The position numbers and the translations under genes were made by a program. The notes below the pieces were generated by a model. The model saw nothing but the letters and a program-made list of their open reading frames with translations, searched no databases and was not told where the DNA came from. From Halopenitus persicus (GTDB lineage: Archaea > Halobacteriota > Halobacteria > Halobacteriales > Haloferacaceae), in assembly GCF_002355635.1 (NCBI RefSeq), contig NZ_AP017558.1:1860001-1924000 (forward strand): DNA of 64,000 nt, in the 5' to 3' direction. Of the stretch, positions 1 to 64,000 are shown in pieces (position 1 is the stretch's first letter; every line of letters begins with the position of its first letter).

Positions 1-2
1 AG

Positions 3-890
3 AGCTCCGAGTTCGCCGTCATCTTCGGCGCGATGGGGATCACCCAGGAGGAGGCCAACGAGTTCATGCAGGACTTCGAGCGCACCGGCGCGCTCGAGCG
101 GTCGGTCGTCTTCATGAACCTCGCGGACGACCCCGCCGTCGAGCGGACGGTCACCCCGCGGATGGTCCTGACGACCGCCGAGTACCTCGCCTTCGAGAAG
201 GACTACCACGTCCTCGTCATCCTGACGGACATGACCAACTACTGCGAGGCGCTCCGCGAGATCGGCGCGGCTCGTGAGGAGGTTCCGGGCCGGCGTGGCT
301 ATCCCGGATACATGTACACCGACCTGGCGCAGCTCTACGAGCGTGCCGGCCGGATCGAGGGCCGTGAGGGGTCGGTCACGCAGATCCCGATCCTCACGAT
401 GCCGGGCGACGACGACACGCACCCGATCCCGGACCTGACCGGCTACATCACGGAGGGTCAGATCTACGTCGACCCCGACCTCAACAGCCAGGGACTCGAG
501 CCCCCGGTGAACGTCCTGCCCAGCCTCTCGCGGCTGATGGACGACGGCATCGGCGAGGGGCTCACCCGCGAGGACCACGGCGACGTCTCCGACCAGATGT
601 ACGCCGCCTACGCGGAGGGCGAGGACCTCCGCGATCTGGTGAACATCGTCGGTCGCGAGGCGCTCTCCGAGCGCGACAACAAGTACCTCGACTTCGCGGA
701 CGCCTTCGAGACGGAGTTCGTCGACCAGGGCTTCGACCAGAACCGCGATCTCGAGGAGACGCTGGAGATCGGCTGGGACCTCCTCTCGATGCTGCCGAAG
801 GAGGAGCTCAACCGCGTCGACGAGGAGTTCATCGAGACGTACTACCGCGAGGACGACTCCGAGCGGCAGGTCGTCGAAGCCGCGGATTGA
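3..890 (+). CDS. atpB: A-type ATP synthase subunit B, 3' part
   Basis: This is the C-terminal part of the non-catalytic nucleotide-binding B subunit of the membrane A1AO ATP synthase. The reading frame is open from the window edge, so the start lies upstream. The first residues visible, [21 protein letters not shown], match the conserved stretch after the P-loop-like region of A/V-type B subunits. Further on come the family signatures [12 protein letters not shown] and [22 protein letters not shown], then the [29 protein letters not shown] segment (seen as shorter blocks). The C-terminal helical domain ends with an acidic tail. atpD follows after a 202-bp gap with its own TATA-like box. Confidence 0.97.
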
Positions 891-1053
891 GGCTGCGGTC
901 GGACGCTGTGTTTTCCCGGGGTCCCGATCTCGATTCAGTCGAGCGCCCAGCGGCGCGAGACGTCCCGTTCGGTCCCCCGACACGCGCTTTCGCGTGTCGG
1001 TCGACGCCTCCTCGCGTCGGCGTTCGATCCGTGCCGCTACGGCCCGAACAGAC

Positions 1054-1063
1054 AACTATTAAC
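1054..1063 (+). promoter_or_regulatory. TATA-like box before atpD
   Basis: The sequence AACTATTAAC lies 30-39 bp before the atpD start codon, inside the 202-bp gap after atpB. This spacing fits an archaeal TATA box driving a leaderless or nearly leaderless transcript, so atpD may be transcribed separately from the rest of the operon. Confidence 0.45.
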
Positions 1064-1092
1064 CTCCTCCGGGAGCTACGATCCGCCAACAG

Positions 1093-1770
1093 ATGGCCAA
1101 GGACGTCAAACCCACTCGGAAGAACCTGATGGCGATCGAGGATCGCATCGAGCTCTCCGAGCGGGGTCACGACACCCTCGAACAGAAGCGGGACGGCCTC
1201 ATCATGGAGTTCATGGACATCCTCGACCAGGCGCAGGACGTCCGCTCCGATCTGAGCGACGACTACGAGACTGCCCAGCGAAAGATCGATATGGCTCGTG
1301 CCATGGAGGGCGACGTGGCGGTCCGCGGCGCGGCGGCGGCGCTGAAGGAACACCCCGAGATCACGACCCAGTCGAAGAACATCATGGGCGTCGTGGTGCC
1401 CCAGATCGAGTCCTCGAAGGTCCAGAAGTCGCTCGACGAGCGGGGCTACGGCCTGCTGGGCTCCTCCGCCCGGATCGACGAGGCGGCAGACGCCTACGAG
1501 GAGCTGCTCGAGACGATCATCCTCGCCGCCGAGGTCGAGACGGCGATGAAGAAGATGCTCGAGGAGATCGAGACGACCAAGCGCCGCGTCAACGCCCTCG
1601 AGTTCACCCTGCTCCCGCAGCTCTACGAGAACCAGGAGTACATCGAGCAGAAGCTCGAGGAGCAGGAGCGCGAGGAGATATTCCGCCTGAAGAAGATCAA
1701 GGCGAAAAAGGAGGACGAGGAGGCCGACGCCGAGGCCGCGGCGGAAGCCGAGGCCGTTTCCGCGGACTGA
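1093..1770 (+). CDS. atpD: A-type ATP synthase subunit D
   Basis: This is the central-stalk (rotor shaft) subunit D of the archaeal A1AO ATP synthase, 225 aa, the usual length. The N-terminus [19 protein letters not shown] followed by a long helical region is typical: subunit D forms an antiparallel coiled coil that turns inside the A3B3 hexamer. The second long helix lies around residues 145-205 ([21 protein letters not shown] is the conserved signature). The tail is rich in Ala and Glu and looks disordered. The gene follows atpB in the usual order of the atp operon. The chosen ATG is the only one ahead of the conserved N-terminus. Confidence 0.96.
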
Positions 1771-1861
1771 GTCGTCGAATTTCGCTCCTGGTCGCGTCCA
1801 TCCGTTGTCTTCGCGTCCGCGTTCGATCCCTTTTATCCCCGCTCACGGCCACCGATCTCCC

Positions 1862-2302
1862 ATGTCCTGTCCCGATTGTGGAGGTGACCTCGTCGGGCTG
1901 CGCGTTCCCGCCGACCTGCGTGATCACGCCGGGTCGGAGACGATCGCGGTCTGTCGCGACTGTCTTCGGGTGCATCCGCTCGCGGTCGATGCTGCCGAAG
2001 CCGATGCTGCCGAAGCCGATGCTGCCGAAGCCGATGCTGCCGAAGCCGATGCTGCCGAGGTCGGTACCCCGGCGGACGTGGCCGAGGCCGTTCCCGATGG
2101 CGAGGGCGGCGTGGCGTTCCTGCTCGCTTGCGGGAAGCTCGGATCGCTGGCTCTCAACCGGTCTGCGATCGTCGAGCTGTTCGAGGACGCCGAGCACGCG
2201 GGCGTCGACGTCTACCTGACGCTCGACCGGCTAGCGGAAACGGTTCCGAACCCCCACTTCGACGTATCGAGACGGCTCGAACAGGTTGACGAGTTTCTCT
2301 AG
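1862..2302 (+). CDS. Small zinc-site protein (DUF6276-like)
   Basis: A 146-aa haloarchaeal conserved protein of unknown function. The N-terminus has CPDCGG (residues 3-8) and, about 30 residues on, CRDCLRVHP, which together form a probable four-Cys zinc site. The middle holds a five-fold tandem repeat of Asp-Ala-Ala-Glu-Ala encoded by a 15-bp DNA repeat at about 1988-2062. The C-terminal part (LLACGKLGSLALNRSAIVEL) looks like a folded domain. The start was set at 1862 because the zinc motif begins there; an upstream ATG at 1805 would add 19 residues unlike the rest. The gene is convergent with aRF1 and the two stop codons overlap by 4 bp. From memory it resembles DUF6276. Confidence 0.75.
   Translation: MSCPDCGGDLVGLRVPADLRDHAGSETIAVCRDCLRVHPLAVDAAEADAAEADAAEADAAEADAAEVGTPADVAEAVPDGEGGVAFLLACGKLGSLALNRSAIVELFEDAEHAGVDVYLTLDRLAETVPNPHFDVSRRLEQVDEFL
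1988..2062 (+). repeat. In-frame 15-bp tandem repeat (5 copies)
   Basis: The unit GATGCTGCCGAAGCC is repeated five times inside the small zinc-site protein gene, the last copy with changes. It encodes an acidic Ala/Asp/Glu linker. The unit length is a multiple of three, so gain or loss of copies keeps the frame. Confidence 0.9.
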
Positions 2303-3549
2303 ACGCCCGTGGAGTAGCGGAGGAGGCCGGCGATCCCGCCGAAGGCGTCGAGGAGCTGCTCGCCCTTCTCGAAGTCGGTCGAGATGAACTTGGTCTCGGT
2401 GCCGCGCTGTTCGGCGATCGCCATCAGGTGCTCGATGACGTCCTCGCGCTCCTCGACCGCCGCCTCCTCGCCGCACTCGGCACACTCGTGGTCCGGCGTC
2501 GAGTGGCGGCTGTCGACCACCTCGTATTCCTCGTGGCCGTTGGGACACTCGTAGACGATGACGTCCGACCGGAGGTCCTCCGAGAGCAGCAGGCGGTCGA
2601 CCGATCCCATGATCAGGTTCCGGCGGGTCTGCTCGAAGCCGTAGGTCGCCTTCTCGCCGGTGTGGAGGTTCTCGAAGAACTCCTCCATCTGGTTTTTGTC
2701 GTCGACGATCGCCTGGTCGGCCAGCGCCTCCTGGCCGGCGTCGACGAGGTCATAGAGGCCGGACTCGTCGGTGTAGGAGACGTCGAACTTGCCGAGGACC
2801 GTGTCCTGCAGCTCGTGGTGGAGGTAGTCGCCGTCGAGGAACTCGTCCTTCGTCGGGGAGGGGCCGCCGACGAGGATGCCGTCCAGCTCGTGTCGCTTCG
2901 GGACGAAGAGGTCGTTCGCCATCTCCGCGACCTCCTGATAGAAGTTGTCGATCGCCTCCAGCCGCAGGCGGGCGAACCGCTGTGCGGACTGGCCACCCTT
3001 CCGCTGCTTGCCCGGCACCAGCGAGGAGGCGGACTTGACCGGCTCGACGCGTTTCCCCTTCAGCCAACCGACGTTGGCCTCCCGACGGTCGAGCACGATG
3101 AGCCCGAACAGCCCCTTGTCCGCGAGCATGTGCTCGAGCGGCTCGGTGAGGAAATCCGAGTCGCAGTGGTAGCGGAACGACTCGATCGGATTCGGGGGCG
3201 ACTCGAGCGTCTTCGTGACCATCTCCGTTCGGCCGCCGCCGGAGTCGACGGCCCCGGAGAAGATGACCATCCCGTTCTCGGGCGGGAAGGTGTCGTAATA
3301 CCGGAGGCGGTCCTTGATGCTGGTCAGGGCGTCCTGGACGTTCGTCCGGGTCTGTTTGGACTTGATGTTGGACGCCTCGCTGTGTTCCTGGGTCACGTGG
3401 GCGACGACGTCGGCGATCTGTTTGTCCTCGGGGATGTAGATCGTGACGAGCTGGGTGCCGGAGCCCTCGTAGTCCTGGAGCTCCTCGATGACCTTGCGGA
3501 ACTCGTATTTCCGCCGGTCCTCGGTCGTCCCCTCCGTCTCGGTACTCAT
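2299..3549 (-). CDS. prf1: Peptide chain release factor aRF1
   Basis: Archaeal class I release factor, 416 aa, the usual length of aRF1/eRF1. It recognises all three stop codons and releases the nascent chain. The N domain carries the NIKS-type loop (SNIKSKQTR, about residues 59-67) that contacts stop codons. The middle domain carries GGQSAQRFARLR (about residue 185), whose GGQ tripeptide enters the peptidyl transferase centre. A C-terminal four-Cys minidomain is visible (YECPNGHEEY ... HECAECGEE), as in many archaeal aRF1 proteins. All key motifs are intact. The gene is convergent with the small zinc-site protein. Confidence 0.97.
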   Translation of the reverse strand: MSTETEGTTEDRRKYEFRKVIEELQDYEGSGTQLVTIYIPEDKQIADVVAHVTQEHSEASNIKSKQTRTNVQDALTSIKDRLRYYDTFPPENGMVIFSGAVDSGGGRTEMVTKTLESPPNPIESFRYHCDSDFLTEPLEHMLADKGLFGLIVLDRREANVGWLKGKRVEPVKSASSLVPGKQRKGGQSAQRFARLRLEAIDNFYQEVAEMANDLFVPKRHELDGILVGGPSPTKDEFLDGDYLHHELQDTVLGKFDVSYTDESGLYDLVDAGQEALADQAIVDDKNQMEEFFENLHTGEKATYGFEQTRRNLIMGSVDRLLLSEDLRSDVIVYECPNGHEEYEVVDSRHSTPDHECAECGEEAAVEEREDVIEHLMAIAEQRGTETKFISTDFEKGEQLLDAFGGIAGLLRYSTGV

Positions 3550-3637
3550 TGGGTAGGTATCGCTGCGCTGGCGGTAAGTATGCTTTGACCTGCCCGCTCG
3601 TGGGTGCGGGTGCGTCCGCCGGCGGAACCGGGACGTG

Positions 3638-3994
3638 CTAGCCGAACCGGGACTCGAGCTCGTCGCGGAGGTCGTCGACGTCGAGGTCCTTCATCGCCAG
3701 CAGGACCAGCAGGTGGTAGACGAGGTCGGCGCTCTCGTAGAGCAGCTCCGCCTCGTCGTCGTCCTTGGCCGCGAGGATCGTCTCCGTGGTTTCCTCGCCG
3801 ATCTTCTCCAGGACCGCGTTCTCCCCCTTCTCGTGGGTGAAAAGCGAGGCGGTGTAGGAACCCTCGGGCAGCTCGCGCTTTCGGTCCTCGATCGTCGCGC
3901 AAAGCTCGTCGAGGACGTCCGCGGTTTCGGCTGTGGCTGCCTCGTCGGCTGCGGCGGAACCGTTCGGATCGCCGCCAGTCGATTCGTCGCTCAT
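3638..3994 (-). CDS. hisE: Phosphoribosyl-ATP pyrophosphatase
   Basis: Second enzyme of histidine biosynthesis: it hydrolyses phosphoribosyl-ATP to phosphoribosyl-AMP and pyrophosphate. The 118-aa protein is a MazG-like all-helical NTP pyrophosphatase. The family signature is clear: SYTASLFTHEKGENAVLEKI, then GEETTETILAAKDDDEAELLYESADLVYHLLVLL, in which the EExxE and ExxD residues bind Mg2+. A short acidic Ala-rich N-terminal extension precedes the domain. The start codon overlaps the pdxT stop by 4 bp, so hisE is the second gene of a pdxT-hisE transcription unit. Grouping a vitamin B6 gene with a histidine gene is seen in other haloarchaea, but there is no obvious functional link. Confidence 0.95.
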   Translation of the reverse strand: MSDESTGGDPNGSAAADEAATAETADVLDELCATIEDRKRELPEGSYTASLFTHEKGENAVLEKIGEETTETILAAKDDDEAELLYESADLVYHLLVLLAMKDLDVDDLRDELESRFG

Positions 3995-4584
3995 GCGGTC
4001 GCCGCCACCTCCGAGAAGAAGGCGAGGTCGTGGATCCGCGGATCGTCGGTCAGTTCCGGATGGAACGAACAGCCGAGAACCGGTCCGTCACGGACGAGGA
4101 CGGGACGATCCTCCCAGCTCGCCAGGACGTCGACGTCCTCGCCGACGGCGTCGATGAGCGGCGCGCGAATGAAGACCGCGTGGAACGGGTCGGCGAGACC
4201 GCCGACCGCCAGCGGGGCCTCGAAGGAGTCGGCCTGTCGGCCGAAGGCGTTCCGGTCGACGGTGGCGTCGATCAGCCCGAGCGTCTCGACGCGATCGTCC
4301 TTGGCGTCCGTCGAGAGCACGATGAGTCCGGCGCAGGTCGCGAGCACGGGCTTGTCCGCGGCCACGTGATCGCGGATCTCCCCGGCGATCCCCTCACGGT
4401 GGATCAGCCGCGAGATCGTCGTCGACTCCCCGCCGGGACACAGGAGGACGTCACACTCCGGGAGGAGCCCCGATTCCCGGATCTCGACGACCTCCGCCGG
4501 CTCGCCGTGGGCCGTGGCCGCACGCCGTATCGCCGCGGCGTGTTCCGACACGTCGCCCTGCACGGCGAGGACGCCTGCTTTCAT
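3991..4584 (-). CDS. pdxT: Pyridoxal 5'-phosphate synthase glutaminase subunit
   Basis: Class I glutaminase subunit (197 aa) of the PdxS-PdxT pyridoxal phosphate synthase. It hydrolyses glutamine and passes ammonia to PdxS. The catalytic triad is visible: Cys84 in LATCAGLIVL, and His175 and Glu177 in SFHPELTDD. The oxyanion-hole segment CPGGESTT lies at about residues 49-56. The start at 4584 gives MKAGVLAVQGDVSEH, the normal PdxT N-terminus; a longer upstream reading frame encodes unrelated Arg-rich sequence and was rejected. The gene is first in a two-gene unit with hisE. The partner pdxS is not in this window. Confidence 0.96.
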   Translation of the reverse strand: MKAGVLAVQGDVSEHAAAIRRAATAHGEPAEVVEIRESGLLPECDVLLCPGGESTTISRLIHREGIAGEIRDHVAADKPVLATCAGLIVLSTDAKDDRVETLGLIDATVDRNAFGRQADSFEAPLAVGGLADPFHAVFIRAPLIDAVGEDVDVLASWEDRPVLVRDGPVLGCSFHPELTDDPRIHDLAFFSEVAATA

Positions 4585-4652
4585 ATCCGTCACTCCGCGT
4601 GCGGCTCTCAAAAAGGGCGCGTTCTCTCCCGCACGGGTCGGTCTCCTGGCCG

Positions 4653-4814
4653 TTAGATCGTCAGCGAGACGATCTGGACGAGGACGCCGAACAGAACCGC
4701 GAAGGCGATCACGGTTTTCGGGTCGATCCTGATCGCGTCCCGGCCCTCGGAGTCGAAATACCGGACCAGTCCCGCGCTGGACATCAGCCCGCCGGAGTTC
4801 TGACCGCTGCTCAT
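4653..4814 (-). CDS. secG: Preprotein translocase subunit Sec61-beta
   Basis: A 53-aa tail-anchored subunit of the SecYE-beta protein-conducting channel. The N-terminus MSSGQNSGGLMSSAGLVRYF is the standard archaeal Sec61-beta start: a flexible Gly/Ser segment, then the AGLVRYFD motif. It is followed by one membrane helix (about residues 34-53, VIAFAVLFGVLVQIVSLTI), so the C-terminus faces outside. The small size is normal. The gene lies alone between pdxT and the divergent thioredoxin gene. Confidence 0.93.
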   Translation of the reverse strand: MSSGQNSGGLMSSAGLVRYFDSEGRDAIRIDPKTVIAFAVLFGVLVQIVSLTI

Positions 4815-4951
4815 ACCCGACCTCGGACTGCCACTCGCGTAAACGTTTCGACACGGGTCGAACCGGTTCGTTCCGAGATGGGTCGGCCGTCCATGCCGTG
4901 CCGCGTGAGTAACCCTTATGCACGCTCCGCCGTTACTATCGATAGCACAGT

Positions 4952-5227
4952 ATGACCGTTCGACTTCTCGATTTCCACGCTGACTGGTGCGGCCCGTGTA
5001 AGACCCAGGACCCGATCCTCGAAGAACTGCAGGAGGAGCTGGGGGACGCCTTCGAGCTGCAGAAGATCGACGTCGACGAGCAGCAGGACGTCGCCAACCA
5101 GTACCAGGTCCGGTCGCTGCCCACGCTCATCGTCGAGTCCGACGACGGCGTCGTCGACCGGTTCGTTGGGGTCACCCAGAAGGAGGACCTCGAGGACGCC
5201 ATCTCGCAGGCGGCCGCGGCCGCGTAA
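4952..5227 (+). CDS. trxA: Thioredoxin-like protein
   Basis: A 91-aa cytosolic thioredoxin-fold protein with the canonical redox site Trp12-Cys13-Gly-Pro-Cys16 and the cis-proline loop RSLPTL at about residues 51-56. The fold is slightly short at the C-terminus compared with E. coli thioredoxin (about 108 aa), which is common in archaeal single-domain thioredoxins. It probably acts as a dithiol reductase with a thioredoxin reductase encoded elsewhere. The stop codon lies inside a 53-bp tandem duplication. Confidence 0.93.
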   Translation: MTVRLLDFHADWCGPCKTQDPILEELQEELGDAFELQKIDVDEQQDVANQYQVRSLPTLIVESDDGVVDRFVGVTQKEDLEDAISQAAAAA

Positions 5228-5329
5228 TCGTTCACGATCCGGATCGGACTCCGACGGCCGCTTCTCACGCTCCCGCGTAATCGTTCACGATCCGGATCGG
5301 ACTCCGACGGCCGCTTCTCACGCTCCCGC
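5222..5329. repeat. 53-bp tandem duplication over the trxA stop codon
   Basis: Two copies of a 53-bp unit lie head to tail from about 5222 and 5275. The first copy starts in the last codons of trxA and contains its TAA; the second lies wholly downstream. The copies look identical over nearly their whole length, so the duplication is recent or kept uniform. Confidence 0.9.
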
Positions 5330-5413
5330 GTCGGTCCGGAGTCGCGTCTCCGTCCCGCAAGCGTTGCGTCCCCGTCTCGCAAGCTTTTAGCGCGTACCCG
5401 CGTATCGGCACGT

Positions 5414-5563
5414 ATGGCCAGTTTCGACGCCGCGAAGAAGCGAACGCTCGAGAAGCTCGTGTGTATGCGCTGTAACGCCCGCAACCCGAAGGACGCCGAC
5501 GAATGCCGCAAGTGCGGGTACAAGAACCTCCGCCCGAAGGCGACCGAGCGCCGCGCCGCGTAA
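5414..5563 (+). CDS. rpl40e: 50S ribosomal protein L40e
   Basis: A 49-aa ribosomal protein with a C2-C2 zinc finger: Cys17-x2-Cys20 ([10 protein letters not shown]) and Cys31-x2-Cys34 ([10 protein letters not shown]). The layout, a basic N-terminal helix ([10 protein letters not shown]), the finger, then a basic tail ([10 protein letters not shown]), is that of archaeal L40e. It binds 23S rRNA on the large subunit. The gene follows trxA and the 53-bp repeat. Confidence 0.94.
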
Positions 5564-5639
5564 TCGACGCCGCCTTCTCCGGCCGTTCACGCTCCACTGA
5601 GACGCCCGTCCGCCCAAGTCCTATCCGTCCGCCCAGGCC

Positions 5640-6263
5640 TTACTCGGGGTATTTCGGCTCCCGCCGCTCCGCCCGGTCGAGCGCGCGCTCGATCACGGCA
5701 CGAACGGACTCGTCGCCCTCGCCCGCCCGGTAGACGTCGCCGTGTCCGGCGTACAGCTCGGAGACGGCGTCCGGCAGCCGGTCGAGAAGGTCCTGGAGGC
5801 TCTCGATCAGCCGTTCACGTGACTGACCCGTCATGTCGGTGCGCCCGAAGGAGCCGTCCTCGAAGGCGCCGTCGTTGTAGACGACGACGTCGCCGCTGTA
5901 GAGCCGGTCGGGCCCGACGAACGCGACGTGGTCGACGGCGTGACCCGGCGTGTACACCACCTCGCACCGTTCGTCGCCGATCGTGACCACGTCGCCGTCC
6001 TCGAGCGCGACGTCCCGGCGTGGATGGTCGCCGTGGGCGTACAGGTCGGCGTCGAAGGCGTCGAGGACGGCGTCCAGCTCGCCGATGTGGTCGGCGTGTT
6101 GATGCGTGAGCACGACCCGGTCCAGGCCGTCGACGTGGTCGGCGATGACGTCCTCGACGCCGGGCATCGTGCCGGCGTCGACCAGCGTCGTCGTCGATCC
6201 GGGCACCAGATAGGCGTTACAGGTGAACGTCTCCGCGTCCGCCGTGACGGTGATCGGCTCCAT
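5640..6263 (-). CDS. MBL-fold metallo-hydrolase
   Basis: A 207-aa metallo-beta-lactamase-fold hydrolase. The metal-binding motif T-H54-Q-H56-A-D58-H59 is intact, and a further ligand lies in the TPGHAVDHVAF segment (about residues 115-125). A later Asp is in YSGDVVVYNDG. The sequence resembles the glyoxalase II-like branch, which hydrolyses thioesters, but the substrate cannot be named. The start was set at 6263 (MEPITVTADAE), because the eight residues from the upstream ATG look like read-through of leader. The gene is divergent from ppc. Confidence 0.85.
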   Translation of the reverse strand: MEPITVTADAETFTCNAYLVPGSTTTLVDAGTMPGVEDVIADHVDGLDRVVLTHQHADHIGELDAVLDAFDADLYAHGDHPRRDVALEDGDVVTIGDERCEVVYTPGHAVDHVAFVGPDRLYSGDVVVYNDGAFEDGSFGRTDMTGQSRERLIESLQDLLDRLPDAVSELYAGHGDVYRAGEGDESVRAVIERALDRAERREPKYPE

Positions 6264-6363
6264 AGCCGGCGTTTGGCGACGGTGCACTTAAAGGGGCCGT
6301 CGTCGGAACGAATCGTCGTCGTGACCACGACGTGTCCGACATAGGATGTTTTATGTTAACAAG

Positions 6364-6373
6364 GAATATATTT
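6364..6373 (+). promoter_or_regulatory. TATA box of ppc
   Basis: AATATATTTA lies 28-37 bp upstream of the ATG at 6401. In haloarchaea this spacing means a leaderless transcript, and it supports 6401 as the ppc start over the upstream ATG at 6332, which lies before the box. Confidence 0.65.
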
Positions 6374-6400
6374 AACGGGGATCCGGCGGAGGTGGCCCGT

Positions 6401-9085
6401 ATGGACCTGTACCGCCGCGATATCCGACAGGACGTCCGGGAACTCGGGGCGCTCGTCGGCGACGTGCTCACCGAGCAGGCGTCCGCCGACGCCCTCGAGA
6501 CCGTCGAGGCCCTCCGGACCGACGCGATCGCGTACCGCTCGTCCGATGATGCACTCGAGTCGCGCGATCCGCTCCGGGCGACGCTCGCGGCGAGCGATGC
6601 CGATAGACAGCTGGTCGTCGCCCGCGCGTTCACCGCCTACTTCGAACTGATCAACCTCGCCGAGGAGCGCGAGCGCGTTCGGGCGCTCCGCGAGCAGTCG
6701 CAGGCCGACGTCCCCGACGACGGCCTCGCGGAGGCGATCGCTCTGCTCGAGGAGGCGGACCCGGAGACGGCCGAGCGCGTCCTTTCGGACGTCCTCGTCG
6801 AGCCGACGTTCACCGCCCATCCGACCGAGGCGCGCCGCAAGACCGTCAAGACGAAACTCCGATCGGTCGCCGGGACGCTGGCGGCGCTCGACGAGCGCCT
6901 GCTCACCGACGACGAGCGCGACCGGCTCGAGCGCGAGCTTCGCGCGGACGTGACGAGCCTCTGGCAGACCCCGCAGGTGCGCGACCGTCGGCCCGAGCCG
7001 CTCGACGAGGTGTTGAACGTCCAGTGGTACCTCGAGAACGTCCTCTTCGACGTGGTCGGCGACGTCCTCGAGCCGGTCGCCGCCTTCGCCGACGCGGGTC
7101 CTGCCGGTCCGACACTCCTCGAGTTCCGGTCGTGGGCGGGGTCGGACCGTGACGGCAACCCGCACGTCACGCCCGTGGTAACCTCCGACACGCTCGAGCG
7201 CCAGCGCGAGGCGGCCCTCGAGGGCTACCGCGACCGCGTGCGGTCGCTCTCGAACGTGCTCAGCCAGGACGCGAGCCGGCTCGAGCTGGGCGACGCCGTC
7301 CGGAAATCGCTCGCTCGCGACAAGGACCGGCTGCCCGAGGCCGCCGAGCGCGCGGAGTCGCGGTACTCGAACGAGCCGTACCGCCAGAAGCTGCTGTGCA
7401 TCCACGAGCGACTCGACCGCGTCGGCGACGTTCGTCCCGGTGGGTACCCGGACGCGGACGCGTTCCGCCGCGATCTGGAGGCGATTGCGGCGGATCTCCG
7501 AGCCAACGACGCGAGCGACGTCGCCGCGACCCACGTCGACCCGCTGATTCGTACCGTCGCGACCTTCGGCTTCACCCTCGCGAGCCTGGACCTCCGGGAC
7601 CACCGGGAGAACCACACGCAGGCGGTCACGGAGGCGCTCGATCGAGCCGGGATCGATTACGCGGCGATGAACGAGTCCGAGCGCGTCCGGTTTCTGACCG
7701 CCGCGATGGACGACGCCCCCGACCTCGTCGCGTTCGACGCGCTCGCGGACGTCTCGGAGACGACCGCCCGCGTGCTCGAGCGGTTCGCGAAGCTCGCCGA
7801 CTGGCAGCGCGAGTACGGCACGGACGCGATCGACACCTACTGCATCAGCATGTGTGAGGAACCATCGCACGTGCTGGAGGTGCTGTTCCTGGCCGCGGCG
7901 GCCGGGGTCGTCGACCTGCCGGAGCACAGCGGTCTCGACGTCGTTCCCCTGCTCGAGACCGAGTACGCCCTCTCGGACGCGCGGCGAATCATGGGGACGC
8001 TGTTCGAGAACGAGGCGTACGCGGCCGCGGTCGCGGCGCGTGGTGACGTCCAGGAGGTGATGTTGGGGTACTCGGACTCGAACAAGGAGAACGGCTACCT
8101 CGCGGCCCAGTGGGCGCTGTACAGCAACCAGAAACGGTTGTCGGCGATCGCCGAGGAGTACGGCATCGAGCTCCGACTGTTCCACGGCCGGGGCGGCTCG
8201 ATCTCCCGGAGCGGGGGGCCGGTCGCGGAGTCGCTGCTGTCGCTGCCGCCCGAGACGGTGACGGGAGCGGTGAAGTACACCGAACAGGGCGAGGCGATCG
8301 CCGAGCGGTACGCGAACCCGCGGATCGCGAACCGCGAGCTCGAGCGGCTGTTGAACGCCCAGATCCGTGCCCGGCTGCGCGCGCTCGAGGGCGAGGCCGA
8401 CCCCGTGGAGCCGGAATGGGAGGCGGCGATGGAGACGGCGGCCGACGCCGCCCGCGAGGCGTACCGCGAGCTGCTCGCGACCGACGGCTTCCTCGAGTAC
8501 TTCGGCGACGCCACCCCGATCTCGGTGATCGAGGAGCTGAACCTCGGGTCACGGCCGGCCTCCCGGAGCGGGGAGCGGACCGTCGAGGACCTCCGAGCGA
8601 TCCCGTGGGTGTTCGCGTGGACGCAGACGCGGTGTCCGATCACGGGCTGGTACTCGCTGGCGACGGGCCTCGACGCGTACCTCGAGTCGGACGGCGACGT
8701 GGGGACGCTCGCCGCGATGTACGAGTCGTGGCCGTTCTTCCGGACGATCCTCGACAGCGCCGCGCTCTCGCTGGCTCGGACCGACCTGGAGATCGCCGCC
8801 GAGTACGCGGCCCTGGCGGAGCCGGAGATCCGCGACCGCGTCTTCGGGCGGATCCGCGAGGAACACGACCGAGCCGTCGAGCTCGTTCGAGCGATCACCG
8901 GTCGGGAGACGCTGGTGAAGCGGGGCTGGCTGACCGAGAGCCTGGAGCGCCGCAATCCCTACGTGGATCCGCTCCACCTGCTGCAGGTCCAGCTGCTCGA
9001 CCGGGACTCCCGGTCGGCGACCGAGGATCGGGCGCTCCGGCTGACCGTCACGGGGATCGCCGCCGGAATGAAGACGACGGGGTGA
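6401..9085 (+). CDS. ppc: Phosphoenolpyruvate carboxylase
   Basis: Bacterial-type PEP carboxylase, 894 aa, forming oxaloacetate from PEP and bicarbonate to refill the TCA cycle. The conserved blocks are present: FTAHPTEARRKTVK with the catalytic His, SDRDGNPHVT (PEP/metal site), SLDLRDHRENHTQAV, the GYSDSNKENGYLAAQWALY block, and LFHGRGGSISRSGGP, the glycine-rich loop that closes over PEP. The C-terminus RLTVTGIAAGMKTTG keeps the family NTGIAAGMRNTG motif. The start at 6401 (MDLYRRDIRQDV) follows a good TATA box; an ATG at 6332 would add 23 unsupported residues. The stop codon lies in a 22-bp tandem repeat. Confidence 0.97.
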   Translation: MDLYRRDIRQDVRELGALVGDVLTEQASADALETVEALRTDAIAYRSSDDALESRDPLRATLAASDADRQLVVARAFTAYFELINLAEERERVRALREQSQADVPDDGLAEAIALLEEADPETAERVLSDVLVEPTFTAHPTEARRKTVKTKLRSVAGTLAALDERLLTDDERDRLERELRADVTSLWQTPQVRDRRPEPLDEVLNVQWYLENVLFDVVGDVLEPVAAFADAGPAGPTLLEFRSWAGSDRDGNPHVTPVVTSDTLERQREAALEGYRDRVRSLSNVLSQDASRLELGDAVRKSLARDKDRLPEAAERAESRYSNEPYRQKLLCIHERLDRVGDVRPGGYPDADAFRRDLEAIAADLRANDASDVAATHVDPLIRTVATFGFTLASLDLRDHRENHTQAVTEALDRAGIDYAAMNESERVRFLTAAMDDAPDLVAFDALADVSETTARVLERFAKLADWQREYGTDAIDTYCISMCEEPSHVLEVLFLAAAAGVVDLPEHSGLDVVPLLETEYALSDARRIMGTLFENEAYAAAVAARGDVQEVMLGYSDSNKENGYLAAQWALYSNQKRLSAIAEEYGIELRLFHGRGGSISRSGGPVAESLLSLPPETVTGAVKYTEQGEAIAERYANPRIANRELERLLNAQIRARLRALEGEADPVEPEWEAAMETAADAAREAYRELLATDGFLEYFGDATPISVIEELNLGSRPASRSGERTVEDLRAIPWVFAWTQTRCPITGWYSLATGLDAYLESDGDVGTLAAMYESWPFFRTILDSAALSLARTDLEIAAEYAALAEPEIRDRVFGRIREEHDRAVELVRAITGRETLVKRGWLTESLERRNPYVDPLHLLQVQLLDRDSRSATEDRALRLTVTGIAAGMKTTG

Positions 9086-9140
9086 CCGGATGAAGACGAC
9101 GGGGTGACTGGATGAAGATCACGGGGTGACTGGATGAATA
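9066..9140. repeat. 22-bp tandem repeat over the ppc stop codon
   Basis: Units starting with ATGAAGA recur at 9068, 9090, 9112 and 9134, a period of 22 bp; the last copy is partial. The first copy encodes the last residues and the TGA of ppc, so the array looks like repeated duplication of the 3' end of the gene. Confidence 0.85.
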
Positions 9141-9177
9141 CGGGTGCGGTCGGCTCCGAATCGACCAGCGAGTCGAT

Positions 9178-9252
9178 GGGCCCTGTCGGATTTGAACCAA
9201 CGCTCAACTCGTTATGAGCGAGTCGCTTTCAGCCGGACTAAGCTAAGGGCCC
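9178..9252 (-). tRNA. tRNA with CAT anticodon (Ile2 or elongator Met)
   Basis: A 75-nt cloverleaf on the minus strand. The acceptor stem GGGCCCT pairs with AGGGCCC, the D stem is GCTT/AAGC, the anticodon stem is ACTCG/CGAGT with loop CTCATAA, and the T arm is GTTGG-TTCAAAT-CCGAC. No intron and no encoded CCA. The CAT anticodon would be Met, or Ile2 with an agmatidine-modified C34. Known haloarchaeal elongator tRNA-Met genes carry an intron and the initiator has a different anticodon stem (GGG/CCC), so Ile2 is a serious option. Confidence 0.88.
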
Positions 9253-9431
9253 TCACAACGGGCTATCCGTCGATGCCTCTTTAGCGTACCGCCTTCGTTC
9301 GACTCGGGGACGGACGACTCGGTGAGCGGACGTCCCGGTGAGCGGACGACTCGGGTCGGGTGTCTCGAAACCGATCTGTCCGGGGTCGTTTCCCGAGCGG
9401 GACGCTCCGTGGGCGACGAAACGGGAGAAGC

Positions 9432-9533
9432 GCCGAAGCCAGGACTCGAACCTGGGACCGCCTCGTGACTGCGACGAACGGGAAAGCCGATCGTCCTAAC
9501 AGCGAGGCGCTCTACCAACTGAGCTACTTCGGC
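9432..9533 (-). tRNA. trnN: tRNA-Asn (GTT) with a 30-nt intron
   Basis: A 102-nt tRNA gene on the minus strand. The exons are 9497-9533 (37 nt) and 9432-9466 (35 nt), giving a 72-nt mature tRNA with acceptor GCCGAAG/CTTCGGC, anticodon stem CCTCG/CGAGG and the loop CTGTTAA that is typical of tRNA-Asn. The intron (9467-9496) sits at the canonical 37/38 position. A bulge-helix-bulge motif is visible: central helix CTGT/GCAG, three-nt bulges TAG and TCA, flanked by CCTCG/CGAGG outside and GACGA/TCGTC inside, with cuts predicted after the second base of each bulge. Confidence 0.93.
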
Positions 9534-9743
9534 TCTACGCGTTCATACTGGTCTCCTTTTGATAGGGCTTTCGTTTTCACCCGACGGCGTCGGTCGGTTC
9601 CACACGTCGCGTCGGTCGGTTTCACGCGTCGCACCGGCGGCTCCCGATCGCCGTGGACCGGGGTATGGAGAGCGCTACGAGTCGATCACCGCGGCCGAGT
9701 CCCGACCGACATCCTTTCACGCCGACCGACTGAAGCGGTCGGT

Positions 9744-11174
9744 ATGAGCGATCCGGAATCCGTTCGGCGGTCGGTCCTCGACCGCATCACCCCCGACCCG
9801 GCGGAGCGGGAGCGTCTCGAGTCGGTCGCGACCCGGCTCGTCGACCGGACGCGGGCGGCCGTCGTCGACCTCGACGCCGACCTGACCGCCGGTCCGGACG
9901 GCGACGTCGACGTGGTCCGCGTCGGGTCGACCGCCCGCGGCACGTGGCTGTCGGGGGACCGGGACATCGACCTCTTCGTTCGGTTTCCGACCGACCTCCC
10001 CCGGGCCGACCTCGAGCGCTACGGGCTGTCGATCGGCCACGCCGTCCTGCCGGACGGTCACGAGGAGTACGCCGAACACCCCTACGTTACGGGCACCCTC
10101 GAGGGATTCGACGTCGATCTCGTCCCGTGTTACGACGTCCCCGACGCCGGGGCGATCCGGTCGGCGGTCGATCGCACCCCGTTTCACGACGCCTACCTCT
10201 CCGAGCGGCTCACCGAGGAACTCGCCGCGGACGTGCTGCTCGCGAAGCGGTTCCTCAAGGGGATCGGCGCATACGGCAGCGACCTCCGAAATCGGGGGTT
10301 TTCGGGGTACCTGACCGAGCTGCTCGTCGTCGAGCACGGCGGGTTCGAGCCGCTTTTGCGGGCCGCCGCCGACTGGCATCCGCCCGTTCGGCTCGACCCC
10401 GAGGACCACGGCACGGCGACCTTCGACGACCCGCTCGTCGTGATCGACCCGACCGACCCGGAGCGGAACGTGGCGGCAGTCTGCTCCGGGCGCAACCTCG
10501 CCCGGTTGCAACACCACGCCCGCGCGTACCTTGCCGACCCGAGCCCGACGCCCTTCTTTCCCCCCGAACGGGAGCCGATATCGGCCGACGCGGTCCGCGA
10601 GCACGTCGACCGACGCGGGACGACCCCGGTCGCGATCGTCCTCCAGCCACCGGCGCTCGTCGACGACCAGCTGTGGCCCCAGCTCCGGAAGTCGCGTGAC
10701 GGGATCGTTCGCGCCCTCGAGGACCGCCAGTTTCCGGTGCTTCGATCGCGGACGATGGTCGAGGGCGATCCGGTCGCCGCGAGCCGCGCACGCGGGACCG
10801 GTCTCTCCGACCCCGGTCGCGCCGTCATCCTCATTGAGCCCCTGCGCGAGTCGCTGCCCGCGGTCGCCGCCCACCGCGGTCCCCCGGTCTCGGTGCGGGA
10901 ACACGCCGAGGGCTTCTACGACGCCTACGCCGACGACGGGGACCCGCATACCTACGGCCCGTTCCTCGACGGCGACCGCTACGTCGTCGAGCGGGAGCGA
11001 GCGGTCACGAGCGCGGCCGCGTTCCTCGCCGAGGGCGATCTCTCCGACGTCGGGCTCGGCGCACAGCTCACCGACGCGATCGCGGACCGTGAGGTGCTCG
11101 TCGGCGACGACGTCGCGTCGCTGGCGGACGGGTTCGGCAGACAGCTTCGCTCCTACTTCGAGCCGCGGCCGTGA
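9744..11174 (+). CDS. cca: CCA-adding tRNA nucleotidyltransferase (archaeal, class I)
   Basis: This enzyme adds or repairs the 3' CCA of tRNAs without a nucleic acid template; it is needed here because the nearby tRNA genes do not encode CCA. The 476-aa protein has the class I nucleotidyltransferase head: VRVGSTARGTWLSGDRDIDLFVRF (about residues 52-75), where GS and the DxD pair bind NTP and metal, then a third carboxylate in DVDLVPCY. The central domain includes KRFLKGIGAYGSDLRNRGFSGYL. The start MSDPESVRRSVLDRI at 9744 is chosen because upstream residues overlap the tRNA-Asn region and are not family-like. Confidence 0.96.
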   Translation: MSDPESVRRSVLDRITPDPAERERLESVATRLVDRTRAAVVDLDADLTAGPDGDVDVVRVGSTARGTWLSGDRDIDLFVRFPTDLPRADLERYGLSIGHAVLPDGHEEYAEHPYVTGTLEGFDVDLVPCYDVPDAGAIRSAVDRTPFHDAYLSERLTEELAADVLLAKRFLKGIGAYGSDLRNRGFSGYLTELLVVEHGGFEPLLRAAADWHPPVRLDPEDHGTATFDDPLVVIDPTDPERNVAAVCSGRNLARLQHHARAYLADPSPTPFFPPEREPISADAVREHVDRRGTTPVAIVLQPPALVDDQLWPQLRKSRDGIVRALEDRQFPVLRSRTMVEGDPVAASRARGTGLSDPGRAVILIEPLRESLPAVAAHRGPPVSVREHAEGFYDAYADDGDPHTYGPFLDGDRYVVERERAVTSAAAFLAEGDLSDVGLGAQLTDAIADREVLVGDDVASLADGFGRQLRSYFEPRP

Positions 11175-11244
11175 CGTGCGGTGGGGCCGTGGAGCCGACT
11201 GGTCGGGGACTAAGCCATTCGGGTCAGCGGTCGAAAGCCGATCG

Positions 11245-12249
11245 TCAGCGGTCGAACTGTGACTCGACGTCGTTGATGAGCACGCGTGTCGACCCGTTGA
11301 GATCGCCCTCCGGTTCGACCGGCTCGCGGCCGTCGAACGTCTCGTGGACCATCCCGACGCCCTCGGCGAGGGTGTCGAGCCCGTAGCCCCCCTCGAGCAC
11401 GAACCCGAGGGCCGCGCCGATCCGGTCCGCGATGTCGCGAACCCGGTCGGTGAGCAGCGCGTATCCCTCCGAGGAGACCCGCATCCGGGAGATGGGGTCG
11501 TGGCGGTGGGCGTCGAACCCGGCCGAGACGAGCAGGAGGTCGGGGTCGTACGCCGCGAGCATCGGGTCGAGCACCTCATCGAGCACCGTACAGTACTCCA
11601 CGTCGCCCGCGCCGGCGGAGAGCGGAACGTTCACCGTGGTTCCCTCGCCGTCGCCGGTTCCCGTCTCGTCGATCTCGCCCGTGCCCGGATACAGCCCCTG
11701 TTCGTGGATCGAGGCGTAGAAGACGTCGCCGCGGTCGTAAAAGATGTCCTGCGTTCCGTTGCCGTGGTGGACGTCCCAGTCGAAGATCGCGACCCGGTCG
11801 GCGAGCCCCCCGTCGATCACCGTCTGTGCGGCGACGGCGGCGTTGTTGACGAAACAGAATCCCATCGCGTCGTCCGTCACGGCGTGGTGGCCCGGCGGGC
11901 GGCCGACCGCGAACGGGGTCTCCCGACCGCTCGCGCCCGCGATCGCCTCCCGCGCCGCCCACTGGGCGAGTCCCGCCGAGGCGAGCGCGGCGTCCCACGT
12001 CTTCTCGCAGGCGACCGTGTCGGGGTCCCAGTTTCCGCCGCCGTCGGCACAGAACGCCTCGACGTCGTCGACGTAGTCCTCGTCGTGGACCGCGGCTACC
12101 GCCGATCGGGTCGCCGGGGTCGCCTCGTGGTAGGCGACGCCGTGGCGTTGCCGGAGTCCCTTGCGGATCGCCCGGAGCCGGTCCGGGGTCTCCGGGTGCC
12201 GCTCGCCGGTGTCGTGTTCCAGACAGATCTCGGAGTAGCCGAACTGCAT
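11245..12249 (-). CDS. Histone deacetylase / acetylpolyamine aminohydrolase family protein
   Basis: Zn-dependent class II-type deacetylase homologue, 334 aa. The active site is intact: GRPPGHHA with the tandem catalytic His pair, then IFDWDVHHGNGTQ carrying the Asp and His zinc ligands, and later SAGFDAHRHDPI with the third ligand. It is known in haloarchaea as a histone deacetylase-like (HdaI type) protein; the true substrate, acetyl-lysine on proteins or acetylpolyamine, is open. It starts 1 bp after the histone stop codon, so the two are almost surely co-transcribed. The start MQFGYSEICLEHD at 12249 was preferred to an upstream ATG inside the histone gene. Confidence 0.92.
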   Translation of the reverse strand: MQFGYSEICLEHDTGERHPETPDRLRAIRKGLRQRHGVAYHEATPATRSAVAAVHDEDYVDDVEAFCADGGGNWDPDTVACEKTWDAALASAGLAQWAAREAIAGASGRETPFAVGRPPGHHAVTDDAMGFCFVNNAAVAAQTVIDGGLADRVAIFDWDVHHGNGTQDIFYDRGDVFYASIHEQGLYPGTGEIDETGTGDGEGTTVNVPLSAGAGDVEYCTVLDEVLDPMLAAYDPDLLLVSAGFDAHRHDPISRMRVSSEGYALLTDRVRDIADRIGAALGFVLEGGYGLDTLAEGVGMVHETFDGREPVEPEGDLNGSTRVLINDVESQFDR

Positions 12250-12250
12250 A

Positions 12251-12682
12251 TTAGTTGAACAGGGTGAAGTAGGTCTCGATGTCCTCGGCCTGGATCGTCC
12301 GTCGATCCGCGTGCCGCGCCAGCGTGGCCGCCGCACTCGCCACGTTGTCGGCGTAATCCTCGAGGACGTCGGCCAGCGCGATCCGCGCGTCCATCCCGAC
12401 GCGATAGCGGTCGTCGATCCGGGACCGTGCGATCCGGTCGACCGGAGCGACCGGGAGCGTGAGCGTCCCCCGGTCGACGACCTGTTCGACGTCGAAATCC
12501 GCGGCCATCAGCGTCTTCCGACCGTCCGCCGTTGCGCGCTCGGCGGCGTCCGTGGCTAGCGTCGCGCCGTGGTCCTGGACGCGTCGCGCGAGCGCCTCCG
12601 CCGCGTCAGCGCTGACCCTGAGGTCGCCGGCGTTCCGCCGGATGATCTGGTCGACCGGGGCGAACGGCAACTCGACACTCAT
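12251..12682 (-). CDS. hstA: Archaeal histone doublet
   Basis: A 143-aa protein made of two histone folds end to end. Fold 1 begins LPFAPVDQIIRRNAGDLRVS and fold 2 begins LPVAPVDRIARSRIDDRYRVG, each followed by the long central helix and a short third helix (ADGRKTLMAADF; ADRRTIQAEDI). This is the haloarchaeal form, which builds a dimer-like unit in one chain. It is acidic for a histone, as in other haloarchaea, where these proteins act more as regulators than as packaging proteins. The gene lies between the RPA-like gene and the deacetylase gene, all on the same strand. Confidence 0.95.
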   Translation of the reverse strand: MSVELPFAPVDQIIRRNAGDLRVSADAAEALARRVQDHGATLATDAAERATADGRKTLMAADFDVEQVVDRGTLTLPVAPVDRIARSRIDDRYRVGMDARIALADVLEDYADNVASAAATLARHADRRTIQAEDIETYFTLFN

Positions 12683-12842
12683 ACACACACTCGGGTCCGT
12701 CCGCCGTATAACGCTTTCCGTTACCCGCCGTCTCCGTTTTCGTTAGGTGCTGTCCGGGGCGTGCGTGCCGTCATTCGCGTGGTCCTTCGGGCGGACCCCG
12801 GCCCGCGGAGTCGTGGGCCCTGGGTGGCGGGCCGACGACCAC

Positions 12843-14354
12843 CTAGAAGACGTCCTCGGCGTCGATCCGACCGTCGCGTTCGGGACCGCGGACCGTCACT
12901 TCCTCGCCGAGCCGCAGCGTCTCGTCGGTCCGAACGCTCCTCGTTCGCTCCCCGTCGTCCAGCACGACCGGATTCCCGGCCTGGACGACCGTCCCGGTGA
13001 ACTCGGCGGTCGCCTCCGTCGCGTTGCCGGTCGTCGCTTCGTCGGTCCCGGCCGACTCGGAGGCGTCGGCCGTGGCGGCCGCCGCAGCCGCCGGCCCGCC
13101 GTCGGACTGCGCGCGCGCGCCTTCGGTCGCGCCGTCGGCGCCGTTGGCGAACGCATCGAGCCCCTCGCTTTCGGGCCGCTTCTCTGCCGACTCGGTCGGG
13201 TCATCGGCCGTCGACCCCTCTGACCGGCGTCCGTCGGTCGCGTTGCCGGTCTCGAGCACGCTGACGGTCGACCGCCAGTTGGCCGACGCCTCGAGGTCGT
13301 CCTGCCAACCGTCGCTGATCTCGACGTCGGTGAACAGGACTTCGTCGGCCAGCTCGATCCCGGCGTCGGCCTTCTCGCCCCACAGCGCCACCCGGATCTC
13401 GCCGGTGTCGTCCCTGATGCGGACGTTTCGGACCTGCCCCTCCGAGCCGTCGTCGCGGTCGAAGGTCCGCTTGGGGTCCGTCTCGATCACGCCGCCGGCC
13501 AGATCGACCGTCTCCCCGATCTCCAGGTCGGCGATGTCGGTCGTCTCCGGGACGTATTCGACCGTCTCGTCGACGCGTTCGATCGAGCCGCGATTTCCGA
13601 CGTGTAACTCGAGGTCGTCGTCCCGCTCGCGGACGTAACCGTCCACGACCTCGACGACCTCGCCCGCCTCGAACTCCTCCGCGAGGTCGGCCCGGTCGTC
13701 CCACATCGTCACGCGGACGCGACCGGTCTCGTCGCCGAGAGTGAGGTTCGCGACCCGTCCCTCGGTGCCGTCGTCCCGGGAGAACGTTCGGACGTCGCCG
13801 GCCTCGAGCACCGTTCCGACGAGCGTGACGTCCGAGGCACCGAGCGTCAGGTCCTCGACGCGGTAGGCGTCAAGGAGCTGCACGTCGACCTCCGCGTCCG
13901 CGTCGGGCTCGACCTTGTTCGCGCTCACCTCGAGGCCGTTGTAGCCCTCCTTCGGGCGCCCCATCACGCGCAACACGTCGCCGGTTTCCAGTTCCTCGGC
14001 GGCGCCGGTCGCCATCTCGTCCCAGAGGGCGACCCTGACCGATCCGGACTCGTCGGCGATCTCGACGTTACAGACGCGCCCCTCCTCCCGGTCGTCGTCA
14101 TCGTCGCGCTCGAAGGTCCGGACCTCGCCGATCGAGGTGACCTTCCCGAGGAACTTCACGTCGTCCATCCCCGGCTCGATGTCCGCGATCGTCTCGACCT
14201 CCTCGTCGCGGAGCTCGTGGGCGATGAGCATCGCGGCCGTCTCCTCGTCCGCGAGCCCGCCCATCTGTTCGACCTTGTCCTCGACCGCCGCCTCGAACGC
14301 GTCGAACTCGACGTCGGTCTCGAGGTCCTCGTAGACGTCCTCGATCACACCCAT
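12843..14354 (-). CDS. rpa2: Replication factor A (RPA-like ssDNA-binding protein)
   Basis: A 503-aa single-stranded DNA-binding protein. After an N-terminal helical region (residues 1-60) come three OB folds with the same pattern: FLGKVTSIGEVRTFER...RVALWDEMA; LVGTVLEAGDVRTFSR...RVTMWDDRA; and LAGGVIETDPKRTFDR...RVALWGEKA. A low-complexity Ser/Ala/Glu/Gly linker (about residues 355-440) leads to a short C-terminal OB-like segment. No zinc finger is seen. The position beside the histone and deacetylase genes matches the RPA2-type gene of Haloferax (from memory). It protects ssDNA in replication and repair. Confidence 0.9.
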   Translation of the reverse strand: MGVIEDVYEDLETDVEFDAFEAAVEDKVEQMGGLADEETAAMLIAHELRDEEVETIADIEPGMDDVKFLGKVTSIGEVRTFERDDDDDREEGRVCNVEIADESGSVRVALWDEMATGAAEELETGDVLRVMGRPKEGYNGLEVSANKVEPDADAEVDVQLLDAYRVEDLTLGASDVTLVGTVLEAGDVRTFSRDDGTEGRVANLTLGDETGRVRVTMWDDRADLAEEFEAGEVVEVVDGYVRERDDDLELHVGNRGSIERVDETVEYVPETTDIADLEIGETVDLAGGVIETDPKRTFDRDDGSEGQVRNVRIRDDTGEIRVALWGEKADAGIELADEVLFTDVEISDGWQDDLEASANWRSTVSVLETGNATDGRRSEGSTADDPTESAEKRPESEGLDAFANGADGATEGARAQSDGGPAAAAAATADASESAGTDEATTGNATEATAEFTGTVVQAGNPVVLDDGERTRSVRTDETLRLGEEVTVRGPERDGRIDAEDVF

Positions 14355-14493
14355 AGTCGTACCTCACGGAACGGTGACTCGGCGGTTAAGCGTTGTCCTT
14401 GTCCCGATACCCCGGCCGAGCCGGTCGCATTCGCAACCGACTGCCGTCGTTCGATCCGTCCGGTCAGACGCCCCGGATCGATGGTCGTCCTCG

Positions 14494-14655
14494 GCGTCCG
14501 CTCTCCCGTGCTCGTCTCCGGTGGCCGCCCTCCCGTGCTCGTCTCCGGCGTCCGCTCTCCCGTGCTCGTCTCCGATGGCTGCCCTCCCGTGCTCGTCTCC
14601 GATGGCCGCCCTCCCGTGCTCGTCTCCGATGGCCGCCCTCCCGTGCTCGTCTCCG
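14494..14655. repeat. 27-bp tandem array (6 copies) in a 535-bp intergenic gap
   Basis: Six head-to-tail copies of a 27-bp unit with the constant core CTCCCGTGCTCGTCTCCG and a more variable 9-bp part. There are no spacers, so it is not a CRISPR. The array fills the gap between the RPA gene and the first tnpB element. The unit is nine codons long, so several reading frames stay open on both strands; one minus-strand frame (14345-14710) would encode a repeat of Thr/Ser/Gly/Glu residues. I see no start signal or folded domain and do not call a gene. Confidence 0.9.
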
Positions 14656-14888
14656 ATGGCTGTTCGGATACGGTCGTCTCCGGTGTCCGTTTGGATCGCC
14701 GCTCGGTCATCACTCACCGATGGTGGCGGTATCGCATAAAAATGGTCGCACCGGTCGTCGAGTCCGTCGGGTAGTACGGATCGTTTACAGAATGCAAGGA
14801 GAATGCCCCGGGGCTTGACCCCGGGGTTGAATCCGACAACTCCTGATACAAGCCATTAAGTCGAAACACCCATAACCAAGAGACAGCG

Positions 14889-16115
14889 ATGGAGTACAGT
14901 CACCGCTACCCAGCATACCCGACACAACAGGTAGCGGCTGAACTGGAATACCACATCGACATTCATCGCCAAGCGTACAACTACACCCTGTACGAGTATG
15001 AAAACGTGGACGCCGACGACATCGGCTCCGCGTACAAACACCACTCCCGACTCCCCGGCTGGAAAGACCAGTTCCCCATCTTCTCAGAGGTTAACTCGAA
15101 AGCTCTGCAACGAACCGTCACACGGTTCTACCAGAACCTCGACGCCCTCTCCGAGCAGAAACAGAACGGTCGCAAGGTCGGGAACCTCAAGTGGAAGTCG
15201 CCACGGGAGTTCCAGAGTATGACGTTTTCACAGTCCGGCTTCGAACTCAAAAACACGAGTGGCCGACGCGCGACACTCTGGCTCTCCAAAATCGGAGACA
15301 TCAAAATCCGCTACCACCGCGAAATCCCAGATACAGCGGACATCAAAGAGGCCACTGTCAAGAAGGAGACGACTGGTGAATGGTTTGTCTCCTTCGGCCT
15401 CGAAACCGACGACGCTGACTTACCCGAGAAACCCGACGTGAACTCGCTTAACACGAGTAACAGCGTCGGAATCGACCTCGGCATCCTCAACTACATCCAC
15501 ACCAGCGATGGCAAAACCGTAGATTGGCTCGACCTCAAAGACGAATACGACCGACTCAGACGCGAACAACGGAAGTTGTCGCGGAAGGAGAAAGGGTCAA
15601 ACAACTACGAGAAGCAACGCCGGAAAGTGGCGAAGGTCAAGCGTCACATCAAGCGGAAGGTGCTGGACTACCAGCACAAGATAACGACGTGCCTTGTCCG
15701 CGAATACGACGCTGTATTCGTGGAAGACCTGAACGTGAAGGGGATGCTCGAACAGTCGCATAACGCCCGGAACAAGCAGGACGCGGCGTGGCGACAGTTC
15801 ATCACGCTCCTCGAATACAAGGCCGACCTGTATGGATGTCACGTCAAACAGGTCGAAGCGCGAGGCACCACGAAAGAGTGCGCGTCGTGTGGTGTGGAGA
15901 CGGCGAAGCCTATCTGGGTCAGGGAACACTCCTGTCCGAGTTGTGGCCTTGAATGTGACCGTGATGCGAATGCAGCGATGAATGTCCTACAACGTGGTTT
16001 TGCTGAACTAGGGCTGGGATGGCCCGAATCAACGCCTGTGGAGACTGCGCTCCCTACGGACACCAGTTCGGTGTCTGCAAAGCGCGTCGTGGAAACGGGA
16101 AGCCTCGGGGCTTGA
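14889..16115 (+). CDS. tnpB: TnpB, RNA-guided nuclease (element A)
   Basis: A 408-aa TnpB, the transposon-encoded RuvC-type nuclease related to Cas12 that uses an RNA made from the element's right end. The RuvC residues appear intact: Asp196 (VGIDLGILNYI), Glu279 (VFVEDLNVKGML) and Asp357/Asp359 (CDRDANAAMNVL). A zinc-finger insert lies between them with Cys331, Cys334, Cys349 and Cys352. The N-terminal half has the wedge/REC-like region ending KWKSPREFQSMTFSQSGFEL. The length is full and no frameshift is seen. The TGA stop falls in the loop of the right-end hairpin. TnpB family activity is known; activity of this copy is inferred. Confidence 0.93.
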   Translation: MEYSHRYPAYPTQQVAAELEYHIDIHRQAYNYTLYEYENVDADDIGSAYKHHSRLPGWKDQFPIFSEVNSKALQRTVTRFYQNLDALSEQKQNGRKVGNLKWKSPREFQSMTFSQSGFELKNTSGRRATLWLSKIGDIKIRYHREIPDTADIKEATVKKETTGEWFVSFGLETDDADLPEKPDVNSLNTSNSVGIDLGILNYIHTSDGKTVDWLDLKDEYDRLRREQRKLSRKEKGSNNYEKQRRKVAKVKRHIKRKVLDYQHKITTCLVREYDAVFVEDLNVKGMLEQSHNARNKQDAAWRQFITLLEYKADLYGCHVKQVEARGTTKECASCGVETAKPIWVREHSCPSCGLECDRDANAAMNVLQRGFAELGLGWPESTPVETALPTDTSSVSAKRVVETGSLGA

Positions 16116-16131
16116 CCCCGAGGTGATTCAC
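16033..16131 (+). ncRNA. Predicted reRNA (omega-RNA) scaffold of element A
   Basis: The last about 80 nt of tnpB and the right end form a probable guide-RNA scaffold. It contains a small stem GACACC/GGTGTC (about 16060-16075) and the terminal hairpin at 16103-16123. The block at 16033-16102 is nearly the same as 17851-17920 in element B although the proteins differ much more. By analogy with characterised TnpB systems, the guide would be the sequence just past the right end. Confidence 0.5.
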
Positions 16132-16141
16132 CCGAGGCGGT

Positions 16142-16324
16142 TCACGCGTACGGGTCCCAGCCACAGACGCGGCACTCGCTCGCCGACTCCTCGTGAAGGC
16201 CGCCACACTCGGGACACTGCTTCTTGTTATACGATCGCTCCCAGCGTACGATCTCGGTCTCGTGACCGCGGTCCTCGAGGAATTCGTCGAACAGACCGTC
16301 GCTCGTGCTGGGTGCTGACGACAT
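16142..16324 (-). CDS. Small zinc-finger protein (HVO_0416-like)
   Basis: A 60-aa haloarchaeal protein ending in a zinc ribbon: CPECGGLHEESASECRVCGW, that is Cys-x2-Cys, then 12 residues, then Cys-x2-Cys. The N-terminal half (MSSAPSTSDGLFDEFLEDRG) is acidic. From memory it resembles the HVO_0416 family of small zinc-finger proteins, whose role is unknown. It sits between the two tnpB elements with its stop 11 bp from the end of element A, and its codon use is like the chromosome, so it looks like a native gene flanked by insertions. Confidence 0.75.
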   Translation of the reverse strand: MSSAPSTSDGLFDEFLEDRGHETEIVRWERSYNKKQCPECGGLHEESASECRVCGWDPYA

Positions 16325-16325
16325 A

Positions 16326-16344
16326 CACGGTATGGTATACCGTG
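16326..16344. promoter_or_regulatory. Perfect inverted repeat at the start of the small zinc-finger gene
   Basis: CACGGTAT-GGT-ATACCGTG, two 8-bp arms with a 3-bp spacer, begins 1 bp before the start codon at 16322-16324. An AT-rich box (AAAAAGCTAAAG on the minus strand) lies about 25-35 bp upstream of the start, so the palindrome covers the region between TATA and the start, a usual place for a repressor site. Confidence 0.5.
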
Positions 16345-16550
16345 ACAGTACTTTAGCTTTTTGCAGGCGCTAAGCCCCCGTCCTCAAGGAGCGACCGGAG
16401 GGAGCGAGTAGGTTGGGGGTACAGCGTCCCCGTGCGAACGAATCGCTCCGCGATTCGTCAACGCCGTCATCGTCTTTCATACGCCCGCTTGTTGCTGGCC
16501 CACAGGCCCACGCTCCGACACACTTATGTTTAAATAATGTCTACACATCG

Positions 16551-16694
16551 ATGATGGATAGGCACGAAATCGAAGGCCACGAAGTCATCGAGGGAGAGGT
16601 GAAACCCACCGGCAACGGCGCACACGTCCTCGTCCCGAAACGGTGGCGTGGCGCAGACGTGAAAATCGTTCGAACGTCCGACCCCGACGAGTAA
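16551..16694 (+). CDS. DUF2080-type transposon-encoded small protein
   Basis: A 47-aa protein, MMDRHEIEGHEVIEGEVKP followed by TGNGAHVLVPKRWRGADVKI. The compact GxGxHVxVPxxWxGxxVxIV pattern is a small beta-rich fold like that of DUF2080 proteins, which in haloarchaea often lie just before tnpB in IS elements. It ends 9 bp before the tnpB start, so the pair is one transcript. The AbrB-like look suggests DNA binding, possibly control of tnpB, but this is inference. Element A has no such gene. ATGs at 16551 and 16554 are both possible. Confidence 0.75.
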   Translation: MMDRHEIEGHEVIEGEVKPTGNGAHVLVPKRWRGADVKIVRTSDPDE

Positions 16695-16703
16695 CACGAC
16701 ACG

Positions 16704-17966
16704 ATGAACTATAACTACAGGTATCGACTCAAACCGACTGACCGCCAGCGGAAGACGCTGGATTATCACCGCGATACCTGTAGACAACTCTACAACCACG
16801 CGCTGTACCGCTTCAACCAGATTCCCGAGAGCGACGGCACTGTCAAACAGCGCGTCCGAAAAATCCGTGACGAACTTCCCGTCCTCAAAGACTGGTGGGA
16901 CGCACTCACCGACGTGTACTCGAAAGTGCTTCAGCCCACCGTTATGCGGATTGCTAAGAATATCAAACGTCTCGGACAACTCAAAGAACAGGGCTATACC
17001 GTCGGTGAACTCCGGTGGAAGTCACCGCGAGAATTCCGCAGTTTCACGTACAACCAGTCTGGCTTCGAACTCGACAAAAAGGATGGTCAGACCGTGTTGT
17101 CACTGTCCAAACTCGCGGACATTCCCATCGAACTCCACCGACCGCTCCCCGACGACGCCACGGTCAAGGAAGTCACGCTCAAAAAGGAGAAGACAGGTGA
17201 GTGGTTCGCCATCTTCGGTATCGAGATGGACGGAGAACCACCAACGAAGCCATCGCTGGCCGATATTGACGCAGAGAATATGGTCGGCATCGACGTGGGT
17301 ATCCTGAAGTATGCCCAAGACACCGACGGCACGGCAGTCGAATCACTCGACCTGTCGGCGGAACGCGACAGGCTCGAACGAGAACAACGGACTCTCTCGC
17401 GCAAAGAGTACAAGTCGCACAACTGGAAGAAACAGCGCCAGCGAGTGGCTGAGTGTCACTTCCAAATCAAGCGCAAACGTCGTGACTTCCTGCACAAACT
17501 CTCGAACTACTACGCCCGAGAGTACGAGCTAGTCGCGGTCGAAAACCTCGACGTAAAAGGGATGCTCGAATCGGCGCGCAACAGCCGCAATACGGCGTCA
17601 GCAGCGTGGAATACCTTCACGGATATGCTCGAATACAAGTGCGAACGCGAAGGCACGCACTTCGTGGAGGTTGAACCCGAAGGCACAACCAAAGAGTGCG
17701 CTCAGTGTGGCGTCGCAACCGACAAGCCGCTGTGGGTGCGGGAACACTCCTGTCCCGCCTGTGGCTTGAAAGCGGACAGAGACGCAAACGCAGCGTGGAA
17801 CATTCTTCTTCGTGGACTCACCGAACTAGGAGTGGATCACTCCGAAGGAACGCCTGTGGAGACTGCGCTCCCTGCGGACACTGCGGTTGTGTCTGCAAAG
17901 CGCGTCCTGGAAGCAGGAAGCCCCTGCCTCAAGGAGCCGCCGAAGGCGGCGAGTAGGCAGGGGTAG
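16704..17966 (+). CDS. tnpB: TnpB, RNA-guided nuclease (element B)
   Basis: A 420-aa TnpB clearly different from the copy in element A but with the same layout. RuvC residues: Asp197 (VGIDVGILKYA), Glu280 (VAVENLDVKGML) and Asp358/Asp360 (ADRDANAAWNIL). Zinc-finger cysteines are Cys332, Cys335, Cys350 and Cys353. The reading frame runs through the right-end hairpin, so the last residues (CLKEPPKAASRQG) are encoded by the RNA-structure region, and the TAG stop sits just after the hairpin. No truncation or frameshift is visible. It follows the DUF2080 gene closely. Confidence 0.93.
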   Translation: MNYNYRYRLKPTDRQRKTLDYHRDTCRQLYNHALYRFNQIPESDGTVKQRVRKIRDELPVLKDWWDALTDVYSKVLQPTVMRIAKNIKRLGQLKEQGYTVGELRWKSPREFRSFTYNQSGFELDKKDGQTVLSLSKLADIPIELHRPLPDDATVKEVTLKKEKTGEWFAIFGIEMDGEPPTKPSLADIDAENMVGIDVGILKYAQDTDGTAVESLDLSAERDRLEREQRTLSRKEYKSHNWKKQRQRVAECHFQIKRKRRDFLHKLSNYYAREYELVAVENLDVKGMLESARNSRNTASAAWNTFTDMLEYKCEREGTHFVEVEPEGTTKECAQCGVATDKPLWVREHSCPACGLKADRDANAAWNILLRGLTELGVDHSEGTPVETALPADTAVVSAKRVLEAGSPCLKEPPKAASRQG

Positions 17967-17971
17967 TTCAC
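17851..17971 (+). ncRNA. Predicted reRNA (omega-RNA) scaffold of element B
   Basis: The 3' end of tnpB from 17851 matches the end of element A over about 70 nt with only about ten differences, including the stem GACAC/GTGTC with a different loop. It is followed by a 9-bp terminal stem enclosing a second hairpin, larger than in element A. The probable guide would start just beyond TTCAC at 17967-17971. Confidence 0.5.
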
Positions 17972-18140
17972 TGTTTCCGATCGCGCAATGGGATCCGTTT
18001 GCCGGCGCCACGATCGTTCCGGTCGGCGATTCACGGCCGCGCGCTTCGGCCGGGCTATGACTGCCCCGTTCGATCGCGTCGCGACTGTCCCGTTCGGCCG
18101 TTTCGACCGGTTTATACCGGCGGAACCGCGCTACCGACGT

Positions 18141-18716
18141 ATGGACGAGACGGAGACGCGATCCGGTTCGACGGACGAGACGGCCGACCTCATCGCCGCG
18201 CTGCGTGCGGCCGACGCCGTGCGGTTCGGCGAGTTCGAGCTCTCCCACGGCGGCACGAGCGACTACTACGTCGACAAGTACCTCTTCGAGACGGACCCCG
18301 AGTGTCTCCGGCTGATCGCGGCCGCCTTCGCCGACCGCCTCGCCGACGTCGACGCGAAGCTCGCCGGCGTCGCCCTGGGCGCCGTGCCGCTCGTGGCGGT
18401 CACGGCGGCCGAGATCGACCGCCCCTACGTCATCGCCCGCAAGCAGGCCAAGGAGTACGGCACCGGCAACCGGATCGAAGGGCGGCTGGCCGACGGCGAG
18501 GAGGTCGTCGTTCTCGAGGACATCGCGACGACCGGCCGGTCGGCGCTCGACGCCGTCGAGGCGCTGCGCGATGCGGGCGCGGTCGTCGACCGCGTCCTCG
18601 TCGTCGTGGACCGACAGGAGGGCGCCGCGGAGCTGCTCGCCGACCACGACGTCGAACTCGAGTCGCTCGTGAACGCCTCGCAGCTGCTGGCCGACGCCGA
18701 CCGTAACGACGGATAA
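18141..18716 (+). CDS. pyrE: Orotate phosphoribosyltransferase
   Basis: Fifth step of UMP synthesis: orotate plus PRPP gives OMP. The 191-aa length is usual. The N-terminal hood has [21 protein letters not shown], the orotate-binding region with substrate-contacting Lys. The PRPP-binding motif is [21 protein letters not shown] (about residues 116-136), in the 13-residue form with the two acidic residues and TTG loop. [15 protein letters not shown] is the mobile catalytic loop region. The start at 18141 follows a TATA-like stretch; an ATG at 17988 lies next to the tnpB element and was rejected. Confidence 0.96.
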
Positions 18717-18761
18717 AACAGAAACCGCGAGCGAAAGCCGCGAGGGAAAGCCGCTGCCGGG

Positions 18762-19760
18762 CTACGCGACCGGCGTGCGCTCGACGACGGTCCCGTCGAC
18801 CGTCGGATACTGTTCGACGATCTCCCCGTCGTCGAGGTCGCCCTCCTCGATCATCTCCTCGAGGAGCCACCAGGCGACCTCGACGTGGTTCGATTTGACC
18901 GTGTAGAACTCCTCGGGAACGCCCAGGGCCTCGAAACGGCCCGGGTCGGTGTACGTCTTCCCGTAGACGAGCGTTCCGTCGTCGGTGACCTCGTCGAACT
19001 CCCGGCGGACGTTCTTCGCCATCCGTTTGAGGCGGTTCCGGTGTTGTGCCGCGTCCTTGAACACGGAGGTGCAGAAGTAGACCTTCTCGTGGCTCGCCAT
19101 CTCGGCGACGATCGCCTCGTCCTTCGAGCCCTCGACCGCGGACATGTGGCCCTCCTGAAGCTCGAAGCCCTCCTCCTGCATCCGCCGGTAGTTGCCGTCG
19201 CTCATTTCGAACTCGTTGACGTTGCAGAACTCAGCGGCGCCCTCGTCCAGGAACTCGATGAACTCCGGCTCCGCGCGGATGCCGGGGATCTCGAAGGCCG
19301 GCGTGAGTCCCTCCTCGCGGGCGATGTGGAGGATCTCCTCCCACTCGGTTCCGTGGAGGTCGCCCCACAGCTCCAGCGGCGGGTGAAAGCGGATCTCGTC
19401 GAGGCCCGCCTCGCTCAGGCGGCGCATGTTCTCCCGACCGCCGGTGATGCCGGTATATAAGTGCGTGTGGTGGTCCTCGCCGAACTCGTCCTTCAACAGC
19501 CGCAGGTATCGGCAGGTCTTCTCGAGGGCCTCCTGGGGTTCCCCGCCGGTGATCGAGGTCCCCAGCGCGTCCATCCGCTTGGCCTCGGTGATGACGTCCT
19601 CGTCGTCCTCCACGAGGCGCTCGTTGGCGTAGACGTCGGTGACGTTCTTGCGCTTCTCGCCGAGCGGGCAGTAGAAACAGTCCCGCTGGTCACAGTAGCC
19701 GTAGACGAACAGGACCATCTTCCCGCCCTTGGCGCACTGTTCACAGCCCTTCGATATCAT
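18762..19760 (-). CDS. Radical SAM protein with a Cx4Cx2C motif
   Basis: A 332-aa radical SAM protein, by sequence in the group related to pyruvate formate-lyase activating enzyme (COG2108-like, from memory). The cluster-binding cysteines are Cys23, Cys28 and Cys31 in GYCDQRDCFYCPLGEKRK, spaced Cx4Cx2C rather than the classic Cx3Cx2C. The SAM-binding GGEP motif follows (ITGGEPQEALEKT). Cys6 and Cys9 (CEQCAKGG) at the N-terminus could bind another metal. The substrate is unknown and neighbours give no clue: pyrE is convergent and the DUF373 gene is divergent. Confidence 0.85.
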   Translation of the reverse strand: MISKGCEQCAKGGKMVLFVYGYCDQRDCFYCPLGEKRKNVTDVYANERLVEDDEDVITEAKRMDALGTSITGGEPQEALEKTCRYLRLLKDEFGEDHHTHLYTGITGGRENMRRLSEAGLDEIRFHPPLELWGDLHGTEWEEILHIAREEGLTPAFEIPGIRAEPEFIEFLDEGAAEFCNVNEFEMSDGNYRRMQEEGFELQEGHMSAVEGSKDEAIVAEMASHEKVYFCTSVFKDAAQHRNRLKRMAKNVRREFDEVTDDGTLVYGKTYTDPGRFEALGVPEEFYTVKSNHVEVAWWLLEEMIEEGDLDDGEIVEQYPTVDGTVVERTPVA

Positions 19761-19920
19761 CTACGCCACGATAGCGGCTCAGGCCTCAAAAACCGTCCGA
19801 ACCGGGAACTCCCGTGTGGCCGGCTCGCGTACGGATGGACCGACGACCCCCGCTGCCGGATCGGAGCGACTGCGCCGACTGGCCGAAAGCATATGCCCGC
19901 CCGTCCCGTAGCCGTCACCG

Positions 19921-21045
19921 ATGCTGCTCGTCCTCTGTGTCGACCTCGACGACGACCTCGGCCGGAAGGCGGGAACCGACACTCCCGTCATCGGCCGCGA
20001 CGCGGTCACCGAGGCCGCGGTCGCGCTCGCGACGGTCGACCCGGAGGACTCGGACGTCAACGTTCTCTTTCAGGGGATCACCGTTCACGACGAGCTGGTC
20101 GCCACGAGCGACGAGGAGGTGGCCGTCGCGGCCGTCACCGGCGTCGACGGGTCGGACGTCCAGGCCAATCGGAAGGTCGGCGAGGAGGTCGACCGGGTGC
20201 TCGCGGAGCTGTCCAGCGGCGAGGAGATCAGCGCGATCGTCATCACCGACGGCGCCCAGGACGAGTCCGTCCTCCCGGTGATCCGGTCCCGGCTGCCGGT
20301 CGACGGCGTGCGCCGCGTCGTCGTTCGGCAGGCCCAGAATCTGGAGTCGATGTACTACACGATGAAGCAGGTGCTTGCGGATCCCGAGACGCGCGGGACC
20401 ATCCTCGTCCCGCTCGGCATCCTGCTGCTCATCTATCCGCTCGTCGTCCTGGCGAACCTCTTCGACGTCGCCGGCGCGATGGTTCTCGGGATCATCTCCG
20501 CCCTGCTGGGCCTGTACTCGCTGTTTCGCGGCCTCGGGCTCGAATCCGCCGTCGACACGACGGCCGACCGCGTCCGGAACGTCCTCTACGCCGGCCGCGT
20601 GACGCTCATCACCTACGTCGTCGCGCTCGCGCTGTTGGTGATCGGCGGCGTCCAGGGGTACGAGACCTTCGAGACCGTCCGCGCGACGATCGCCCCCGAG
20701 GACCCGATGCCCGTCGGTCCCGCGGTCGCCGCGCTCGTCCACGGGGCCGTCCAGTGGCTCGCCGCCGCGGGGATCACCTCCAGCCTCGGCCAGATCACCG
20801 ACGAGTACCTCGCCGGCCAGTTCCGCTGGCGGTATCTCAACGCGCCCGTCTACGTGGTGTCGATCGCCGCCGTCCTTTACGCGCTGTCGGGCTTTTTCCT
20901 CCCGCCGGTCGCCGGCGTGCGGTCGTTCCTGCTCGGCGACCTCGCCCTCGTGCTCACGGCCGGCACGCTGTTGGGCGTGTTGAGCACGCTCACCTTCGCC
21001 GTCGCCGAGTCGCGGACCGAGGACCGGCCCGCGGATCCGGCCTGA
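19921..21045 (+). CDS. DUF373 family membrane protein
   Basis: A 374-aa archaeal conserved protein of unknown function. The first about 150 residues form a soluble alpha/beta domain (LLVLCVDLDDDLGRKAGTDTPVIG at the start, with Asp-rich loop; IVITDGAQDESVLPVI and VRRVVVRQAQNLESMYYTMKQ later). From about residue 158 there are six or so hydrophobic segments (GTILVPLGILLLIYPLVVL onwards), with a short polar tail. The cytosolic domain has features of a nucleotide- or metal-binding fold, but no activity can be assigned. The start at 19921 is the first ATG ahead of the conserved LLVLCVDLDDD. Confidence 0.85.
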   Translation: MLLVLCVDLDDDLGRKAGTDTPVIGRDAVTEAAVALATVDPEDSDVNVLFQGITVHDELVATSDEEVAVAAVTGVDGSDVQANRKVGEEVDRVLAELSSGEEISAIVITDGAQDESVLPVIRSRLPVDGVRRVVVRQAQNLESMYYTMKQVLADPETRGTILVPLGILLLIYPLVVLANLFDVAGAMVLGIISALLGLYSLFRGLGLESAVDTTADRVRNVLYAGRVTLITYVVALALLVIGGVQGYETFETVRATIAPEDPMPVGPAVAALVHGAVQWLAAAGITSSLGQITDEYLAGQFRWRYLNAPVYVVSIAAVLYALSGFFLPPVAGVRSFLLGDLALVLTAGTLLGVLSTLTFAVAESRTEDRPADPA

Positions 21046-21062
21046 CCTCGCCGAATCGCTGT

Positions 21063-21114
21063 GAACGTCCGGTGCGATCGGTCGATACGAACGTCCGGTG
21101 CGATCGGTCGGTGC
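21063..21114. repeat. 26-bp tandem duplication before yjbQ
   Basis: The word GAACGTCCGGTGCGATCGGT occurs at 21063 and again at 21089, a period of 26 bp, just after the DUF373 stop codon. Confidence 0.85.
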
Positions 21115-21148
21115 CGTTTTCGGCCGTGCCCGCGTTCGGTCGCGTACG

Positions 21149-21529
21149 ATGACCTTCTCCATCGAGACGGACGGCCCCACCGCGGTGCACGACGTCACCG
21201 ACCGAGTCGAGGCCGCGGTCCCGGCGGACGCAGACGGGCTCGTGACCGTTTTCGTCCGGCACACGACCGCCGGCGTCGTCGTCAACGAGCCGGAATCGCG
21301 GCTGCTCGACGACCTCGAGGCGTTCCTCGAGGAGCTGGTGTCCGAGGAGGGCTGGAAACACGACCGGCTCGACGGCAACGCGGACGCCCACCTGCGTGCG
21401 ACGCTGCTCGGCGAGAGCGTCACGGTTCCCGTCTCGGACGGCGCGCTCGACCTCGGTCGCTGGCAGGCGGTCCTCCTCGTGGACTGTGACGGACCGCGAA
21501 CGCGGTCGATCGACGTGCTCGTGCACTGA
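21149..21529 (+). CDS. YjbQ / UPF0047 family protein
   Basis: A 126-aa protein of the YjbQ family, a compact beta-sandwich trimer; some members have thiamine phosphate synthase side activity. The signature is present: TVFVRHTTAGVVVNEPE (about residues 31-47), HLRATLLGESVTVPV (with the conserved His), and LGRWQAVLLVDCDGPRTRSI at the C-terminus, where GxWQxIxLxExDGPRxR is the family motif. The true role is not settled. The start at 21149 (MTFSIETDG) is chosen over an upstream ATG within a Arg-rich stretch. Confidence 0.9.
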   Translation: MTFSIETDGPTAVHDVTDRVEAAVPADADGLVTVFVRHTTAGVVVNEPESRLLDDLEAFLEELVSEEGWKHDRLDGNADAHLRATLLGESVTVPVSDGALDLGRWQAVLLVDCDGPRTRSIDVLVH

Positions 21530-21556
21530 GGCCCGGTCGACACGAAAACGAAACGG

Positions 21557-21595
21557 AACGGACCGAGAACGGACCGAGAACGGACCGAGAACGGG
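21557..21595. repeat. 12-bp tandem repeat between yjbQ and archaemetzincin genes
   Basis: ACGGACCGAGAA is repeated three times head to tail in the short gap between two convergent genes. Confidence 0.85.
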
Positions 21596-21603
21596 ACGGG
21601 GGA

Positions 21604-22125
21604 TCAGCGAATCGATCGCGAACAGGAGCCACAGAGGTTCTCCTCCTTGACGTCGACCTCCCGGACGGTCGGCGAGAAGGACATCACGCACTTGCTGTTG
21701 TCGCAGTGTTCCAGTCCGAGGGTGTGGCCGATCTCGTGGACGACCTCCTTGCGGACCCGGTCGTCGACGACCTCGCGCTGTGGCTTGGAGGTGATCCCGC
21801 CGTCGGAGGAGGTCTGGAGCCGGTAGGTCGAGATGACCGACCCGTTTCCGTTGAGGTATGCGAGCCCGAAGACGTAGTTCCGGCGGCGGTAGAACAGATC
21901 CCGCGCGGTGATCCCGATGTTCTTCTCGCCGCCCCCGACGCGGCTCACGGTCTCGATCAGGTCCTCCGCGCGGTACTGGTCGCGGCCGTCGTCGTAGGCG
22001 GACGCCGGGATCGACTGCTCGTCGTGTACGGTCACCTCACAGTCGTATACCGACCGTAGCGCGCTCGAGGCCTCCCGTTTGACTCGCGCGGAAACCCCCC
22101 CGACCGGAACGATGTCCACGAGCAT
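21604..22125 (-). CDS. amzA: Archaemetzincin metalloprotease
   Basis: A 173-aa zinc metalloprotease of the archaemetzincin family. The zinc motif HEIGHTLGLEHC (HExxHxxGxxH followed by Cys) and the downstream Cys-rich cluster (CDNSKCVMSF and NLCGSC) are the family hallmarks; the cysteines bind a second zinc. The Met of CVMSF is the metzincin Met-turn. The start at 22125 gives MLVDIVPVGGVSARVK, and a TATA-like ATTTATGAC lies about 20-30 bp upstream, suggesting a leaderless mRNA; an ATG at 22152 is possible but too close to that box. A long upstream frame on this strand is a shadow of UPF0146 and HAD genes. The peptide substrate is unknown. Confidence 0.93.
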   Translation of the reverse strand: MLVDIVPVGGVSARVKREASSALRSVYDCEVTVHDEQSIPASAYDDGRDQYRAEDLIETVSRVGGGEKNIGITARDLFYRRRNYVFGLAYLNGNGSVISTYRLQTSSDGGITSKPQREVVDDRVRKEVVHEIGHTLGLEHCDNSKCVMSFSPTVREVDVKEENLCGSCSRSIR

Positions 22126-22164
22126 GGAAGCCGTTATGCTCCCCCCTGTCATAAATGGCCCGAC

Positions 22165-22728
22165 GTGACCGGATCCGATCCGCCGCCGATCGTCGCCGTC
22201 GTCGCCGAGCTCCTCGCCCGCGACTCGCCGGTCGCGGACGCCGCGTCGCCCCTCGGATCGGCCGCCGAGGGTGGAACCGTCGTCGAGGTCGGGATCGGCG
22301 ATCGCCACGACGCGGCCCGCGCGCTCGCGAACGCTGGACACGACGTGATCGCGATCGACGTCACGGAGCGGGACGTTCCCTCCGGGGTCCGGTTCATTCA
22401 AGCGGACGTGCACGCCCTCGCCGACGGATCGGCGTCCCTCATCGATGGGTCGACGTCTCCGGTCGACGGGGCGGCGACCACCGCGGACGACCGCGGGGAC
22501 GATCCCTCGACTCCGGCGGTGGGTGATCCCTCGACTCCGGCGGTCGACGTCGTCTACGCGCGGAACCTCCCGGCGGAGATCCAGCCCGCGGCCGCCCGGT
22601 TCGCGGGCCGGATCGACGCTCCGCTCGCGTTCACGACGCTCGGATTCGAGGTGCCCTCCCCGTCTCTTCCCCCCACGCTCGTGCGTCGATCGGCAGGATC
22701 GGAGACCGTCTTCGTTCTCGCGGACTGA
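22165..22728 (+). CDS. UPF0146 family protein
   Basis: A 187-aa archaeal conserved protein starting at a GTG. The N-terminal part VVEVGIGDRHDAARALANAG then DVIAIDVTERDVPSGVRFI resembles the Rossmann-like SAM-binding half of methyltransferases (the GxG loop and the acidic end of strand 2), and this is the UPF0146 pattern. The C-terminal half contains VDVVYARNLPAEIQPAAARF. An in-frame insertion (about residues 90-130) is low-complexity and holds a 24-bp duplication. No catalytic motif for methyl transfer can be named. It is divergent from amzA with a very short shared upstream region. Confidence 0.8.
   Translation: MTGSDPPPIVAVVAELLARDSPVADAASPLGSAAEGGTVVEVGIGDRHDAARALANAGHDVIAIDVTERDVPSGVRFIQADVHALADGSASLIDGSTSPVDGAATTADDRGDDPSTPAVGDPSTPAVDVVYARNLPAEIQPAAARFAGRIDAPLAFTTLGFEVPSPSLPPTLVRRSAGSETVFVLAD
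22501..22548. repeat. 24-bp in-frame duplication in the UPF0146 gene
   Basis: GATCCCTCGACTCCGGCGGT starts at 22501 and again at 22525. It adds eight residues to a low-complexity linker and keeps the frame. Confidence 0.85.
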
Positions 22729-22791
22729 GCGTTCGGCGGCGGAGCGACGCCAGTCGGAACGGTTTTTCTCGCGGCCCTCGGAGGCGGAGGT

Positions 22792-23664
22792 ATGCAGGTC
22801 GACGCAGTCGTGCTGGACATCGACGGGGTGCTCGTGGACGTCGCCGACTCCTACCGGCGGGCGATCGTGGAGTCGATCGACCGCGTCTACGGCGCGACGA
22901 TCGCCCGCGAGGACGTCCAGCCGTTCAAGGACGCCGGCGGGTTCAACAACGACTGGGAGCTGACTGACGCCGCGGCGCTGTACGTGCTCGCCGATCGTCG
23001 CGATCCCGGGATCGACCCCACGGTCCCCGACTTCGCCGACCGCGTCGCCGCGGCCGGTGGCGGGCTCGCGGGCGCGAAGGACGTGCTCGCGGACGCGCTC
23101 GACGCCGCGGCCTGGGACGCGGTTCAGGAGGAGTGGGACCCCGACCGGCTCCGGGACGTGTTCCAAGCGCTGTATCTCGGCACCGACCTGTACCGCGATC
23201 TCGAGGGGGGCGATCCCCCGATCGAGGCTGACGGATACATCCACGACGAACCGGTGCTCGTCGACCCTGGCACCATCGACGCCCTGCAGAAGCGCTTCGA
23301 CGTCGGGGTGGTCACCGGCCGACCGGCCGCCGAGGCCGAGATCGCCCTCGACCGCGTCGGGCTCGACCTCCCCGAGATCCACCGGTTCACGATGGACGAC
23401 TGGGCGGAGGGCAAGCCGCACCCCGCCGCGCTCGTCACCCTCGCCGACCGGTTCGAGGCGACGACCGTGGCCTTCGTCGGCGACACGCTCGACGACGTCC
23501 GGACCGCCCGCAACGCCGACGAGACCGATTCCGATCGCGTCTACTACGGGATCGGCGTGTTGACCGGCGGACTGACCGGCGAGTCCGGCCGGCGAAAGTA
23601 CGTCGACGCCGGCGCCGACGCCGTGGTCGACGACGTGAACGCGCTGCCCGAGCTGCTCGAGTAA
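22792..23664 (+). CDS. HAD-superfamily phosphatase (TIGR01548-like)
   Basis: A 290-aa hydrolase of the haloacid dehalogenase superfamily. Motif I is [18 protein letters not shown] with nucleophile Asp9 and acid/base Asp11. Motif II is [14 protein letters not shown], motif III lies in the [15 protein letters not shown] segment (Lys), and motif IV is [17 protein letters not shown] helical cap domain sits between motifs I and II, with [15 protein letters not shown] typical of the TIGR01548 group that is often found near histidine biosynthesis genes in other species. Here hisE is 19 kb away, so that link is not supported. The substrate is unknown. Confidence 0.88.
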
Positions 23665-23797
23665 CGCCGTCCCCACCCCCACCGAGCAACCGAGCAACCG
23701 CGGTCGTGGGCGAGGGGCCTCGAACCCCGTTTCCTCCGCCCCCGTCCGATGTTTCCAGTGACGCAACCGCTAAGGGCGAGCCACGACCACTCCCGGT

Positions 23798-24466
23798 ATG
23801 CGAATCTCCATCCTCGGCGGCACCGGCGACGTCGGCGAAGGCCTGGCGCTCCGGTGGGCGTTCCACTCGAACCACGACGTCGTCATCGGCTCCCGTGACG
23901 CCGAGAAGGCGCACGCGAAGGCCGACGAGTACGAAACCGAGCTCGACAGCCGCGGCGTCGACGTCACGATCAACGGCTTCGAAAACGGGATGGCGGCCGA
24001 CCGCGGGGACGTGATCGTCCTCGCGGTCCCGCCGTACCACGTCGGCGACACGGTCGAATCGATCGCCGGAAAGCTCGACGACGACGACGTGCTCGTCTCC
24101 CCGGCGGTCGGGATGAAACGCGAGGAGGAGGGGTTCCGCTATCACCGCCCCGGTGCGGGCAGCGTCACGCGGATCGCCGCCGACGCCGCGCCCGATGACG
24201 TGTCCGTCGTCGGCGCGTTCCACAACCTCGCCGCGGGTCGGCTCGCGAACCTCGACGCCGACCTCGGGATCGATACCCTGATCCTCGGCGACGACGAGGA
24301 CGCGAAGGACATCGTCCGGATGCTCGCGGAGGACATCGACGGGCTCCGCGCGCTCGACGCCGGGGGGATCGCCAACGCCCCCGAGGTCGAGTCGATCACG
24401 CCCCTGCTCGTCACCCTCGCGATGCACAACGACCGACTCCACGACCTCGGCGTCCGGTTCTCCTAG
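23798..24466 (+). CDS. npdG: NADPH-dependent F420 reductase
   Basis: F420:NADP oxidoreductase, 222 aa, moving hydride between coenzyme F420H2 and NADP+. The N-terminal Rossmann loop is MRISILGGTGDVGEGLALRWA, followed by the NADP-recognising region VVIGSRDAEKAHAKA (Ser-Arg for the 2'-phosphate). VIVLAVPPYHVGDTVESI and the C-terminal helical LDAGGIANAPEVESITPLLV are conserved in the family. Haloarchaea make F420, so the role is plausible. A TATA-like box is not obvious. The gene stands between the HAD gene and a small membrane protein gene. Confidence 0.93.
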   Translation: MRISILGGTGDVGEGLALRWAFHSNHDVVIGSRDAEKAHAKADEYETELDSRGVDVTINGFENGMAADRGDVIVLAVPPYHVGDTVESIAGKLDDDDVLVSPAVGMKREEEGFRYHRPGAGSVTRIAADAAPDDVSVVGAFHNLAAGRLANLDADLGIDTLILGDDEDAKDIVRMLAEDIDGLRALDAGGIANAPEVESITPLLVTLAMHNDRLHDLGVRFS

Positions 24467-24560
24467 CGGCGCGTCGCGGTCCCTCCTTCGGTCCGCGTCC
24501 CGGAGAACGTTGTGCCGTCCCCGAAATTTATTGTCATCCGGGCGATCGGTCCCTGTGGGT

Positions 24561-24980
24561 ATGACGAAGGCATTCAAGGTATCCGGATTCGTCGGACTGG
24601 CCGTGATGATGGCCGTCGGCCTCCATCAGGCGATGATCCTCGCCGGCGGCGACGCCGTGCCGCGATGGATGATCGGCGGCCACGCCCACCTCGGCGTCCT
24701 GTCGATCCTCGCGATCGTGATGGGTTTCGCCGTGCCCGCGCTCGAGGTGACCGGGACCCTTCGGACCGCCGTCACGGGTCTGTTCCTCGCGGGACAGTGG
24801 GGAGTTCCCGGCGCCGTCTGGCTCGGCGAGGGCCTCGGGCTCGCGTTCCTCGTCCCGACCACGCTGTTGTGGGGCAGCGCCCTGATCGTCGCGATGCTGA
24901 TCATGGCCTACGTCGCCGCGACCCGGGACGCGACCGGACCGGGGTCCGGTCCGACCGGCGTCGCGCCGGCCGACGACTGA
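24561..24980 (+). CDS. Hypothetical four-TM membrane protein
   Basis: A 139-aa integral membrane protein with four predicted helices at about residues 8-27, 45-63, 68-88 and 98-118 (VSGFVGLAVMMAVGL; LGVLSILAIVMGFAVPA; TAVTGLFLAGQWGVPGAVW; FLVPTTLLWGSALIVAMLI). His21 and His41-x-His43 (GGHAHLG) lie near the membrane borders and could bind a metal or haem, but this is speculation. The tail is rich in Gly, Pro and Asp. I do not recognise the family. The start at 24561 (MTKAFKVSG) is chosen because residues before it are Arg-rich and lie upstream of the likely transcript start. Confidence 0.75.
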   Translation: MTKAFKVSGFVGLAVMMAVGLHQAMILAGGDAVPRWMIGGHAHLGVLSILAIVMGFAVPALEVTGTLRTAVTGLFLAGQWGVPGAVWLGEGLGLAFLVPTTLLWGSALIVAMLIMAYVAATRDATGPGSGPTGVAPADD

Positions 24981-25131
24981 CCCGCTCCGCGACCGACCGG
25001 TCGGTTACGGGGACCGATCGTCACGCAAACGCCCGTTTCGCCGCCGGATCCGTCCCGTCCGCCGGGGGACGAGTTGGCACGCGGGGGCGGCGGACGATAC
25101 GGTTATCCCCGTTCGAAGGGTAGTTTCGGAA

Positions 25132-25362
25132 ATGACGCCCTCCACAGCCACCACCGAGCGACAGCCGCCCGACAAGGCGACGCTCTATTGTTTCGCGTGC
25201 GGTCACGAAAGCCGCATCAACGGCGACTGGGTCATCCACGTTCGCGCCGATTCCCTCACGTACGAGTGTCCCGCGTGTGAAACGGTGATCGACTCCCGCC
25301 GGAACCACGAGGCGTTGGCCGCGGGCAGCCACGGATCGCTTGGCTTCCCGGCCAGGAACTGA
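25132..25362 (+). CDS. Small zinc-finger protein (DUF8106-like)
   Basis: A 76-aa protein with two CxxC knuckles, YCFACGHES (about residues 19-27) and YECPACETVID (about residues 44-54), forming a likely zinc ribbon with the strand pair INGDWVIHVRADSLTYEC between. The N-terminus is Thr/Pro-rich and the tail short. Haloarchaea encode many such one-domain zinc proteins with unknown roles; it resembles DUF8106 from memory. A run of six T residues at 25454-25459 downstream could end transcription. Confidence 0.75.
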   Translation: MTPSTATTERQPPDKATLYCFACGHESRINGDWVIHVRADSLTYECPACETVIDSRRNHEALAAGSHGSLGFPARN

Positions 25363-25538
25363 TATCGGCTCATCGGCTCATCGGCTTCCACTCATAAGCC
25401 ACCTCGCGGACGACCGTGGCTCGCTCGCCGGCTTTCCGTCGGCTGACGAGCGTCTTTTTTAAGCCTCCCGCGAACCGCCGAGATTTATTTTATAAGGCAC
25501 CCGGCGCCGAGTCGGGTCGTCGCCCGATCGTCGGACCG
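25363..25538. other. Intergenic region between two convergent genes
   Basis: The 176-bp gap holds a T-run (25454-25459) suitable as a terminator for the plus-strand gene and a very AT-rich stretch at 25482-25497 (GAGATTTATTTTATAA) in an otherwise GC-rich context. I see no gene in it. Confidence 0.5.
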
Positions 25539-28500
25539 TCACTCCGCTTCGGTTGTCGTTCCGGCCGATGTTTCGGTTGTCGTTTCGGCCGACGTTTCGG
25601 CTGCGGACCCGCCTGATGCCTCGGCCGAGGATCCGGCTGACGCCTCCGCTTCCGCCGTCTCGGTCTCGGCGATCCGTTTCTCCGCGATAACCTCGTGCTC
25701 GCGGAACAGCACGAACGCGCGGTGGGGATCCTGGCCCACCTCGACCGTGGTCGAATCGCCCTCGTCGACCGACCCGGTCGCCTCGTCGCCGCCCCACGGT
25801 TCGGGTCGGCCCGGGTCCGGCGTGACGACGACCGAGAGGTGCTCGGCGGCGATCGCCCCGCCGCCGTCGTGGGTCACGGTGACAGACCCGTCCGCGGCGT
25901 CGTGGTCGACCGCGAAGTCGGCCGTCGGCGCGATCACGTGGCTGCCGGTCTCGATCGGTTCCGCCGGCGGCGTCCACTCCGCGGCGAACGTCGTTCCCGG
26001 GTCGAACTCGCCCAGCGGGATGACGTCCCCGCGTTCGAGCACGTCGTGTTCGTCCGCCGGCTGCGTCTCGGCCGGCTCGCCGTCGACGAGCAGCCGGAAC
26101 TCCGCGGCGTCGCGGTTCACCGGGTCGCGGTAGACCGCCACGATGCCGTCGTCGGGACGAGCCTCCGTCCGGTCGGTTCCTCCTCGATCGGTCGCCGTTC
26201 CGGCCTCCCGCTCCGAGCCGGGCTGGAACGTGAATCCGTGACGGGGCTCGGTCGGGTAGTGGCCGACCGACCGTTCGCTCACCATATTGACCGTCTCGGT
26301 TCGAATGCTTGCAGTCACGCGGTCGCCGATCGCGACGTCCGTGAGGGTGATCGCGTCCCCGGTCGTCAGCTCGTCGTACTCCTCGGCCACCGTGAGGGTT
26401 TCACGCTCCTCGTTGTTCGGACGACTGCGATCGCCGTCGCTCGAATCGTCCGCCGGCGAGTAGGTCGTGACCCGCAGCCCCTCGGGATCGGCCGTCCGTG
26501 CCCCGACGTAGGTCAGCCGCATCTCCGCCGCGGCGGGGTCGTAGTGCGCCTCGAGCGCCTCGTGTGCGGTCGTGGTTCCGGCGAGGTGATGTTCCCGTTC
26601 GTCGTCCCTCTCGCCCTCCGCGCCGTCGTTCGTCCCGCTCTCCGCGTCGTCGTCCGCGCCGACCCAGACGACCTCGACCCGGGCGAACGGCGGGACCTCG
26701 GCGGTCAGTACGTCGCCGGGGCCGAACTCGTCGTGCTCGTCGGCCGGTTGCGTCTCGAGGGGCTCCTCATCGGCCCGCAGTTTGACCCGGTCGGCCGCCA
26801 TCGCGTCGCCCTCCCGGTGCTCGACCCGGACCGTCCCCGTCTCGGGGTCGTACTCGAGGTCGACGAACGCCTCCGGGACCACCTCGTGTTCGGCCACGAC
26901 GACCGGCTCCCCGGGGTCGAGCCACTCGATCGTGATGGTGCTGTCGACCGGATGGTTCCCGAGCGGGATCTCGACTCCTCGGGAGAGCGCCTCGACCTCG
27001 TCGGCGATCTGTCGGTCCGCCGGCTCGCCGTCGACGAGCACGCGGAACGCCGATGCCTCGTACTCCTCCTCGCCGTGATAGGTCGCGATGAGCCCTCGAT
27101 CTGGATGGTCATGGACGTGGATCCGGGGCGGCGAGACGCGGAACCGCTGCAGCGGACGTCGGTGAACGCCCGGAATCGACGGGACGGTCAGGGTCAGGGA
27201 GACGACGTCGCCCATCCCGACGTCCTCGATCGTGACCGCGTCCCCGTTCGTGAGCGTTTCGTCCCCCTCCTCGGGACGGTCGTCGCCGCCATCCCCGAAC
27301 GACGGGGCGGGCGTTCGGACCGTTCCGTCGTCCGCGCGGTGCGTCACCGAAACCTTCCCGGCGTTCGCCTCGCGGTCGCCGACGTACGTGACCGTGATCG
27401 TCTCCGTCTCGACGTCGTGGTCGATCGCGAACGCCTCGGAGCCGATCGCCTCGTTCGCGTACACGCGGTGCGCGTTTCGTTCCGCGTCGAACCAGCGGAG
27501 CACGACGCTCGCGAGGGGATCGGTCTCGACGGTCAGCATGTCGCCCGGTTCGAACCGGTCCAGCCGGTCGGCCGGCTGGCGGTCGGCGAGCTCGCCGTCG
27601 ACCCACAGCTGGAGCGCCTCGAGGTCCCCGCCCGCGACCGCCTCGCCGCCGCGGTGCTCGAGGGCGACGCCGCCCGTCTCCCGGCCACCCCCCGTCCCGT
27701 CAGCTTCCCCGTCGACCGTGGTCCCGATCCGAATGTCGGGCGCGTTCTCGTGGTCGTGCTCCGGTGGCGCCTCGAGAACCGCGTCCACCCGGATCGTCCT
27801 GCCGGACCGATCGATCGTCGCCTCCTCGACGATCCCCGTTCCGATCGCCTCGATCAGGGAGCGAACCGCCCGGTCGCCGGGCGTGCTCGGATCGTCGGTG
27901 AAAAGCAGGTAGCGGTTCTCGGCGCGCTCCTCCGAGCCGTGGAGTCGCGCCGGATGGATATCGAAGCCGCCGGCGAACGCACGGATCGCTCCGGTTCCGA
28001 CCGCGGGCGCGCTCGCGGTTCGAAAGCCGGACTCCGCGGTGTCGGGCGCGAACAGGACGGTGTCGAACGACGCGACCAGCCCGAACGCCGCCTCGGCGTC
28101 CGCGTTGGCGTCGACGAGCCGGTCGATTCCCTCCTCGCCCGCGGCCGCCGCCGCGATCGCCCGCGCCGTCTCGACGCGACCGGATCGGTCCTCGCCCGCG
28201 ACGAACGCCGCGACGCCGTCGGTGCTCACGGTCGTCGTTCCCTCGCGGTCCCCGTCGTCGGCGATCCGCCAGTCGCCGACGGTCGCCACCTCCTCGCCGC
28301 GGTCGAGCCGGTCGAGGGTGCCGGCGGCAATCGTGATTCGGTTCCGATGGTCGTGGGTGATCGCCGTGACGACCGTCGAGAGGTCGGCGGCCGCGACGTC
28401 GAGTTCCCGCGTCACGATGCGGGCCTCGTGTGGCGGGTCCTCGGTCGCGTCCGCATCTGCCACGTTCGTCGCCACCACCAGCCGATACGAGACGTCGAGG

Positions 28501-28679
28501 GAATCATCGTCGGGCAGCGCCGCGAGCGCGCTCGCGACCGGATCGGACAGCTCGTCGAGGCTCCGCCGGTCGGTTGGCGTCGGCGAGCCGGCCACGCGGT
28601 CAGGGTCGAGCGTTCCCGTGAGTGCGGCCAGCGTGAGGGCGCTTCCGCCGAGGAAGCCTCGTCTGGAGGGAGTCACCAT
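25539..28679 (-). CDS. Large Tat-exported repeat protein
   Basis: A 1,046-aa exported protein. The N-terminus MVTPSRRGFLGGSALTLAAL is a Tat signal: twin Arg in SRRGFL, then a hydrophobic core and an Ala/Gly-type cleavage region. Residues about 45-320 form one domain with no known motif. From about 330 on, a module recurs at least four times in which the phrase LxxDGEPAxxQPADExDxxxxGDxI is followed by a beta-rich stretch ending in an ExW or VxW element. Between modules lie sections like VTVTYVGDREANAGKVSVTH. The tail is rich in Glu, Ala, Ser and Thr and has no membrane helix, so the protein is probably soluble outside or held by partners. Function unknown; an adhesin- or matrix-like role is inference. 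Confidence 0.85.
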   Translation of the reverse strand: MVTPSRRGFLGGSALTLAALTGTLDPDRVAGSPTPTDRRSLDELSDPVASALAALPDDDSLDVSYRLVVATNVADADATEDPPHEARIVTRELDVAAADLSTVVTAITHDHRNRITIAAGTLDRLDRGEEVATVGDWRIADDGDREGTTTVSTDGVAAFVAGEDRSGRVETARAIAAAAAGEEGIDRLVDANADAEAAFGLVASFDTVLFAPDTAESGFRTASAPAVGTGAIRAFAGGFDIHPARLHGSEERAENRYLLFTDDPSTPGDRAVRSLIEAIGTGIVEEATIDRSGRTIRVDAVLEAPPEHDHENAPDIRIGTTVDGEADGTGGGRETGGVALEHRGGEAVAGGDLEALQLWVDGELADRQPADRLDRFEPGDMLTVETDPLASVVLRWFDAERNAHRVYANEAIGSEAFAIDHDVETETITVTYVGDREANAGKVSVTHRADDGTVRTPAPSFGDGGDDRPEEGDETLTNGDAVTIEDVGMGDVVSLTLTVPSIPGVHRRPLQRFRVSPPRIHVHDHPDRGLIATYHGEEEYEASAFRVLVDGEPADRQIADEVEALSRGVEIPLGNHPVDSTITIEWLDPGEPVVVAEHEVVPEAFVDLEYDPETGTVRVEHREGDAMAADRVKLRADEEPLETQPADEHDEFGPGDVLTAEVPPFARVEVVWVGADDDAESGTNDGAEGERDDEREHHLAGTTTAHEALEAHYDPAAAEMRLTYVGARTADPEGLRVTTYSPADDSSDGDRSRPNNEERETLTVAEEYDELTTGDAITLTDVAIGDRVTASIRTETVNMVSERSVGHYPTEPRHGFTFQPGSEREAGTATDRGGTDRTEARPDDGIVAVYRDPVNRDAAEFRLLVDGEPAETQPADEHDVLERGDVIPLGEFDPGTTFAAEWTPPAEPIETGSHVIAPTADFAVDHDAADGSVTVTHDGGGAIAAEHLSVVVTPDPGRPEPWGGDEATGSVDEGDSTTVEVGQDPHRAFVLFREHEVIAEKRIAETETAEAEASAGSSAEASGGSAAETSAETTTETSAGTTTEAE

Positions 28680-28702
28680 ACGCGGACTCACACGGGTTCA
28701 TC

Positions 28703-28736
28703 CAAAAGCGATTGTGATGGCTCAAACCCGCTTTTG
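28703..28736. promoter_or_regulatory. Inverted repeat upstream of the Tat-exported protein gene
   Basis: CAAAAGCG (28703-28710) and CGCTTTTG (28729-28736) are perfect 8-bp arms 18 bp apart, starting 24 bp before the start codon at 28679. It may be an operator for this gene; the iron-type site at 28747-28760 is 11 bp further on. Confidence 0.4.
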
Positions 28737-28746
28737 TCCCATCGGA

Positions 28747-28760
28747 TTAGGCCAACCTAA
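28747..28760. promoter_or_regulatory. DtxR/Idr-type operator 1 (TTAGG-N4-CCTAA)
   Basis: TTAGGCCAACCTAA is a perfect 5-bp-arm palindrome of the type bound by DtxR-family iron regulators, including the haloarchaeal Idr/SirR proteins. It lies just before the TATA-like ACTATTTACC (28762-28771) of the plus-strand unit, 36-49 bp before the start codon. Confidence 0.65.
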
Positions 28761-28781
28761 AACTATTTACCACGCCGTGTT

Positions 28782-28795
28782 TTAGGACGGCCTAA
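28782..28795. promoter_or_regulatory. DtxR/Idr-type operator 2 (TTAGG-N4-CCTAA)
   Basis: TTAGGACGGCCTAA ends one base before the ATG at 28796. With operator 1 (centre to centre 35 bp) it brackets the TATA box and the likely transcription start, an arrangement that would let a repressor shut the promoter from both sides. Confidence 0.65.
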
Positions 28796-29191
28796 ATGAT
28801 TGCCGAGACGCTCGCCGACATCCGCCGGCGGATCGAATCGCTCGCCAGCGACGACGGTCGATACTACCTCGCCTGCGCTCGAACCGGCGATCGGCCGACG
28901 CCCGTCGCGGGACTCGCCTTCGAGAGCCGTGAGACGGCGGCTCGAGCAGCTCGGGCGTGTCAGCGATACCGGGAATCGCTCCGGCAGTACGACGAGTCGG
29001 TCCCGTACCGGGACCTCGTCGTCCACGAACGCCACGCCGCGGTCCCCGCTGATTCCGGATCCGACGCACGCGATGCCGGCACAGCCGATTCCGATGCGAC
29101 CGATGTCGCCGCAACTGATGCCGGTGTCCACGATTCCGACGCAATCGATCCCGACGCAACCGATACCGGCACGGCCGGTGATCGGCGATGA
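28796..29191 (+). CDS. DUF7552-like protein, first gene of an iron-operator unit
   Basis: A 131-aa haloarchaeal protein of unknown function. The first 80 residues form a small domain: MIAETLADIRRRIESLASDD, then YYLACARTGDRPTPVAGLAF and an Arg-rich helix RETAARAARACQRYRESLRQYD, ending VPYRDLVVHER. Residues 85-131 are a low-complexity Asp/Ala/Thr/Ser tail made by short degenerate DNA repeats. I recall similar haloarchaeal proteins as DUF7552. The gene starts right at operator 2, with a TATA box bracketed by two iron-type operators, so its expression probably rises when iron is low. Its stop overlaps the next start (ATGA). Confidence 0.75.
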   Translation: MIAETLADIRRRIESLASDDGRYYLACARTGDRPTPVAGLAFESRETAARAARACQRYRESLRQYDESVPYRDLVVHERHAAVPADSGSDARDAGTADSDATDVAATDAGVHDSDAIDPDATDTGTAGDRR

Positions 29192-30036
29192 GCGTCGAGA
29201 CGGCGGTTCACGTGGCGTTCGACCGCGTCGACGCCGAGACCGACCGCGTCGACTCGTTGAAACCTGCCTTCGGCCGGTTCGACGCGCGGGTCCGCGATCT
29301 CGAACCGGTCGGCGGTCGGTCGTCCTCGTCAACGGGGCCGACGCGGCTGGCCGACGGCGGGATCGCCGCGGCGCATCACCATAGTCGTCAGTCGGGTAGC
29401 CCCGGAACGGCCGACGATGCCGCGGGATCGGATCGCCGAATCAGAACGATTCGCAACGCGTTCGCGAGGACGGTACTGTCGGCCCGCGGTGAGGGGACCG
29501 ACGCGTCCGCCGTGGCGGTCGTCCGGGCGATCCGCTCGGAGTTCGGAGACGAGATCGCGGTCGCCCTCGCGCCCGGCACTGACGCCCGGTTCACTCCCGC
29601 CGTCAAGCGTGCCGTTCGGTCGGCCATCGCCACGCGGCGTGCGGAGCTTCACGCGTTCCGTGACGCCCTCGATCGGGAACGTGAGTCGCTTCGATCGGCG
29701 CGGACGGACGTCGACGCGGTCGTCTCCTGGATCGCCAGTGCGGACGAGACGCCGCTGTCCGGGCTCGGGTTCGAGGCGCTCCGGGACCGTCACGAGACCC
29801 TCGAACGTCACCGCGAACGCTGTGCGGAGCGTCTCGAAGCGCGGCAGGCGACGCTCGGGTCCGCGACCGGCCACGGCGCCGAGGCCGGTCTCACGCATCG
29901 ATCGCTCGTCTCCCATCTCTACGCTGTCGATGGCTTCTCGACGCCGTACCCGGTCATCTCGACCGTCGTCCGGCTGATCGACTGCTGTGAGTCGTGCCAG
30001 CGCTCGGTTCGTGACCACCTCACGCGGAGGGTCTGA
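29188..30036 (+). CDS. DUF7260-like protein, second gene of the iron-operator unit
   Basis: A 282-aa protein translated from an ATGA overlap with the upstream gene, so the two are coupled. The sequence is helical and looks like a coiled coil in places (RAELHAFRDALDRERESLRSARTDVDAVVSWI; HETLERHRERCAERLEARQ in shorter blocks). Near the C-terminus a CC pair and another Cys occur in LIDCCESCQRSVRDHL, a possible metal or redox site. No signal peptide or membrane segment. It resembles haloarchaeal DUF7260 from memory. Under the twin iron-type operators it may serve in iron handling, but nothing in the protein proves this. Confidence 0.75.
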   Translation: MSVETAVHVAFDRVDAETDRVDSLKPAFGRFDARVRDLEPVGGRSSSSTGPTRLADGGIAAAHHHSRQSGSPGTADDAAGSDRRIRTIRNAFARTVLSARGEGTDASAVAVVRAIRSEFGDEIAVALAPGTDARFTPAVKRAVRSAIATRRAELHAFRDALDRERESLRSARTDVDAVVSWIASADETPLSGLGFEALRDRHETLERHRERCAERLEARQATLGSATGHGAEAGLTHRSLVSHLYAVDGFSTPYPVISTVVRLIDCCESCQRSVRDHLTRRV

Positions 30037-30092
30037 CCGCACGGCGGATCCACGGGTCTCAACCGGCCCAGCGGCAGTTTGCAGGACCGGTC

Positions 30093-30125
30093 GTTAGCGG
30101 AACCGGCCGTTAGCGGAACCGGCCG

Positions 30126-30140
<15 letters not shown>
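30093..30140. repeat. 16-bp tandem repeat over the copA stop codon
   Basis: GTTAGCGGAACCGGCC occurs three times head to tail at 30093, 30109 and 30125. The copy nearest copA contains its stop (TTA on the plus strand at 30126-30128) and last codons. Confidence 0.9.
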
Positions 30141-32744
<2,604 letters not shown>

Positions 32745-32753
32745 TACCTGTCT

Positions 32754-32768
32754 ATACGGGACCCGTAT
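32754..32768. promoter_or_regulatory. Palindrome at the copA promoter
   Basis: ATACGGG-A-CCCGTAT is a perfect 15-bp palindrome 10-24 bp upstream of the copA start codon, overlapping the expected TATA/initiation region of a leaderless gene. A copper-responsive repressor site is the natural reading, though the regulator is unknown. Confidence 0.5.
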
Positions 32769-32956
32769 TCAACCGGGTTTCCCTTTCGAACATTCATCCT
32801 TTCCAGTCCACAGGTTTCGAATCCAAAGCATACCGCCTCCCGATCGACGACTACTGGTCCGTCCCCCGAGCGGTCCCGATCCAACCGTGGTTTGGAGAAC
32901 CAACATTGACTCCGCTTCCGGCCAACGACTGATTTCCTATCGCAGTATATAGTTTA

Positions 32957-33868
32957 TCAATTCTCAAACGCCCGAATCGTCTCGAAGGATCCGTCCGCGA
33001 TCGCGTCGGCGATCGCCGACGTCTCGAGCGAATCGGGGATTTCGTGGGGGTATTTCCGGGCGAAATACCGCGTGAGGTTCTCGACGTCGCGCTCGAGGAA
33101 CTCCCGCGCGTTCTCGTGGTCGGTCGGCACCGCCTGGGGCCAGTCGAAGATCGTGATGCCGCTTTCGGCGATCGCGACGTTGTGTTCGGACATGTCCGCG
33201 TGGACCCACCCCGCCTCGTGGGCGGTCGTCAGCTCGGCGAGCACCAGATCGAGCACGCCCACGACCTGTTCGGCCGCGAGCTTCGCGCGGGCGAGCTCCA
33301 CGCCCTCGAACTTGTCCATCACGATCGCGTGCCGGTTCCAGTCGATCGGTCGCGGCACCGAGACGTCCGGATACAGCGTCTCCAGGGCTTCGTGCTCCCG
33401 TTCGGCCGCCTGCCGTGCGGTGTACAGCCAGGAGACGTGCTGCCTGTCGGCCGTGTACTCGCGTTCCTTCATCACCTCGCGGAAGTTCGTGTACCCCTCG
33501 CGGTGGAACTTCAACGCGAGCGGCTTGAACGACCGGGCCTCGTAGACGTCGCTCTCCTTGCCGACGCCCAGCGGGGCGCCGATCCCCTCGACGGTGTCCC
33601 GCTCGGCGAAGGTCCGCAACGCGAGCGCGTCGTAGCCCTCGAAGGTCAGCTGGTAGCCCTCGTACTGGATCGTCTTTCGCTCGATCAGCTCCTCGTCGAG
33701 GCACCGGTCGATCCGGTAGTCGACCTCCTCGGCGGTGAGCTCGGAGTACTCCGGGAGCTTGTCGCGGCGGACCCACTCCGAGAAGCGCATCCCCTGCTCG
33801 ACCCCCGAGAGGAGATAGAAGTCCTCGGGCTCGAGGTCGGCCATCAACCCCGCGATGTTCCTGACCAT
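32957..33868 (-). CDS. rio2: RIO2 family atypical protein kinase
   Basis: A 303-aa RIO2-type kinase/ATPase that in archaea and eukaryotes helps mature the 40S/30S subunit. Residues 1-90 are a winged-helix domain (MVRNIAGLMADLEPEDFYLL at the start) that defines RIO2 over RIO1. The ATP loop is GVGKESDVYEA, the Lys is in LALKFHREG, the catalytic loop is WVHADMSEHNVAI, and the metal-binding Asp is in ITIFDWPQAV. The start at 33868 matches the family N-terminus; 18 extra upstream residues look like leader. Confidence 0.95.
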   Translation of the reverse strand: MVRNIAGLMADLEPEDFYLLSGVEQGMRFSEWVRRDKLPEYSELTAEEVDYRIDRCLDEELIERKTIQYEGYQLTFEGYDALALRTFAERDTVEGIGAPLGVGKESDVYEARSFKPLALKFHREGYTNFREVMKEREYTADRQHVSWLYTARQAAEREHEALETLYPDVSVPRPIDWNRHAIVMDKFEGVELARAKLAAEQVVGVLDLVLAELTTAHEAGWVHADMSEHNVAIAESGITIFDWPQAVPTDHENAREFLERDVENLTRYFARKYPHEIPDSLETSAIADAIADGSFETIRAFEN

Positions 33869-34048
33869 GCCTTCCGTACTCCGGCGACTCCTAAAAGGGC
33901 CGTGCGATCCGGTCCTCCCCAAATATAAATCTCATACCGCGATATAAAAATCGAATGCGGTGGCATCGCTCCCGCCCACGAACGGCGTCGGCCACATCGT
34001 GGTCGGTTTGCGGCCGAGACGAAGCTCGTTCTCGATCGGCGGGGCGCG

Positions 34049-34483
34049 CTACTCGGCGGCCAACGCCTGGTCACGCAGCCGTTCGCCCTCCGACGTCGAG
34101 ACGGTGAGCTCGGGCACGGGGACCGGGGATCGGTCCTCGTCGATCGCCACGAAGACGAAATACGACTCCGTCGTCAGTTCTCGATCCCCGGTGAGGGGAT
34201 CCTCCCCGTAGACCCGGACGCGAACGCGAACGCTGGTTCGGCCGGCGGCGTAGACGTACGCCTCGATGAAGGCGATGTCGCCGAGCTCGAGCGGTAGCTC
34301 GAAGTCCACGGAGTTGATGTGGGCGGTGACGCAGGGTTCGCTGGCGAACCGCATCGCGCTCATTCCCCCCACTTCGTCCATCCACCGGAGAACGTTCCCG
34401 CCGTGTGCGGTTCCGTGGTTGTTCGCGTGGTGCGGCTGGATCCGATTCCGGTCCTCGATGAAGGTCTCGACTAAATCGACCAT
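34049..34483 (-). CDS. Acyl-CoA thioesterase (hotdog fold)
   Basis: A 144-aa single-hotdog thioesterase of the YciA/BFIT-like group that hydrolyses acyl-CoA. The signature is IQPHHANNHGTAHGGNVLRWMDEVGGMSAMRFA, in which the HGTAHGGNVL stretch and the Asp of WMDE form the active site. The second conserved part is VTAHINSVDFELPLELGDIAFI, followed by VYAAGRTSVRVRVRVYGEDP. Chain-length preference cannot be read. The start at 34483 was chosen over an ATG 67 codons upstream, because that region overlaps the divergent lipoate ligase-like gene. Confidence 0.92.
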   Translation of the reverse strand: MVDLVETFIEDRNRIQPHHANNHGTAHGGNVLRWMDEVGGMSAMRFASEPCVTAHINSVDFELPLELGDIAFIEAYVYAAGRTSVRVRVRVYGEDPLTGDRELTTESYFVFVAIDEDRSPVPVPELTVSTSEGERLRDQALAAE

Positions 34484-34592
34484 ACCCCCGGATTCGTCCG
34501 GCACCCGTATGAAGGCCACTCCCGGATCGCGGTCGGACCGCCGGGTTCGGCGGAACGCAACGGTTTTTTCGGACACGATCCGAAACCGGCGT

Positions 34593-35411
34593 ATGGACGC
34601 ACCAGACGGCGACTGGCGGATCATTCGGGAGGAGGCCCGGTCGGGACCGATGCAGATGGCGCTCGACGAGGTCGCGGCCGACACCGCCGCCGAGGGCGGA
34701 CCCTGGACGGTCCGCGTCTACCGGTGGGACCCGAGCTGTCTCACGATGGGCTACCGGCAGGACCCCGAGACGGTCGACTGGGAGTGGTGTGCGGCCAACG
34801 GGGTCGACGTCACCCGGCGACAGACCGGCGGCGGCGGCATCTATCACGACACGGTCGGCGACATCGCCTACTCGATCGCGGTCCCGGCTGACGTGGTCCC
34901 CGGCGAGCTGCTGGAGTGTTACCACCAGCTCTGTGAGCCGATCCTCGAGTTCTTCTCCCGCATCGGCGTCGACGCCGACTACGTCGACGAAGCCGTCCCG
35001 GAGATCCACCACCCGGCGTGTTACCTCCGTGAGCTGCACCCGGCTCACGACGTCGTAGCGGGGCCAGCGGACGACCGCCGGAAGATCGCCGGCAACGCCC
35101 AGTACCGGCGCAACGACGCGGTGATCCAACACGGCTCCCTGACGTTCAGCGTCGACGCCGAGCGCCATCTCGGCGTCTTCGACGATCCGCCGATCGACCC
35201 GGACGGGTTCCGCGACCGGGTCGTCGGGATGGACGAGCTCGTCGACCTGGACCGTGCTGCGGTCGTCGAGACCCTCGAGGAGACGCTCGCCGAGTGGGCC
35301 TCGGCGACCGAGGGATCGTGGACGGAGGCGGAGCTCTCGCGGGCGCGTGAGCGTGCGGCCGAGAAGTACCGCTCCGATTCGTGGGTGCACGAGCAGCCCG
35401 GATCGCGATAG
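34593..35411 (+). CDS. lplA: Lipoate-protein ligase A family protein
   Basis: A 272-aa biotin/lipoate ligase-fold protein. The N-terminal block [38 protein letters not shown] and then [21 protein letters not shown] give the acyl-AMP binding loop (RRxTGGGxVxH). The conserved Lys of the family is in [23 protein letters not shown]. It could ligate lipoate or transfer octanoate to the E2/GcvH domains; archaeal lipoate ligases often work with a separate C-terminal domain protein, not seen here. The gene is divergent from the thioesterase. Confidence 0.9.
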
Positions 35412-35505
35412 GCGGTCTGTACGTTCAGGTCGTGAACGGGACGGTGCGTGTGAACGGGACGGCGCGTTCCGAAGCGGCTTTGTCCCGCGATCCCCTGCCT
35501 CCAGT

Positions 35506-36345
35506 ATGACACTCCGGATCGGCGCCCACGTCTCGATCGCGGGCGGGGTCGACAACGCGATCGACAACCAGATCGAGGTCGGCGGCAACTGCGGACAGAT
35601 ATTCACCCACTCCCCGCAGGTCTGGCAGGACCCGAACATCGGCACGGAGGAGGCCGAGCGCTTCCGCTCGGGAACGGCCGAGAACCTCGCGGGACCGTGG
35701 GTGATCCACACCTCCTACCTCGTGAACCTGTGTACGCCCAAGGAGGATCTCCGCGAGAAGTCCCGCGAGTCGATGCAGGCGGAGCTCGATGCGGCCGACG
35801 CCCTCGACATCCCGTACGTGAACGTCCACCTCGGCGCCCACACCGGCGCGGGCGTGGAGGCCGGCCTCGAGAACGCGGCCGGCGTCCTCGACTCCCTGGA
35901 CGTCCCCGAGGACGTCACGATCCTGATCGAGTCCGACGCCGGCTCCGGGACGAAACTCGGCGGGCAGTTCGAGCATCTCGCGACCGTCCTCGAGCTCGCC
36001 GAGACGGACCTCGACGTCTGTCTCGACACCGCACACACCTTCGCCGCCGGATACGACCTCTCCACGTCCGCGGGCGTCGACGAGACGATCGCGGAGTTCG
36101 ACGACGTCGTCGGGCTCGAGCACCTCCGGTGTCTCCACCTCAACGACTCCAAACACGAGTGCGGGACCAACAAGGACGAACACGCCCACGTCGGCGAGGG
36201 ACACATCGGCGACGCCGGGATGGAGCGGATCGTCACCCATCCCGACCTCCGGGACCTCCCGTTCGTCCTCGAGACGCCGACCGAGGACGGCCGGAGCTAC
36301 GCCTGGAACGTCGAGCGGGTTCGCGAGCTCCGGGCGGCCGAGTGA
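35506..36345 (+). CDS. nfo: Endonuclease IV
   Basis: An AP endonuclease of base-excision repair, 279 aa, with a TIM barrel and three zinc ions. It begins [26 protein letters not shown] is the family start. Zinc ligands are visible in [27 protein letters not shown] (Glu), [43 protein letters not shown] (as shorter blocks) and FVLETPTE near the end. All signature regions are in place. The next gene starts after a 104-bp gap, so it may be monocistronic. Confidence 0.96.
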
Positions 36346-36449
36346 GGTTCCGAACGACCTCGCAGCCCGCCTGACCGCGTCAGTCCAGGGATCACCACGA
36401 CCGCCCGCGAGGGGTCGGGTTTTTGTAGCTGCTGACCGTCGGTCCCGCC

Positions 36450-36926
36450 GTGGTCACCACCAAGTCGCTGCTGTTCGGCGCGGGACGCCGCCGGGGGCTG
36501 TCGCTGATCGGTGCGTGTGCCGCCGTCACCGCGATCACCGTCCTCGCCGTGTTGGCGCTGGGTGCCGTAGCCCCGTCTCACCCCGCCGCGGTCTTTCTCG
36601 CGGACGACGCGCTCCCGTCGATCCTGCTGTACCTTCCCGCCCCGATCGCGTTGGTCGGCGCGTACAGCCGGTGCGGAGCCCCGGCGTGTCTCGCCGTCGG
36701 CGTCGTTCCAGGGATCGTTTTCGGCGCGATCGTCGTCGTGGGCGGGCTGCTCGGCGTTCCCGGCACGGGCGCCGACGCGACGGCGCTCGGGCTGTCGATC
36801 GGCCTCTCGATCGGCTTCTCGGTGGTCGGTCTCTCCAGCGCGTTCATCGGCTACTGTACCGGCATCACCGCCGTCCTTGCGCTCGACGCGTTCCGTGACG
36901 GTGACGGCCGAGGCGCCGGCGAGTGA
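36450..36926 (+). CDS. Hypothetical membrane protein
   Basis: A 158-aa protein starting at GTG with four hydrophobic segments at about residues 18-42, 57-75, 80-103 and 115-150 (LIGACAAVTAITVLAVLAL; LLYLPAPIALVGAYS; CLAVGVVPGIVFGAIVVVGG; ALGLSIGLSIGFSVVGLSS). A CGAPAC pair sits in the loop after helix 2 (Cys73 and Cys78). The N-terminus is basic. I do not recognise a family. It lies between nfo and a methyltransferase gene, both on the same strand, but the gaps of about 70-100 bp leave operon membership open. Confidence 0.7.
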   Translation: MVTTKSLLFGAGRRRGLSLIGACAAVTAITVLAVLALGAVAPSHPAAVFLADDALPSILLYLPAPIALVGAYSRCGAPACLAVGVVPGIVFGAIVVVGGLLGVPGTGADATALGLSIGLSIGFSVVGLSSAFIGYCTGITAVLALDAFRDGDGRGAGE

Positions 36927-36993
36927 TCCACGGATCCGCCGTGCCACGGGTCCACTCAACAACTGTTAACCCCGTCGCGACGTAGCCTCCGCC

Positions 36994-37911
36994 GTGCGAC
37001 GGTTCAGCCCCGAGTACCTCGATCGGACTCGCCGCGGGATGTGGGACGGCGACCGGGAGGCCCTGGCTCCGCTCCGTCTTTCGGACCGCGAGCGCGTCCT
37101 CGACGTCGGGTGTGGCACCGGCGAGCTGACGCGCGTCCTCGCCGCGGAGGCGCCCGCGAGCACGAGCGTGCTCGGGGTCGACGCGGACCGTGAACTGCTT
37201 CGGGTCGCACGGTCGCGCGGTCGCGACCGCGACGACGTCGACCGGACTCGTGATCGCGACGACCGGACTCGTGACGCCGCTGCCCACACTCGTGACGCCG
37301 CCGCCCAGCCCCGCAGCGCGGCCGACGGTCCGGCATACCTCGCCGGCGACGCGACGCGACTGCCGATCGCCGACACGGCGGTCGATCTCGTCGTCTGTCA
37401 GGCGCTGTTGATCAACCTTCCCGACCCCCGTGCGGCGATCCGCGAGTTCCGGCGCGTCTCGAGCGACCTCGTGGCCGCGATCGAGCCCAACAACGCCGAC
37501 GTCGGCGTCTCCTCGACGGTCGACGCCGAGGAACGGCTGGAGCGTGAGGCCCGAAACGCCTACCTCGACGGCGTCGGCACGAACGTCGCCCTGGGCGACC
37601 GGGTGCGGGAGCTGTTCCGGCGCGAAGGGATCGAGTCGGTCACGACTCGCCGCTACTACCACGAGAAACGGATCGAGCCGCCCTACGCCGACCAGGCCCT
37701 GGCGGCCGCGGCCCGCAAGGCCAGCGGCGCCGGCCTCGCCGACCATCGTGCCGAGCTCGAGGCGGCGCTCTCGCCGGCCGGGTACGACGACCTGCGGTCG
37801 CGCTGGCGGTCGATGGGCCGCGACGTCGTCGACGCGATGCGCGACCGCGAGTACGAGCGCGTCGAGGTCGTCCCCTTCGACGTGACGGTCGGCCGCGTCG
37901 GGTCAGCCTGA
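36994..37911 (+). CDS. Class I SAM-dependent methyltransferase
   Basis: A 305-aa methyltransferase starting at GTG. The SAM-binding motif I is VLDVGCGTGELTRVLAAEAP, motif II ends LGVDADRELL, and the post-I region is GDATRLPIADTAVDLVVCQAL. An Arg/Asp/Thr/Ala-rich insertion (about residues 75-110) made of short degenerate repeats separates motif II from the rest. After the core is a C-terminal region with RYYHEKRIEPPYADQALAAA. UbiE-like in shape; the acceptor is unknown. A 33-bp repeat covers its stop codon. Confidence 0.85.
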   Translation: MRRFSPEYLDRTRRGMWDGDREALAPLRLSDRERVLDVGCGTGELTRVLAAEAPASTSVLGVDADRELLRVARSRGRDRDDVDRTRDRDDRTRDAAAHTRDAAAQPRSAADGPAYLAGDATRLPIADTAVDLVVCQALLINLPDPRAAIREFRRVSSDLVAAIEPNNADVGVSSTVDAEERLEREARNAYLDGVGTNVALGDRVRELFRREGIESVTTRRYYHEKRIEPPYADQALAAAARKASGAGLADHRAELEAALSPAGYDDLRSRWRSMGRDVVDAMRDREYERVEVVPFDVTVGRVGSA

Positions 37912-37993
37912 CGAACGAGGCTCCATCGTGTCAGGTCGGCCTGACGGACGAGGCTCCATCGCGTCGGGTCAGCCTGACGAACGAGGCCGCGTC
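37895..37993. repeat. 33-bp tandem repeat over a methyltransferase stop codon
   Basis: Three copies with a period of 33 bp, each containing GGTC-GCCTGACG-ACGAGG-type words (at 37901, 37934 and 37967). The first copy contains the TGA stop of the methyltransferase gene. Confidence 0.85.
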
Positions 37994-38046
37994 GGGCCGG
38001 CCGCCGGTCGACCGCGTCGTTCGACCGCCATCACGGTACCCGGTCG

Positions 38047-38751
38047 TTACACCACGTCGCCGCGCACCGACGATCCGGTCGATCGGTCACGCTCGCGCTG
38101 CACCGTCTCGGCCGCCTCGGCGGCGACGTCGTCTGCGGCGCCCAGCATCGATAGCGCCTCCTCGAGCGTCGGCATCGCGAAGGACCCCTCCCGGAGCCGG
38201 TCGAGCGCCTCGTCGTCGCGCTCGCCGTCGACCCACAGGCAGACCCCGCGCGGGTCGAGGACCTCCGCGTAGGTCTCGCGTGCCACGGCGCCGTTCAGCC
38301 GCTGGGTGACGTTCCGGTCGAACCCCGTGTTGCAGACCTCGAGATGGATCGGTTCGTCGGCCGGAAGGAGGTGGGCGGCCAGACACTTCTCCGGGGCCGC
38401 GTACCCGTTCGGGTTCGTCCGCACCAGATCCGGATGCCGCCGTGCCCACCCCGTGCGGATCGTCTTGCCGATCCCGCGGACGCCCTCGAACGCGTCCGGG
38501 TCCGCCTTCTCGTTCACGCCGGCCGGATCGTCCCCGATGGCCGTATCGTCGTTCCCGGAGGACACCTCATCGTCCCGGTCGTCGCCGAGGAGGACGTCCT
38601 TCGTCACGTAGACGTCGAGGCGGTCGATCGGATCGAGTCCCAGGGCGACGTCGCCGTAGACCCAGACCTCGCGCACCGGAACCGGCATCGGATCGGACTC
38701 GACCGTCTCGAGAATGGTCTCCACCCGGTCGATGGCGTCAGTACGGTCCAT
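38047..38751 (-). CDS. Conserved haloarchaeal protein (DUF7095-like)
   Basis: A 234-aa cytosolic protein of unknown function. The N-terminal part MDRTDAIDRVETILETVESD then VPVREVWVYGDVALGLDPIDRLDVYVTKDVLL (in shorter blocks) looks like a nucleotidyltransferase-type fold: GDVALGxDxxxRLDVYV recalls the GSxxxGxxxxxSDxD pattern. This is only a loose resemblance. An acidic linker (about residues 60-90) separates it from a conserved second half with NPNGYAAPEKCLAAHLLP and NTGFDRNVTQRLNGAVARE. From memory it fits DUF7095. The start at 38751 is the first ATG. Confidence 0.75.
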   Translation of the reverse strand: MDRTDAIDRVETILETVESDPMPVPVREVWVYGDVALGLDPIDRLDVYVTKDVLLGDDRDDEVSSGNDDTAIGDDPAGVNEKADPDAFEGVRGIGKTIRTGWARRHPDLVRTNPNGYAAPEKCLAAHLLPADEPIHLEVCNTGFDRNVTQRLNGAVARETYAEVLDPRGVCLWVDGERDDEALDRLREGSFAMPTLEEALSMLGAADDVAAEAAETVQRERDRSTGSSVRGDVV

Positions 38752-38852
38752 TACCAGCGGGTTCGGCGTCCGCGGTGAAACCGGTTACGTCACGGGGGTG
38801 ACCATGTGTTCCGGTCGTCCTCCCGCGTTACGCAGCATCTTTTTCGTCGCTC

Positions 38853-39782
38853 TTACGCCCCGTCGTCCTCGCGGCGGTCGTATTTGGCGACCGCCCTGTC
38901 GGCCCGCGTCGACAGGCCGTACGGGTTCCGCGTGGGCGTCCGGTCGCGTGCACGTGCGACCATCCCGTCGGAGAAGCCGGTCGTCGTTCCGAGCAGGACG
39001 TCGCGGCCGGTGGCGACCCAGCCGGTCGGCGTCGCCGCCCCGCTGACGACGTCCCTGGCGACCGACGTCGAGTCGCCGAGCGCGTGCGCCGCGACCCGTC
39101 GGATCACGGTGGGGCGGAGCCCGTAGTTCTTCGCCAGCCGATAGGCCAGCGCCCGGTACTTCCATCCCCAATCGCGGTCGGGTCGGCCGCCGTCCGCCGC
39201 GGGCGAGGAATCCGGGTCCCGTTCGACCGAGAGGGCGGACTCCCACCGCACCTCGTGGTCGAGCCCGACGAGCCGATGGGCGGCGTCGCGTGATCCGCCG
39301 GTCTCGAGGTACTCGTCGAAACCGTCGAGGTCCTCGAGCACGTTGGCCCGGAAGACGACGTTGCCGCCGGCGAAGTACGTCACGTCACGGCCGGCGATCC
39401 GCCGCCGTTCGGCGCTGTCCGCCGTCTGCCCGGCGCGGAGCGGACGCGACACTGGACCGGTGACGACGTCGGCGTGCTCGAGCCCCGTCTCGACGCCCCC
39501 GATCCAGTCGGGGTCGATCCGGTTGTCGTAATCGACGAGCGCGATCGCCTCCCCCGTCGCCACCTCGATGCCGGCGTTCCGTGCGACGTTGACGCTCCGG
39601 TCCGAGATCTCAACGAGCACGTCGACGTCCGCACGGTCGCGAACCATCCCGGTGGTACCGTCCGCGGAGGGGCCGTTCACCACGATCACCTCGGCCGCGG
39701 GCGCGTGGGCGGACAGCGCGTCCAGTCCGTCCGCCAGCTGGTCCCGTCCGTTGAGCGTGGGAACCACGACCGAGAGGTTCAT
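38853..39782 (-). CDS. Glycosyltransferase family 2 protein
   Basis: A 309-aa GT-A fold glycosyltransferase. It begins MNLSVVVPTLNGRDQLADGL; the sugar-nucleotide site includes VIVVNGPSADGTTGMV, VNVARNAGIEVATGEAIALVD, and the metal-binding acidic motif DYDNRIDPDWI, here in the DxD-like position. A later acidic residue is in LVGLDHEVRWESA. Unlike most GT2 enzymes of cell-surface glycan synthesis it has no membrane helices, though YRLAKNYGLRP near the C-terminus is a usual GT2 element. It may act on N-glycans or exopolysaccharide. Downstream is the DUF7095-like gene on the same strand. Confidence 0.9.
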   Translation of the reverse strand: MNLSVVVPTLNGRDQLADGLDALSAHAPAAEVIVVNGPSADGTTGMVRDRADVDVLVEISDRSVNVARNAGIEVATGEAIALVDYDNRIDPDWIGGVETGLEHADVVTGPVSRPLRAGQTADSAERRRIAGRDVTYFAGGNVVFRANVLEDLDGFDEYLETGGSRDAAHRLVGLDHEVRWESALSVERDPDSSPAADGGRPDRDWGWKYRALAYRLAKNYGLRPTVIRRVAAHALGDSTSVARDVVSGAATPTGWVATGRDVLLGTTTGFSDGMVARARDRTPTRNPYGLSTRADRAVAKYDRREDDGA

Positions 39783-39878
39783 ACCTCGACCCGTATGACG
39801 CGACGCGTAAAAGACTCTTCGTGACCCGCCGGGCGGCGCGGCGGCGGGTCTCATACACGGTTCAGCCGGGTATCCGCC

Positions 39879-40151
39879 TCAGGTTCTGAGGTAGTAGACC
39901 TGCTTGCGGGCGTCCTTGAAGCTGTACCGTGAGTCGACGATCTCCGACTCCTCGAGCCGGTTGAGTGCGTACCGAACCGTCCTGTCGGGAAGCAGCGACT
40001 CCTCGGCGAGCTGGCCCTGTGAAAGCGGCGCGTCGTCTTCGAGGACCTTCGCGACGAGCTTGGCGCTCGGAGGGAGCTCGCGGAGGCGGTCGCGATACTC
40101 CGATTCAGACAGGATCGTCGGCTCGTGGGTCTCCGCGGAACGAGTGCTCAT
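39879..40151 (-). CDS. Winged-helix transcriptional regulator (MarR/TrmB-like)
   Basis: A 90-aa DNA-binding protein made of one winged helix: YRDRLRELPPSAKLVAKVLEDD, then PLSQGQLAEESLLPDRTVRYALNRLEESEIVDSRYS as helix-turn-helix and recognition helix, followed by the wing DARKQVYYLRT. No ligand domain is present, so it may act as a small autonomous regulator. A strong TATA box (CTATATATAGG, 40188-40198) lies about 37 bp upstream. It is next to a glycosyltransferase gene on the same strand and divergent from a methyltransferase gene, either of which could be a target. Confidence 0.88.
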   Translation of the reverse strand: MSTRSAETHEPTILSESEYRDRLRELPPSAKLVAKVLEDDAPLSQGQLAEESLLPDRTVRYALNRLEESEIVDSRYSFKDARKQVYYLRT

Positions 40152-40187
40152 ATCGGGTGGGTGCCAGCGGTGCATCGTAAAGGTTGG

Positions 40188-40198
40188 CTATATATAGG
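40188..40198 (-). promoter_or_regulatory. TATA box of the wHTH regulator gene
   Basis: CTATATATAGG is a near-ideal archaeal TATA element; a start about 25 bp downstream would leave a leader of about 12 nt before the ATG at 40151. AT-rich sequence with a palindromic CGATATCG lies just upstream. Confidence 0.7.
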
Positions 40199-40296
40199 AC
40201 AATTCGATATCGACAATATAATGTCTTAATATGTGTCCGCGTCGCTTCGGCTCGCGGACGCCGATCGGTCGTTGATGGATCGGGTCGTCTCTCGTC

Positions 40297-40476
40297 GTTC
40301 CCGCTCATTCCCGTTCGTGCTCCTCCGTTCCCGCTCATTCCCGTTCGTGCTCCTCCGTTCCCGCTCATTCCCGTTCGTGCTCCTCCGTTCCCGCTCATTC
40401 CCGTTCGTGCTCCTCCGTTCCCGCTCATTCCCGTTCGTGCTCCTCCGTTCCCGCTCATTCCCGTTCGTGCTCTTCC
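40297..40476. repeat. 30-bp tandem array (6 copies)
   Basis: Six direct copies of a 30-bp unit beginning CGTTCCCGCTCATTCCCGTT follow each other without spacers in the 440-bp gap between the wHTH gene and a methyltransferase gene. The copies appear identical apart from the first few bases. The unit is ten codons long, so long open frames on both strands (for example an Arg-Ser-Phe-Pro repeat) are artefacts. I see no gene in this gap. Confidence 0.92.
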
Positions 40477-40591
40477 CTCCGACGCCGTTCCCGATCGCAT
40501 CCGGAACGACGTCCGGATCGGCCGATCGAACGGTCGTACCGGCTCGACATCCAGTACGGTTTTGTCGTTCGGGGCGTGAGGACATTCTAGT

Positions 40592-41308
40592 GTGAAAGGA
40601 CAGGATTGGTATCAGGCGGACGACGTCGCCGAGGAGTACGACGACATCCGGTTCGCCGACGGCGGGCGCGTGATCGACCGCCGGGAGAAGGAGGCGGTGC
40701 TGTCGGCCCTCGATCCGATCGCGGACAAACGCGTGCTCGAGGTCGCCTGCGGTACCGGTCGCTTCACCACGATGCTCGCCGATCAGGGCGCCGACATCGT
40801 CGGGCTCGACATCTCCCGGGAGATGCTCGAACAGGGCCGCCGAAAGGCGCGGGACGGAGGGATCGACGACCGCGTCGAGTTCATGCGCGGCGACGCCTCG
40901 CGACTCCCGTTCCCCGACGACCACTTCGACGCCGTCCTCGCGATGCGGTTCTTCCATCTGATGGACGATCCGGTCCCGTTCCTCTCCGAGTTGGCCCGGG
41001 TGAGTAGCGACCAGATCGTCTTCGACACGTTCAACCGACGGAGTGCACGCGTGCTCTACACGTGGCTTCTCCCGATGGGGTCACGGCTCTATTCGGAGAA
41101 CCAAGTCGTCTCGATGCTATCCGCCGCGGATCTCGAGCTCGCCGGCGAGGAGCACGACTTCGTGCTCCCGTACGGGTTCTACCGGAACCTGCCGGGTGCG
41201 GTCGCGAAGGGGTTCCGAGCCGTCGATGAAGCGATCGGTCGGACGATCCCGGGCGATTACGTCGCGTCCGTCTCCTACTGGGACGCCCGCGTTTCCCCTG
41301 ACGAGTAG
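40592..41308 (+). CDS. Class I SAM-dependent methyltransferase
   Basis: A 238-aa methyltransferase starting at GTG (MKGQDWYQADDVAEEYDDIR). Motif I is VLEVACGTGRFTTMLADQGA, motif II is IVGLDISREMLEQGRRKA, and the post-I acidic motif is FMRGDASRLPFPDDHFDAVLAMRFFHLMDD in shorter blocks. The C-terminal part FVLPYGFYRNLPGAVAKGFRAVDEAI is like that of methyltransferases acting on lipids or isoprenoid intermediates, but the acceptor is unknown. The nearby glycosyltransferase gene suggests cell-surface or lipid modification; weak inference. Confidence 0.88.
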   Translation: MKGQDWYQADDVAEEYDDIRFADGGRVIDRREKEAVLSALDPIADKRVLEVACGTGRFTTMLADQGADIVGLDISREMLEQGRRKARDGGIDDRVEFMRGDASRLPFPDDHFDAVLAMRFFHLMDDPVPFLSELARVSSDQIVFDTFNRRSARVLYTWLLPMGSRLYSENQVVSMLSAADLELAGEEHDFVLPYGFYRNLPGAVAKGFRAVDEAIGRTIPGDYVASVSYWDARVSPDE

Positions 41309-41353
41309 CCGCAGCCCAGCACCCGCCCTCGCGGAACCGGCGACGTGCCGCGG

Positions 41354-41761
41354 TCAGACGTCCTCGTCGACGATCTCGCCGACGGCGAAGTTCGATTTGA
41401 CCTCCGTGACCTCGATCTTCACGCGCTCGCCGACGTCGCCGCCCGGAACGATGATCACGTAGCCGCGCTCGACGCGAGCGATCCCGTCGCCCTGCTTGCC
41501 GATGTCCTCGATCTCGACGTACCGCATTTCGCCGGGCTCGACCGGCGGCTGTGGGCCGTCGCCGGCATCGGCATCCGTGCCGCCGATCCCGTCGACGTCG
41601 TCCTCCGATTCGGCGCCCGCGATGAGCGCGACGCGATACGTCTCGCCGACGTCGACCGTGCCGGTTTCGACCTCCCGCTTCGGTACCTCGACGACGTAGG
41701 AGTCGTCCGTCTCTCGGACGTCCGCACTGAACAGACAGAGGAGTTTATCGGAAATTTCCAT
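41354..41761 (-). CDS. TRAM domain protein
   Basis: A 135-aa protein whose C-terminal half is a TRAM domain, a small RNA-binding beta-barrel: RYVEIEDIGKQGDGIARVER then GYVIIVPGGDVGERVKIEVTEVKSNFAVGEIV. The N-terminal part MEISDKLLCLFSADVRETDDSYVVEVPKREVETG (in blocks) is a second small beta-rich segment, followed by a Gly/Asp-rich linker (about residues 50-75). Haloarchaeal single TRAM proteins act as RNA chaperones, some in a cold-shock role. A short leader precedes the ATG. Confidence 0.92.
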   Translation of the reverse strand: MEISDKLLCLFSADVRETDDSYVVEVPKREVETGTVDVGETYRVALIAGAESEDDVDGIGGTDADAGDGPQPPVEPGEMRYVEIEDIGKQGDGIARVERGYVIIVPGGDVGERVKIEVTEVKSNFAVGEIVDEDV

Positions 41762-41889
41762 AGTAGACCTCTACCGGATACTCACGAGCGAGTATAATAG
41801 TTGTACCGCCAGCGGATCGTCGTTCCCGGGACCGTCGGCCGACCCATCACCCCCGGCGGCGCCGGACGACCCATCACCCGTGACCCCAT

Positions 41890-42729
41890 TCACGACCGTT
41901 CGGTCCGGTCCCCGTCGATCGGCGTTCCGTCGGGGCGCTTTTGCCCCTCCGAGTCGTGGACGACGACGCCGTCGACGTCTCCCGCCGGACGATAGGCGTC
42001 CCGAACCCCGATCGCCTCCTCGAGCTCCCGGACCGCCCGCCGCTTCAAGGCGTCCGCGAGGTCCTCGGCCTCGGACCGGGAGATGTCACGTCCCAGCCCC
42101 TCACACTCGTGGGCCCGGACCATCCCCGCCTCGTCGACCGCCTCGCCCATCGGCTGGCTCGTCCCGCCGAGCGCGACGCTAAACGGGTACGTCCGACACA
42201 CCAACGGCCGATCCTCGTGCACCGTGCAGGCGCCGCGTCCGTCGGTCTCCCGGTAGAAGGTACAGTTCCCACACGCGTCCGTCTGCAGGGCCCACTCGAA
42301 CGTCTCGCCGACCGGCTCTCCCGTCGTCGACTCATCGAGACCGTACGGCATCGGACGGGCAACGTCACGCCAGTCGTACTCGCCGTCCGTGGCGTCGTCA
42401 CTGCCGTCCTCGCTTCCATCACCGGCGGCACTGTCCTCGGCGCCGGGTACACTGTCCTCGACGGCGTGTTCGTTGCCGAGGGTCGCCAGCAACTCCCGAA
42501 CCTCCTCGGGGAAGACGGTCGCCGTGTGTGGCTCCGCGTGCGATCGATCGTCCTCCGTCTCGACGCCAGCGCCATCGCCCTCAGCAACGCCATCGTCGGC
42601 GTTCGGCGTATACCCCTTGCAGCAGGCTCCACAGCGCGTACACTCGAACCCGATCGACTCGATCGCGTCCGCGAGATCGGCGACCGACAGCTCACGGGCG
42701 CGGTCGAGTTCGGCCTCGAGGCTCTCCAT
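41890..42729 (-). CDS. YkgJ-family cysteine cluster protein
   Basis: A 279-aa protein of the YkgJ/CxxCxxCC family thought to bind zinc or an iron-sulfur cluster. The first cluster is FECTRCGACCKGYTP (about residues 29-43), and the second is ACGNCTFYRETDGRGACTVHE followed by CRTYPFSV. An acidic insertion of about 70 residues (DEEA-rich, residues 45-125) separates the two, longer than in most family members. The C-terminal part is helical and polar. The function is unknown. A 26-bp repeat lies just upstream. Confidence 0.85.
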   Translation of the reverse strand: MESLEAELDRARELSVADLADAIESIGFECTRCGACCKGYTPNADDGVAEGDGAGVETEDDRSHAEPHTATVFPEEVRELLATLGNEHAVEDSVPGAEDSAAGDGSEDGSDDATDGEYDWRDVARPMPYGLDESTTGEPVGETFEWALQTDACGNCTFYRETDGRGACTVHEDRPLVCRTYPFSVALGGTSQPMGEAVDEAGMVRAHECEGLGRDISRSEAEDLADALKRRAVRELEEAIGVRDAYRPAGDVDGVVVHDSEGQKRPDGTPIDGDRTERS

Positions 42730-42761
42730 ACGTCCTCATTCGCGTGCACGTGCTAAACCTC

Positions 42762-42839
42762 CGTGGTCGGTGTGTGCGTTCCATCCTCGTGGTCGGTGTG
42801 TGCGTTCCATCCTCGTGGTCGGTGTGTGCGTTCCATCCT
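42762..42839. repeat. 26-bp tandem repeat (3 copies) before the DUF5788 gene
   Basis: CGTGGTCGGTGTGTGCGTTC recurs at 42762, 42788 and 42814, a period of 26 bp, with a fourth copy that breaks off after five bases. It lies in the divergent gap between the YkgJ-like gene and the DUF5788-like gene. Confidence 0.88.
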
Positions 42840-42911
42840 CGTGGCCGCCGTGCCGCCACATCCCTCGGGTCGGACGAAGGAGCGAAGTGTTCCGAGCCGC
42901 TTTGCACCCGT

Positions 42912-43352
42912 GTGAAGGAGTATCGCCGCAAACAGCTGCTCGAGCGCGTCAACCGCGAGGCCGCGACGATCGGGGCGTCGATCCCCGAGACGATCGAGGT
43001 GCAGGGCGAGCCGATCGACCTCCGCGAGTTCGTCTTCGAGATCAAACGCCGCGAGACCGTCCCGCCGGGCGAGCGCGAGCGCGTCGAGCAGGCGAAACGG
43101 AACCTTCGTCGCGAGCGCATCGAGCGGCTCGACCGCATCGAGGCGGGGGAGGTCTCCTACGAGACCGGCGCCGAGCTCGCCGACGCGATCATCGGGATCG
43201 ACCGCGCGCTCGACGCGCTCGAGTCCCTCGAACCTGCCGACGTCGAGGCGGAGGCCGAACGACAGGACGCGGTCGACACGAAACGCTGGATGAACTTCCT
43301 CAAGCAGGCGCTCGGCCGCGAGGACTCCTCCACGGGCCGCACGCGGTTCTGA
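42912..43352 (+). CDS. Conserved haloarchaeal protein (DUF5788-like)
   Basis: A 146-aa protein starting at GTG (MKEYRRKQLLERVNREAATI). It is mostly helical and charged: PETIEVQGEPIDLREFVFEI, then ERVEQAKRNLRRERIERLDRIEAGE, DAIIGIDRALDALESLEP, and the C-terminal KRWMNFLKQALGR. No catalytic motif or signal is seen. It fits the haloarchaeal DUF5788 family from memory. Longer ATG-started frames run back through the 26-bp repeat array and were rejected, because the repeated region is not coding-like. Confidence 0.75.
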   Translation: MKEYRRKQLLERVNREAATIGASIPETIEVQGEPIDLREFVFEIKRRETVPPGERERVEQAKRNLRRERIERLDRIEAGEVSYETGAELADAIIGIDRALDALESLEPADVEAEAERQDAVDTKRWMNFLKQALGREDSSTGRTRF

Positions 43353-43413
43353 TTCTGACGTCGTTCGCCCTCCGGACCCCTCGGCAAGCGGACCGCTGCG
43401 ACCGTCGGCGTGG

Positions 43414-44589
43414 TCACACGTCCCCGGCCATCGCCCGGAACAGCCCGTCCGAGAGGTCGTCGCGGTCGACGGCCTCCTCGATCGAATCGTCCGTCGGATC
43501 GATGTCGGGCGTGATTCGCCCCCCGCCCATCCGCGCGTGACCGCCGCCGTCGCCGTTCGGAACGTCCGTGAGCGCCTCCTCGATCGCCTTCCCCATATGG
43601 ACCCGGTCGTCTCGCGACCGTCCCGAGAGGTGGATCGTCCCGTCCCGCTCGCCGACGATCACGACGGCCGTGACGCCCTCCAGCTGGATCAGCTCGTCGG
43701 CCGCCTGCGGGATCGCGTCGACGTTGTTAACTGATCCCACGTCGGCGACGGCAAACGATCCCTCGACCTGTCGGCCCGCGATCGCCCGTGCCTTCACCTC
43801 GAGGACCTCGGCGTCGACCGCCGGGTTCGCGATCCGGTCGAGCCGATCCTGGTCGACCCCGGGATAGAGATAGCTCGCTGCGGCGAAGTCGGCCTCGCTC
43901 GCGCCGACTGTGAGGTGGTTGGTGTCGGCGAGGATCCCGTACAACAGTCCCGTCGCCGCACTGGTTGGCAGGGTGTAGCTTCCGTCGGTTTCGCTCGCGT
44001 GCATGTCGGGCGGCACCGGAGCCGCGTCGTTGTCCTCGAAGTACTCGGCGACGATCGACGCGGTCGCACCGTAGTCGGTCCGAACGTCGGTGAACTCCTC
44101 GCCCGCTCCGTCGCCGGGATGATGGTCGACCACCGCGAGCGGCAGGACGCCGTCCGCGCCGCCGAATCCGCGGGCCTCGTTGTGGTCGACCAGGACGACC
44201 GACTCGGCGGCGAGATCCGTGACGTGGTCGATCCGGTCCAGCTCCAGGTCGAGGACCGTCCGGAACGCCCGGTTCTCCTGGTGGCGGATCTGGCCCGGAT
44301 ACTGGATCGTCGCGTCGACGTTGACCTGATCGGCCAGCTCGACGACGCCGATCGCGGCGGCCATCGCGTCGGGATCCGGGTTCGGATGCATCAACACCGC
44401 GATCTCCCCGGCGTCGGCGATCAGCCGCCGGAACGTGACGCCGCGGGCCCGGCGCAGACGGACGAACGCGTAGACGCTCCCGAGCACGACCACCAACGCG
44501 ATCGCCGTTGCGACCGCTAGCTCGGGGTTCTCACGGACGAACAGCTCCGCGTCGGCGATCCACTCCTCGCCCGCCGTGGCCTGGACCAT
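43414..44589 (-). CDS. DHH-family phosphoesterase with an N-terminal membrane helix
   Basis: A 391-aa DHH/DHHA1 phosphoesterase. One membrane helix (about residues 19-40, ELAVATAIALVVVLGSVYAF) precedes the catalytic part, so the enzyme is anchored. DHH motifs: IAVLMHPNPDPDAMAAAIG (motif I), VVLVDHNEARG (motif II) and PLAVVDHHPGDGAG (motif III, the DHH itself). The DHHA1 part ends with GDGGGHARMGGGRI, the glycine-rich substrate loop. The family includes RecJ-like nucleases, nanoRNases and cyclic-di-AMP phosphodiesterases (GdpP type), and an N-terminal membrane anchor is seen in the last group; which applies here is open. Start at 44589; a longer frame overlaps the next gene. Confidence 0.88.
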   Translation of the reverse strand: MVQATAGEEWIADAELFVRENPELAVATAIALVVVLGSVYAFVRLRRARGVTFRRLIADAGEIAVLMHPNPDPDAMAAAIGVVELADQVNVDATIQYPGQIRHQENRAFRTVLDLELDRIDHVTDLAAESVVLVDHNEARGFGGADGVLPLAVVDHHPGDGAGEEFTDVRTDYGATASIVAEYFEDNDAAPVPPDMHASETDGSYTLPTSAATGLLYGILADTNHLTVGASEADFAAASYLYPGVDQDRLDRIANPAVDAEVLEVKARAIAGRQVEGSFAVADVGSVNNVDAIPQAADELIQLEGVTAVVIVGERDGTIHLSGRSRDDRVHMGKAIEEALTDVPNGDGGGHARMGGGRITPDIDPTDDSIEEAVDRDDLSDGLFRAMAGDV

Positions 44590-44669
44590 ACACCACTCAT
44601 CACCGGCTCGGCCTACAAGAAACCACCCGACGGTTTTCCCCCGGTCAGCGTCCGTCGGGCTTCGTGCCG

Positions 44670-45563
44670 TCAGTTCCCCGTCCGGTATGTCTCGATCGCC
44701 GCCCGGTAGCCCTCCCGGTAGGTCGGGTACTCGAGTTCGTACCCCAACTCCTGGAGGTGATCGTTCGAGCACCGCTTGCTCGTCCGGATCCGCCGTTCGG
44801 CACGTTCGGAGAGGTCCGGATCCGAGAGCCGGTCGGCTTTCAAGCGCTTCGGCGGCCGGTCGACGCCACACTCGTCGGCCAGCCAGTCGGCGAAGGCGTG
44901 TTTCGCGACCGGCTCGTCGTCGGTGACGAGCACGACCTCCTCGCGGGCCCGACCCGTCTCGAGGAGGTGGCGGATCGCCCCCGCGGCGTCGTCCCGGTGC
45001 ACCATGTTCAGGTACCCCTCGGTCACCGGCCCTTCGAGGTACCGCTCGAGCCGGTAGCGGTCCGGGCCGTATAGCCCCGAAAACCGGGTCACGGTTCCGT
45101 CGATTCCCGCCTCGGCGCTCGCCTCGAGCGCGACGCGTTCGGCTGCCGCCAGAACGCTGGTCTTCTCCGTCTGCGGGTCGAGCGGCGTCGTCTCGTCCAC
45201 CCAGTCGCCGTCGTGATCGCCGTAGACGCCGGTCGAGGAGGTGTAGACGAGTCGGTCAGGGACGGTCTCTCGGGATCCATACTCGGCGATCACGTTCTCG
45301 AGTCCCTCGACGTAGACGGCTCGTGCGGCCGCCGCGTCGCGTCCGCCGGAGCTGGCCGCGAAGACGACCGCGTCGGCGTCGGGGAGCGCCGACAGCGAGT
45401 CCGGATCCGTGACGTCCGCTCGGACCGGCACGAGGCCGGCCGCCTCGACCGCGCTCGCGCCCGCTTCCGACCGACGAACGCCCCAGACGTCGTGTCCGTT
45501 CGCGACGAGCCCGCGGCCGAGCTCCAGCCCGACGTAGCCACAGCCGACGATCGCGACGCGCAT
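44670..45563 (-). CDS. NAD-dependent epimerase/dehydratase-like SDR protein
   Basis: A 297-aa extended SDR-type protein. The NAD(P) loop is MRVAIVGCGYVGLELGRGLV, GxGxxG, and the region VVFAASSGGRDAAAAR is the strand-4 NNAG-like part. LVYTSSTGVYGDHDGDWVDE holds Ser and Tyr of the active site, but the usual YxxxK lysine is not in place (TGVYGDHD), as in YeeZ-like atypical proteins that may be binding proteins rather than enzymes. RFSGLYGPDR follows. It abuts the DUF5791-like gene (1-bp junction), so both are in one operon. Confidence 0.85.
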   Translation of the reverse strand: MRVAIVGCGYVGLELGRGLVANGHDVWGVRRSEAGASAVEAAGLVPVRADVTDPDSLSALPDADAVVFAASSGGRDAAAARAVYVEGLENVIAEYGSRETVPDRLVYTSSTGVYGDHDGDWVDETTPLDPQTEKTSVLAAAERVALEASAEAGIDGTVTRFSGLYGPDRYRLERYLEGPVTEGYLNMVHRDDAAGAIRHLLETGRAREEVVLVTDDEPVAKHAFADWLADECGVDRPPKRLKADRLSDPDLSERAERRIRTSKRCSNDHLQELGYELEYPTYREGYRAAIETYRTGN

Positions 45564-45995
45564 CTACGGTCCCCGCGCCTCGAGCGCCGCGGTGATCTCC
45601 GCGAGTTGCCCGATCGTCATCCGGGTGCGCCCCTCGAGCGCCTGCTGGAGCTCCTGTCCGGTGAGATCCGAGTCGATCGCTCCCGCGAGCGTGTCGACGT
45701 CGACGACCGCGGTCGTCATTCCCATCAGGAGGTGGTCCCGGAGCTCGTAGACGATCGCGTCCGGGTCCCGATCGCCCGCGACCGCGAGGATCGCGGCCGC
45801 CTCCTCGATCGAGAGGTCAGCGATGGCGCCCGTCGTCCCCGTTGTGACCATCTCGATCCGGCCGTCCCCGAGATCCGTCTCGGCGCCGATCGCCTCGACG
45901 CCCGCAGCGTCGACGGACTCCCGCAGGAGTCGCCGGTAGGCGTCGAGCACCGCCTCAGCGTCGGCGTCCTCCGCCGGCGTGACTTCGTGAAGCAT
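45564..45995 (-). CDS. Conserved haloarchaeal protein (DUF5791-like)
   Basis: A 143-aa helical protein with no catalytic signature. It starts MLHEVTPAEDADAEAVLDAY, contains DLSIEEAAAILAVAGDRDPDAIVYELRDHLL in blocks, and ends TGQELQQALEGRTRMTIGQLAEITAALEARG, which looks like a small helical regulatory or assembly domain. It fits the haloarchaeal DUF5791 family from memory. Its stop is directly next to the SDR start. The start at 45995 was chosen because 29 upstream residues are Arg-rich. Confidence 0.78.
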   Translation of the reverse strand: MLHEVTPAEDADAEAVLDAYRRLLRESVDAAGVEAIGAETDLGDGRIEMVTTGTTGAIADLSIEEAAAILAVAGDRDPDAIVYELRDHLLMGMTTAVVDVDTLAGAIDSDLTGQELQQALEGRTRMTIGQLAEITAALEARGP

Positions 45996-46075
45996 ACCGA
46001 TGATCGGCCGTCGTCGCGGAAAACGACTGCGGTCGTGGCGCTCCGCGGCTCGCGGCGACCGCCCCCGAATCCGTG

Positions 46076-46125
46076 GTTTCACTCCGACCCGGAGTCCGCG
46101 GTTTCACTCCGACCCGGAGTCCGCC
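46076..46125. repeat. 25-bp tandem duplication over a stop codon
   Basis: GTTTCACTCCGACCCGGAGT starts at 46076 and again at 46101. The second copy (on the plus strand) holds the stop codon and last codons of the 1,077-aa pilus-locus protein; the first copy is its downstream duplicate and also carries a stop in the same frame. Confidence 0.85.
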
Positions 46126-49100
46126 GAACACGTCCGACGTTCGGGGCCTGGACAGGGCCAGCCGGCGGACCGCTCGCTCCACGTCCCGTCGACGTCGCCC
46201 ACGCCGGGCGGTCCCGGTGGGACCGCGACGACGACCGTCGTTCCCGTCTCGAACCGGACGGGATCGGTGTAGCCGAGCGTGACCTGCTCGCCGTCCACCT
46301 CGACCGTCGATCGGCTCGACTGACGGACGTACCTGAACGTCTCGCCGGGCGGCCCCGTGTTCGATCGCAGCTCGAACCGGGGGTAGGTCCCCGCGACGTC
46401 GACGTGCCACACGTTCACCGTCGCGTACCAATATCCCGGAACGGGGGCGACCGGGAGGCCGGCACCGACCTGCTTCGGCACCTCCGTCGCCCATTCGTGC
46501 TCCTCGTCGAGCCGGTCGACCGCCTCGCCGCTCGCCCGTCGAAGCTCGTCCTCGACGGCTGATTCGATCCGCTTCCGGGCCACGGTTCGGGTGATTTCGC
46601 CCGCACGAGCGACCCGTGCCTTCGACACGCTCGTTCGGTCGGAGTCCATCGCCGACCGCAGCGTCGTCCGGATCTCGGCCGCGAGCCGCGCGCGGCTCCC
46701 GTCCGTGAGGGTGGTCCGACGTCCGGTCACCGTGACGATCGTCTCGGCGTACCGTCCGTCTCCCATCGCGGTTGCGAGTTCACCCGGGGTGGCGTAGCGG
46801 TCGCTCGCCGCCTCGACGATCGCGTTCCGCTCGCTTCCGGGGAGGTCGGTGACCGCTCCGAGCCGACGTTCGACCCGCCGTTCGACCCGGTCGATCGACC
46901 CGCTGACGTCCGACTCGAGCACGTCGTGCGAGCGTCGCAGCTCGGCCGCTTGCTCCTCGTTCGGGGTCGCCGATCGACCGTCGCCGGGCGTTCCCGCACC
47001 GCCGGACGTTCCCGTACCGTCTCGCATCGCCGTTCCATCGCTCGTCTCCCGGAGCGTTCGCTCGGTCGCCGCGAGCGTTCGCCCCGCTTGCGGGAGCGGA
47101 ACGCGGTCGCCGGCCGCAAGCACTTGGTCGACGATGCCGCTTGCAGCGTCCCCGTAGGGAACCGTGAAGACGTTCACGTTCCGCGTCACGAGGGACCGGG
47201 TCCCGCTCTCCGGCTCGACGGCCGGCGAGGCTGCGTCGATCGTCGTTCGCGGGAGGTACCCCGGCGATCCCGACGGCTGGAACGAGACGGATCCTCCCGG
47301 TCCGTCCGCCCCGATCTCGTCGGGTTCCGGGTCGGTTGCCCGTCCCGCCGCGGCGACGTACTCGCCGAGTGACGTCCCGTCCGTCGATCCGCCTCGGCCG
47401 CGTTCGTTTGCGGCATCCTCGATCCCATCCTGCACGTCCCGCGTCGTCCGTGCCCGACGTTCCAGCTTCTCGATCGTCGCGTCGACGTAGGCACGCCGAG
47501 CCGCCACGCGGGCGCGGTCGGACGCTCCGTCGTACGTCCCTGGCGCGTCGATCAGCTCGCCGCGCTTGGACCGAAGCACCGCAGCCAATTCGCCGTAGGG
47601 GTCCGCTTTACCGGCCGCGACCGCGTGCATCTCGACCGTGGTCTCGGTCGCGCGGACCACCTCGTGTATCGCGGCGAGATCATCGCGTATCCATCCCCGG
47701 AGACTCGCGGGCTGGTCGCCGTACACGACCGTCCGTCGTCGCAGCTCGGCGTTCGACTCGACCGCCCGCTCGGCGACTGCATCGACGTTCGTGGCGTCGA
47801 GTTCACGGCGTGCCGCACCGGGCGCATCACGGAGGTTCGGGCCGTCGATCGCGCCGCCGCGTTCGAACGTCGGCGACGTCGGTCCGTCGGGTGCGCCCGC
47901 CGACGGCGCGTACCGTCCCTCCACGGAGACGGTGACGCGGTACCGCTGGCTCCACCGTACCGTCGTCGTTCGACGGCTCGAGCCGTCCGTCCAGTACCGC
48001 GTCGTTCGGTGGTCGACCGCGACCCGTCTCGTCGCCGTGTCGAACCCGTCATCGTCGCCGGATCCGCGTGCGTCCGCCGTGCTCGTGGTCCGCTCGCCGA
48101 CGTACGTCCAGTTCGCTCCCGGTGACTCGCGTGACGGCGGTCGTGCCCGTCCGCCCGTCCGCTCGACGCGGATTCGCCTCGCCGCCTCGACGCGATAGGC
48201 AGCCTCGGCGATCGCGTCCGTTCGATCGAGGGTCTCGACGAGCGCCGCGTCCGCCGCCGGACCGGCGGTGACGGTCTGGGTCGCGTTGGCCGCGTCGGAC
48301 ACGTCGGCCGTTTCGGACACGTCGGTCGTTTCGGTCGGATCGGCCGCCGTCGTAGCATCGTCCGGATCGGGAACCGAGGCCTCGAGCACGAACCGGCTCC
48401 ACTCGCGCTCGTCGAGGCTGGTCGGTTCGAGGAGATCCGTGAGGCCGGTTCGAACGGCCGCGCGTCCGACGCCCGCGCTCGCGTTCGGATCCGCGGCGCC
48501 GAACGCCTTCCGTTGTACCGCGGTGATCCCGGCGTTCGTCGAGAGTTCGACGTGCCGGTTCCCGACGACGTTCTGGACCGGCGCGCCGAACCGCTGTGCG
48601 TACCCGCGTGCCCAGGCGATCGCGTAGAGCCGGCCGGTCAGCTGGCGGCCCAGTCCCGATCCCTCGATGGCGCCGCGGTTCAGGGCAGCCTCGAACCGTT
48701 CGGTCCGTTCGTGGGCGGCCAGCACCGGGACCGCGACGACGACCGTGACGTCACGGGTTCGTTCCCCGACGATCCGGCCGTTGCGTCTGGCGGTGGTCGT
48801 CACGTTATGCACGGTCGCCTCCAGCGCCGTGCCGTTCGCGATCGGCGCGATCGTCACGCCGTCTCGGACGTCCGCGAGGGTCGTCGGATCGTCGTTGCCG
48901 GGGTCGTACCCGCTCCGACTCGGCGGCGCCGGATCCTCAAACGGGACCGCGGTCGTGGCCCGGACGTCCCCCTCACGGGTCGTGACCGTTTCGGCGGACG
49001 ATTCGACCGCGAGCCCGATCCGGATCCGAAGCGCGTCCTCGAAGGCGGACCCGTTCCGGATCACGGTTTCGGCGAGCTCCGGCGCGGGTCGCGTCACCGG

Positions 49101-49337
49101 TCGGGCGGCCGCCGCCCGCGCTGCGTCGGCGGTCGCGCTCCGGATCGCGGGCGTCAGATCGGCGCTCGCGCGATCCATCGCCCGTTCGACCGACCGATCG
49201 ACTGTCACGCCCGTCGTTGCGAGCCCGCTCGCGTACGCCGTGCTCGAGACGAGCAACAGGACGCCGACGAGCGCGAACGGGACGCGCCCGCGCCGGTCGT
49301 CCGCGATCGACAGTGCCGGTCGGTCAGACGGCCGCAC
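46104..49337 (-). CDS. Large exported pilus-locus protein (DUF7286-like)
   Basis: A 1,077-aa protein, last gene of the eight-gene pilus-like operon. The N-terminus has DDRRGRVPFALVGVLLLVSS, a basic stretch then one hydrophobic helix of the kind found in type IV pilin-like and TadE/TadG-type proteins; the remaining about 1,040 residues would lie outside. The ectodomain is rich in Arg, Thr, Asp and Ala, with several long helical parts (ERFEAALNRGAIEGSGLGRQ; ETVEYAA-like regions) and RYRVTVSVEGRYAPSAG. It ends in PVRFETGTTVVVAVPPGPPG and a short Cys-containing tail. It may form a tip or surface complex on the machine; function is not known. It overlaps the previous gene by 14 bp. Confidence 0.8.
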   Translation of the reverse strand: MRPSDRPALSIADDRRGRVPFALVGVLLLVSSTAYASGLATTGVTVDRSVERAMDRASADLTPAIRSATADAARAAAARPVTRPAPELAETVIRNGSAFEDALRIRIGLAVESSAETVTTREGDVRATTAVPFEDPAPPSRSGYDPGNDDPTTLADVRDGVTIAPIANGTALEATVHNVTTTARRNGRIVGERTRDVTVVVAVPVLAAHERTERFEAALNRGAIEGSGLGRQLTGRLYAIAWARGYAQRFGAPVQNVVGNRHVELSTNAGITAVQRKAFGAADPNASAGVGRAAVRTGLTDLLEPTSLDEREWSRFVLEASVPDPDDATTAADPTETTDVSETADVSDAANATQTVTAGPAADAALVETLDRTDAIAEAAYRVEAARRIRVERTGGRARPPSRESPGANWTYVGERTTSTADARGSGDDDGFDTATRRVAVDHRTTRYWTDGSSRRTTTVRWSQRYRVTVSVEGRYAPSAGAPDGPTSPTFERGGAIDGPNLRDAPGAARRELDATNVDAVAERAVESNAELRRRTVVYGDQPASLRGWIRDDLAAIHEVVRATETTVEMHAVAAGKADPYGELAAVLRSKRGELIDAPGTYDGASDRARVAARRAYVDATIEKLERRARTTRDVQDGIEDAANERGRGGSTDGTSLGEYVAAAGRATDPEPDEIGADGPGGSVSFQPSGSPGYLPRTTIDAASPAVEPESGTRSLVTRNVNVFTVPYGDAASGIVDQVLAAGDRVPLPQAGRTLAATERTLRETSDGTAMRDGTGTSGGAGTPGDGRSATPNEEQAAELRRSHDVLESDVSGSIDRVERRVERRLGAVTDLPGSERNAIVEAASDRYATPGELATAMGDGRYAETIVTVTGRRTTLTDGSRARLAAEIRTTLRSAMDSDRTSVSKARVARAGEITRTVARKRIESAVEDELRRASGEAVDRLDEEHEWATEVPKQVGAGLPVAPVPGYWYATVNVWHVDVAGTYPRFELRSNTGPPGETFRYVRQSSRSTVEVDGEQVTLGYTDPVRFETGTTVVVAVPPGPPGVGDVDGTWSERSAGWPCPGPERRTCSADSGSE

Positions 49338-49830
49338 GGTCCCACCTCCGAACCACGATTCGGACCGTCGTCTCGCCCCGATCGATCGGCACGTCGACGA
49401 CCGCGGTCCACACGCGGGCGGTCGACGAGGGCGATCCGCCGACCGTCATCGTGGTTCGACGCCTCTCGCCGTCGGCGTCCGACGTTTCGTCCCTCGATGG
49501 AACGCGAACTGCGACGCCGGTTCGTGGGTCGAGCCGCTCGCCGACGACGTTCGAAACGGCGCGTTGATACGTTCGTTCCGAGCGGGTCGCGTCCTCCGCG
49601 ACGAGCGCCGCGAGCGCGAGGTGTTCGGACAGGGTTGCGTGGTGGCGTCGGTGATCGGCGTTGCCGTGGGTCTCGTAGGAAACGGTCGCCGTCTCGGTCG
49701 CGATCCGATCGGCGAGGTCATCGGTATGGGTTTCCGGACCGGTGTCGGTCGGCGCGATCCCCACGACGGTCCCGACGCTCGCGGAGACACACAGAAGGAA
49801 CAGTCCGACGTCGAGAACGGTGCTCGTCAT
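49324..49830 (-). CDS. Pilus-locus membrane protein (DUF7284-like)
   Basis: A 168-aa protein with a single N-terminal hydrophobic helix (MTSTVLDVGLFLLCVSASVG, about residues 4-26) and a polar rest. VWTAVVDVPIDRGETTVRIVV near the C-terminus looks like paired beta strands. HGNADHRRHHATLSEHLALAA is an unusual His-rich stretch (about residues 55-75). The shape, short cytosolic tail, one helix and external domain, is that of a minor pilin or TadE-like protein. It overlaps the gene before it by 4 bp and the gene after it by 14 bp, so it is translated as part of the operon. Confidence 0.75.
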   Translation of the reverse strand: MTSTVLDVGLFLLCVSASVGTVVGIAPTDTGPETHTDDLADRIATETATVSYETHGNADHRRHHATLSEHLALAALVAEDATRSERTYQRAVSNVVGERLDPRTGVAVRVPSRDETSDADGERRRTTMTVGGSPSSTARVWTAVVDVPIDRGETTVRIVVRRWDRAAV

Positions 49831-50315
49831 CGACCCACGACCACCCGAAGCTCCCCACGCACCTGCTCACCCGGCACGATCCGGACGCTGACCGACTGCC
49901 TCGCCACGGTCGTCCCCGCCGGAATCGGTCGGATCGCGCTCCGCTCGCCGGCCACCCACCGCCGATCGGCGGTGACGATCGCGACGCCGATCCGTTGCCG
50001 ATCGATTCCGACGTCGCCCGGAACGCTCAGCCGGCCCGGGTGCGCGACGCCGGCAACGACGACCCGGTCCTCGACGCGCTCGAGGACGAGTCCGGCCGTT
50101 TCACGCGACTGCGTTCCCGGATCGGCATCCGCGATCGCGCCGGCGTACAGCGCGAACCCGATCCCCACCGCGAGCAGGGCGACGAGCGCGGCGACCGGCT
50201 CCGTCTGTCCTCGATCGTGGGTCGCGTCGGTTCGGATCCGGACGCGGTTCGTCTTCGCTCGCTCTCGAGCCGCAGCCGAGTCGCGACCGCGGCAGTCAGC
50301 CGACGAGCGTGACAC
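49827..50315 (-). CDS. Pilin-like protein (DUF7285-like)
   Basis: A 162-aa protein. After a basic 45-residue leader comes THDRGQTEPVAALVALLAVG, then IGFALYAGAI: a charged RGQTEP element directly before a hydrophobic helix, which resembles the class III (prepilin) signal of archaeal type IV pilins (cut after RG, Glu at +3 to +5). The rest (AGLVLERVEDRVVVAGVAHPG onwards) is beta-rich. The GTG start at 50315 is the best available, since it overlaps the previous stop by 20 bp; an ATG at 50396 would overlap by about 100 bp. Confidence 0.72.
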   Translation of the reverse strand: MSRSSADCRGRDSAAARERAKTNRVRIRTDATHDRGQTEPVAALVALLAVGIGFALYAGAIADADPGTQSRETAGLVLERVEDRVVVAGVAHPGRLSVPGDVGIDRQRIGVAIVTADRRWVAGERSAIRPIPAGTTVARQSVSVRIVPGEQVRGELRVVVGR

Positions 50316-50781
50316 GAGTCCCCTCCCAGCGTATCGATCGAATTCGGAGCCGATTCGGCGCCCGTTCCCACCGCGGATTCCGTCGGTATCGACCACGGGA
50401 CTCGACCGCGGCTCGGTTCAGGGCCTCGGGGGAATCGAAGACGCGGTTCGGCGGCTCGCCGGACAGTACTCTCCGAAGCCGGTCGTCGCTTCCGGCGCTC
50501 GTGGCCGGCGTCACGGGTCCGAATCGGAGCGGCGCCGTCGTCGAGCCGCCCGGACCGCGTAGCGAGACGCGGGTCGGAGACAGACGGATTCGGTCGGCCG
50601 CGACCCCGTGTTCGGCCGTCGCCGGGAGTTCGTCGGCGGCGACGCGGTCGATCGTGTCCGCGACGCCGGTCGCGTCCGGAGTCGGCCCCGAGGGGATCCC
50701 CGCGGCCGTCCCGAGCGTGAGCACGCTGACGGCAGCGATCCCCAGCCACGTGTACCACGTTTCGATCGGTGCGTCGATCAT
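50296..50781 (-). CDS. Pilus-locus membrane protein (DUF7283-like)
   Basis: A 161-aa protein with an N-terminal helix: MIDAPIETWYTWLGIAAVSVL, about residues 8-30 hydrophobic. The external part has RIRLSPTRVSLRGPGGSTTAPLRF and ends NRLRIRSIRWEGTRVTLVG, all beta-like. It resembles the other one-TM proteins of this operon in shape but not in sequence. The ATG at 50781 lies 35 bp before the TadC start side; a longer frame on this strand is a shadow of tadC. It is likely a pseudopilin or a scaffold subunit. Confidence 0.78.
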   Translation of the reverse strand: MIDAPIETWYTWLGIAAVSVLTLGTAAGIPSGPTPDATGVADTIDRVAADELPATAEHGVAADRIRLSPTRVSLRGPGGSTTAPLRFGPVTPATSAGSDDRLRRVLSGEPPNRVFDSPEALNRAAVESRGRYRRNPRWERAPNRLRIRSIRWEGTRVTLVG

Positions 50782-50815
50782 GGCACGGAGTGGCCCCGGT
50801 ATGGGATATAAACGT

Positions 50816-52681
50816 TCACAGCAGCGTTCCTGCGCCGACGAACGCGACGATGTACGTGACCGTCGCGGTCGGGACGGCGATGCCGACGCGATAGGCCACG
50901 AGCGTCGGATCGAGACCCCGCTGCACCGTCGTCGACAGTGCGGTGAGGATGGCGGACAGCAGCAGCACGTACGTTCCGACGATACGACCGAGCATCGGAA
51001 CCGGAATCGGGTCGACGATCGGCCCGGTTCCCGAGCCGCCGCCAACGCCCGTGGCCGCCTCCGAACCGACGGTGGGTGACGTCGACGCTCCGGGGCCGAC
51101 TCCGGCGGTCGGATCCCCCGCCAGCATCGTCCCCATTGCGGGGTCGAGTCCTCCGCCGGCGATCGCGCCGCCGTCCATCCCGGCCGCGAGCGCGACCGTC
51201 GCGCCGCCGACGAGCGGCCCGAACACCGTCGCGGTGTTCGACAACGTTCGGGTGACGGTCCGAAGCTGCCTGGTCGCGTCGCGTTCGAGGGTCCGGAGCT
51301 CCTCGAGTTGATCGGCGAGCTCGATGACCACGTCCCCGGCGGGCCGTCCCTCGCGGGCGGCGATCGACAGCAGCGCTACGGCTCCCTGCACTCGCGGACT
51401 CGGTACGTGAGCGAACGGTCCCTCCTCGCCGACCAACGCCGACTCGACGTCGACGCGGAGCGTTCGGCTTCGCCGTCCGGCCGCCGCGAACGCCGCGCCG
51501 GCGGGACCGTCCATCGTCTCGCCGGCGCGTCGCACTGCGTGCTCGACCGCGACGCCGTCCGCGACCGCGCCGCCGATGGTCGAGAGCGCGTCCGGCAGCG
51601 CCGTCTCGATCGACCGAACGCGGCGGAGCACCCGACGGCGCGGGAGCGCGAACAGCCCGACCCCGGCACCGAATCCGGCCCCGACGGCGGCGATCGGCGC
51701 GCTCCACGGAACGACGGTGCCGCCGAGAAACCACCCGCCGATGCCGGCGATCACGCCGGCGCCGAGGGGGCGCCGATATCCCGACGGAACGTCGGGGTGA
51801 CTCGCATCGATACGCGGCGGCGGGAACGCGACCGGACGACGCAACAGCAGCCAGCCGCTCGCGACCAGGAGGACCGAGGGGAGGACGAGGACGTACACGA
51901 TCGCCATCGTGGCGGCGCCGAGCGGCAGCCCGGTCGCCCGCGCCGCCGGTAGCAGGGCGATGAGCGCAAGCGGCAACAGGACGCCGAAGGCGTAGATTCC
52001 CGACACCGGCGCCTGAACGTCTCCGATGAACGCAGCCATCCGATCCGTCGTTCCGGCCGTGACCGCCTCGAGGGCACGGTCCAAGCCTCGTTCACGTCGC
52101 TCCCGCGGAGCCGACGCCGCCGCCCGGATCCGCGTTCCGGCTCGTTCGAGCGCGGGGAACCACGCGCTCCACTCCGCGGTGAACGACTGCAACCCGGAAT
52201 CGGGACCCGCTCGTGAACGGACGGCCGCGTTCGCGAGGCTCGCCGCAAGGGGACCGTTCCCGGTCTCCGCGGCGAACGTGACCGCCCGCTCGGTCGACGG
52301 CTCCAACCGCATCCGGAGCACGATCCGTCCCACGATGCCTGGCGCAGCCCCGAGCGCTCGCGTTCGCCGGAGGACCGCCAACCAGCACGGAAACCGGCGC
52401 CGTACCTCGTAGGTCCCGTAGCCGATCATCGCCGCGATCGGGACGCCGCCCGGGCCCCGGAGCACCCCGGTTCCGAGCAGCATCACGGCAGCTCCGACCG
52501 CCAGTCCCCATCGTCGCGCGGATCCCTCGATCTCCGCTGGCGTCCGGTCGTCGTCGAGAAAGGACAGCGCCCGCTCGAGATCCGCGTCGGCCGCCGTTTC
52601 GGTCGAGTCCGTCGGATCGGTCGGATTGGCCGATTCCGACCCACCACCGAGTCGGTCAGCGCTTCGAGGTTCCGGGGTCAT
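50816..52681 (-). CDS. tadC: Type II/IV secretion system F protein (TadC/PilC-like)
   Basis: A 621-aa polytopic inner-membrane platform protein of type IV pilus and Tad machines. Two T2SSF domains are visible: one around residues 120-260 (RIVLRMRLEPSTERAVTFAAETG, RLEPSxERAV motif) followed by membrane segments (YAFGVLLPLALIALLPAARA; TMAIVYVLVLPSVLLVASGWLL in part), and a second around residues 355-480 (SIETALPDALSTIGGAVADGVAVEHAV; ...GRPAGDVVIELADQLEEL), followed by more helices at the C-terminus. The N-terminus is acidic. The 4-bp overlap with tadA shows coupled translation; the two proteins work as a pair. Confidence 0.93.
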   Translation of the reverse strand: MTPEPRSADRLGGGSESANPTDPTDSTETAADADLERALSFLDDDRTPAEIEGSARRWGLAVGAAVMLLGTGVLRGPGGVPIAAMIGYGTYEVRRRFPCWLAVLRRTRALGAAPGIVGRIVLRMRLEPSTERAVTFAAETGNGPLAASLANAAVRSRAGPDSGLQSFTAEWSAWFPALERAGTRIRAAASAPRERRERGLDRALEAVTAGTTDRMAAFIGDVQAPVSGIYAFGVLLPLALIALLPAARATGLPLGAATMAIVYVLVLPSVLLVASGWLLLRRPVAFPPPRIDASHPDVPSGYRRPLGAGVIAGIGGWFLGGTVVPWSAPIAAVGAGFGAGVGLFALPRRRVLRRVRSIETALPDALSTIGGAVADGVAVEHAVRRAGETMDGPAGAAFAAAGRRSRTLRVDVESALVGEEGPFAHVPSPRVQGAVALLSIAAREGRPAGDVVIELADQLEELRTLERDATRQLRTVTRTLSNTATVFGPLVGGATVALAAGMDGGAIAGGGLDPAMGTMLAGDPTAGVGPGASTSPTVGSEAATGVGGGSGTGPIVDPIPVPMLGRIVGTYVLLLSAILTALSTTVQRGLDPTLVAYRVGIAVPTATVTYIVAFVGAGTLL

Positions 52682-54753
52682 TGCTTCCTCCCGTCGGGTC
52701 CCGTTTCTCGGTCACCGATCGCGTCCGGGGACGTTCGTCCCGCTGCGGCGTGTGCGGCGATCGTCTCCGCCCGCGTCCGGATCGTCGCCCGTACGTCCGC
52801 GTACGACTCGGATCCGCGTGCCAATTCCTCAACGAGCCGGCTCGTCCCCCGGTCGATCCGGCCGGTCGCGACGAGGTCGTCGCCGTCCCGCTCGAACAGG
52901 CGATCGAAGACGACGCCGTTCCGTCCGGTCCGGAGTTCGGCGATCGTGACCACGCGATGGGAATCGAGCAGGACGAGGAGGTCCGTGCTCGCGAACGCGG
53001 TCGAGGGAACGCCGAGATCGGTGACGACCCGTTCGCGGACCGCCTCCGGATCGGTGCCGTGGATGGTTCCCAACACCGTCTCGCCGCTGGCGCCGACGCG
53101 CATCGCCTCGTAGAGCGCGGCGGCCTCCTCCCCGCGCACCTCCCCGACGACGATCGCACCGTCGCCGAGCCGGAGCGCGGTATGGACGGCCTCTGCCGGC
53201 GCCAGCTCGCGGCCGTTTCCGACCGAGAGGCGTTGGACGTCACGCCCCGCCGTTCGGAGCTGATCGACCGGGAGTTCCGGGGTGTCCTCGATCAGTACCC
53301 CGCGTGTCGACGCCGGAAGCTCCCACAACAGTGCGCCGAGCGTCGACGTCTTTCCGGCCCCTCGCCCGCCGGCGACCAGTCCGGCGACCCCGCGCTCGAC
53401 CGCCACCGAGAGCAGGCCCGCGGCGGCCGGCGTCATCGTTCCGCACTCGAGCAGCCGCGGGAGCGTCCACGCCTCCGTGCCGCCGCGGCGGAACGTGAAC
53501 CCGTAGCCGTCGCTCGCGGGTCGGGTCGTCGCCGCGACACGCACGGGACCGTGCTCGGTCTCGATGGTCGCATCGAGCGTGGGAGACGCCCGCGAGAACC
53601 CCTCGCCGGACACCCGACGGAGTCGGGAGGCCAGCGTTCCGGCGCCGCGTGGCGGCAGCCGGACGTTCGTCGGGAATCGTTCCCCGTCGATGACGACCCG
53701 GAGCGGCGTCTCCGCGACCGGCGGCGTGAGGAACGCGTCGGAGACGTGGTCGTCGGCGAAGACGTCCTCCAACACGCCGTAGCCTCGGGTGTGTCGACGA
53801 AGTACGTCAACGAGGATTTTTTGCTCGCCGAGATCGGTTCCGGGAGCACGGTTACGGTCCGTTCCGGGAGCACGGTTACGGTCCGTTCCGGGAGCACGGT
53901 TACGGTCCGTTCCGGGAGCACGATCGCGGTCCGCTTCGCGTTCACGAACGGCCGCCCTGATCGCTCGTGCGGGTTCCCGTGCCCCGTCCGTCTCGTCCTC
54001 GAGGAGCCGTCGTCTGGCTGCGGCGACGATCCCCAATTCCCGCGTCGACAGCGACGCCTCCGGCGGCGTGAGGTGGTAGGTCCGGAACGCGCCGGCGTGG
54101 TCGTAGATCCGGATCGTCGCTCCGGTCTCCGTGTCCCACCGGTCCGCAAGCTGAGCTCCGGGCGGCGGCCGGGTCGTGACCTCGGCGGTCGCGATCTCCG
54201 GCATCACGGACGGCCGAAGCACCTCCTCGTACCCGTCCGCCGATCGCGTCGTCTCGATCAGTCCGGTTTCGGCGGCCGCCTCCACGACCGGCCCGGAACG
54301 CCCGATGGCATCGACCGCGGTCCGTATCGGATCCCGCGCCGCGATGGCGGCCGTTCGCGGCTCGAACCCGCGGACGCGCTCGTGGAACCGACCGGCGGCG
54401 AGAAGGAGTGCTGCCGCTCGATCGCGGTAGGTGAATCGACGCCCGCGGGCACGCACGCGGATCACGTCGACGTCGCGGTCGGCTATAGCGCGGACGACGG
54501 TCGACCGACACGCCGGCTCGGTCGCCAGTCCACCGTCGCCGGGGCAGCCGCGTGCGTCGACCGTCAGAACCGTTCGGTCGGAACGGCTGCCGACGTCCGG
54601 TTCGGGGATCGCGGTTCGGCACGCACAGCCCTCGCTGGCCGGAACGATCGGCCTCGGCCCGTCGGCCGATCCGACGAGCCGGTCGTGGACGCTTCCGAGA
54701 CCGTCGACGACGTCGTCGGGAAGACGGTCGCCGAGGCGATCGAGCGGTGACAT
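52678..54753 (-). CDS. tadA: Secretion ATPase (TadA/PilB-like)
   Basis: A 691-aa hexameric ATPase that powers pilus assembly. The core motifs are all present: Walker A VAGGRGAGKTSTLG (about residue 465), the Asp box VLIEDTPELP, Walker B AIVVGEVRGEEAAALYEAM, and the His box LGTIHGTDPEAV. The N-terminal 270 residues form an unusual domain with four Cys residues (GCACRT; ARGCPGDG; PACRST), maybe a zinc site. An in-frame 24-bp repeat (four copies) makes a linker at about residues 275-305 with the repeated phrase DRNRAPGT. The stop overlaps the tadC start by 4 bp. Confidence 0.94.
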   Translation of the reverse strand: MSPLDRLGDRLPDDVVDGLGSVHDRLVGSADGPRPIVPASEGCACRTAIPEPDVGSRSDRTVLTVDARGCPGDGGLATEPACRSTVVRAIADRDVDVIRVRARGRRFTYRDRAAALLLAAGRFHERVRGFEPRTAAIAARDPIRTAVDAIGRSGPVVEAAAETGLIETTRSADGYEEVLRPSVMPEIATAEVTTRPPPGAQLADRWDTETGATIRIYDHAGAFRTYHLTPPEASLSTRELGIVAAARRRLLEDETDGAREPARAIRAAVREREADRDRAPGTDRNRAPGTDRNRAPGTDRNRAPGTDLGEQKILVDVLRRHTRGYGVLEDVFADDHVSDAFLTPPVAETPLRVVIDGERFPTNVRLPPRGAGTLASRLRRVSGEGFSRASPTLDATIETEHGPVRVAATTRPASDGYGFTFRRGGTEAWTLPRLLECGTMTPAAAGLLSVAVERGVAGLVAGGRGAGKTSTLGALLWELPASTRGVLIEDTPELPVDQLRTAGRDVQRLSVGNGRELAPAEAVHTALRLGDGAIVVGEVRGEEAAALYEAMRVGASGETVLGTIHGTDPEAVRERVVTDLGVPSTAFASTDLLVLLDSHRVVTIAELRTGRNGVVFDRLFERDGDDLVATGRIDRGTSRLVEELARGSESYADVRATIRTRAETIAAHAAAGRTSPDAIGDRETGPDGRKQ
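53838..53933. repeat. 24-bp in-frame tandem repeat in tadA
   Basis: TTCCGGGAGCACGGTTACGG recurs at 53838, 53862, 53886 and 53910, a period of 24 bp, the last copy changed at its end. It codes for an eight-residue repeat in the linker between the N-terminal domain and the ATPase core. Confidence 0.9.
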
Positions 54754-54810
54754 ACGTCGGCTGCCGCGGTATCGTATATAAATCGACGGCCGCCGTGGAC
54801 TCGGTCCCGG

Positions 54811-55311
54811 TCACGGCTGGTCCGGCTCGATCGGCAGGAGTTCGACCGCGGACGTCCCGTCGCGCCGAACGTACCGGAGCTGGACGGTCGTTCCCGTCGT
54901 CGACAGCTCGATCGGCGGCGTTGCCGGTGCCAGCGTGGCACCCGGGATGGCGTGTGCTTCGGTCGACCCGCCGGTGAACCGGTACGCGAGCAGTAGCCGG
55001 CAGGTCTCCTCGGAACGCGCTCCGACGTCGATCGCGGATTCGTCGTCCCGCAGACACCCGATGCGTGCCCGCTCCACCGGGGCCGACCCGAACCCCGAGG
55101 GAACGGCGATCGAGACGGTCGTTCGAGCGGCCAGCGTCGGGTCGGCGAGCGCCGTCGAGTCGCTCGCGAGCCCGGTCGCGATCCGGTCGAGCCGCTCCGC
55201 GACGGTCCCGAGTTCGGTTCGCGTCGTCTGGTGGCCGGCGTCCGACAGCGCCGGCGACGCCGTCGCCAGCAGCACCACGGCGACCACGACGGCGAGGACC
55301 GTTCGGATCAC
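54811..55311 (-). CDS. Pilus-locus exported protein (DUF7311-like)
   Basis: A 166-aa protein beginning MIRTVLAVVVAVVLLATASP, a signal-peptide-like or anchoring helix (residues 4-20) followed by an Ala-Ser-Pro-Ala-Leu cleavage-type region. The external part has two Cys residues (ARIGCLRDDES and SEETCRLLLAYRF) that could form a disulfide, then TPPIELSTTGTTVQLRYVRR. It is second in the operon and overlaps the DUF7310-like gene by 4 bp. No known enzyme motif. It fits DUF7311 from memory. Confidence 0.77.
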   Translation of the reverse strand: MIRTVLAVVVAVVLLATASPALSDAGHQTTRTELGTVAERLDRIATGLASDSTALADPTLAARTTVSIAVPSGFGSAPVERARIGCLRDDESAIDVGARSEETCRLLLAYRFTGGSTEAHAIPGATLAPATPPIELSTTGTTVQLRYVRRDGTSAVELLPIEPDQP

Positions 55312-56141
55312 AACACGTCACGGAGCTTCGCGAGGACGCCGGCATCGGGACGGTCGGATGCGGAACCAGCGTGATCGGTTGCGGCATCGGGTATCCGACC
55401 GATCTCGTCCGCGTTCGGCACCGCGGCAGCGGCCGCCGGCGGTCGATCGGTTCGGAGTGCGCCGCCGTCGGCACGTCTCGCGGCCGACCGATTCCCCGGT
55501 CCCGTCGTCGGACCATCCATTCCGTCGACGGTTCCGGTATGGTCGTTCCTTCCGTCGACGGTTCCGGCACCGTCGTCCGCCCTCCACGGCGCGTCGTCCT
55601 CGGTTACCTCGGCGATGGGTTCGTCGGACCCGGCGTCGTTCGGCGGGTCACGATCGTGATCCGCGCTTCGACCGGTTGCGGGCCGATCACGCTCGAGGCG
55701 GCTGGCCTTCGCGAGCGCGAGGTCGGCCCGGCGCTCGACCTCCCGATTGACGGCTCGGACGCCGCCCACGTACCCGCGAACCGCTTGGGTCGCCGCGTCC
55801 AGTTCCTCGAGGCGACGATCCATCGACTCGATCGTCGCCTCGAGCTCCGTGATCCGAGCATCCATCGCGGCTCGATCGGAGAGATCGGTCGCCGCGACGT
55901 CACCGGTGATGGCGCGCTCGATCGCGTCCACGCGCTCCGCCAGGGTATCCTCGTTTCCCTCGTGAATCCGGTCGACTTCGTTCACCCCATCGCTCTCGTG
56001 CGTCTCGTCGGGCTTACACATCCCGCCGAAGCCGCCGTCTCCGTTAACGACGCTCCCGTCGGCTTCGATCGCCCGTTCCTGATCCTGCCCGGTGCTTGCG
56101 GTGGCGTGACGGTCACCCGTCGCCGGACCGTGTTCGGACAT
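55308..56141 (-). CDS. Coiled-coil protein, first gene of the pilus operon (DUF7310-like)
   Basis: A 277-aa cytosolic protein: acidic N-terminal tail, a coiled coil at about residues 70-165 (LAERVDAIERAITGDV; MDARITELEATIESMDRRLEEL; VRAVNREVERRADLALAKA in short blocks), then a long low-complexity Asp/Gly/Arg/Ala region with short repeats such as GTVDGRND and GTVDGMDG, ending in the conserved-looking VLAKLRDVL. It probably binds the ATPase or platform as an adaptor; this is inference. The start at 56141 is 22-31 bp after a TATA box, so the operon's mRNA is leaderless. Confidence 0.77.
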   Translation of the reverse strand: MSEHGPATGDRHATASTGQDQERAIEADGSVVNGDGGFGGMCKPDETHESDGVNEVDRIHEGNEDTLAERVDAIERAITGDVAATDLSDRAAMDARITELEATIESMDRRLEELDAATQAVRGYVGGVRAVNREVERRADLALAKASRLERDRPATGRSADHDRDPPNDAGSDEPIAEVTEDDAPWRADDGAGTVDGRNDHTGTVDGMDGPTTGPGNRSAARRADGGALRTDRPPAAAAAVPNADEIGRIPDAATDHAGSASDRPDAGVLAKLRDVL

Positions 56142-56162
56142 GGGGTCGCTGTGTCGGATCCG

Positions 56163-56173
56163 TATATAAAAAT
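56163..56173 (-). promoter_or_regulatory. TATA box of the pilus operon
   Basis: TATATAAAAAT on the plus strand (ATTTTTATATA on the minus strand) lies 22-32 bp before the ATG at 56141. It is the only clear promoter for the eight genes down to 46104, whose junctions are short or overlapping. Confidence 0.75.
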
Positions 56174-56292
56174 CGGGGAGCGGTCGGTACGGACCCCGTC
56201 TCCGTTTCGGCTCCGCTTGCTCGCCGTTTCGACGGAATCGCGGGACGCCACCGGGGAAACCTTCATACGCCGGTGCGTTCATCGTACGAGGT

Positions 56293-57381
56293 ATGAAGGC
56301 CGTCCTCGTCGGCGTCGGGCAGGCGGGCGGGAAGGTGACGACCGCACTGGCCGAGTTCGACGCCGAAATGGGGTTCGACGCGGTGCGTGAGGCCCTCGCG
56401 GTCAACACGGCGGTGGCCGATCTCGAGCCCCTTCCCGTCGACACGATCCTGATCGGCCAGTCGCGCGTCAACGGGCACGGCGTCGGCGGCGACAACGAGC
56501 TCGGCGCGACGGTGATGGCCGAGGACTCGGTCGAGGTCGTGGACGCGTTGACGAACCGCGTCACCGCCGAGGCGGAGGCGATCGTGGTCATCGCCGGGTT
56601 GGGCGGCGGAACCGGGTCCGGCGGCGCACCGGTGCTCGTACGCGAGCTGCGGCGCATCTACGACGTCCCCGTGTACGCGCTCGGCGTGCTCCCTGCCCGG
56701 GACGAGGGAGCGCTCTCCCAGGTCAACGCGGGGCGATCGCTGAAGACGCTCCTCCGAGAGGCTGACGCCACGATCCTGCTCGACAACGACGCGTGGCGCT
56801 CGGCGGACGAGAGCGTCGAGGGGGGTTACGGGAACCTCAACCGCAAGCTGGCCAAACGCGTCGGGCTGCTGCTGGCCGCCGGCGAGGCGACCCAGGGCGT
56901 CGGGGAGTCGGTCGTCGACACCAGCGAGGTGATCAACACGCTCGGCGCCGGCGGGATCGCGGCGGTCGGCTACGCGAGCGCCCCCGCCGCCGAGGACCCC
57001 GCCGAGAACATTACCACCCTGATGAGCACGACGCGGAAGGCGGTGATGACCGGACTCAGCCTCCCCGAGGCGACCGACGCCGACCGGGCGCTGCTGATCG
57101 CTGCCGGCGACGTGGACCGGATCCCCCGAAAGGGCGTCGAGAAGTCGCGACGCTGGCTCGAGGACGAGACGGGATCGATGGCGGTCCGCGGCGGCGACTT
57201 CCCGCTGCAGTCGGACCGGCTCGCGGCGATCGTCTTACTGGGCGGCGTGCAGCGGTCGTCTCGGGTGGAGCGGTTCCTCGAACGTGCGCGACAGGCGGCG
57301 GCCGAGACCGAAACGGAGGAGCGCGACCGCATCGATCGGGTCTCGGCGTTCGACAACGACGATCTGGACGACCTGCTGTAG
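56293..57381 (+). CDS. cetZ: CetZ family tubulin-like GTPase
   Basis: A 362-aa member of the CetZ group, tubulin/FtsZ-superfamily proteins that control cell shape and motility in haloarchaea. It begins MKAVLVGVGQAGGKVTTALA, the first nucleotide-binding loop. SRVNGHGVGGDNELGATVM follows. The tubulin signature is GLGGGTGSGGAPVLVREL. The T7-type catalytic region includes LLDNDAWRSADESVEGGYGNLNRKLAK in blocks, and the C-terminal LEDETGSMAVRGGDFPL is typical of CetZ. It ends in FDNDDLDDLL, an acidic tail. Which CetZ subtype it is cannot be told. It is divergent from the pilus operon. Confidence 0.92.
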   Translation: MKAVLVGVGQAGGKVTTALAEFDAEMGFDAVREALAVNTAVADLEPLPVDTILIGQSRVNGHGVGGDNELGATVMAEDSVEVVDALTNRVTAEAEAIVVIAGLGGGTGSGGAPVLVRELRRIYDVPVYALGVLPARDEGALSQVNAGRSLKTLLREADATILLDNDAWRSADESVEGGYGNLNRKLAKRVGLLLAAGEATQGVGESVVDTSEVINTLGAGGIAAVGYASAPAAEDPAENITTLMSTTRKAVMTGLSLPEATDADRALLIAAGDVDRIPRKGVEKSRRWLEDETGSMAVRGGDFPLQSDRLAAIVLLGGVQRSSRVERFLERARQAAAETETEERDRIDRVSAFDNDDLDDLL

Positions 57382-57486
57382 GACCCGGCTTGCCGTCGTC
57401 CTCCGCCGTCGGTTGCGAGGCTGGCGACCGACGTCGGACCGCGGGATCGGCGACCGCTATTGGATCGTGGGGTCGGGGGACCGACG

Positions 57487-57753
57487 TCAGACCGCGAGGT
57501 CGCCCTTCGCCTTGACGACGTCCAGGTCCTCGGCGTCGATCGACTCGGTCTCCAGCCGGTGGGGTACGTACTCGCGTTTCGCGTAGGTCTCGTACTCGTC
57601 CTCGGTGCCGATAGTACACCACAGCTGGGGCTCATCGGGGCCGTGCCAGTCGCCCTGCCGGTTCACCGAGAAGCAGATCATCTCCCGGCCGTCGTAGTTG
57701 ATCACCGCGTCGCGGCGGATCCCGGGGTCGCCACGGATGATGAGGTGCTGCAT
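57487..57753 (-). CDS. HAH_0734-like small protein
   Basis: An 88-aa conserved haloarchaeal protein: MQHLIIRGDPGIRRDAVINY, DGREMICFSVNRQGDWHGPD, then QLWCTIGTEDEYETYAKREYVPHRLE and the acidic tail TESIDAEDLDVVKAKGDLAV. No catalytic motif is visible. Two Cys residues (Cys27 and Cys46) are not in a CxxC pattern. It fits the HAH_0734 family from memory. The start at 57753 is the first ATG. A 24-bp repeat lies in the gap to the rhomboid gene. Confidence 0.75.
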   Translation of the reverse strand: MQHLIIRGDPGIRRDAVINYDGREMICFSVNRQGDWHGPDEPQLWCTIGTEDEYETYAKREYVPHRLETESIDAEDLDVVKAKGDLAV

Positions 57754-57786
57754 AGGTCGCGGTTCGCGTGTCCGCCGCTTAATCGC

Positions 57787-57858
57787 TTCGATACGGGCGA
57801 TCGAACCGGCTTCGGTACGGGCGATCGGACTGACTTCGGTACGGGCGATCGGACCGCG
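57787..57858. repeat. 24-bp tandem repeat (3 copies)
   Basis: Units beginning TTCG-TACGGGCGATCG occur at 57787, 57811 and 57835, a period of 24 bp, in the divergent gap between the HAH_0734-like and rhomboid genes. Weaker similar words follow to about 57870. Confidence 0.88.
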
Positions 57859-57957
57859 GATCGGACTGGCCATGGAACCCCGTTCATCGCGGAACCGGGC
57901 TGCCGGACGTCGCCACGAGGCCAAACCGCTTTACCCGCGCCCCCACAAGCCACGGCA

Positions 57958-58896
57958 ATGGCGACGTGCGACGAGTGTGGTGCCTACGAGAACCTCCCGT
58001 ACCAGTGTCACCGGTGCGGGCAAACGTTCTGTGCGGACCACCGGCTGCCGGAGAATCACGATTGTCCCGGACTCGGCGACTGGGAGGACCCCTCCGGGGT
58101 GTTCGAAAGCGGGTTCGACGACTCCCTCTCGGGCGAGTCATCGCCGTCATCGTCCGGTTCGATGACCGACCGGCTCCGAGAACGGGTCGACCGCGCGACG
58201 TCGACCGGCGGGTTCCTCGGTTACTTCCGCGGGAATCTGACGTTCCTGTTCCTCGGGTTGATGTGGACGACGTTCCTCCTGCAGGTGCTCGTCGGCGGGT
58301 TCCTCGGCCAGGAGCTCTCGCGGTCGTTGTTCGTGCTCCGCCCGGAACGCCTCGAGTACGTCTGGACCTGGGTCACCGCGGTCTTCGCCCACGGCAACTT
58401 CACCCACATCGCGCTCAACTCGATCGTCCTCTACTTCTTCGGCCCGCCGGTCGAGGAGCGTATCGGGCCGAAGCGGTTCGCCGCGCTGTTCCTCGGCGCC
58501 GGCGTCCTCGCCGGGCTCGCCCAGATCGGAATGGGCTTTCTGGTCGGCCCGGTCGGCCCCGGCGTCGTCGGCGCCTCCGGGGCGATCATGGCGATCATGG
58601 GCGTCCTCACCGTGTTGAACCCGAAGCTCCGCGTCTATCTCTACTTCTTCATCCCGATGCCGCTGTGGCTGTTGACGATCGGGTTCGCGGTCGTCAGCGT
58701 CTTCCTCGGGCTCGGCGGCGTGGCCGGCGGGATCGCCCACTGGGCGCACCTCGCCGGTCTCCTCGTCGGGCTCGCGTACGGCAAGCACGTCAAGGACGAG
58801 ATGCGCGCGCCGACGCGGCTTCAGTTCGGCGGGCCGGGCGGTCCCGGCGGGCCGGGCGGGCCGGGTGGCCCCGGCGGCCCCGGACGTCGGCGGTGA
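57958..58896 (+). CDS. Rhomboid intramembrane serine protease with an AN1-type zinc finger
   Basis: A 312-aa rhomboid protease. The N-terminus is an AN1-like zinc finger: CDECGAYENLPYQCHRCGQTFCADHRLPENHDCPG (in blocks), cysteines and histidines spaced as in AN1 fingers. After a Ser-rich linker come the membrane helices. The catalytic Ser is in VGASGAIMAIMGVL and the His in GIAHWAHLAGLLVGLAYG; HIALNSIVLYFFG holds the conserved HxxxN. The tail is a Gly/Pro repeat (GGPGGPGG...). The gene overlaps the endonuclease V gene by GTGA. The finger may recruit substrates; this is inference. Confidence 0.93.
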   Translation: MATCDECGAYENLPYQCHRCGQTFCADHRLPENHDCPGLGDWEDPSGVFESGFDDSLSGESSPSSSGSMTDRLRERVDRATSTGGFLGYFRGNLTFLFLGLMWTTFLLQVLVGGFLGQELSRSLFVLRPERLEYVWTWVTAVFAHGNFTHIALNSIVLYFFGPPVEERIGPKRFAALFLGAGVLAGLAQIGMGFLVGPVGPGVVGASGAIMAIMGVLTVLNPKLRVYLYFFIPMPLWLLTIGFAVVSVFLGLGGVAGGIAHWAHLAGLLVGLAYGKHVKDEMRAPTRLQFGGPGGPGGPGGPGGPGGPGRRR

Positions 58897-59924
58897 TCGC
58901 CGTGGGGTCCTCGCCGCCGCCGGACGACGATCCATCCTCCACGGACGACGATCCATCCTCCACGGACGACGATCCATCCTCCACGGACGACGATCCATCC
59001 TCCGCAGCCGACCGTTCTCGGTCCGTACTCGAGCTCGCGCGTCCCGAGTTCGTCCCCGACCCCGATCTGTCCCGCCAGGAAATGGAGGACCTCCAGCGCG
59101 AGATCGCCGCCGTCGCTGCCTTCGAGGACGACCTCGGCGGTCGGGATCGACCCCCCTTCGACCCGGCTGCGGTCGCGATCGACGACCCGTTCGATCTCAC
59201 CGATGGGGTTCCGGGTCCCGAGCGTGGCGACGCGGTCGAGAGCACGCTTGGAACGTTTGGATCCACCGAGTCGCCCGATTCGTCGGGATCGACTCCGCCG
59301 GTCGTCGTCGGGATCGATCAGGCGTTCCTCGAGGACGCCGTCGTCTCGGCGGTCGTCGCGCTTCAGGGCGGGCGGATCGTCGAACGGACGCACGCCGTCT
59401 CGCCGCTCTCGATCCCGTACGTTCCGGGACTGCTCGCGTTCCGTGAGGGCGGGCCGATCCTCGACGCGCTGGCGACCCTGTCGGTCGAACCCGACCTCGC
59501 AGTTCTGGACGGGTCGGGCCGCATCCACTTTCGGCAGGCGGGGATCGCGACCCACCTCGGCGTCATGCTCGACCTGCCGAGCGTCGGCGTCGCGAAAAGC
59601 CTCCTCTGCGGGACGCCCGATGCGCACGTCGACGAGCGGCCGGCGGGGTGGTCGACCCCGATCCGCGCCGACGGGCGCGTGGAATCCCCCGCGGGGACCA
59701 CCGACGACGTCGCCGGGACCGTGATCGGACACGCGTTCCAGTCGCGACAGTACCCGAACAGCCGGCGGGTGAACCCCCTCTACGTCAGCCCGGGACACCG
59801 GGTGTCGGCCGCGACCACGGTCGCGATCGTCGACGCGCTGTGTGCCGGGTACAAGCTTCCCGAGCCGACGCGGCTCGCGGACGCGTACGCGGACGCGGTC
59901 AAACGGTCGGTCGCCGACTCCTGA
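58893..59924 (+). CDS. nfi: Endonuclease V
   Basis: A 343-aa endonuclease V, cutting DNA (or RNA) 3' to inosine. It has an N-terminal extension of about 60-80 residues with four in-frame repeats of Asp-Asp-Asp-Pro-Ser-Ser-Thr, then the family core: PVVVGIDQAFLEDAVVSAVV (first catalytic Asp), IPYVPGLLAFREGGPILDAL (catalytic Glu of FRE), then LAVLDGSGRIHFRQAGIATHLGVMLDLPSVGVAKS in blocks, where the usual VDGHGxAHPR is LDGSGRIHFRQ. SPGHRVSAATTVAIVDAL ends the core. Start at GTG 58893, overlapping the rhomboid stop by 4 bp; a GTG at 58902 is also possible. Operon with rhomboid. Confidence 0.9.
   Translation: MIAVGSSPPPDDDPSSTDDDPSSTDDDPSSTDDDPSSAADRSRSVLELARPEFVPDPDLSRQEMEDLQREIAAVAAFEDDLGGRDRPPFDPAAVAIDDPFDLTDGVPGPERGDAVESTLGTFGSTESPDSSGSTPPVVVGIDQAFLEDAVVSAVVALQGGRIVERTHAVSPLSIPYVPGLLAFREGGPILDALATLSVEPDLAVLDGSGRIHFRQAGIATHLGVMLDLPSVGVAKSLLCGTPDAHVDERPAGWSTPIRADGRVESPAGTTDDVAGTVIGHAFQSRQYPNSRRVNPLYVSPGHRVSAATTVAIVDALCAGYKLPEPTRLADAYADAVKRSVADS
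58920..59006. repeat. 18-bp in-frame tandem repeat in the endonuclease V gene
   Basis: GACGATCCATCCTCCACG is repeated four times near the 5' end of the gene, with a changed last copy. It encodes an acidic six-residue repeat before the nuclease domain. Confidence 0.92.
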
Positions 59925-60075
59925 GACGGCCGATCGTTGGCTTTCGACGTCGCTTCACCCGCTGACGGGGGAAGTCGACCCGGCTTCGGGGGGACTTCGA
60001 TCGAGACCACGGCCTCCCGGCCGACGTTCACACGATCGATGGCCGGTCGTCCCGCGGGACGGAACGGTGGAAGTT

Positions 60076-61014
60076 ATGACGCTCCCGTCCGAGACGTCCG
60101 GTGTGCAACGGACGGTACTCATCACGGGGTGTTCCTCGGGCATCGGGCGCGCGACGGCGCGGGCGTTCCTCGAGGAGGACTGGACCGTGTACGCGACGGC
60201 GCGGAACCCGGCCGACATCCAGACGCTCGGCGAGGACGGGTGCGAGCTCGCCACCCTCGACGTGACCGACGGCGACGACGTCGAGCGCGTCGTCGACCGG
60301 ATCCTCGACGAGGAGGGAGCGATCGACTGTCTCGTGAACAACGCCGGATACGGGCAGTTCGGCCCCCTCGAGGACGTCTCCACGGACCGCGTCCACGAGC
60401 AGTTCGACGTGAACGTCTACGGACTCCACCGGCTGATCAGGGCCGTCCTGCCGGCGATGCGCCGCGAGCGCGACGGCACGATCATCAACGTCTCCTCGGT
60501 GCTCGGCCGGATCTCCCTGCCCGGAACCGGCGTCTACGCCGGATCGAAACACGCGGTCGAGGCGATGTCGGACGCGCTCCGGAACGAGGTCGCCGAGTAC
60601 GACGTCGACGTCGTGGTCGTCGAACCCGGTCCCGTGCGGACGAACTTCTCCGACCGCGCGAGCCGCGAGGTCGACGGCGATGACGGGGGTAAACAGGATG
60701 CCGACGGTGATGGAAGTGAGCAGACCGCCGGCCGCGGTGGCGGCGGTGAACGGGACGACGACGGGATCGACCGGTCGGGCGCCTACGAGGAGTTCTACCG
60801 CGTCTTCGAGGACACCCAACTCGTCGCCGGCGACGGTCCCGGGTCGGTCGAGCCGGAGGTGGTCGCCGACGCCATCTGTAACGCCGCGTGCGCGACCCAG
60901 CCGCCGGCTCGCGTCCAGCCGGGGACGCTTCCCCGGTTTGCGGTTCTCGCCAGGTTCCTTCCCGACCCGATGCTCGATGCGGCGTACGACCTTCTCACTC
61001 GGGTGACGTCGTAG
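60076..61014 (+). CDS. Short-chain dehydrogenase/reductase
   Basis: A 312-aa classical SDR oxidoreductase. The NAD(P) loop is VLITGCSSGIGRATARAFLE, the NNAG motif is LVNNAGYGQFGPLED, and the active site is VSSVLGRISLPGTGVYAGSKHAVEAMSDAL, with Ser and Tyr-x3-Lys in place. VVVVEPGPVRTNFSD follows. A basic Arg after the loop (ATARNP) suggests NADP(H). An Asp/Gly-rich insertion (about residues 200-235) is low-complexity. The substrate is unknown; similar proteins act on retinol, steroids or acyl chains. The stop codon lies at the edge of a repeat region. Confidence 0.9.
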   Translation: MTLPSETSGVQRTVLITGCSSGIGRATARAFLEEDWTVYATARNPADIQTLGEDGCELATLDVTDGDDVERVVDRILDEEGAIDCLVNNAGYGQFGPLEDVSTDRVHEQFDVNVYGLHRLIRAVLPAMRRERDGTIINVSSVLGRISLPGTGVYAGSKHAVEAMSDALRNEVAEYDVDVVVVEPGPVRTNFSDRASREVDGDDGGKQDADGDGSEQTAGRGGGGERDDDGIDRSGAYEEFYRVFEDTQLVAGDGPGSVEPEVVADAICNAACATQPPARVQPGTLPRFAVLARFLPDPMLDAAYDLLTRVTS

Positions 61015-61053
61015 ACTGGTGACGTCGCCGGCCGGTGACGTCGCCGGCCCGGC

Positions 61054-61134
61054 GAGGTCAGTCGCGGTCGCCGGCCCGGTGAGGTCAGTCGCGGTCGCCG
61101 GCCCGGTGAGGTCAGTCGCGGTCGCCGGCCCCGT
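61054..61134. repeat. 27-bp tandem repeat (3 copies)
   Basis: GAGGTCAGTCGCGGTCGCCG recurs at 61054, 61081 and 61108, a period of 27 bp. It lies between the SDR stop and the convergent TRC40/ArsA-like gene. A GTGACGTCG-type word is repeated just before it, from the SDR stop onwards. Confidence 0.88.
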
Positions 61135-61154
61135 GGTCGGTTCCTCCGTGGCCG

Positions 61155-62297
61155 CTACTCGAGACAGGCGGCCACGACGCGCAGGGCGGCGTCCCCGCGG
61201 ACCGCGTCGCCAAGCAGCGGGACGCGCTTCACCTCGCGGCCGCGGAACAGGTCGCTGGCCCGCTCGAGCGCGTTCTGCTGGACCTCCCACCGGCGCTGGC
61301 AGAACTCGCAGTCCGCCAGGTTCGGCGAGACGACCCACTCGGGATCGACGTCGGCCACGTCGTCGAGGTCCTCCATCACCCGGTTGACGACCAGCGTGGT
61401 GACCGGGATCCCGAACTCCGTGAGCCGGTCGAGGAGCCGCTCGGACTCCACCACGCTCATCTCCTCGGGGATCATCACGACGCGGAAGTCGGTCCGGTCG
61501 GGGTCACGCAGGACGCTCCGCAGGCGTTCGATCCGCTCGCGAAGCGCGTCGAGGTCCTCGCTCGGATCGTCGTCGGCCTCGCCGCCGAACAGTCCCGTGA
61601 GGCCGTCCATCATCCCGGAGAACCGCTGCCGGAGCTGCATCACTCGGCCGATCATCGAGTCCATCAGATCGGGCAGCTCCAGCAGCCGGAGGGTGTGTCC
61701 CGTGGGCGCGGTGTCGACGATCACGCGGTCGAACCGGGGGTCGTCGAGGTACTCGAGCAGCTGGCGCATCGCCGCCGCCTCGTCGGCGCCGGGCATCGTC
61801 CCGCCCAGAAGTCCACCTGCCGGCCCGCCACCGGGGCCGCCGGATTCCGACCCGCCGTTGCTCCCGCCGCCCGCCATCGGGCCGGTTCCGCCCGCCATCT
61901 CGCCGAGATCGCCGAGCCCGCCGAGCGGGTCGCCCTCGGCGCCGAACACGCCGTCCTCCACCGCGTCGTCGGGATCGATCTCGGCGGCGTACAGCGGAAC
62001 GTCCTCGCGGATCCGGGCCGGCTTCGCGGGCACGTCGACGCCGTACGTGTCCGACAACGAGTGTGCTGGATCGGTCGAGACGACGAGCGTGTCGACCCCG
62101 CCGGCGGCCGAGGAGAGGCCCGTGGCGGCCGCCATCGTCGTCTTTCCGACTCCACCTTTGCCCCCGTAGAGCACGTACTCCGGTGCGTCGATCCCGGCCG
62201 GAAGGTCGGCGTCGACGTCGGTCCGCGACTCCGGTTCGACGTCGGTCCGCGACTCCGGCTCGACGCTCTCGACCGGCTCGACGGCGATATCGTCCAT
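61155..62297 (-). CDS. TRC40/GET3/ArsA family ATPase
   Basis: A 380-aa SIMIBI-class ATPase of the ArsA/Get3 group. The deviant Walker A is [17 protein letters not shown] (about residues 44-60), switch I is [16 protein letters not shown], and the A-loop/switch II is [20 protein letters not shown]. Near the C-terminus there is a [12 protein letters not shown] motif (CxxC), the zinc site of Get3-like proteins that lets the dimer close. A Gly-rich insertion (about residues 135-165) is haloarchaeal. An archaeal Get3 homologue for tail-anchored proteins is the best reading; arsenite transport is unlikely as no ArsB or ArsR is nearby. Confidence 0.9.
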
Positions 62298-62366
62298 ACC
62301 GGCGACTCGCGCGCCGGCTTTGTCAGCCCGTCGGTGTCGACTCGTAGCCTTTTTAATCGTGCTGGC

Positions 62367-62382
62367 AGTACCGAACGGTACT
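62367..62382. promoter_or_regulatory. Inverted repeat at the start of the L37Ae gene
   Basis: AGTACC-GAAC-GGTACT ends immediately before the L37Ae ATG at 62383, downstream of a TATA-like CTTTTTAATC (62349-62358). In a leaderless gene it could be an operator or a hairpin at the very 5' end of the mRNA. Confidence 0.4.
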
Positions 62383-62649
62383 ATGGCTGAGCAGAAGGCA
62401 CGATCGACCGGCAGTTCGGGTCGTTTCGGCGCACGCTACGGACGCGTCGCCCGGAAGCGCGTCAAGGAGATCGAGGGAGACATGCGCTCCGCGACCGTCG
62501 ACGGGGACTCCGTCAAGCGTATCGGGACCGGCATCTGGGTCAACGAGGAGACGGGCGAGACGTTCACGGGCGGTGCCTACCGTCCCGAGACGCCCGGCGG
62601 CCGCACCGTCCGACGGTCGATTCGCGCGGCGCTGTCGGACGAGGAGTGA
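62383..62649 (+). CDS. rpl37ae: 50S ribosomal protein L37Ae without zinc-finger cysteines
   Basis: An 88-aa protein beginning [20 protein letters not shown], the normal archaeal L37Ae N-terminus, and ending [20 protein letters not shown] and a short acidic tail. Between these, L37Ae usually has Cys-x2-Cys ... Cys-x2-Cys; here the region reads [20 protein letters not shown] then NEETGETF, and there is no Cys in the whole protein. The fold of this part is kept by sequence outline (RIGTGIW is conserved) but zinc binding is lost. rpoP follows after 4 bp, so the two are one operon with pcc1 further on. Confidence 0.9.
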
Positions 62650-62653
62650 CCCG

Positions 62654-62788
62654 ATGAGCTACCGGTGTTCCCGCTGCAAGCGAGACGTCACGCTCGACGA
62701 GTACGGCGGCGTCCGCTGTCCCTACTGCGGCCACCGCGTACTCCTGAAGGAACGCGGCGGCGACGTCAAGGAAGTCTCCGTCGAATAG
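62654..62788 (+). CDS. rpoP: RNA polymerase subunit P
   Basis: A 44-aa zinc-ribbon subunit (Rpb12/RpoP) of archaeal RNA polymerase, needed for open complex formation. It has CSRCKRDV (Cys5-x2-Cys8) and [16 protein letters not shown] (Cys22-x2-Cys25), then an acidic tail. The length is normal. It lies 4 bp after the L37Ae gene and before the Pcc1 gene. Confidence 0.95.
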
Positions 62789-62819
62789 CGCCGCGATCCC
62801 GAGTCCCTTCTCCGAACCG

Positions 62820-63152
62820 ATGGCCGACCGATCCACGCCCACGCCGGACGACTCCACGTCCCGATCGGACTCGCCGTTGGTTCACTCGGTCACGCTCCGC
62901 TTTCGATATCCCTCGCGAGACCGATCGCGAGCGGTCGCGAACGCGCTCGCGCCCGAGATCGACGGGGTTGACGACCCCCGATCGCGGGCGTCCCTCGACC
63001 GTGACGGGGACACGGTGACCGTTCGCGTTCGCGCCCGGGATCCGGTCGCGCTCCGCGCCGGCACCAACAGCTGGATGCGGCTCGTCGACGTGGCGGAGTC
63101 CGTCGCAGAGACGGCCGCAACGGACCGCTCGGCGACTCGACCGGGCGAGTAG
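62820..63152 (+). CDS. pcc1: KEOPS complex subunit Pcc1
   Basis: A 110-aa dimerisation subunit of KEOPS, which makes the t6A modification at position 37 of ANN-reading tRNAs. The core is VHSVTLRFRYPSRDRSRAVA then SLDRDGDTVTVRVRARDPVALRAGTNSWMRLVDVAESV in blocks; RAxxNSWxRLxxVAExV is the family hallmark. The N-terminus is a 20-residue polar extension. The gene lies after rpoP in the same direction; the KEOPS nuclease-kinase subunits are not in this window. Confidence 0.93.
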   Translation: MADRSTPTPDDSTSRSDSPLVHSVTLRFRYPSRDRSRAVANALAPEIDGVDDPRSRASLDRDGDTVTVRVRARDPVALRAGTNSWMRLVDVAESVAETAATDRSATRPGE

Positions 63153-63206
63153 TTCGGTGAAGGACAAAGACGGGGGTTTTTCAGTCCGGACCGTCTCCTT
63201 CCGTCC

Positions 63207-63602
63207 ATGCAGGGTAATATGCCGCCGGAGGCACAGGAGAAGATCGAGGAGCTGCAGGACCTACAGGAGACCGCCCAGCAGGTCGCCCAACAGAAGGAGC
63301 AGTCCCAGTCAGCGCTCAACGACTCCAAGACCGCCCTCGAGGCGCTCGAGGACGTCGAGGAGGACGCCACGATGTACCGTGAGGTCGGCGAGATCCTCGT
63401 CGAGACGGACTACGAGAGCGCCCACGACGACCTCGAGGAGAAGGTCGACTCCCTCGAGGTTCGCGTCGAGCAGCTCAAAAAGCAGGAACAGCGCGTCCAA
63501 CAGCAGTTCGAGAGCCTCCAGGAGGAGCTCCAGCAGCTCCTGCAGGGCGGCGCCGGCGGCGGCCCGATGGGTCCCGGCGGACCGGGTGCGGGCGGCGCGT
63601 AG
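63207..63602 (+). CDS. pfdB: Prefoldin subunit beta
   Basis: The beta subunit of the jellyfish-shaped chaperone prefoldin (alpha2-beta4). The 131-aa protein has two long helices that form the tentacle coiled coil, [20 protein letters not shown] onwards and [20 protein letters not shown], joined by the beta hairpin [20 protein letters not shown]. The tail is Gly/Pro-rich ([12 protein letters not shown]). Beta subunits have one hairpin, alpha two, which identifies this one. It abuts the DUF3194 gene, as in other archaea. Confidence 0.95.
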
Positions 63603-63872
63603 ATGGTCGACCGGGACGACGTGGACCGGTCGTCGGACCCGTCCGACGACGAGGTCGTCCGCACCGCCGCCGAGGCGGCCGAGGGCGTCGTCTTCTCCCA
63701 CTATCGCCAGTCGACGGTCGATGACCTCGACGTCACCGTGACCTTCGAGGACGGCGTGCTCGACGTCGACGTTTATCTGAACGCGCCCGACGACGAGGTC
63801 GATCCCGAGGCGGTCGTCGAGGAGGCCGTCGCGGCCGCCGGCGATGCCGTCGACGACCTCTTCGACGCGTAA
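63603..63872 (+). CDS. DUF3194 family protein
   Basis: An 89-aa archaeal conserved protein that starts directly after the pfdB stop (TAG then ATG), so it is translated with it. The sequence is acidic: SDDEVVRTAAEAAEGVVFSH, then DLDVTVTFEDGVLDVDVYLN and DPEAVVEEAVAAAGDAVDDL. It looks like a small alpha/beta fold with a helix, three strands and a helix. The fixed link with prefoldin beta in archaea suggests a role in protein folding, but no activity is known. Confidence 0.85.
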   Translation: MVDRDDVDRSSDPSDDEVVRTAAEAAEGVVFSHYRQSTVDDLDVTVTFEDGVLDVDVYLNAPDDEVDPEAVVEEAVAAAGDAVDDLFDA

Positions 63873-63997
63873 CCACGGTCGTCGGCTCGTTTACGCCAGC
63901 CGACCGAGAATCGTCGGGTTCTCCGTTTCGTCGATCCGAGTACGGACCTCCACGGCCGCCGATACGTATTTGTCCCTTGAGTGCCAATTGGTAACGT

Positions 63998-64000
63998 ATG
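63998..64000 (+). CDS. Start codon of a gene that continues past the window
   Basis: An ATG at the last three bases has a TATA-like TACGTATTT about 27-35 bp upstream, the usual distance for a leaderless haloarchaeal gene. No more can be read. Confidence 0.3.

Follow-up and report, generated by a model that had tools for sequence, protein, structure and literature searches.

The gene pair between positions 28796 and 30036 of the window (the whole stretch of DNA analyzed, 64 kb from a 3.1-Mb haloarchaeal genome, that of a Halopenitus) probably forms an iron-responsive operon of a DtxR-type regulon, which would be silenced by a metal-loaded repressor and switched on in iron shortage, and whose two products would be cytosolic proteins that handle iron; we put the probability of this reading at about 70%. 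Control of the operon by a metal regulon is strongly supported by the sequence comparisons described below.

Two exact copies of the palindrome TTAGG-N4-CCTAA precede the genes at a spacing of 35 bp. Operator 1 (TTAGGCCAACCTAA, 28747-28760) is directly 5' of a TATA-like element that is predicted in the AACTATTTA region (28759-28769, plus strand) between the operators, and operator 2 (TTAGGACGGCCTAA, 28782-28795) covers the expected transcription start, its end directly preceding the ATG of gene 1 at 28796. The sequence-only reading had described this arrangement of paired sites, TATA-like element, and start codon, and its coordinates and description are correct. The rest of the 64-kb window has no further exact copy, and not one arose when the window was shuffled 100 times with dinucleotides preserved. 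Both operators recur at the corresponding positions in two further Halopenitus genomes, and at operator 1 the N4 has changed there while all ten specified bases are conserved; the placement of operator 2 is also shared by eight of the loci compared (L088, L089, L156, L158, L167, L168, L172, and L174). A search for a sigma-70 promoter of the bacterial kind and for an intrinsic terminator found neither, and neither is expected in an archaeon. On the other side of operator 1, a divergent open reading frame for 1050 residues (25539-28691, minus strand), which has a Tat-like start (RRGFLGGSALTLAAL) and a weak match to the archaeal Pilin_N domain, starts ~70 bp away, so that the intergenic region is shared. 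Downstream, a 16-bp tandem repeat (30086-30140; ACCGGCCGTTAGCGGA, 3.4 copies) is found between gene 2 and a convergent gene for a copper-type P-ATPase (30126-32744, minus strand).

The DUF7552 and DUF7260 proteins

Gene 1 (28796-29191, plus strand) encodes a 131-residue DUF7552 protein (PF24422, E = 1.1e-33; 115.7 bits against a curated cut-off of 27), and gene 2 (29188-30036, plus strand), which overlaps it by ATGA, encodes a 282-residue DUF7260 protein (PF23921, E = 4.8e-63; 213.3 bits, also against 27). The earlier description of both as uncharacterized is accurate in that neither has an assigned function, but they do belong to named Pfam families. A literature search for DUF7552 or DUF7260, with published haloarchaeal DtxR-family target lists outside its scope, returned no paper naming either. 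The low-complexity acidic tail reported for gene 1 is indeed present and is encoded by a degenerate 15/30-bp repeat (29061-29172, plus strand; Tandem Repeats Finder); its length varies among Halopenitus species. The DUF7552 domain is present in 84 of the 119 genomes of the family-level set; the genome collection was searched separately with an alignment of nine DUF7552 sequences. In most other genomes the domain forms the N-terminal portion of a ~300-residue protein that ends in DUF7551 (PF24420); thus the protein encoded in the window is a stand-alone form in which the acidic tail replaces DUF7551.

The structure of the DUF7552-DUF7551 protein is predicted with confidence apart from the linker. 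The best fold matches of its DUF7551 part include several H-NOX domains (E 0.01-0.03), followed by sensors of the MopR/DmpR type, and all are weak (E 0.01-0.15). Membership of the H-NOX family was not accepted (best H-NOX E 0.012, TM 0.3-0.4), and a Pfam search with DUF7551 gave no match to H-NOX or V4R-type sensor domains. The H-NOX signature, a YxSxR-type motif and an equivalent proximal His, is not conserved, and the likeness of fold is therefore taken as a lead, from which a role of DUF7551 as a ligand or metal sensor is possible. In the long DUF7552 proteins, L026 and L107 among them, the DUF7551 region (residues ~113-303) has invariant cysteines at positions 122 and 163 and a near-invariant His123.

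The DUF7260 family is represented in 161 of 194 genomes of the class, frequently by multiple paralogues; in one of these (G000:C1:1629895-1630671) two overlapping profile stretches occur in one open frame, which suggests an internal insertion or repeat. The model of the gene 2 product is all-helical (pLDDT 88.4, pTM 0.82). A PDB fold search with it gave no convincing match, and weak fold matches to PhoU and spectrin, like profile matches to PDB entries for designed helical bundles, were rejected as reflecting coiled-coil composition.

Near its C terminus, the gene 2 product contains the sequence C267-x2-C270-x6-H277. A CCxxC motif had been pointed out here and is present as Cys266, Cys267, and Cys270, but Cys266 is not conserved, whereas the Cys267-Cys270 pair and His277 are. 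The full C-x2-C-x6-H motif is kept in 27 of 28 DUF7260 proteins from DUF7552 operons and in none of 22 encoded away from DUF7552; some short-form relatives in the family-level set are without the first Cys. The sole two of those 22 that keep part of the motif (C270 and H277), L202 and L209, are encoded by genes that are not beside DUF7552 and that are preceded by a double operator of the 36-bp form, and both group within the operator-linked clade. This clade is recovered in the tree, with low support at its root or deepest split, and gene 2 belongs to it as well as carrying the motif. Operator and Cys/His motif therefore go together in one DUF7260 subfamily, newly proposed here, and since the two mark a single clade, their association may reflect a single evolutionary event.

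Gene neighborhoods of DUF7552 in other haloarchaea

In a sample of 80 named DUF7552 loci from 37 genera, Fec-type ABC genes are found at 35 loci, a similar oxidoreductase at 21, and a DtxR-family gene, which was expected as a neighbor at most loci, at just 11; several species per genus are included and the loci are not fully independent, so that these counts, and those from the same sample below, indicate breadth rather than events. At 79 of the 80, at least one of three features is nearby: the operator, an iron transporter, or a DtxR gene. The annotation of Halobellus limi has an iron permease, an ATPase, two binding proteins, and an FAD-binding protein followed by the gene pair; in that of Haladaptatus halobius the gene pair comes first, with genes for a metal-dependent regulator and for an iron ABC system after it. 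In Halobacterium hubeiense the pair and an iron ABC cluster are divergently oriented. The two genes had been put forward as candidates for new iron-responsive functions, a suggestion that is strengthened by this linkage, elsewhere, of their families to genes for iron transport and for DtxR regulators. Small unnamed open reading frames occur right after DUF7260 or right before DUF7552 in several operons (6715-6870 in L197, 4838-4999 in L198, and 4726-4995 and 6719-6904 in L200) and are possible additional operon members.

In several genomes a DtxR-family gene is directly downstream, with a 4-bp overlap in L080, an arrangement that, like the weak sensor-domain matches of DUF7551, would suit a role of DUF7552/DUF7551 and DUF7260 as a sensor or co-regulator of the neighboring DtxR-family protein, the operator then being part of an autoregulatory loop. 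We regard this as rather unlikely, because DtxR genes are so much rarer than iron ABC genes near these loci, no DNA-binding domain is consistently detected in DUF7552, DUF7551, or DUF7260 proteins, and the form in the window is without DUF7551.

The operator motif in the genome and across the class

A genome search for the motif, one of the checks proposed with the sequence-only reading, gave 16 exact sites compared with one for the reversed pattern. The sites are at two DtxR-family genes, a Dps/ferritin gene, and two siderophore-type ABC clusters; further site-bearing genes encode an Fbp-type binding protein, an Fbp-type ATPase, an HTH_10 regulator, and a Rieske protein, for which both nearest sites have one mismatch each. 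Most of the sites follow a TATA-like element and are themselves followed, a few bases on at most, by the start codon. For two sites the nearby genes, among them glycosyltransferase genes and a small repeat open reading frame, have no evident connection with iron. The association of the motif with DtxR, Dps/ferritin, iron ABC, and Rieske genes indicates a native metal regulon. In L005 an exact operator (5686-5699) adjoins the ATG of a gene for an HTH_10 regulator (bacterio-opsin-activator-like), which is followed by a peroxiredoxin-like open reading frame, and may possibly link iron to another regulator. Two pairs of one-mismatch sites, G000:C1:170239/171026 and 1545884/1546671, are in mirrored order with an equal spacing of 787 bp, indicating an inverted duplicated segment.

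The identity of the metal bears on this reading. One motif region, with one mismatch, is flanked by a DtxR-family gene and a gene for a heavy-metal transporter (PF11449), which makes manganese or another metal possible, and the genome encodes four clear DtxR-family proteins. Both observations would be compatible with a metal-balance operon, rather than one for iron starvation, that responds to manganese or to several metals through an MntR/TroR-like reader. Such an operon is improbable, given that the motif-linked transporters, here and beside DUF7552 elsewhere, are mostly iron systems of the siderophore or Fbp type and that Dps/ferritin and the Rieske protein are within the motif set; iron is thus the more natural candidate for the metal in the proposed iron-responsive operon.

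The double-operator layout is stereotyped: of 36 close site pairs, 28 are spaced at 36 bp, five at 35, and two at 34 (35 of 36 within 34-36 bp). Pairs of the 36-bp form enclose an invariant, BRE-like CCG together with a TTTA/TTAT box, and the start is after site 2. The 35-bp form is that of the window and of Natrialbaceae such as Halobiforma and Natronolimnohabitans; here the TATA-like box, AACTATTTA/TTATAT, has a conserved position adjoining site 1 in the Halopenitus and Natrialbaceae loci, and site 2 adjoins the ATG. In both forms, two dimers 34-36 bp apart would enclose the archaeal TATA box and with it the core promoter, and repression is the natural, although inferred, interpretation. The Idr1 and Idr2 proteins of Halobacterium salinarum act in both directions, and the sites could by analogy activate, or activate and repress depending on iron; this seems improbable, since in the window and its closest matches site 2 is over the start and the ATG and site 1 adjoins the TATA element, a placement expected to block initiation.

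Conservation of the motif upstream of DUF7552 is broad. Summed over the 119 genomes of the family-level set there are 1356 exact sites and 131 reversed ones, and of 90 DUF7552 loci in this set, 42 are preceded by an exact site at a distance of no more than 500 bp. Among the 80 named loci this holds for 45, and for 73 when the upstream range is extended to 4 kb, with no reversed pattern in 306.8 kb; sites occur at a density of 1.75 per kb over the nearest 500 bp upstream, 0.19 farther upstream, 0.039 downstream, and ~0.003 genome-wide. The ~44% of these loci that are without a site within 500 bp mostly have one farther upstream, generally at the start of a longer gene series that encodes an iron-siderophore binding protein, an FAD/NAD(P) oxidoreductase, and the DUF7552-DUF7551 protein. 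That the palindromes are chance occurrences without function has a negligible probability, being contradicted by the shuffle, reversed-pattern, and cross-genus controls. The earlier proposal of DtxR-type operators is supported by every computational test tried, namely regulon context, upstream conservation, and gene linkage, and the sites are best described as putative operators of this type.

Proposed mechanism and relation to known systems

In the proposed iron-responsive operon, a DtxR-family protein carrying its metal, most likely Fe2+, would occupy both palindromes as long as that metal is in ample supply. One dimer would border the TATA/BRE region on its upstream side and the second would cover the transcription start and start codon, and assembly of TBP/TFB and RNA polymerase would thereby be blocked. 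When iron is short the repressor would leave and a DUF7552-DUF7260 mRNA, probably leaderless, would be made. Both products are predicted to be cytosolic partners of siderophore-type iron import, most likely in handling or releasing the imported iron, with the C-x2-C-x6-H motif of DUF7260 as a candidate metal site; one example of such a role would be that of a chaperone or reductase partner that frees siderophore iron together with the neighboring FAD oxidoreductase. The more specific proposal that DUF7260 proteins of the Cys/His clade and DUF7552(-DUF7551) proteins constitute an unrecognized haloarchaeal system for cytosolic iron handling, under a stereotyped double-operator promoter, is put forward tentatively and is less probable than the regulatory assignment.

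The regulons of actinobacterial DtxR and IdeR are similar in involving a family of metal-dependent repressors, TTAGG...CCTAA half-sites, and targets in siderophore uptake and iron metabolism genes. However, the known sites of Corynebacterium diphtheriae DtxR are 19 bp in length, for example TTAGGATAGCTTTACCTAA at tox (PMC524172), whereas those described here are 14-bp 5-4-5 palindromes with variable flanks, which do not conform to the actinobacterial 19-bp box, and they bracket an archaeal BRE/TATA promoter as two sites 34-36 bp apart. Further counterparts are the haloarchaeal iron regulators Idr1/Idr2, SirR, and TroR, studied in H. salinarum and represented in Haloferax volcanii by HVO_0538, HVO_0819, and HVO_0863 (PMC11349517); regulator family and host class are the same as for the present genome with its four DtxR-family proteins. 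Many of the proteins induced by iron starvation in Hfx. volcanii are uncharacterized, and FhuD-type binding proteins are among them (PMC11349517). The likeness to the present case is that of uncharacterized proteins in a response to iron shortage; Hfx. volcanii, a species with good genetics, matches both DUF7552 and DUF7260, and none of the loci in the published list was matched to these families (PMC11349517).

Pfam defines DUF7552 (PF24422), DUF7551 (PF24420), and DUF7260 (PF23921), the proteins of the window belonging to the first and third; the link of the three families to iron, as well as the Cys/His subfamily of DUF7260, is proposed here. What is understood of how haloarchaea use iron comes mainly from the regulators, and much less from the handling of imported siderophore iron inside the cell. 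The present comparisons would tie three class-wide families that are without an assigned function to an iron regulon by sequence evidence alone, and they name specific features that can be tested, namely Cys267, Cys270, and His277 of the DUF7260 protein and the grammar of the double-operator promoter.
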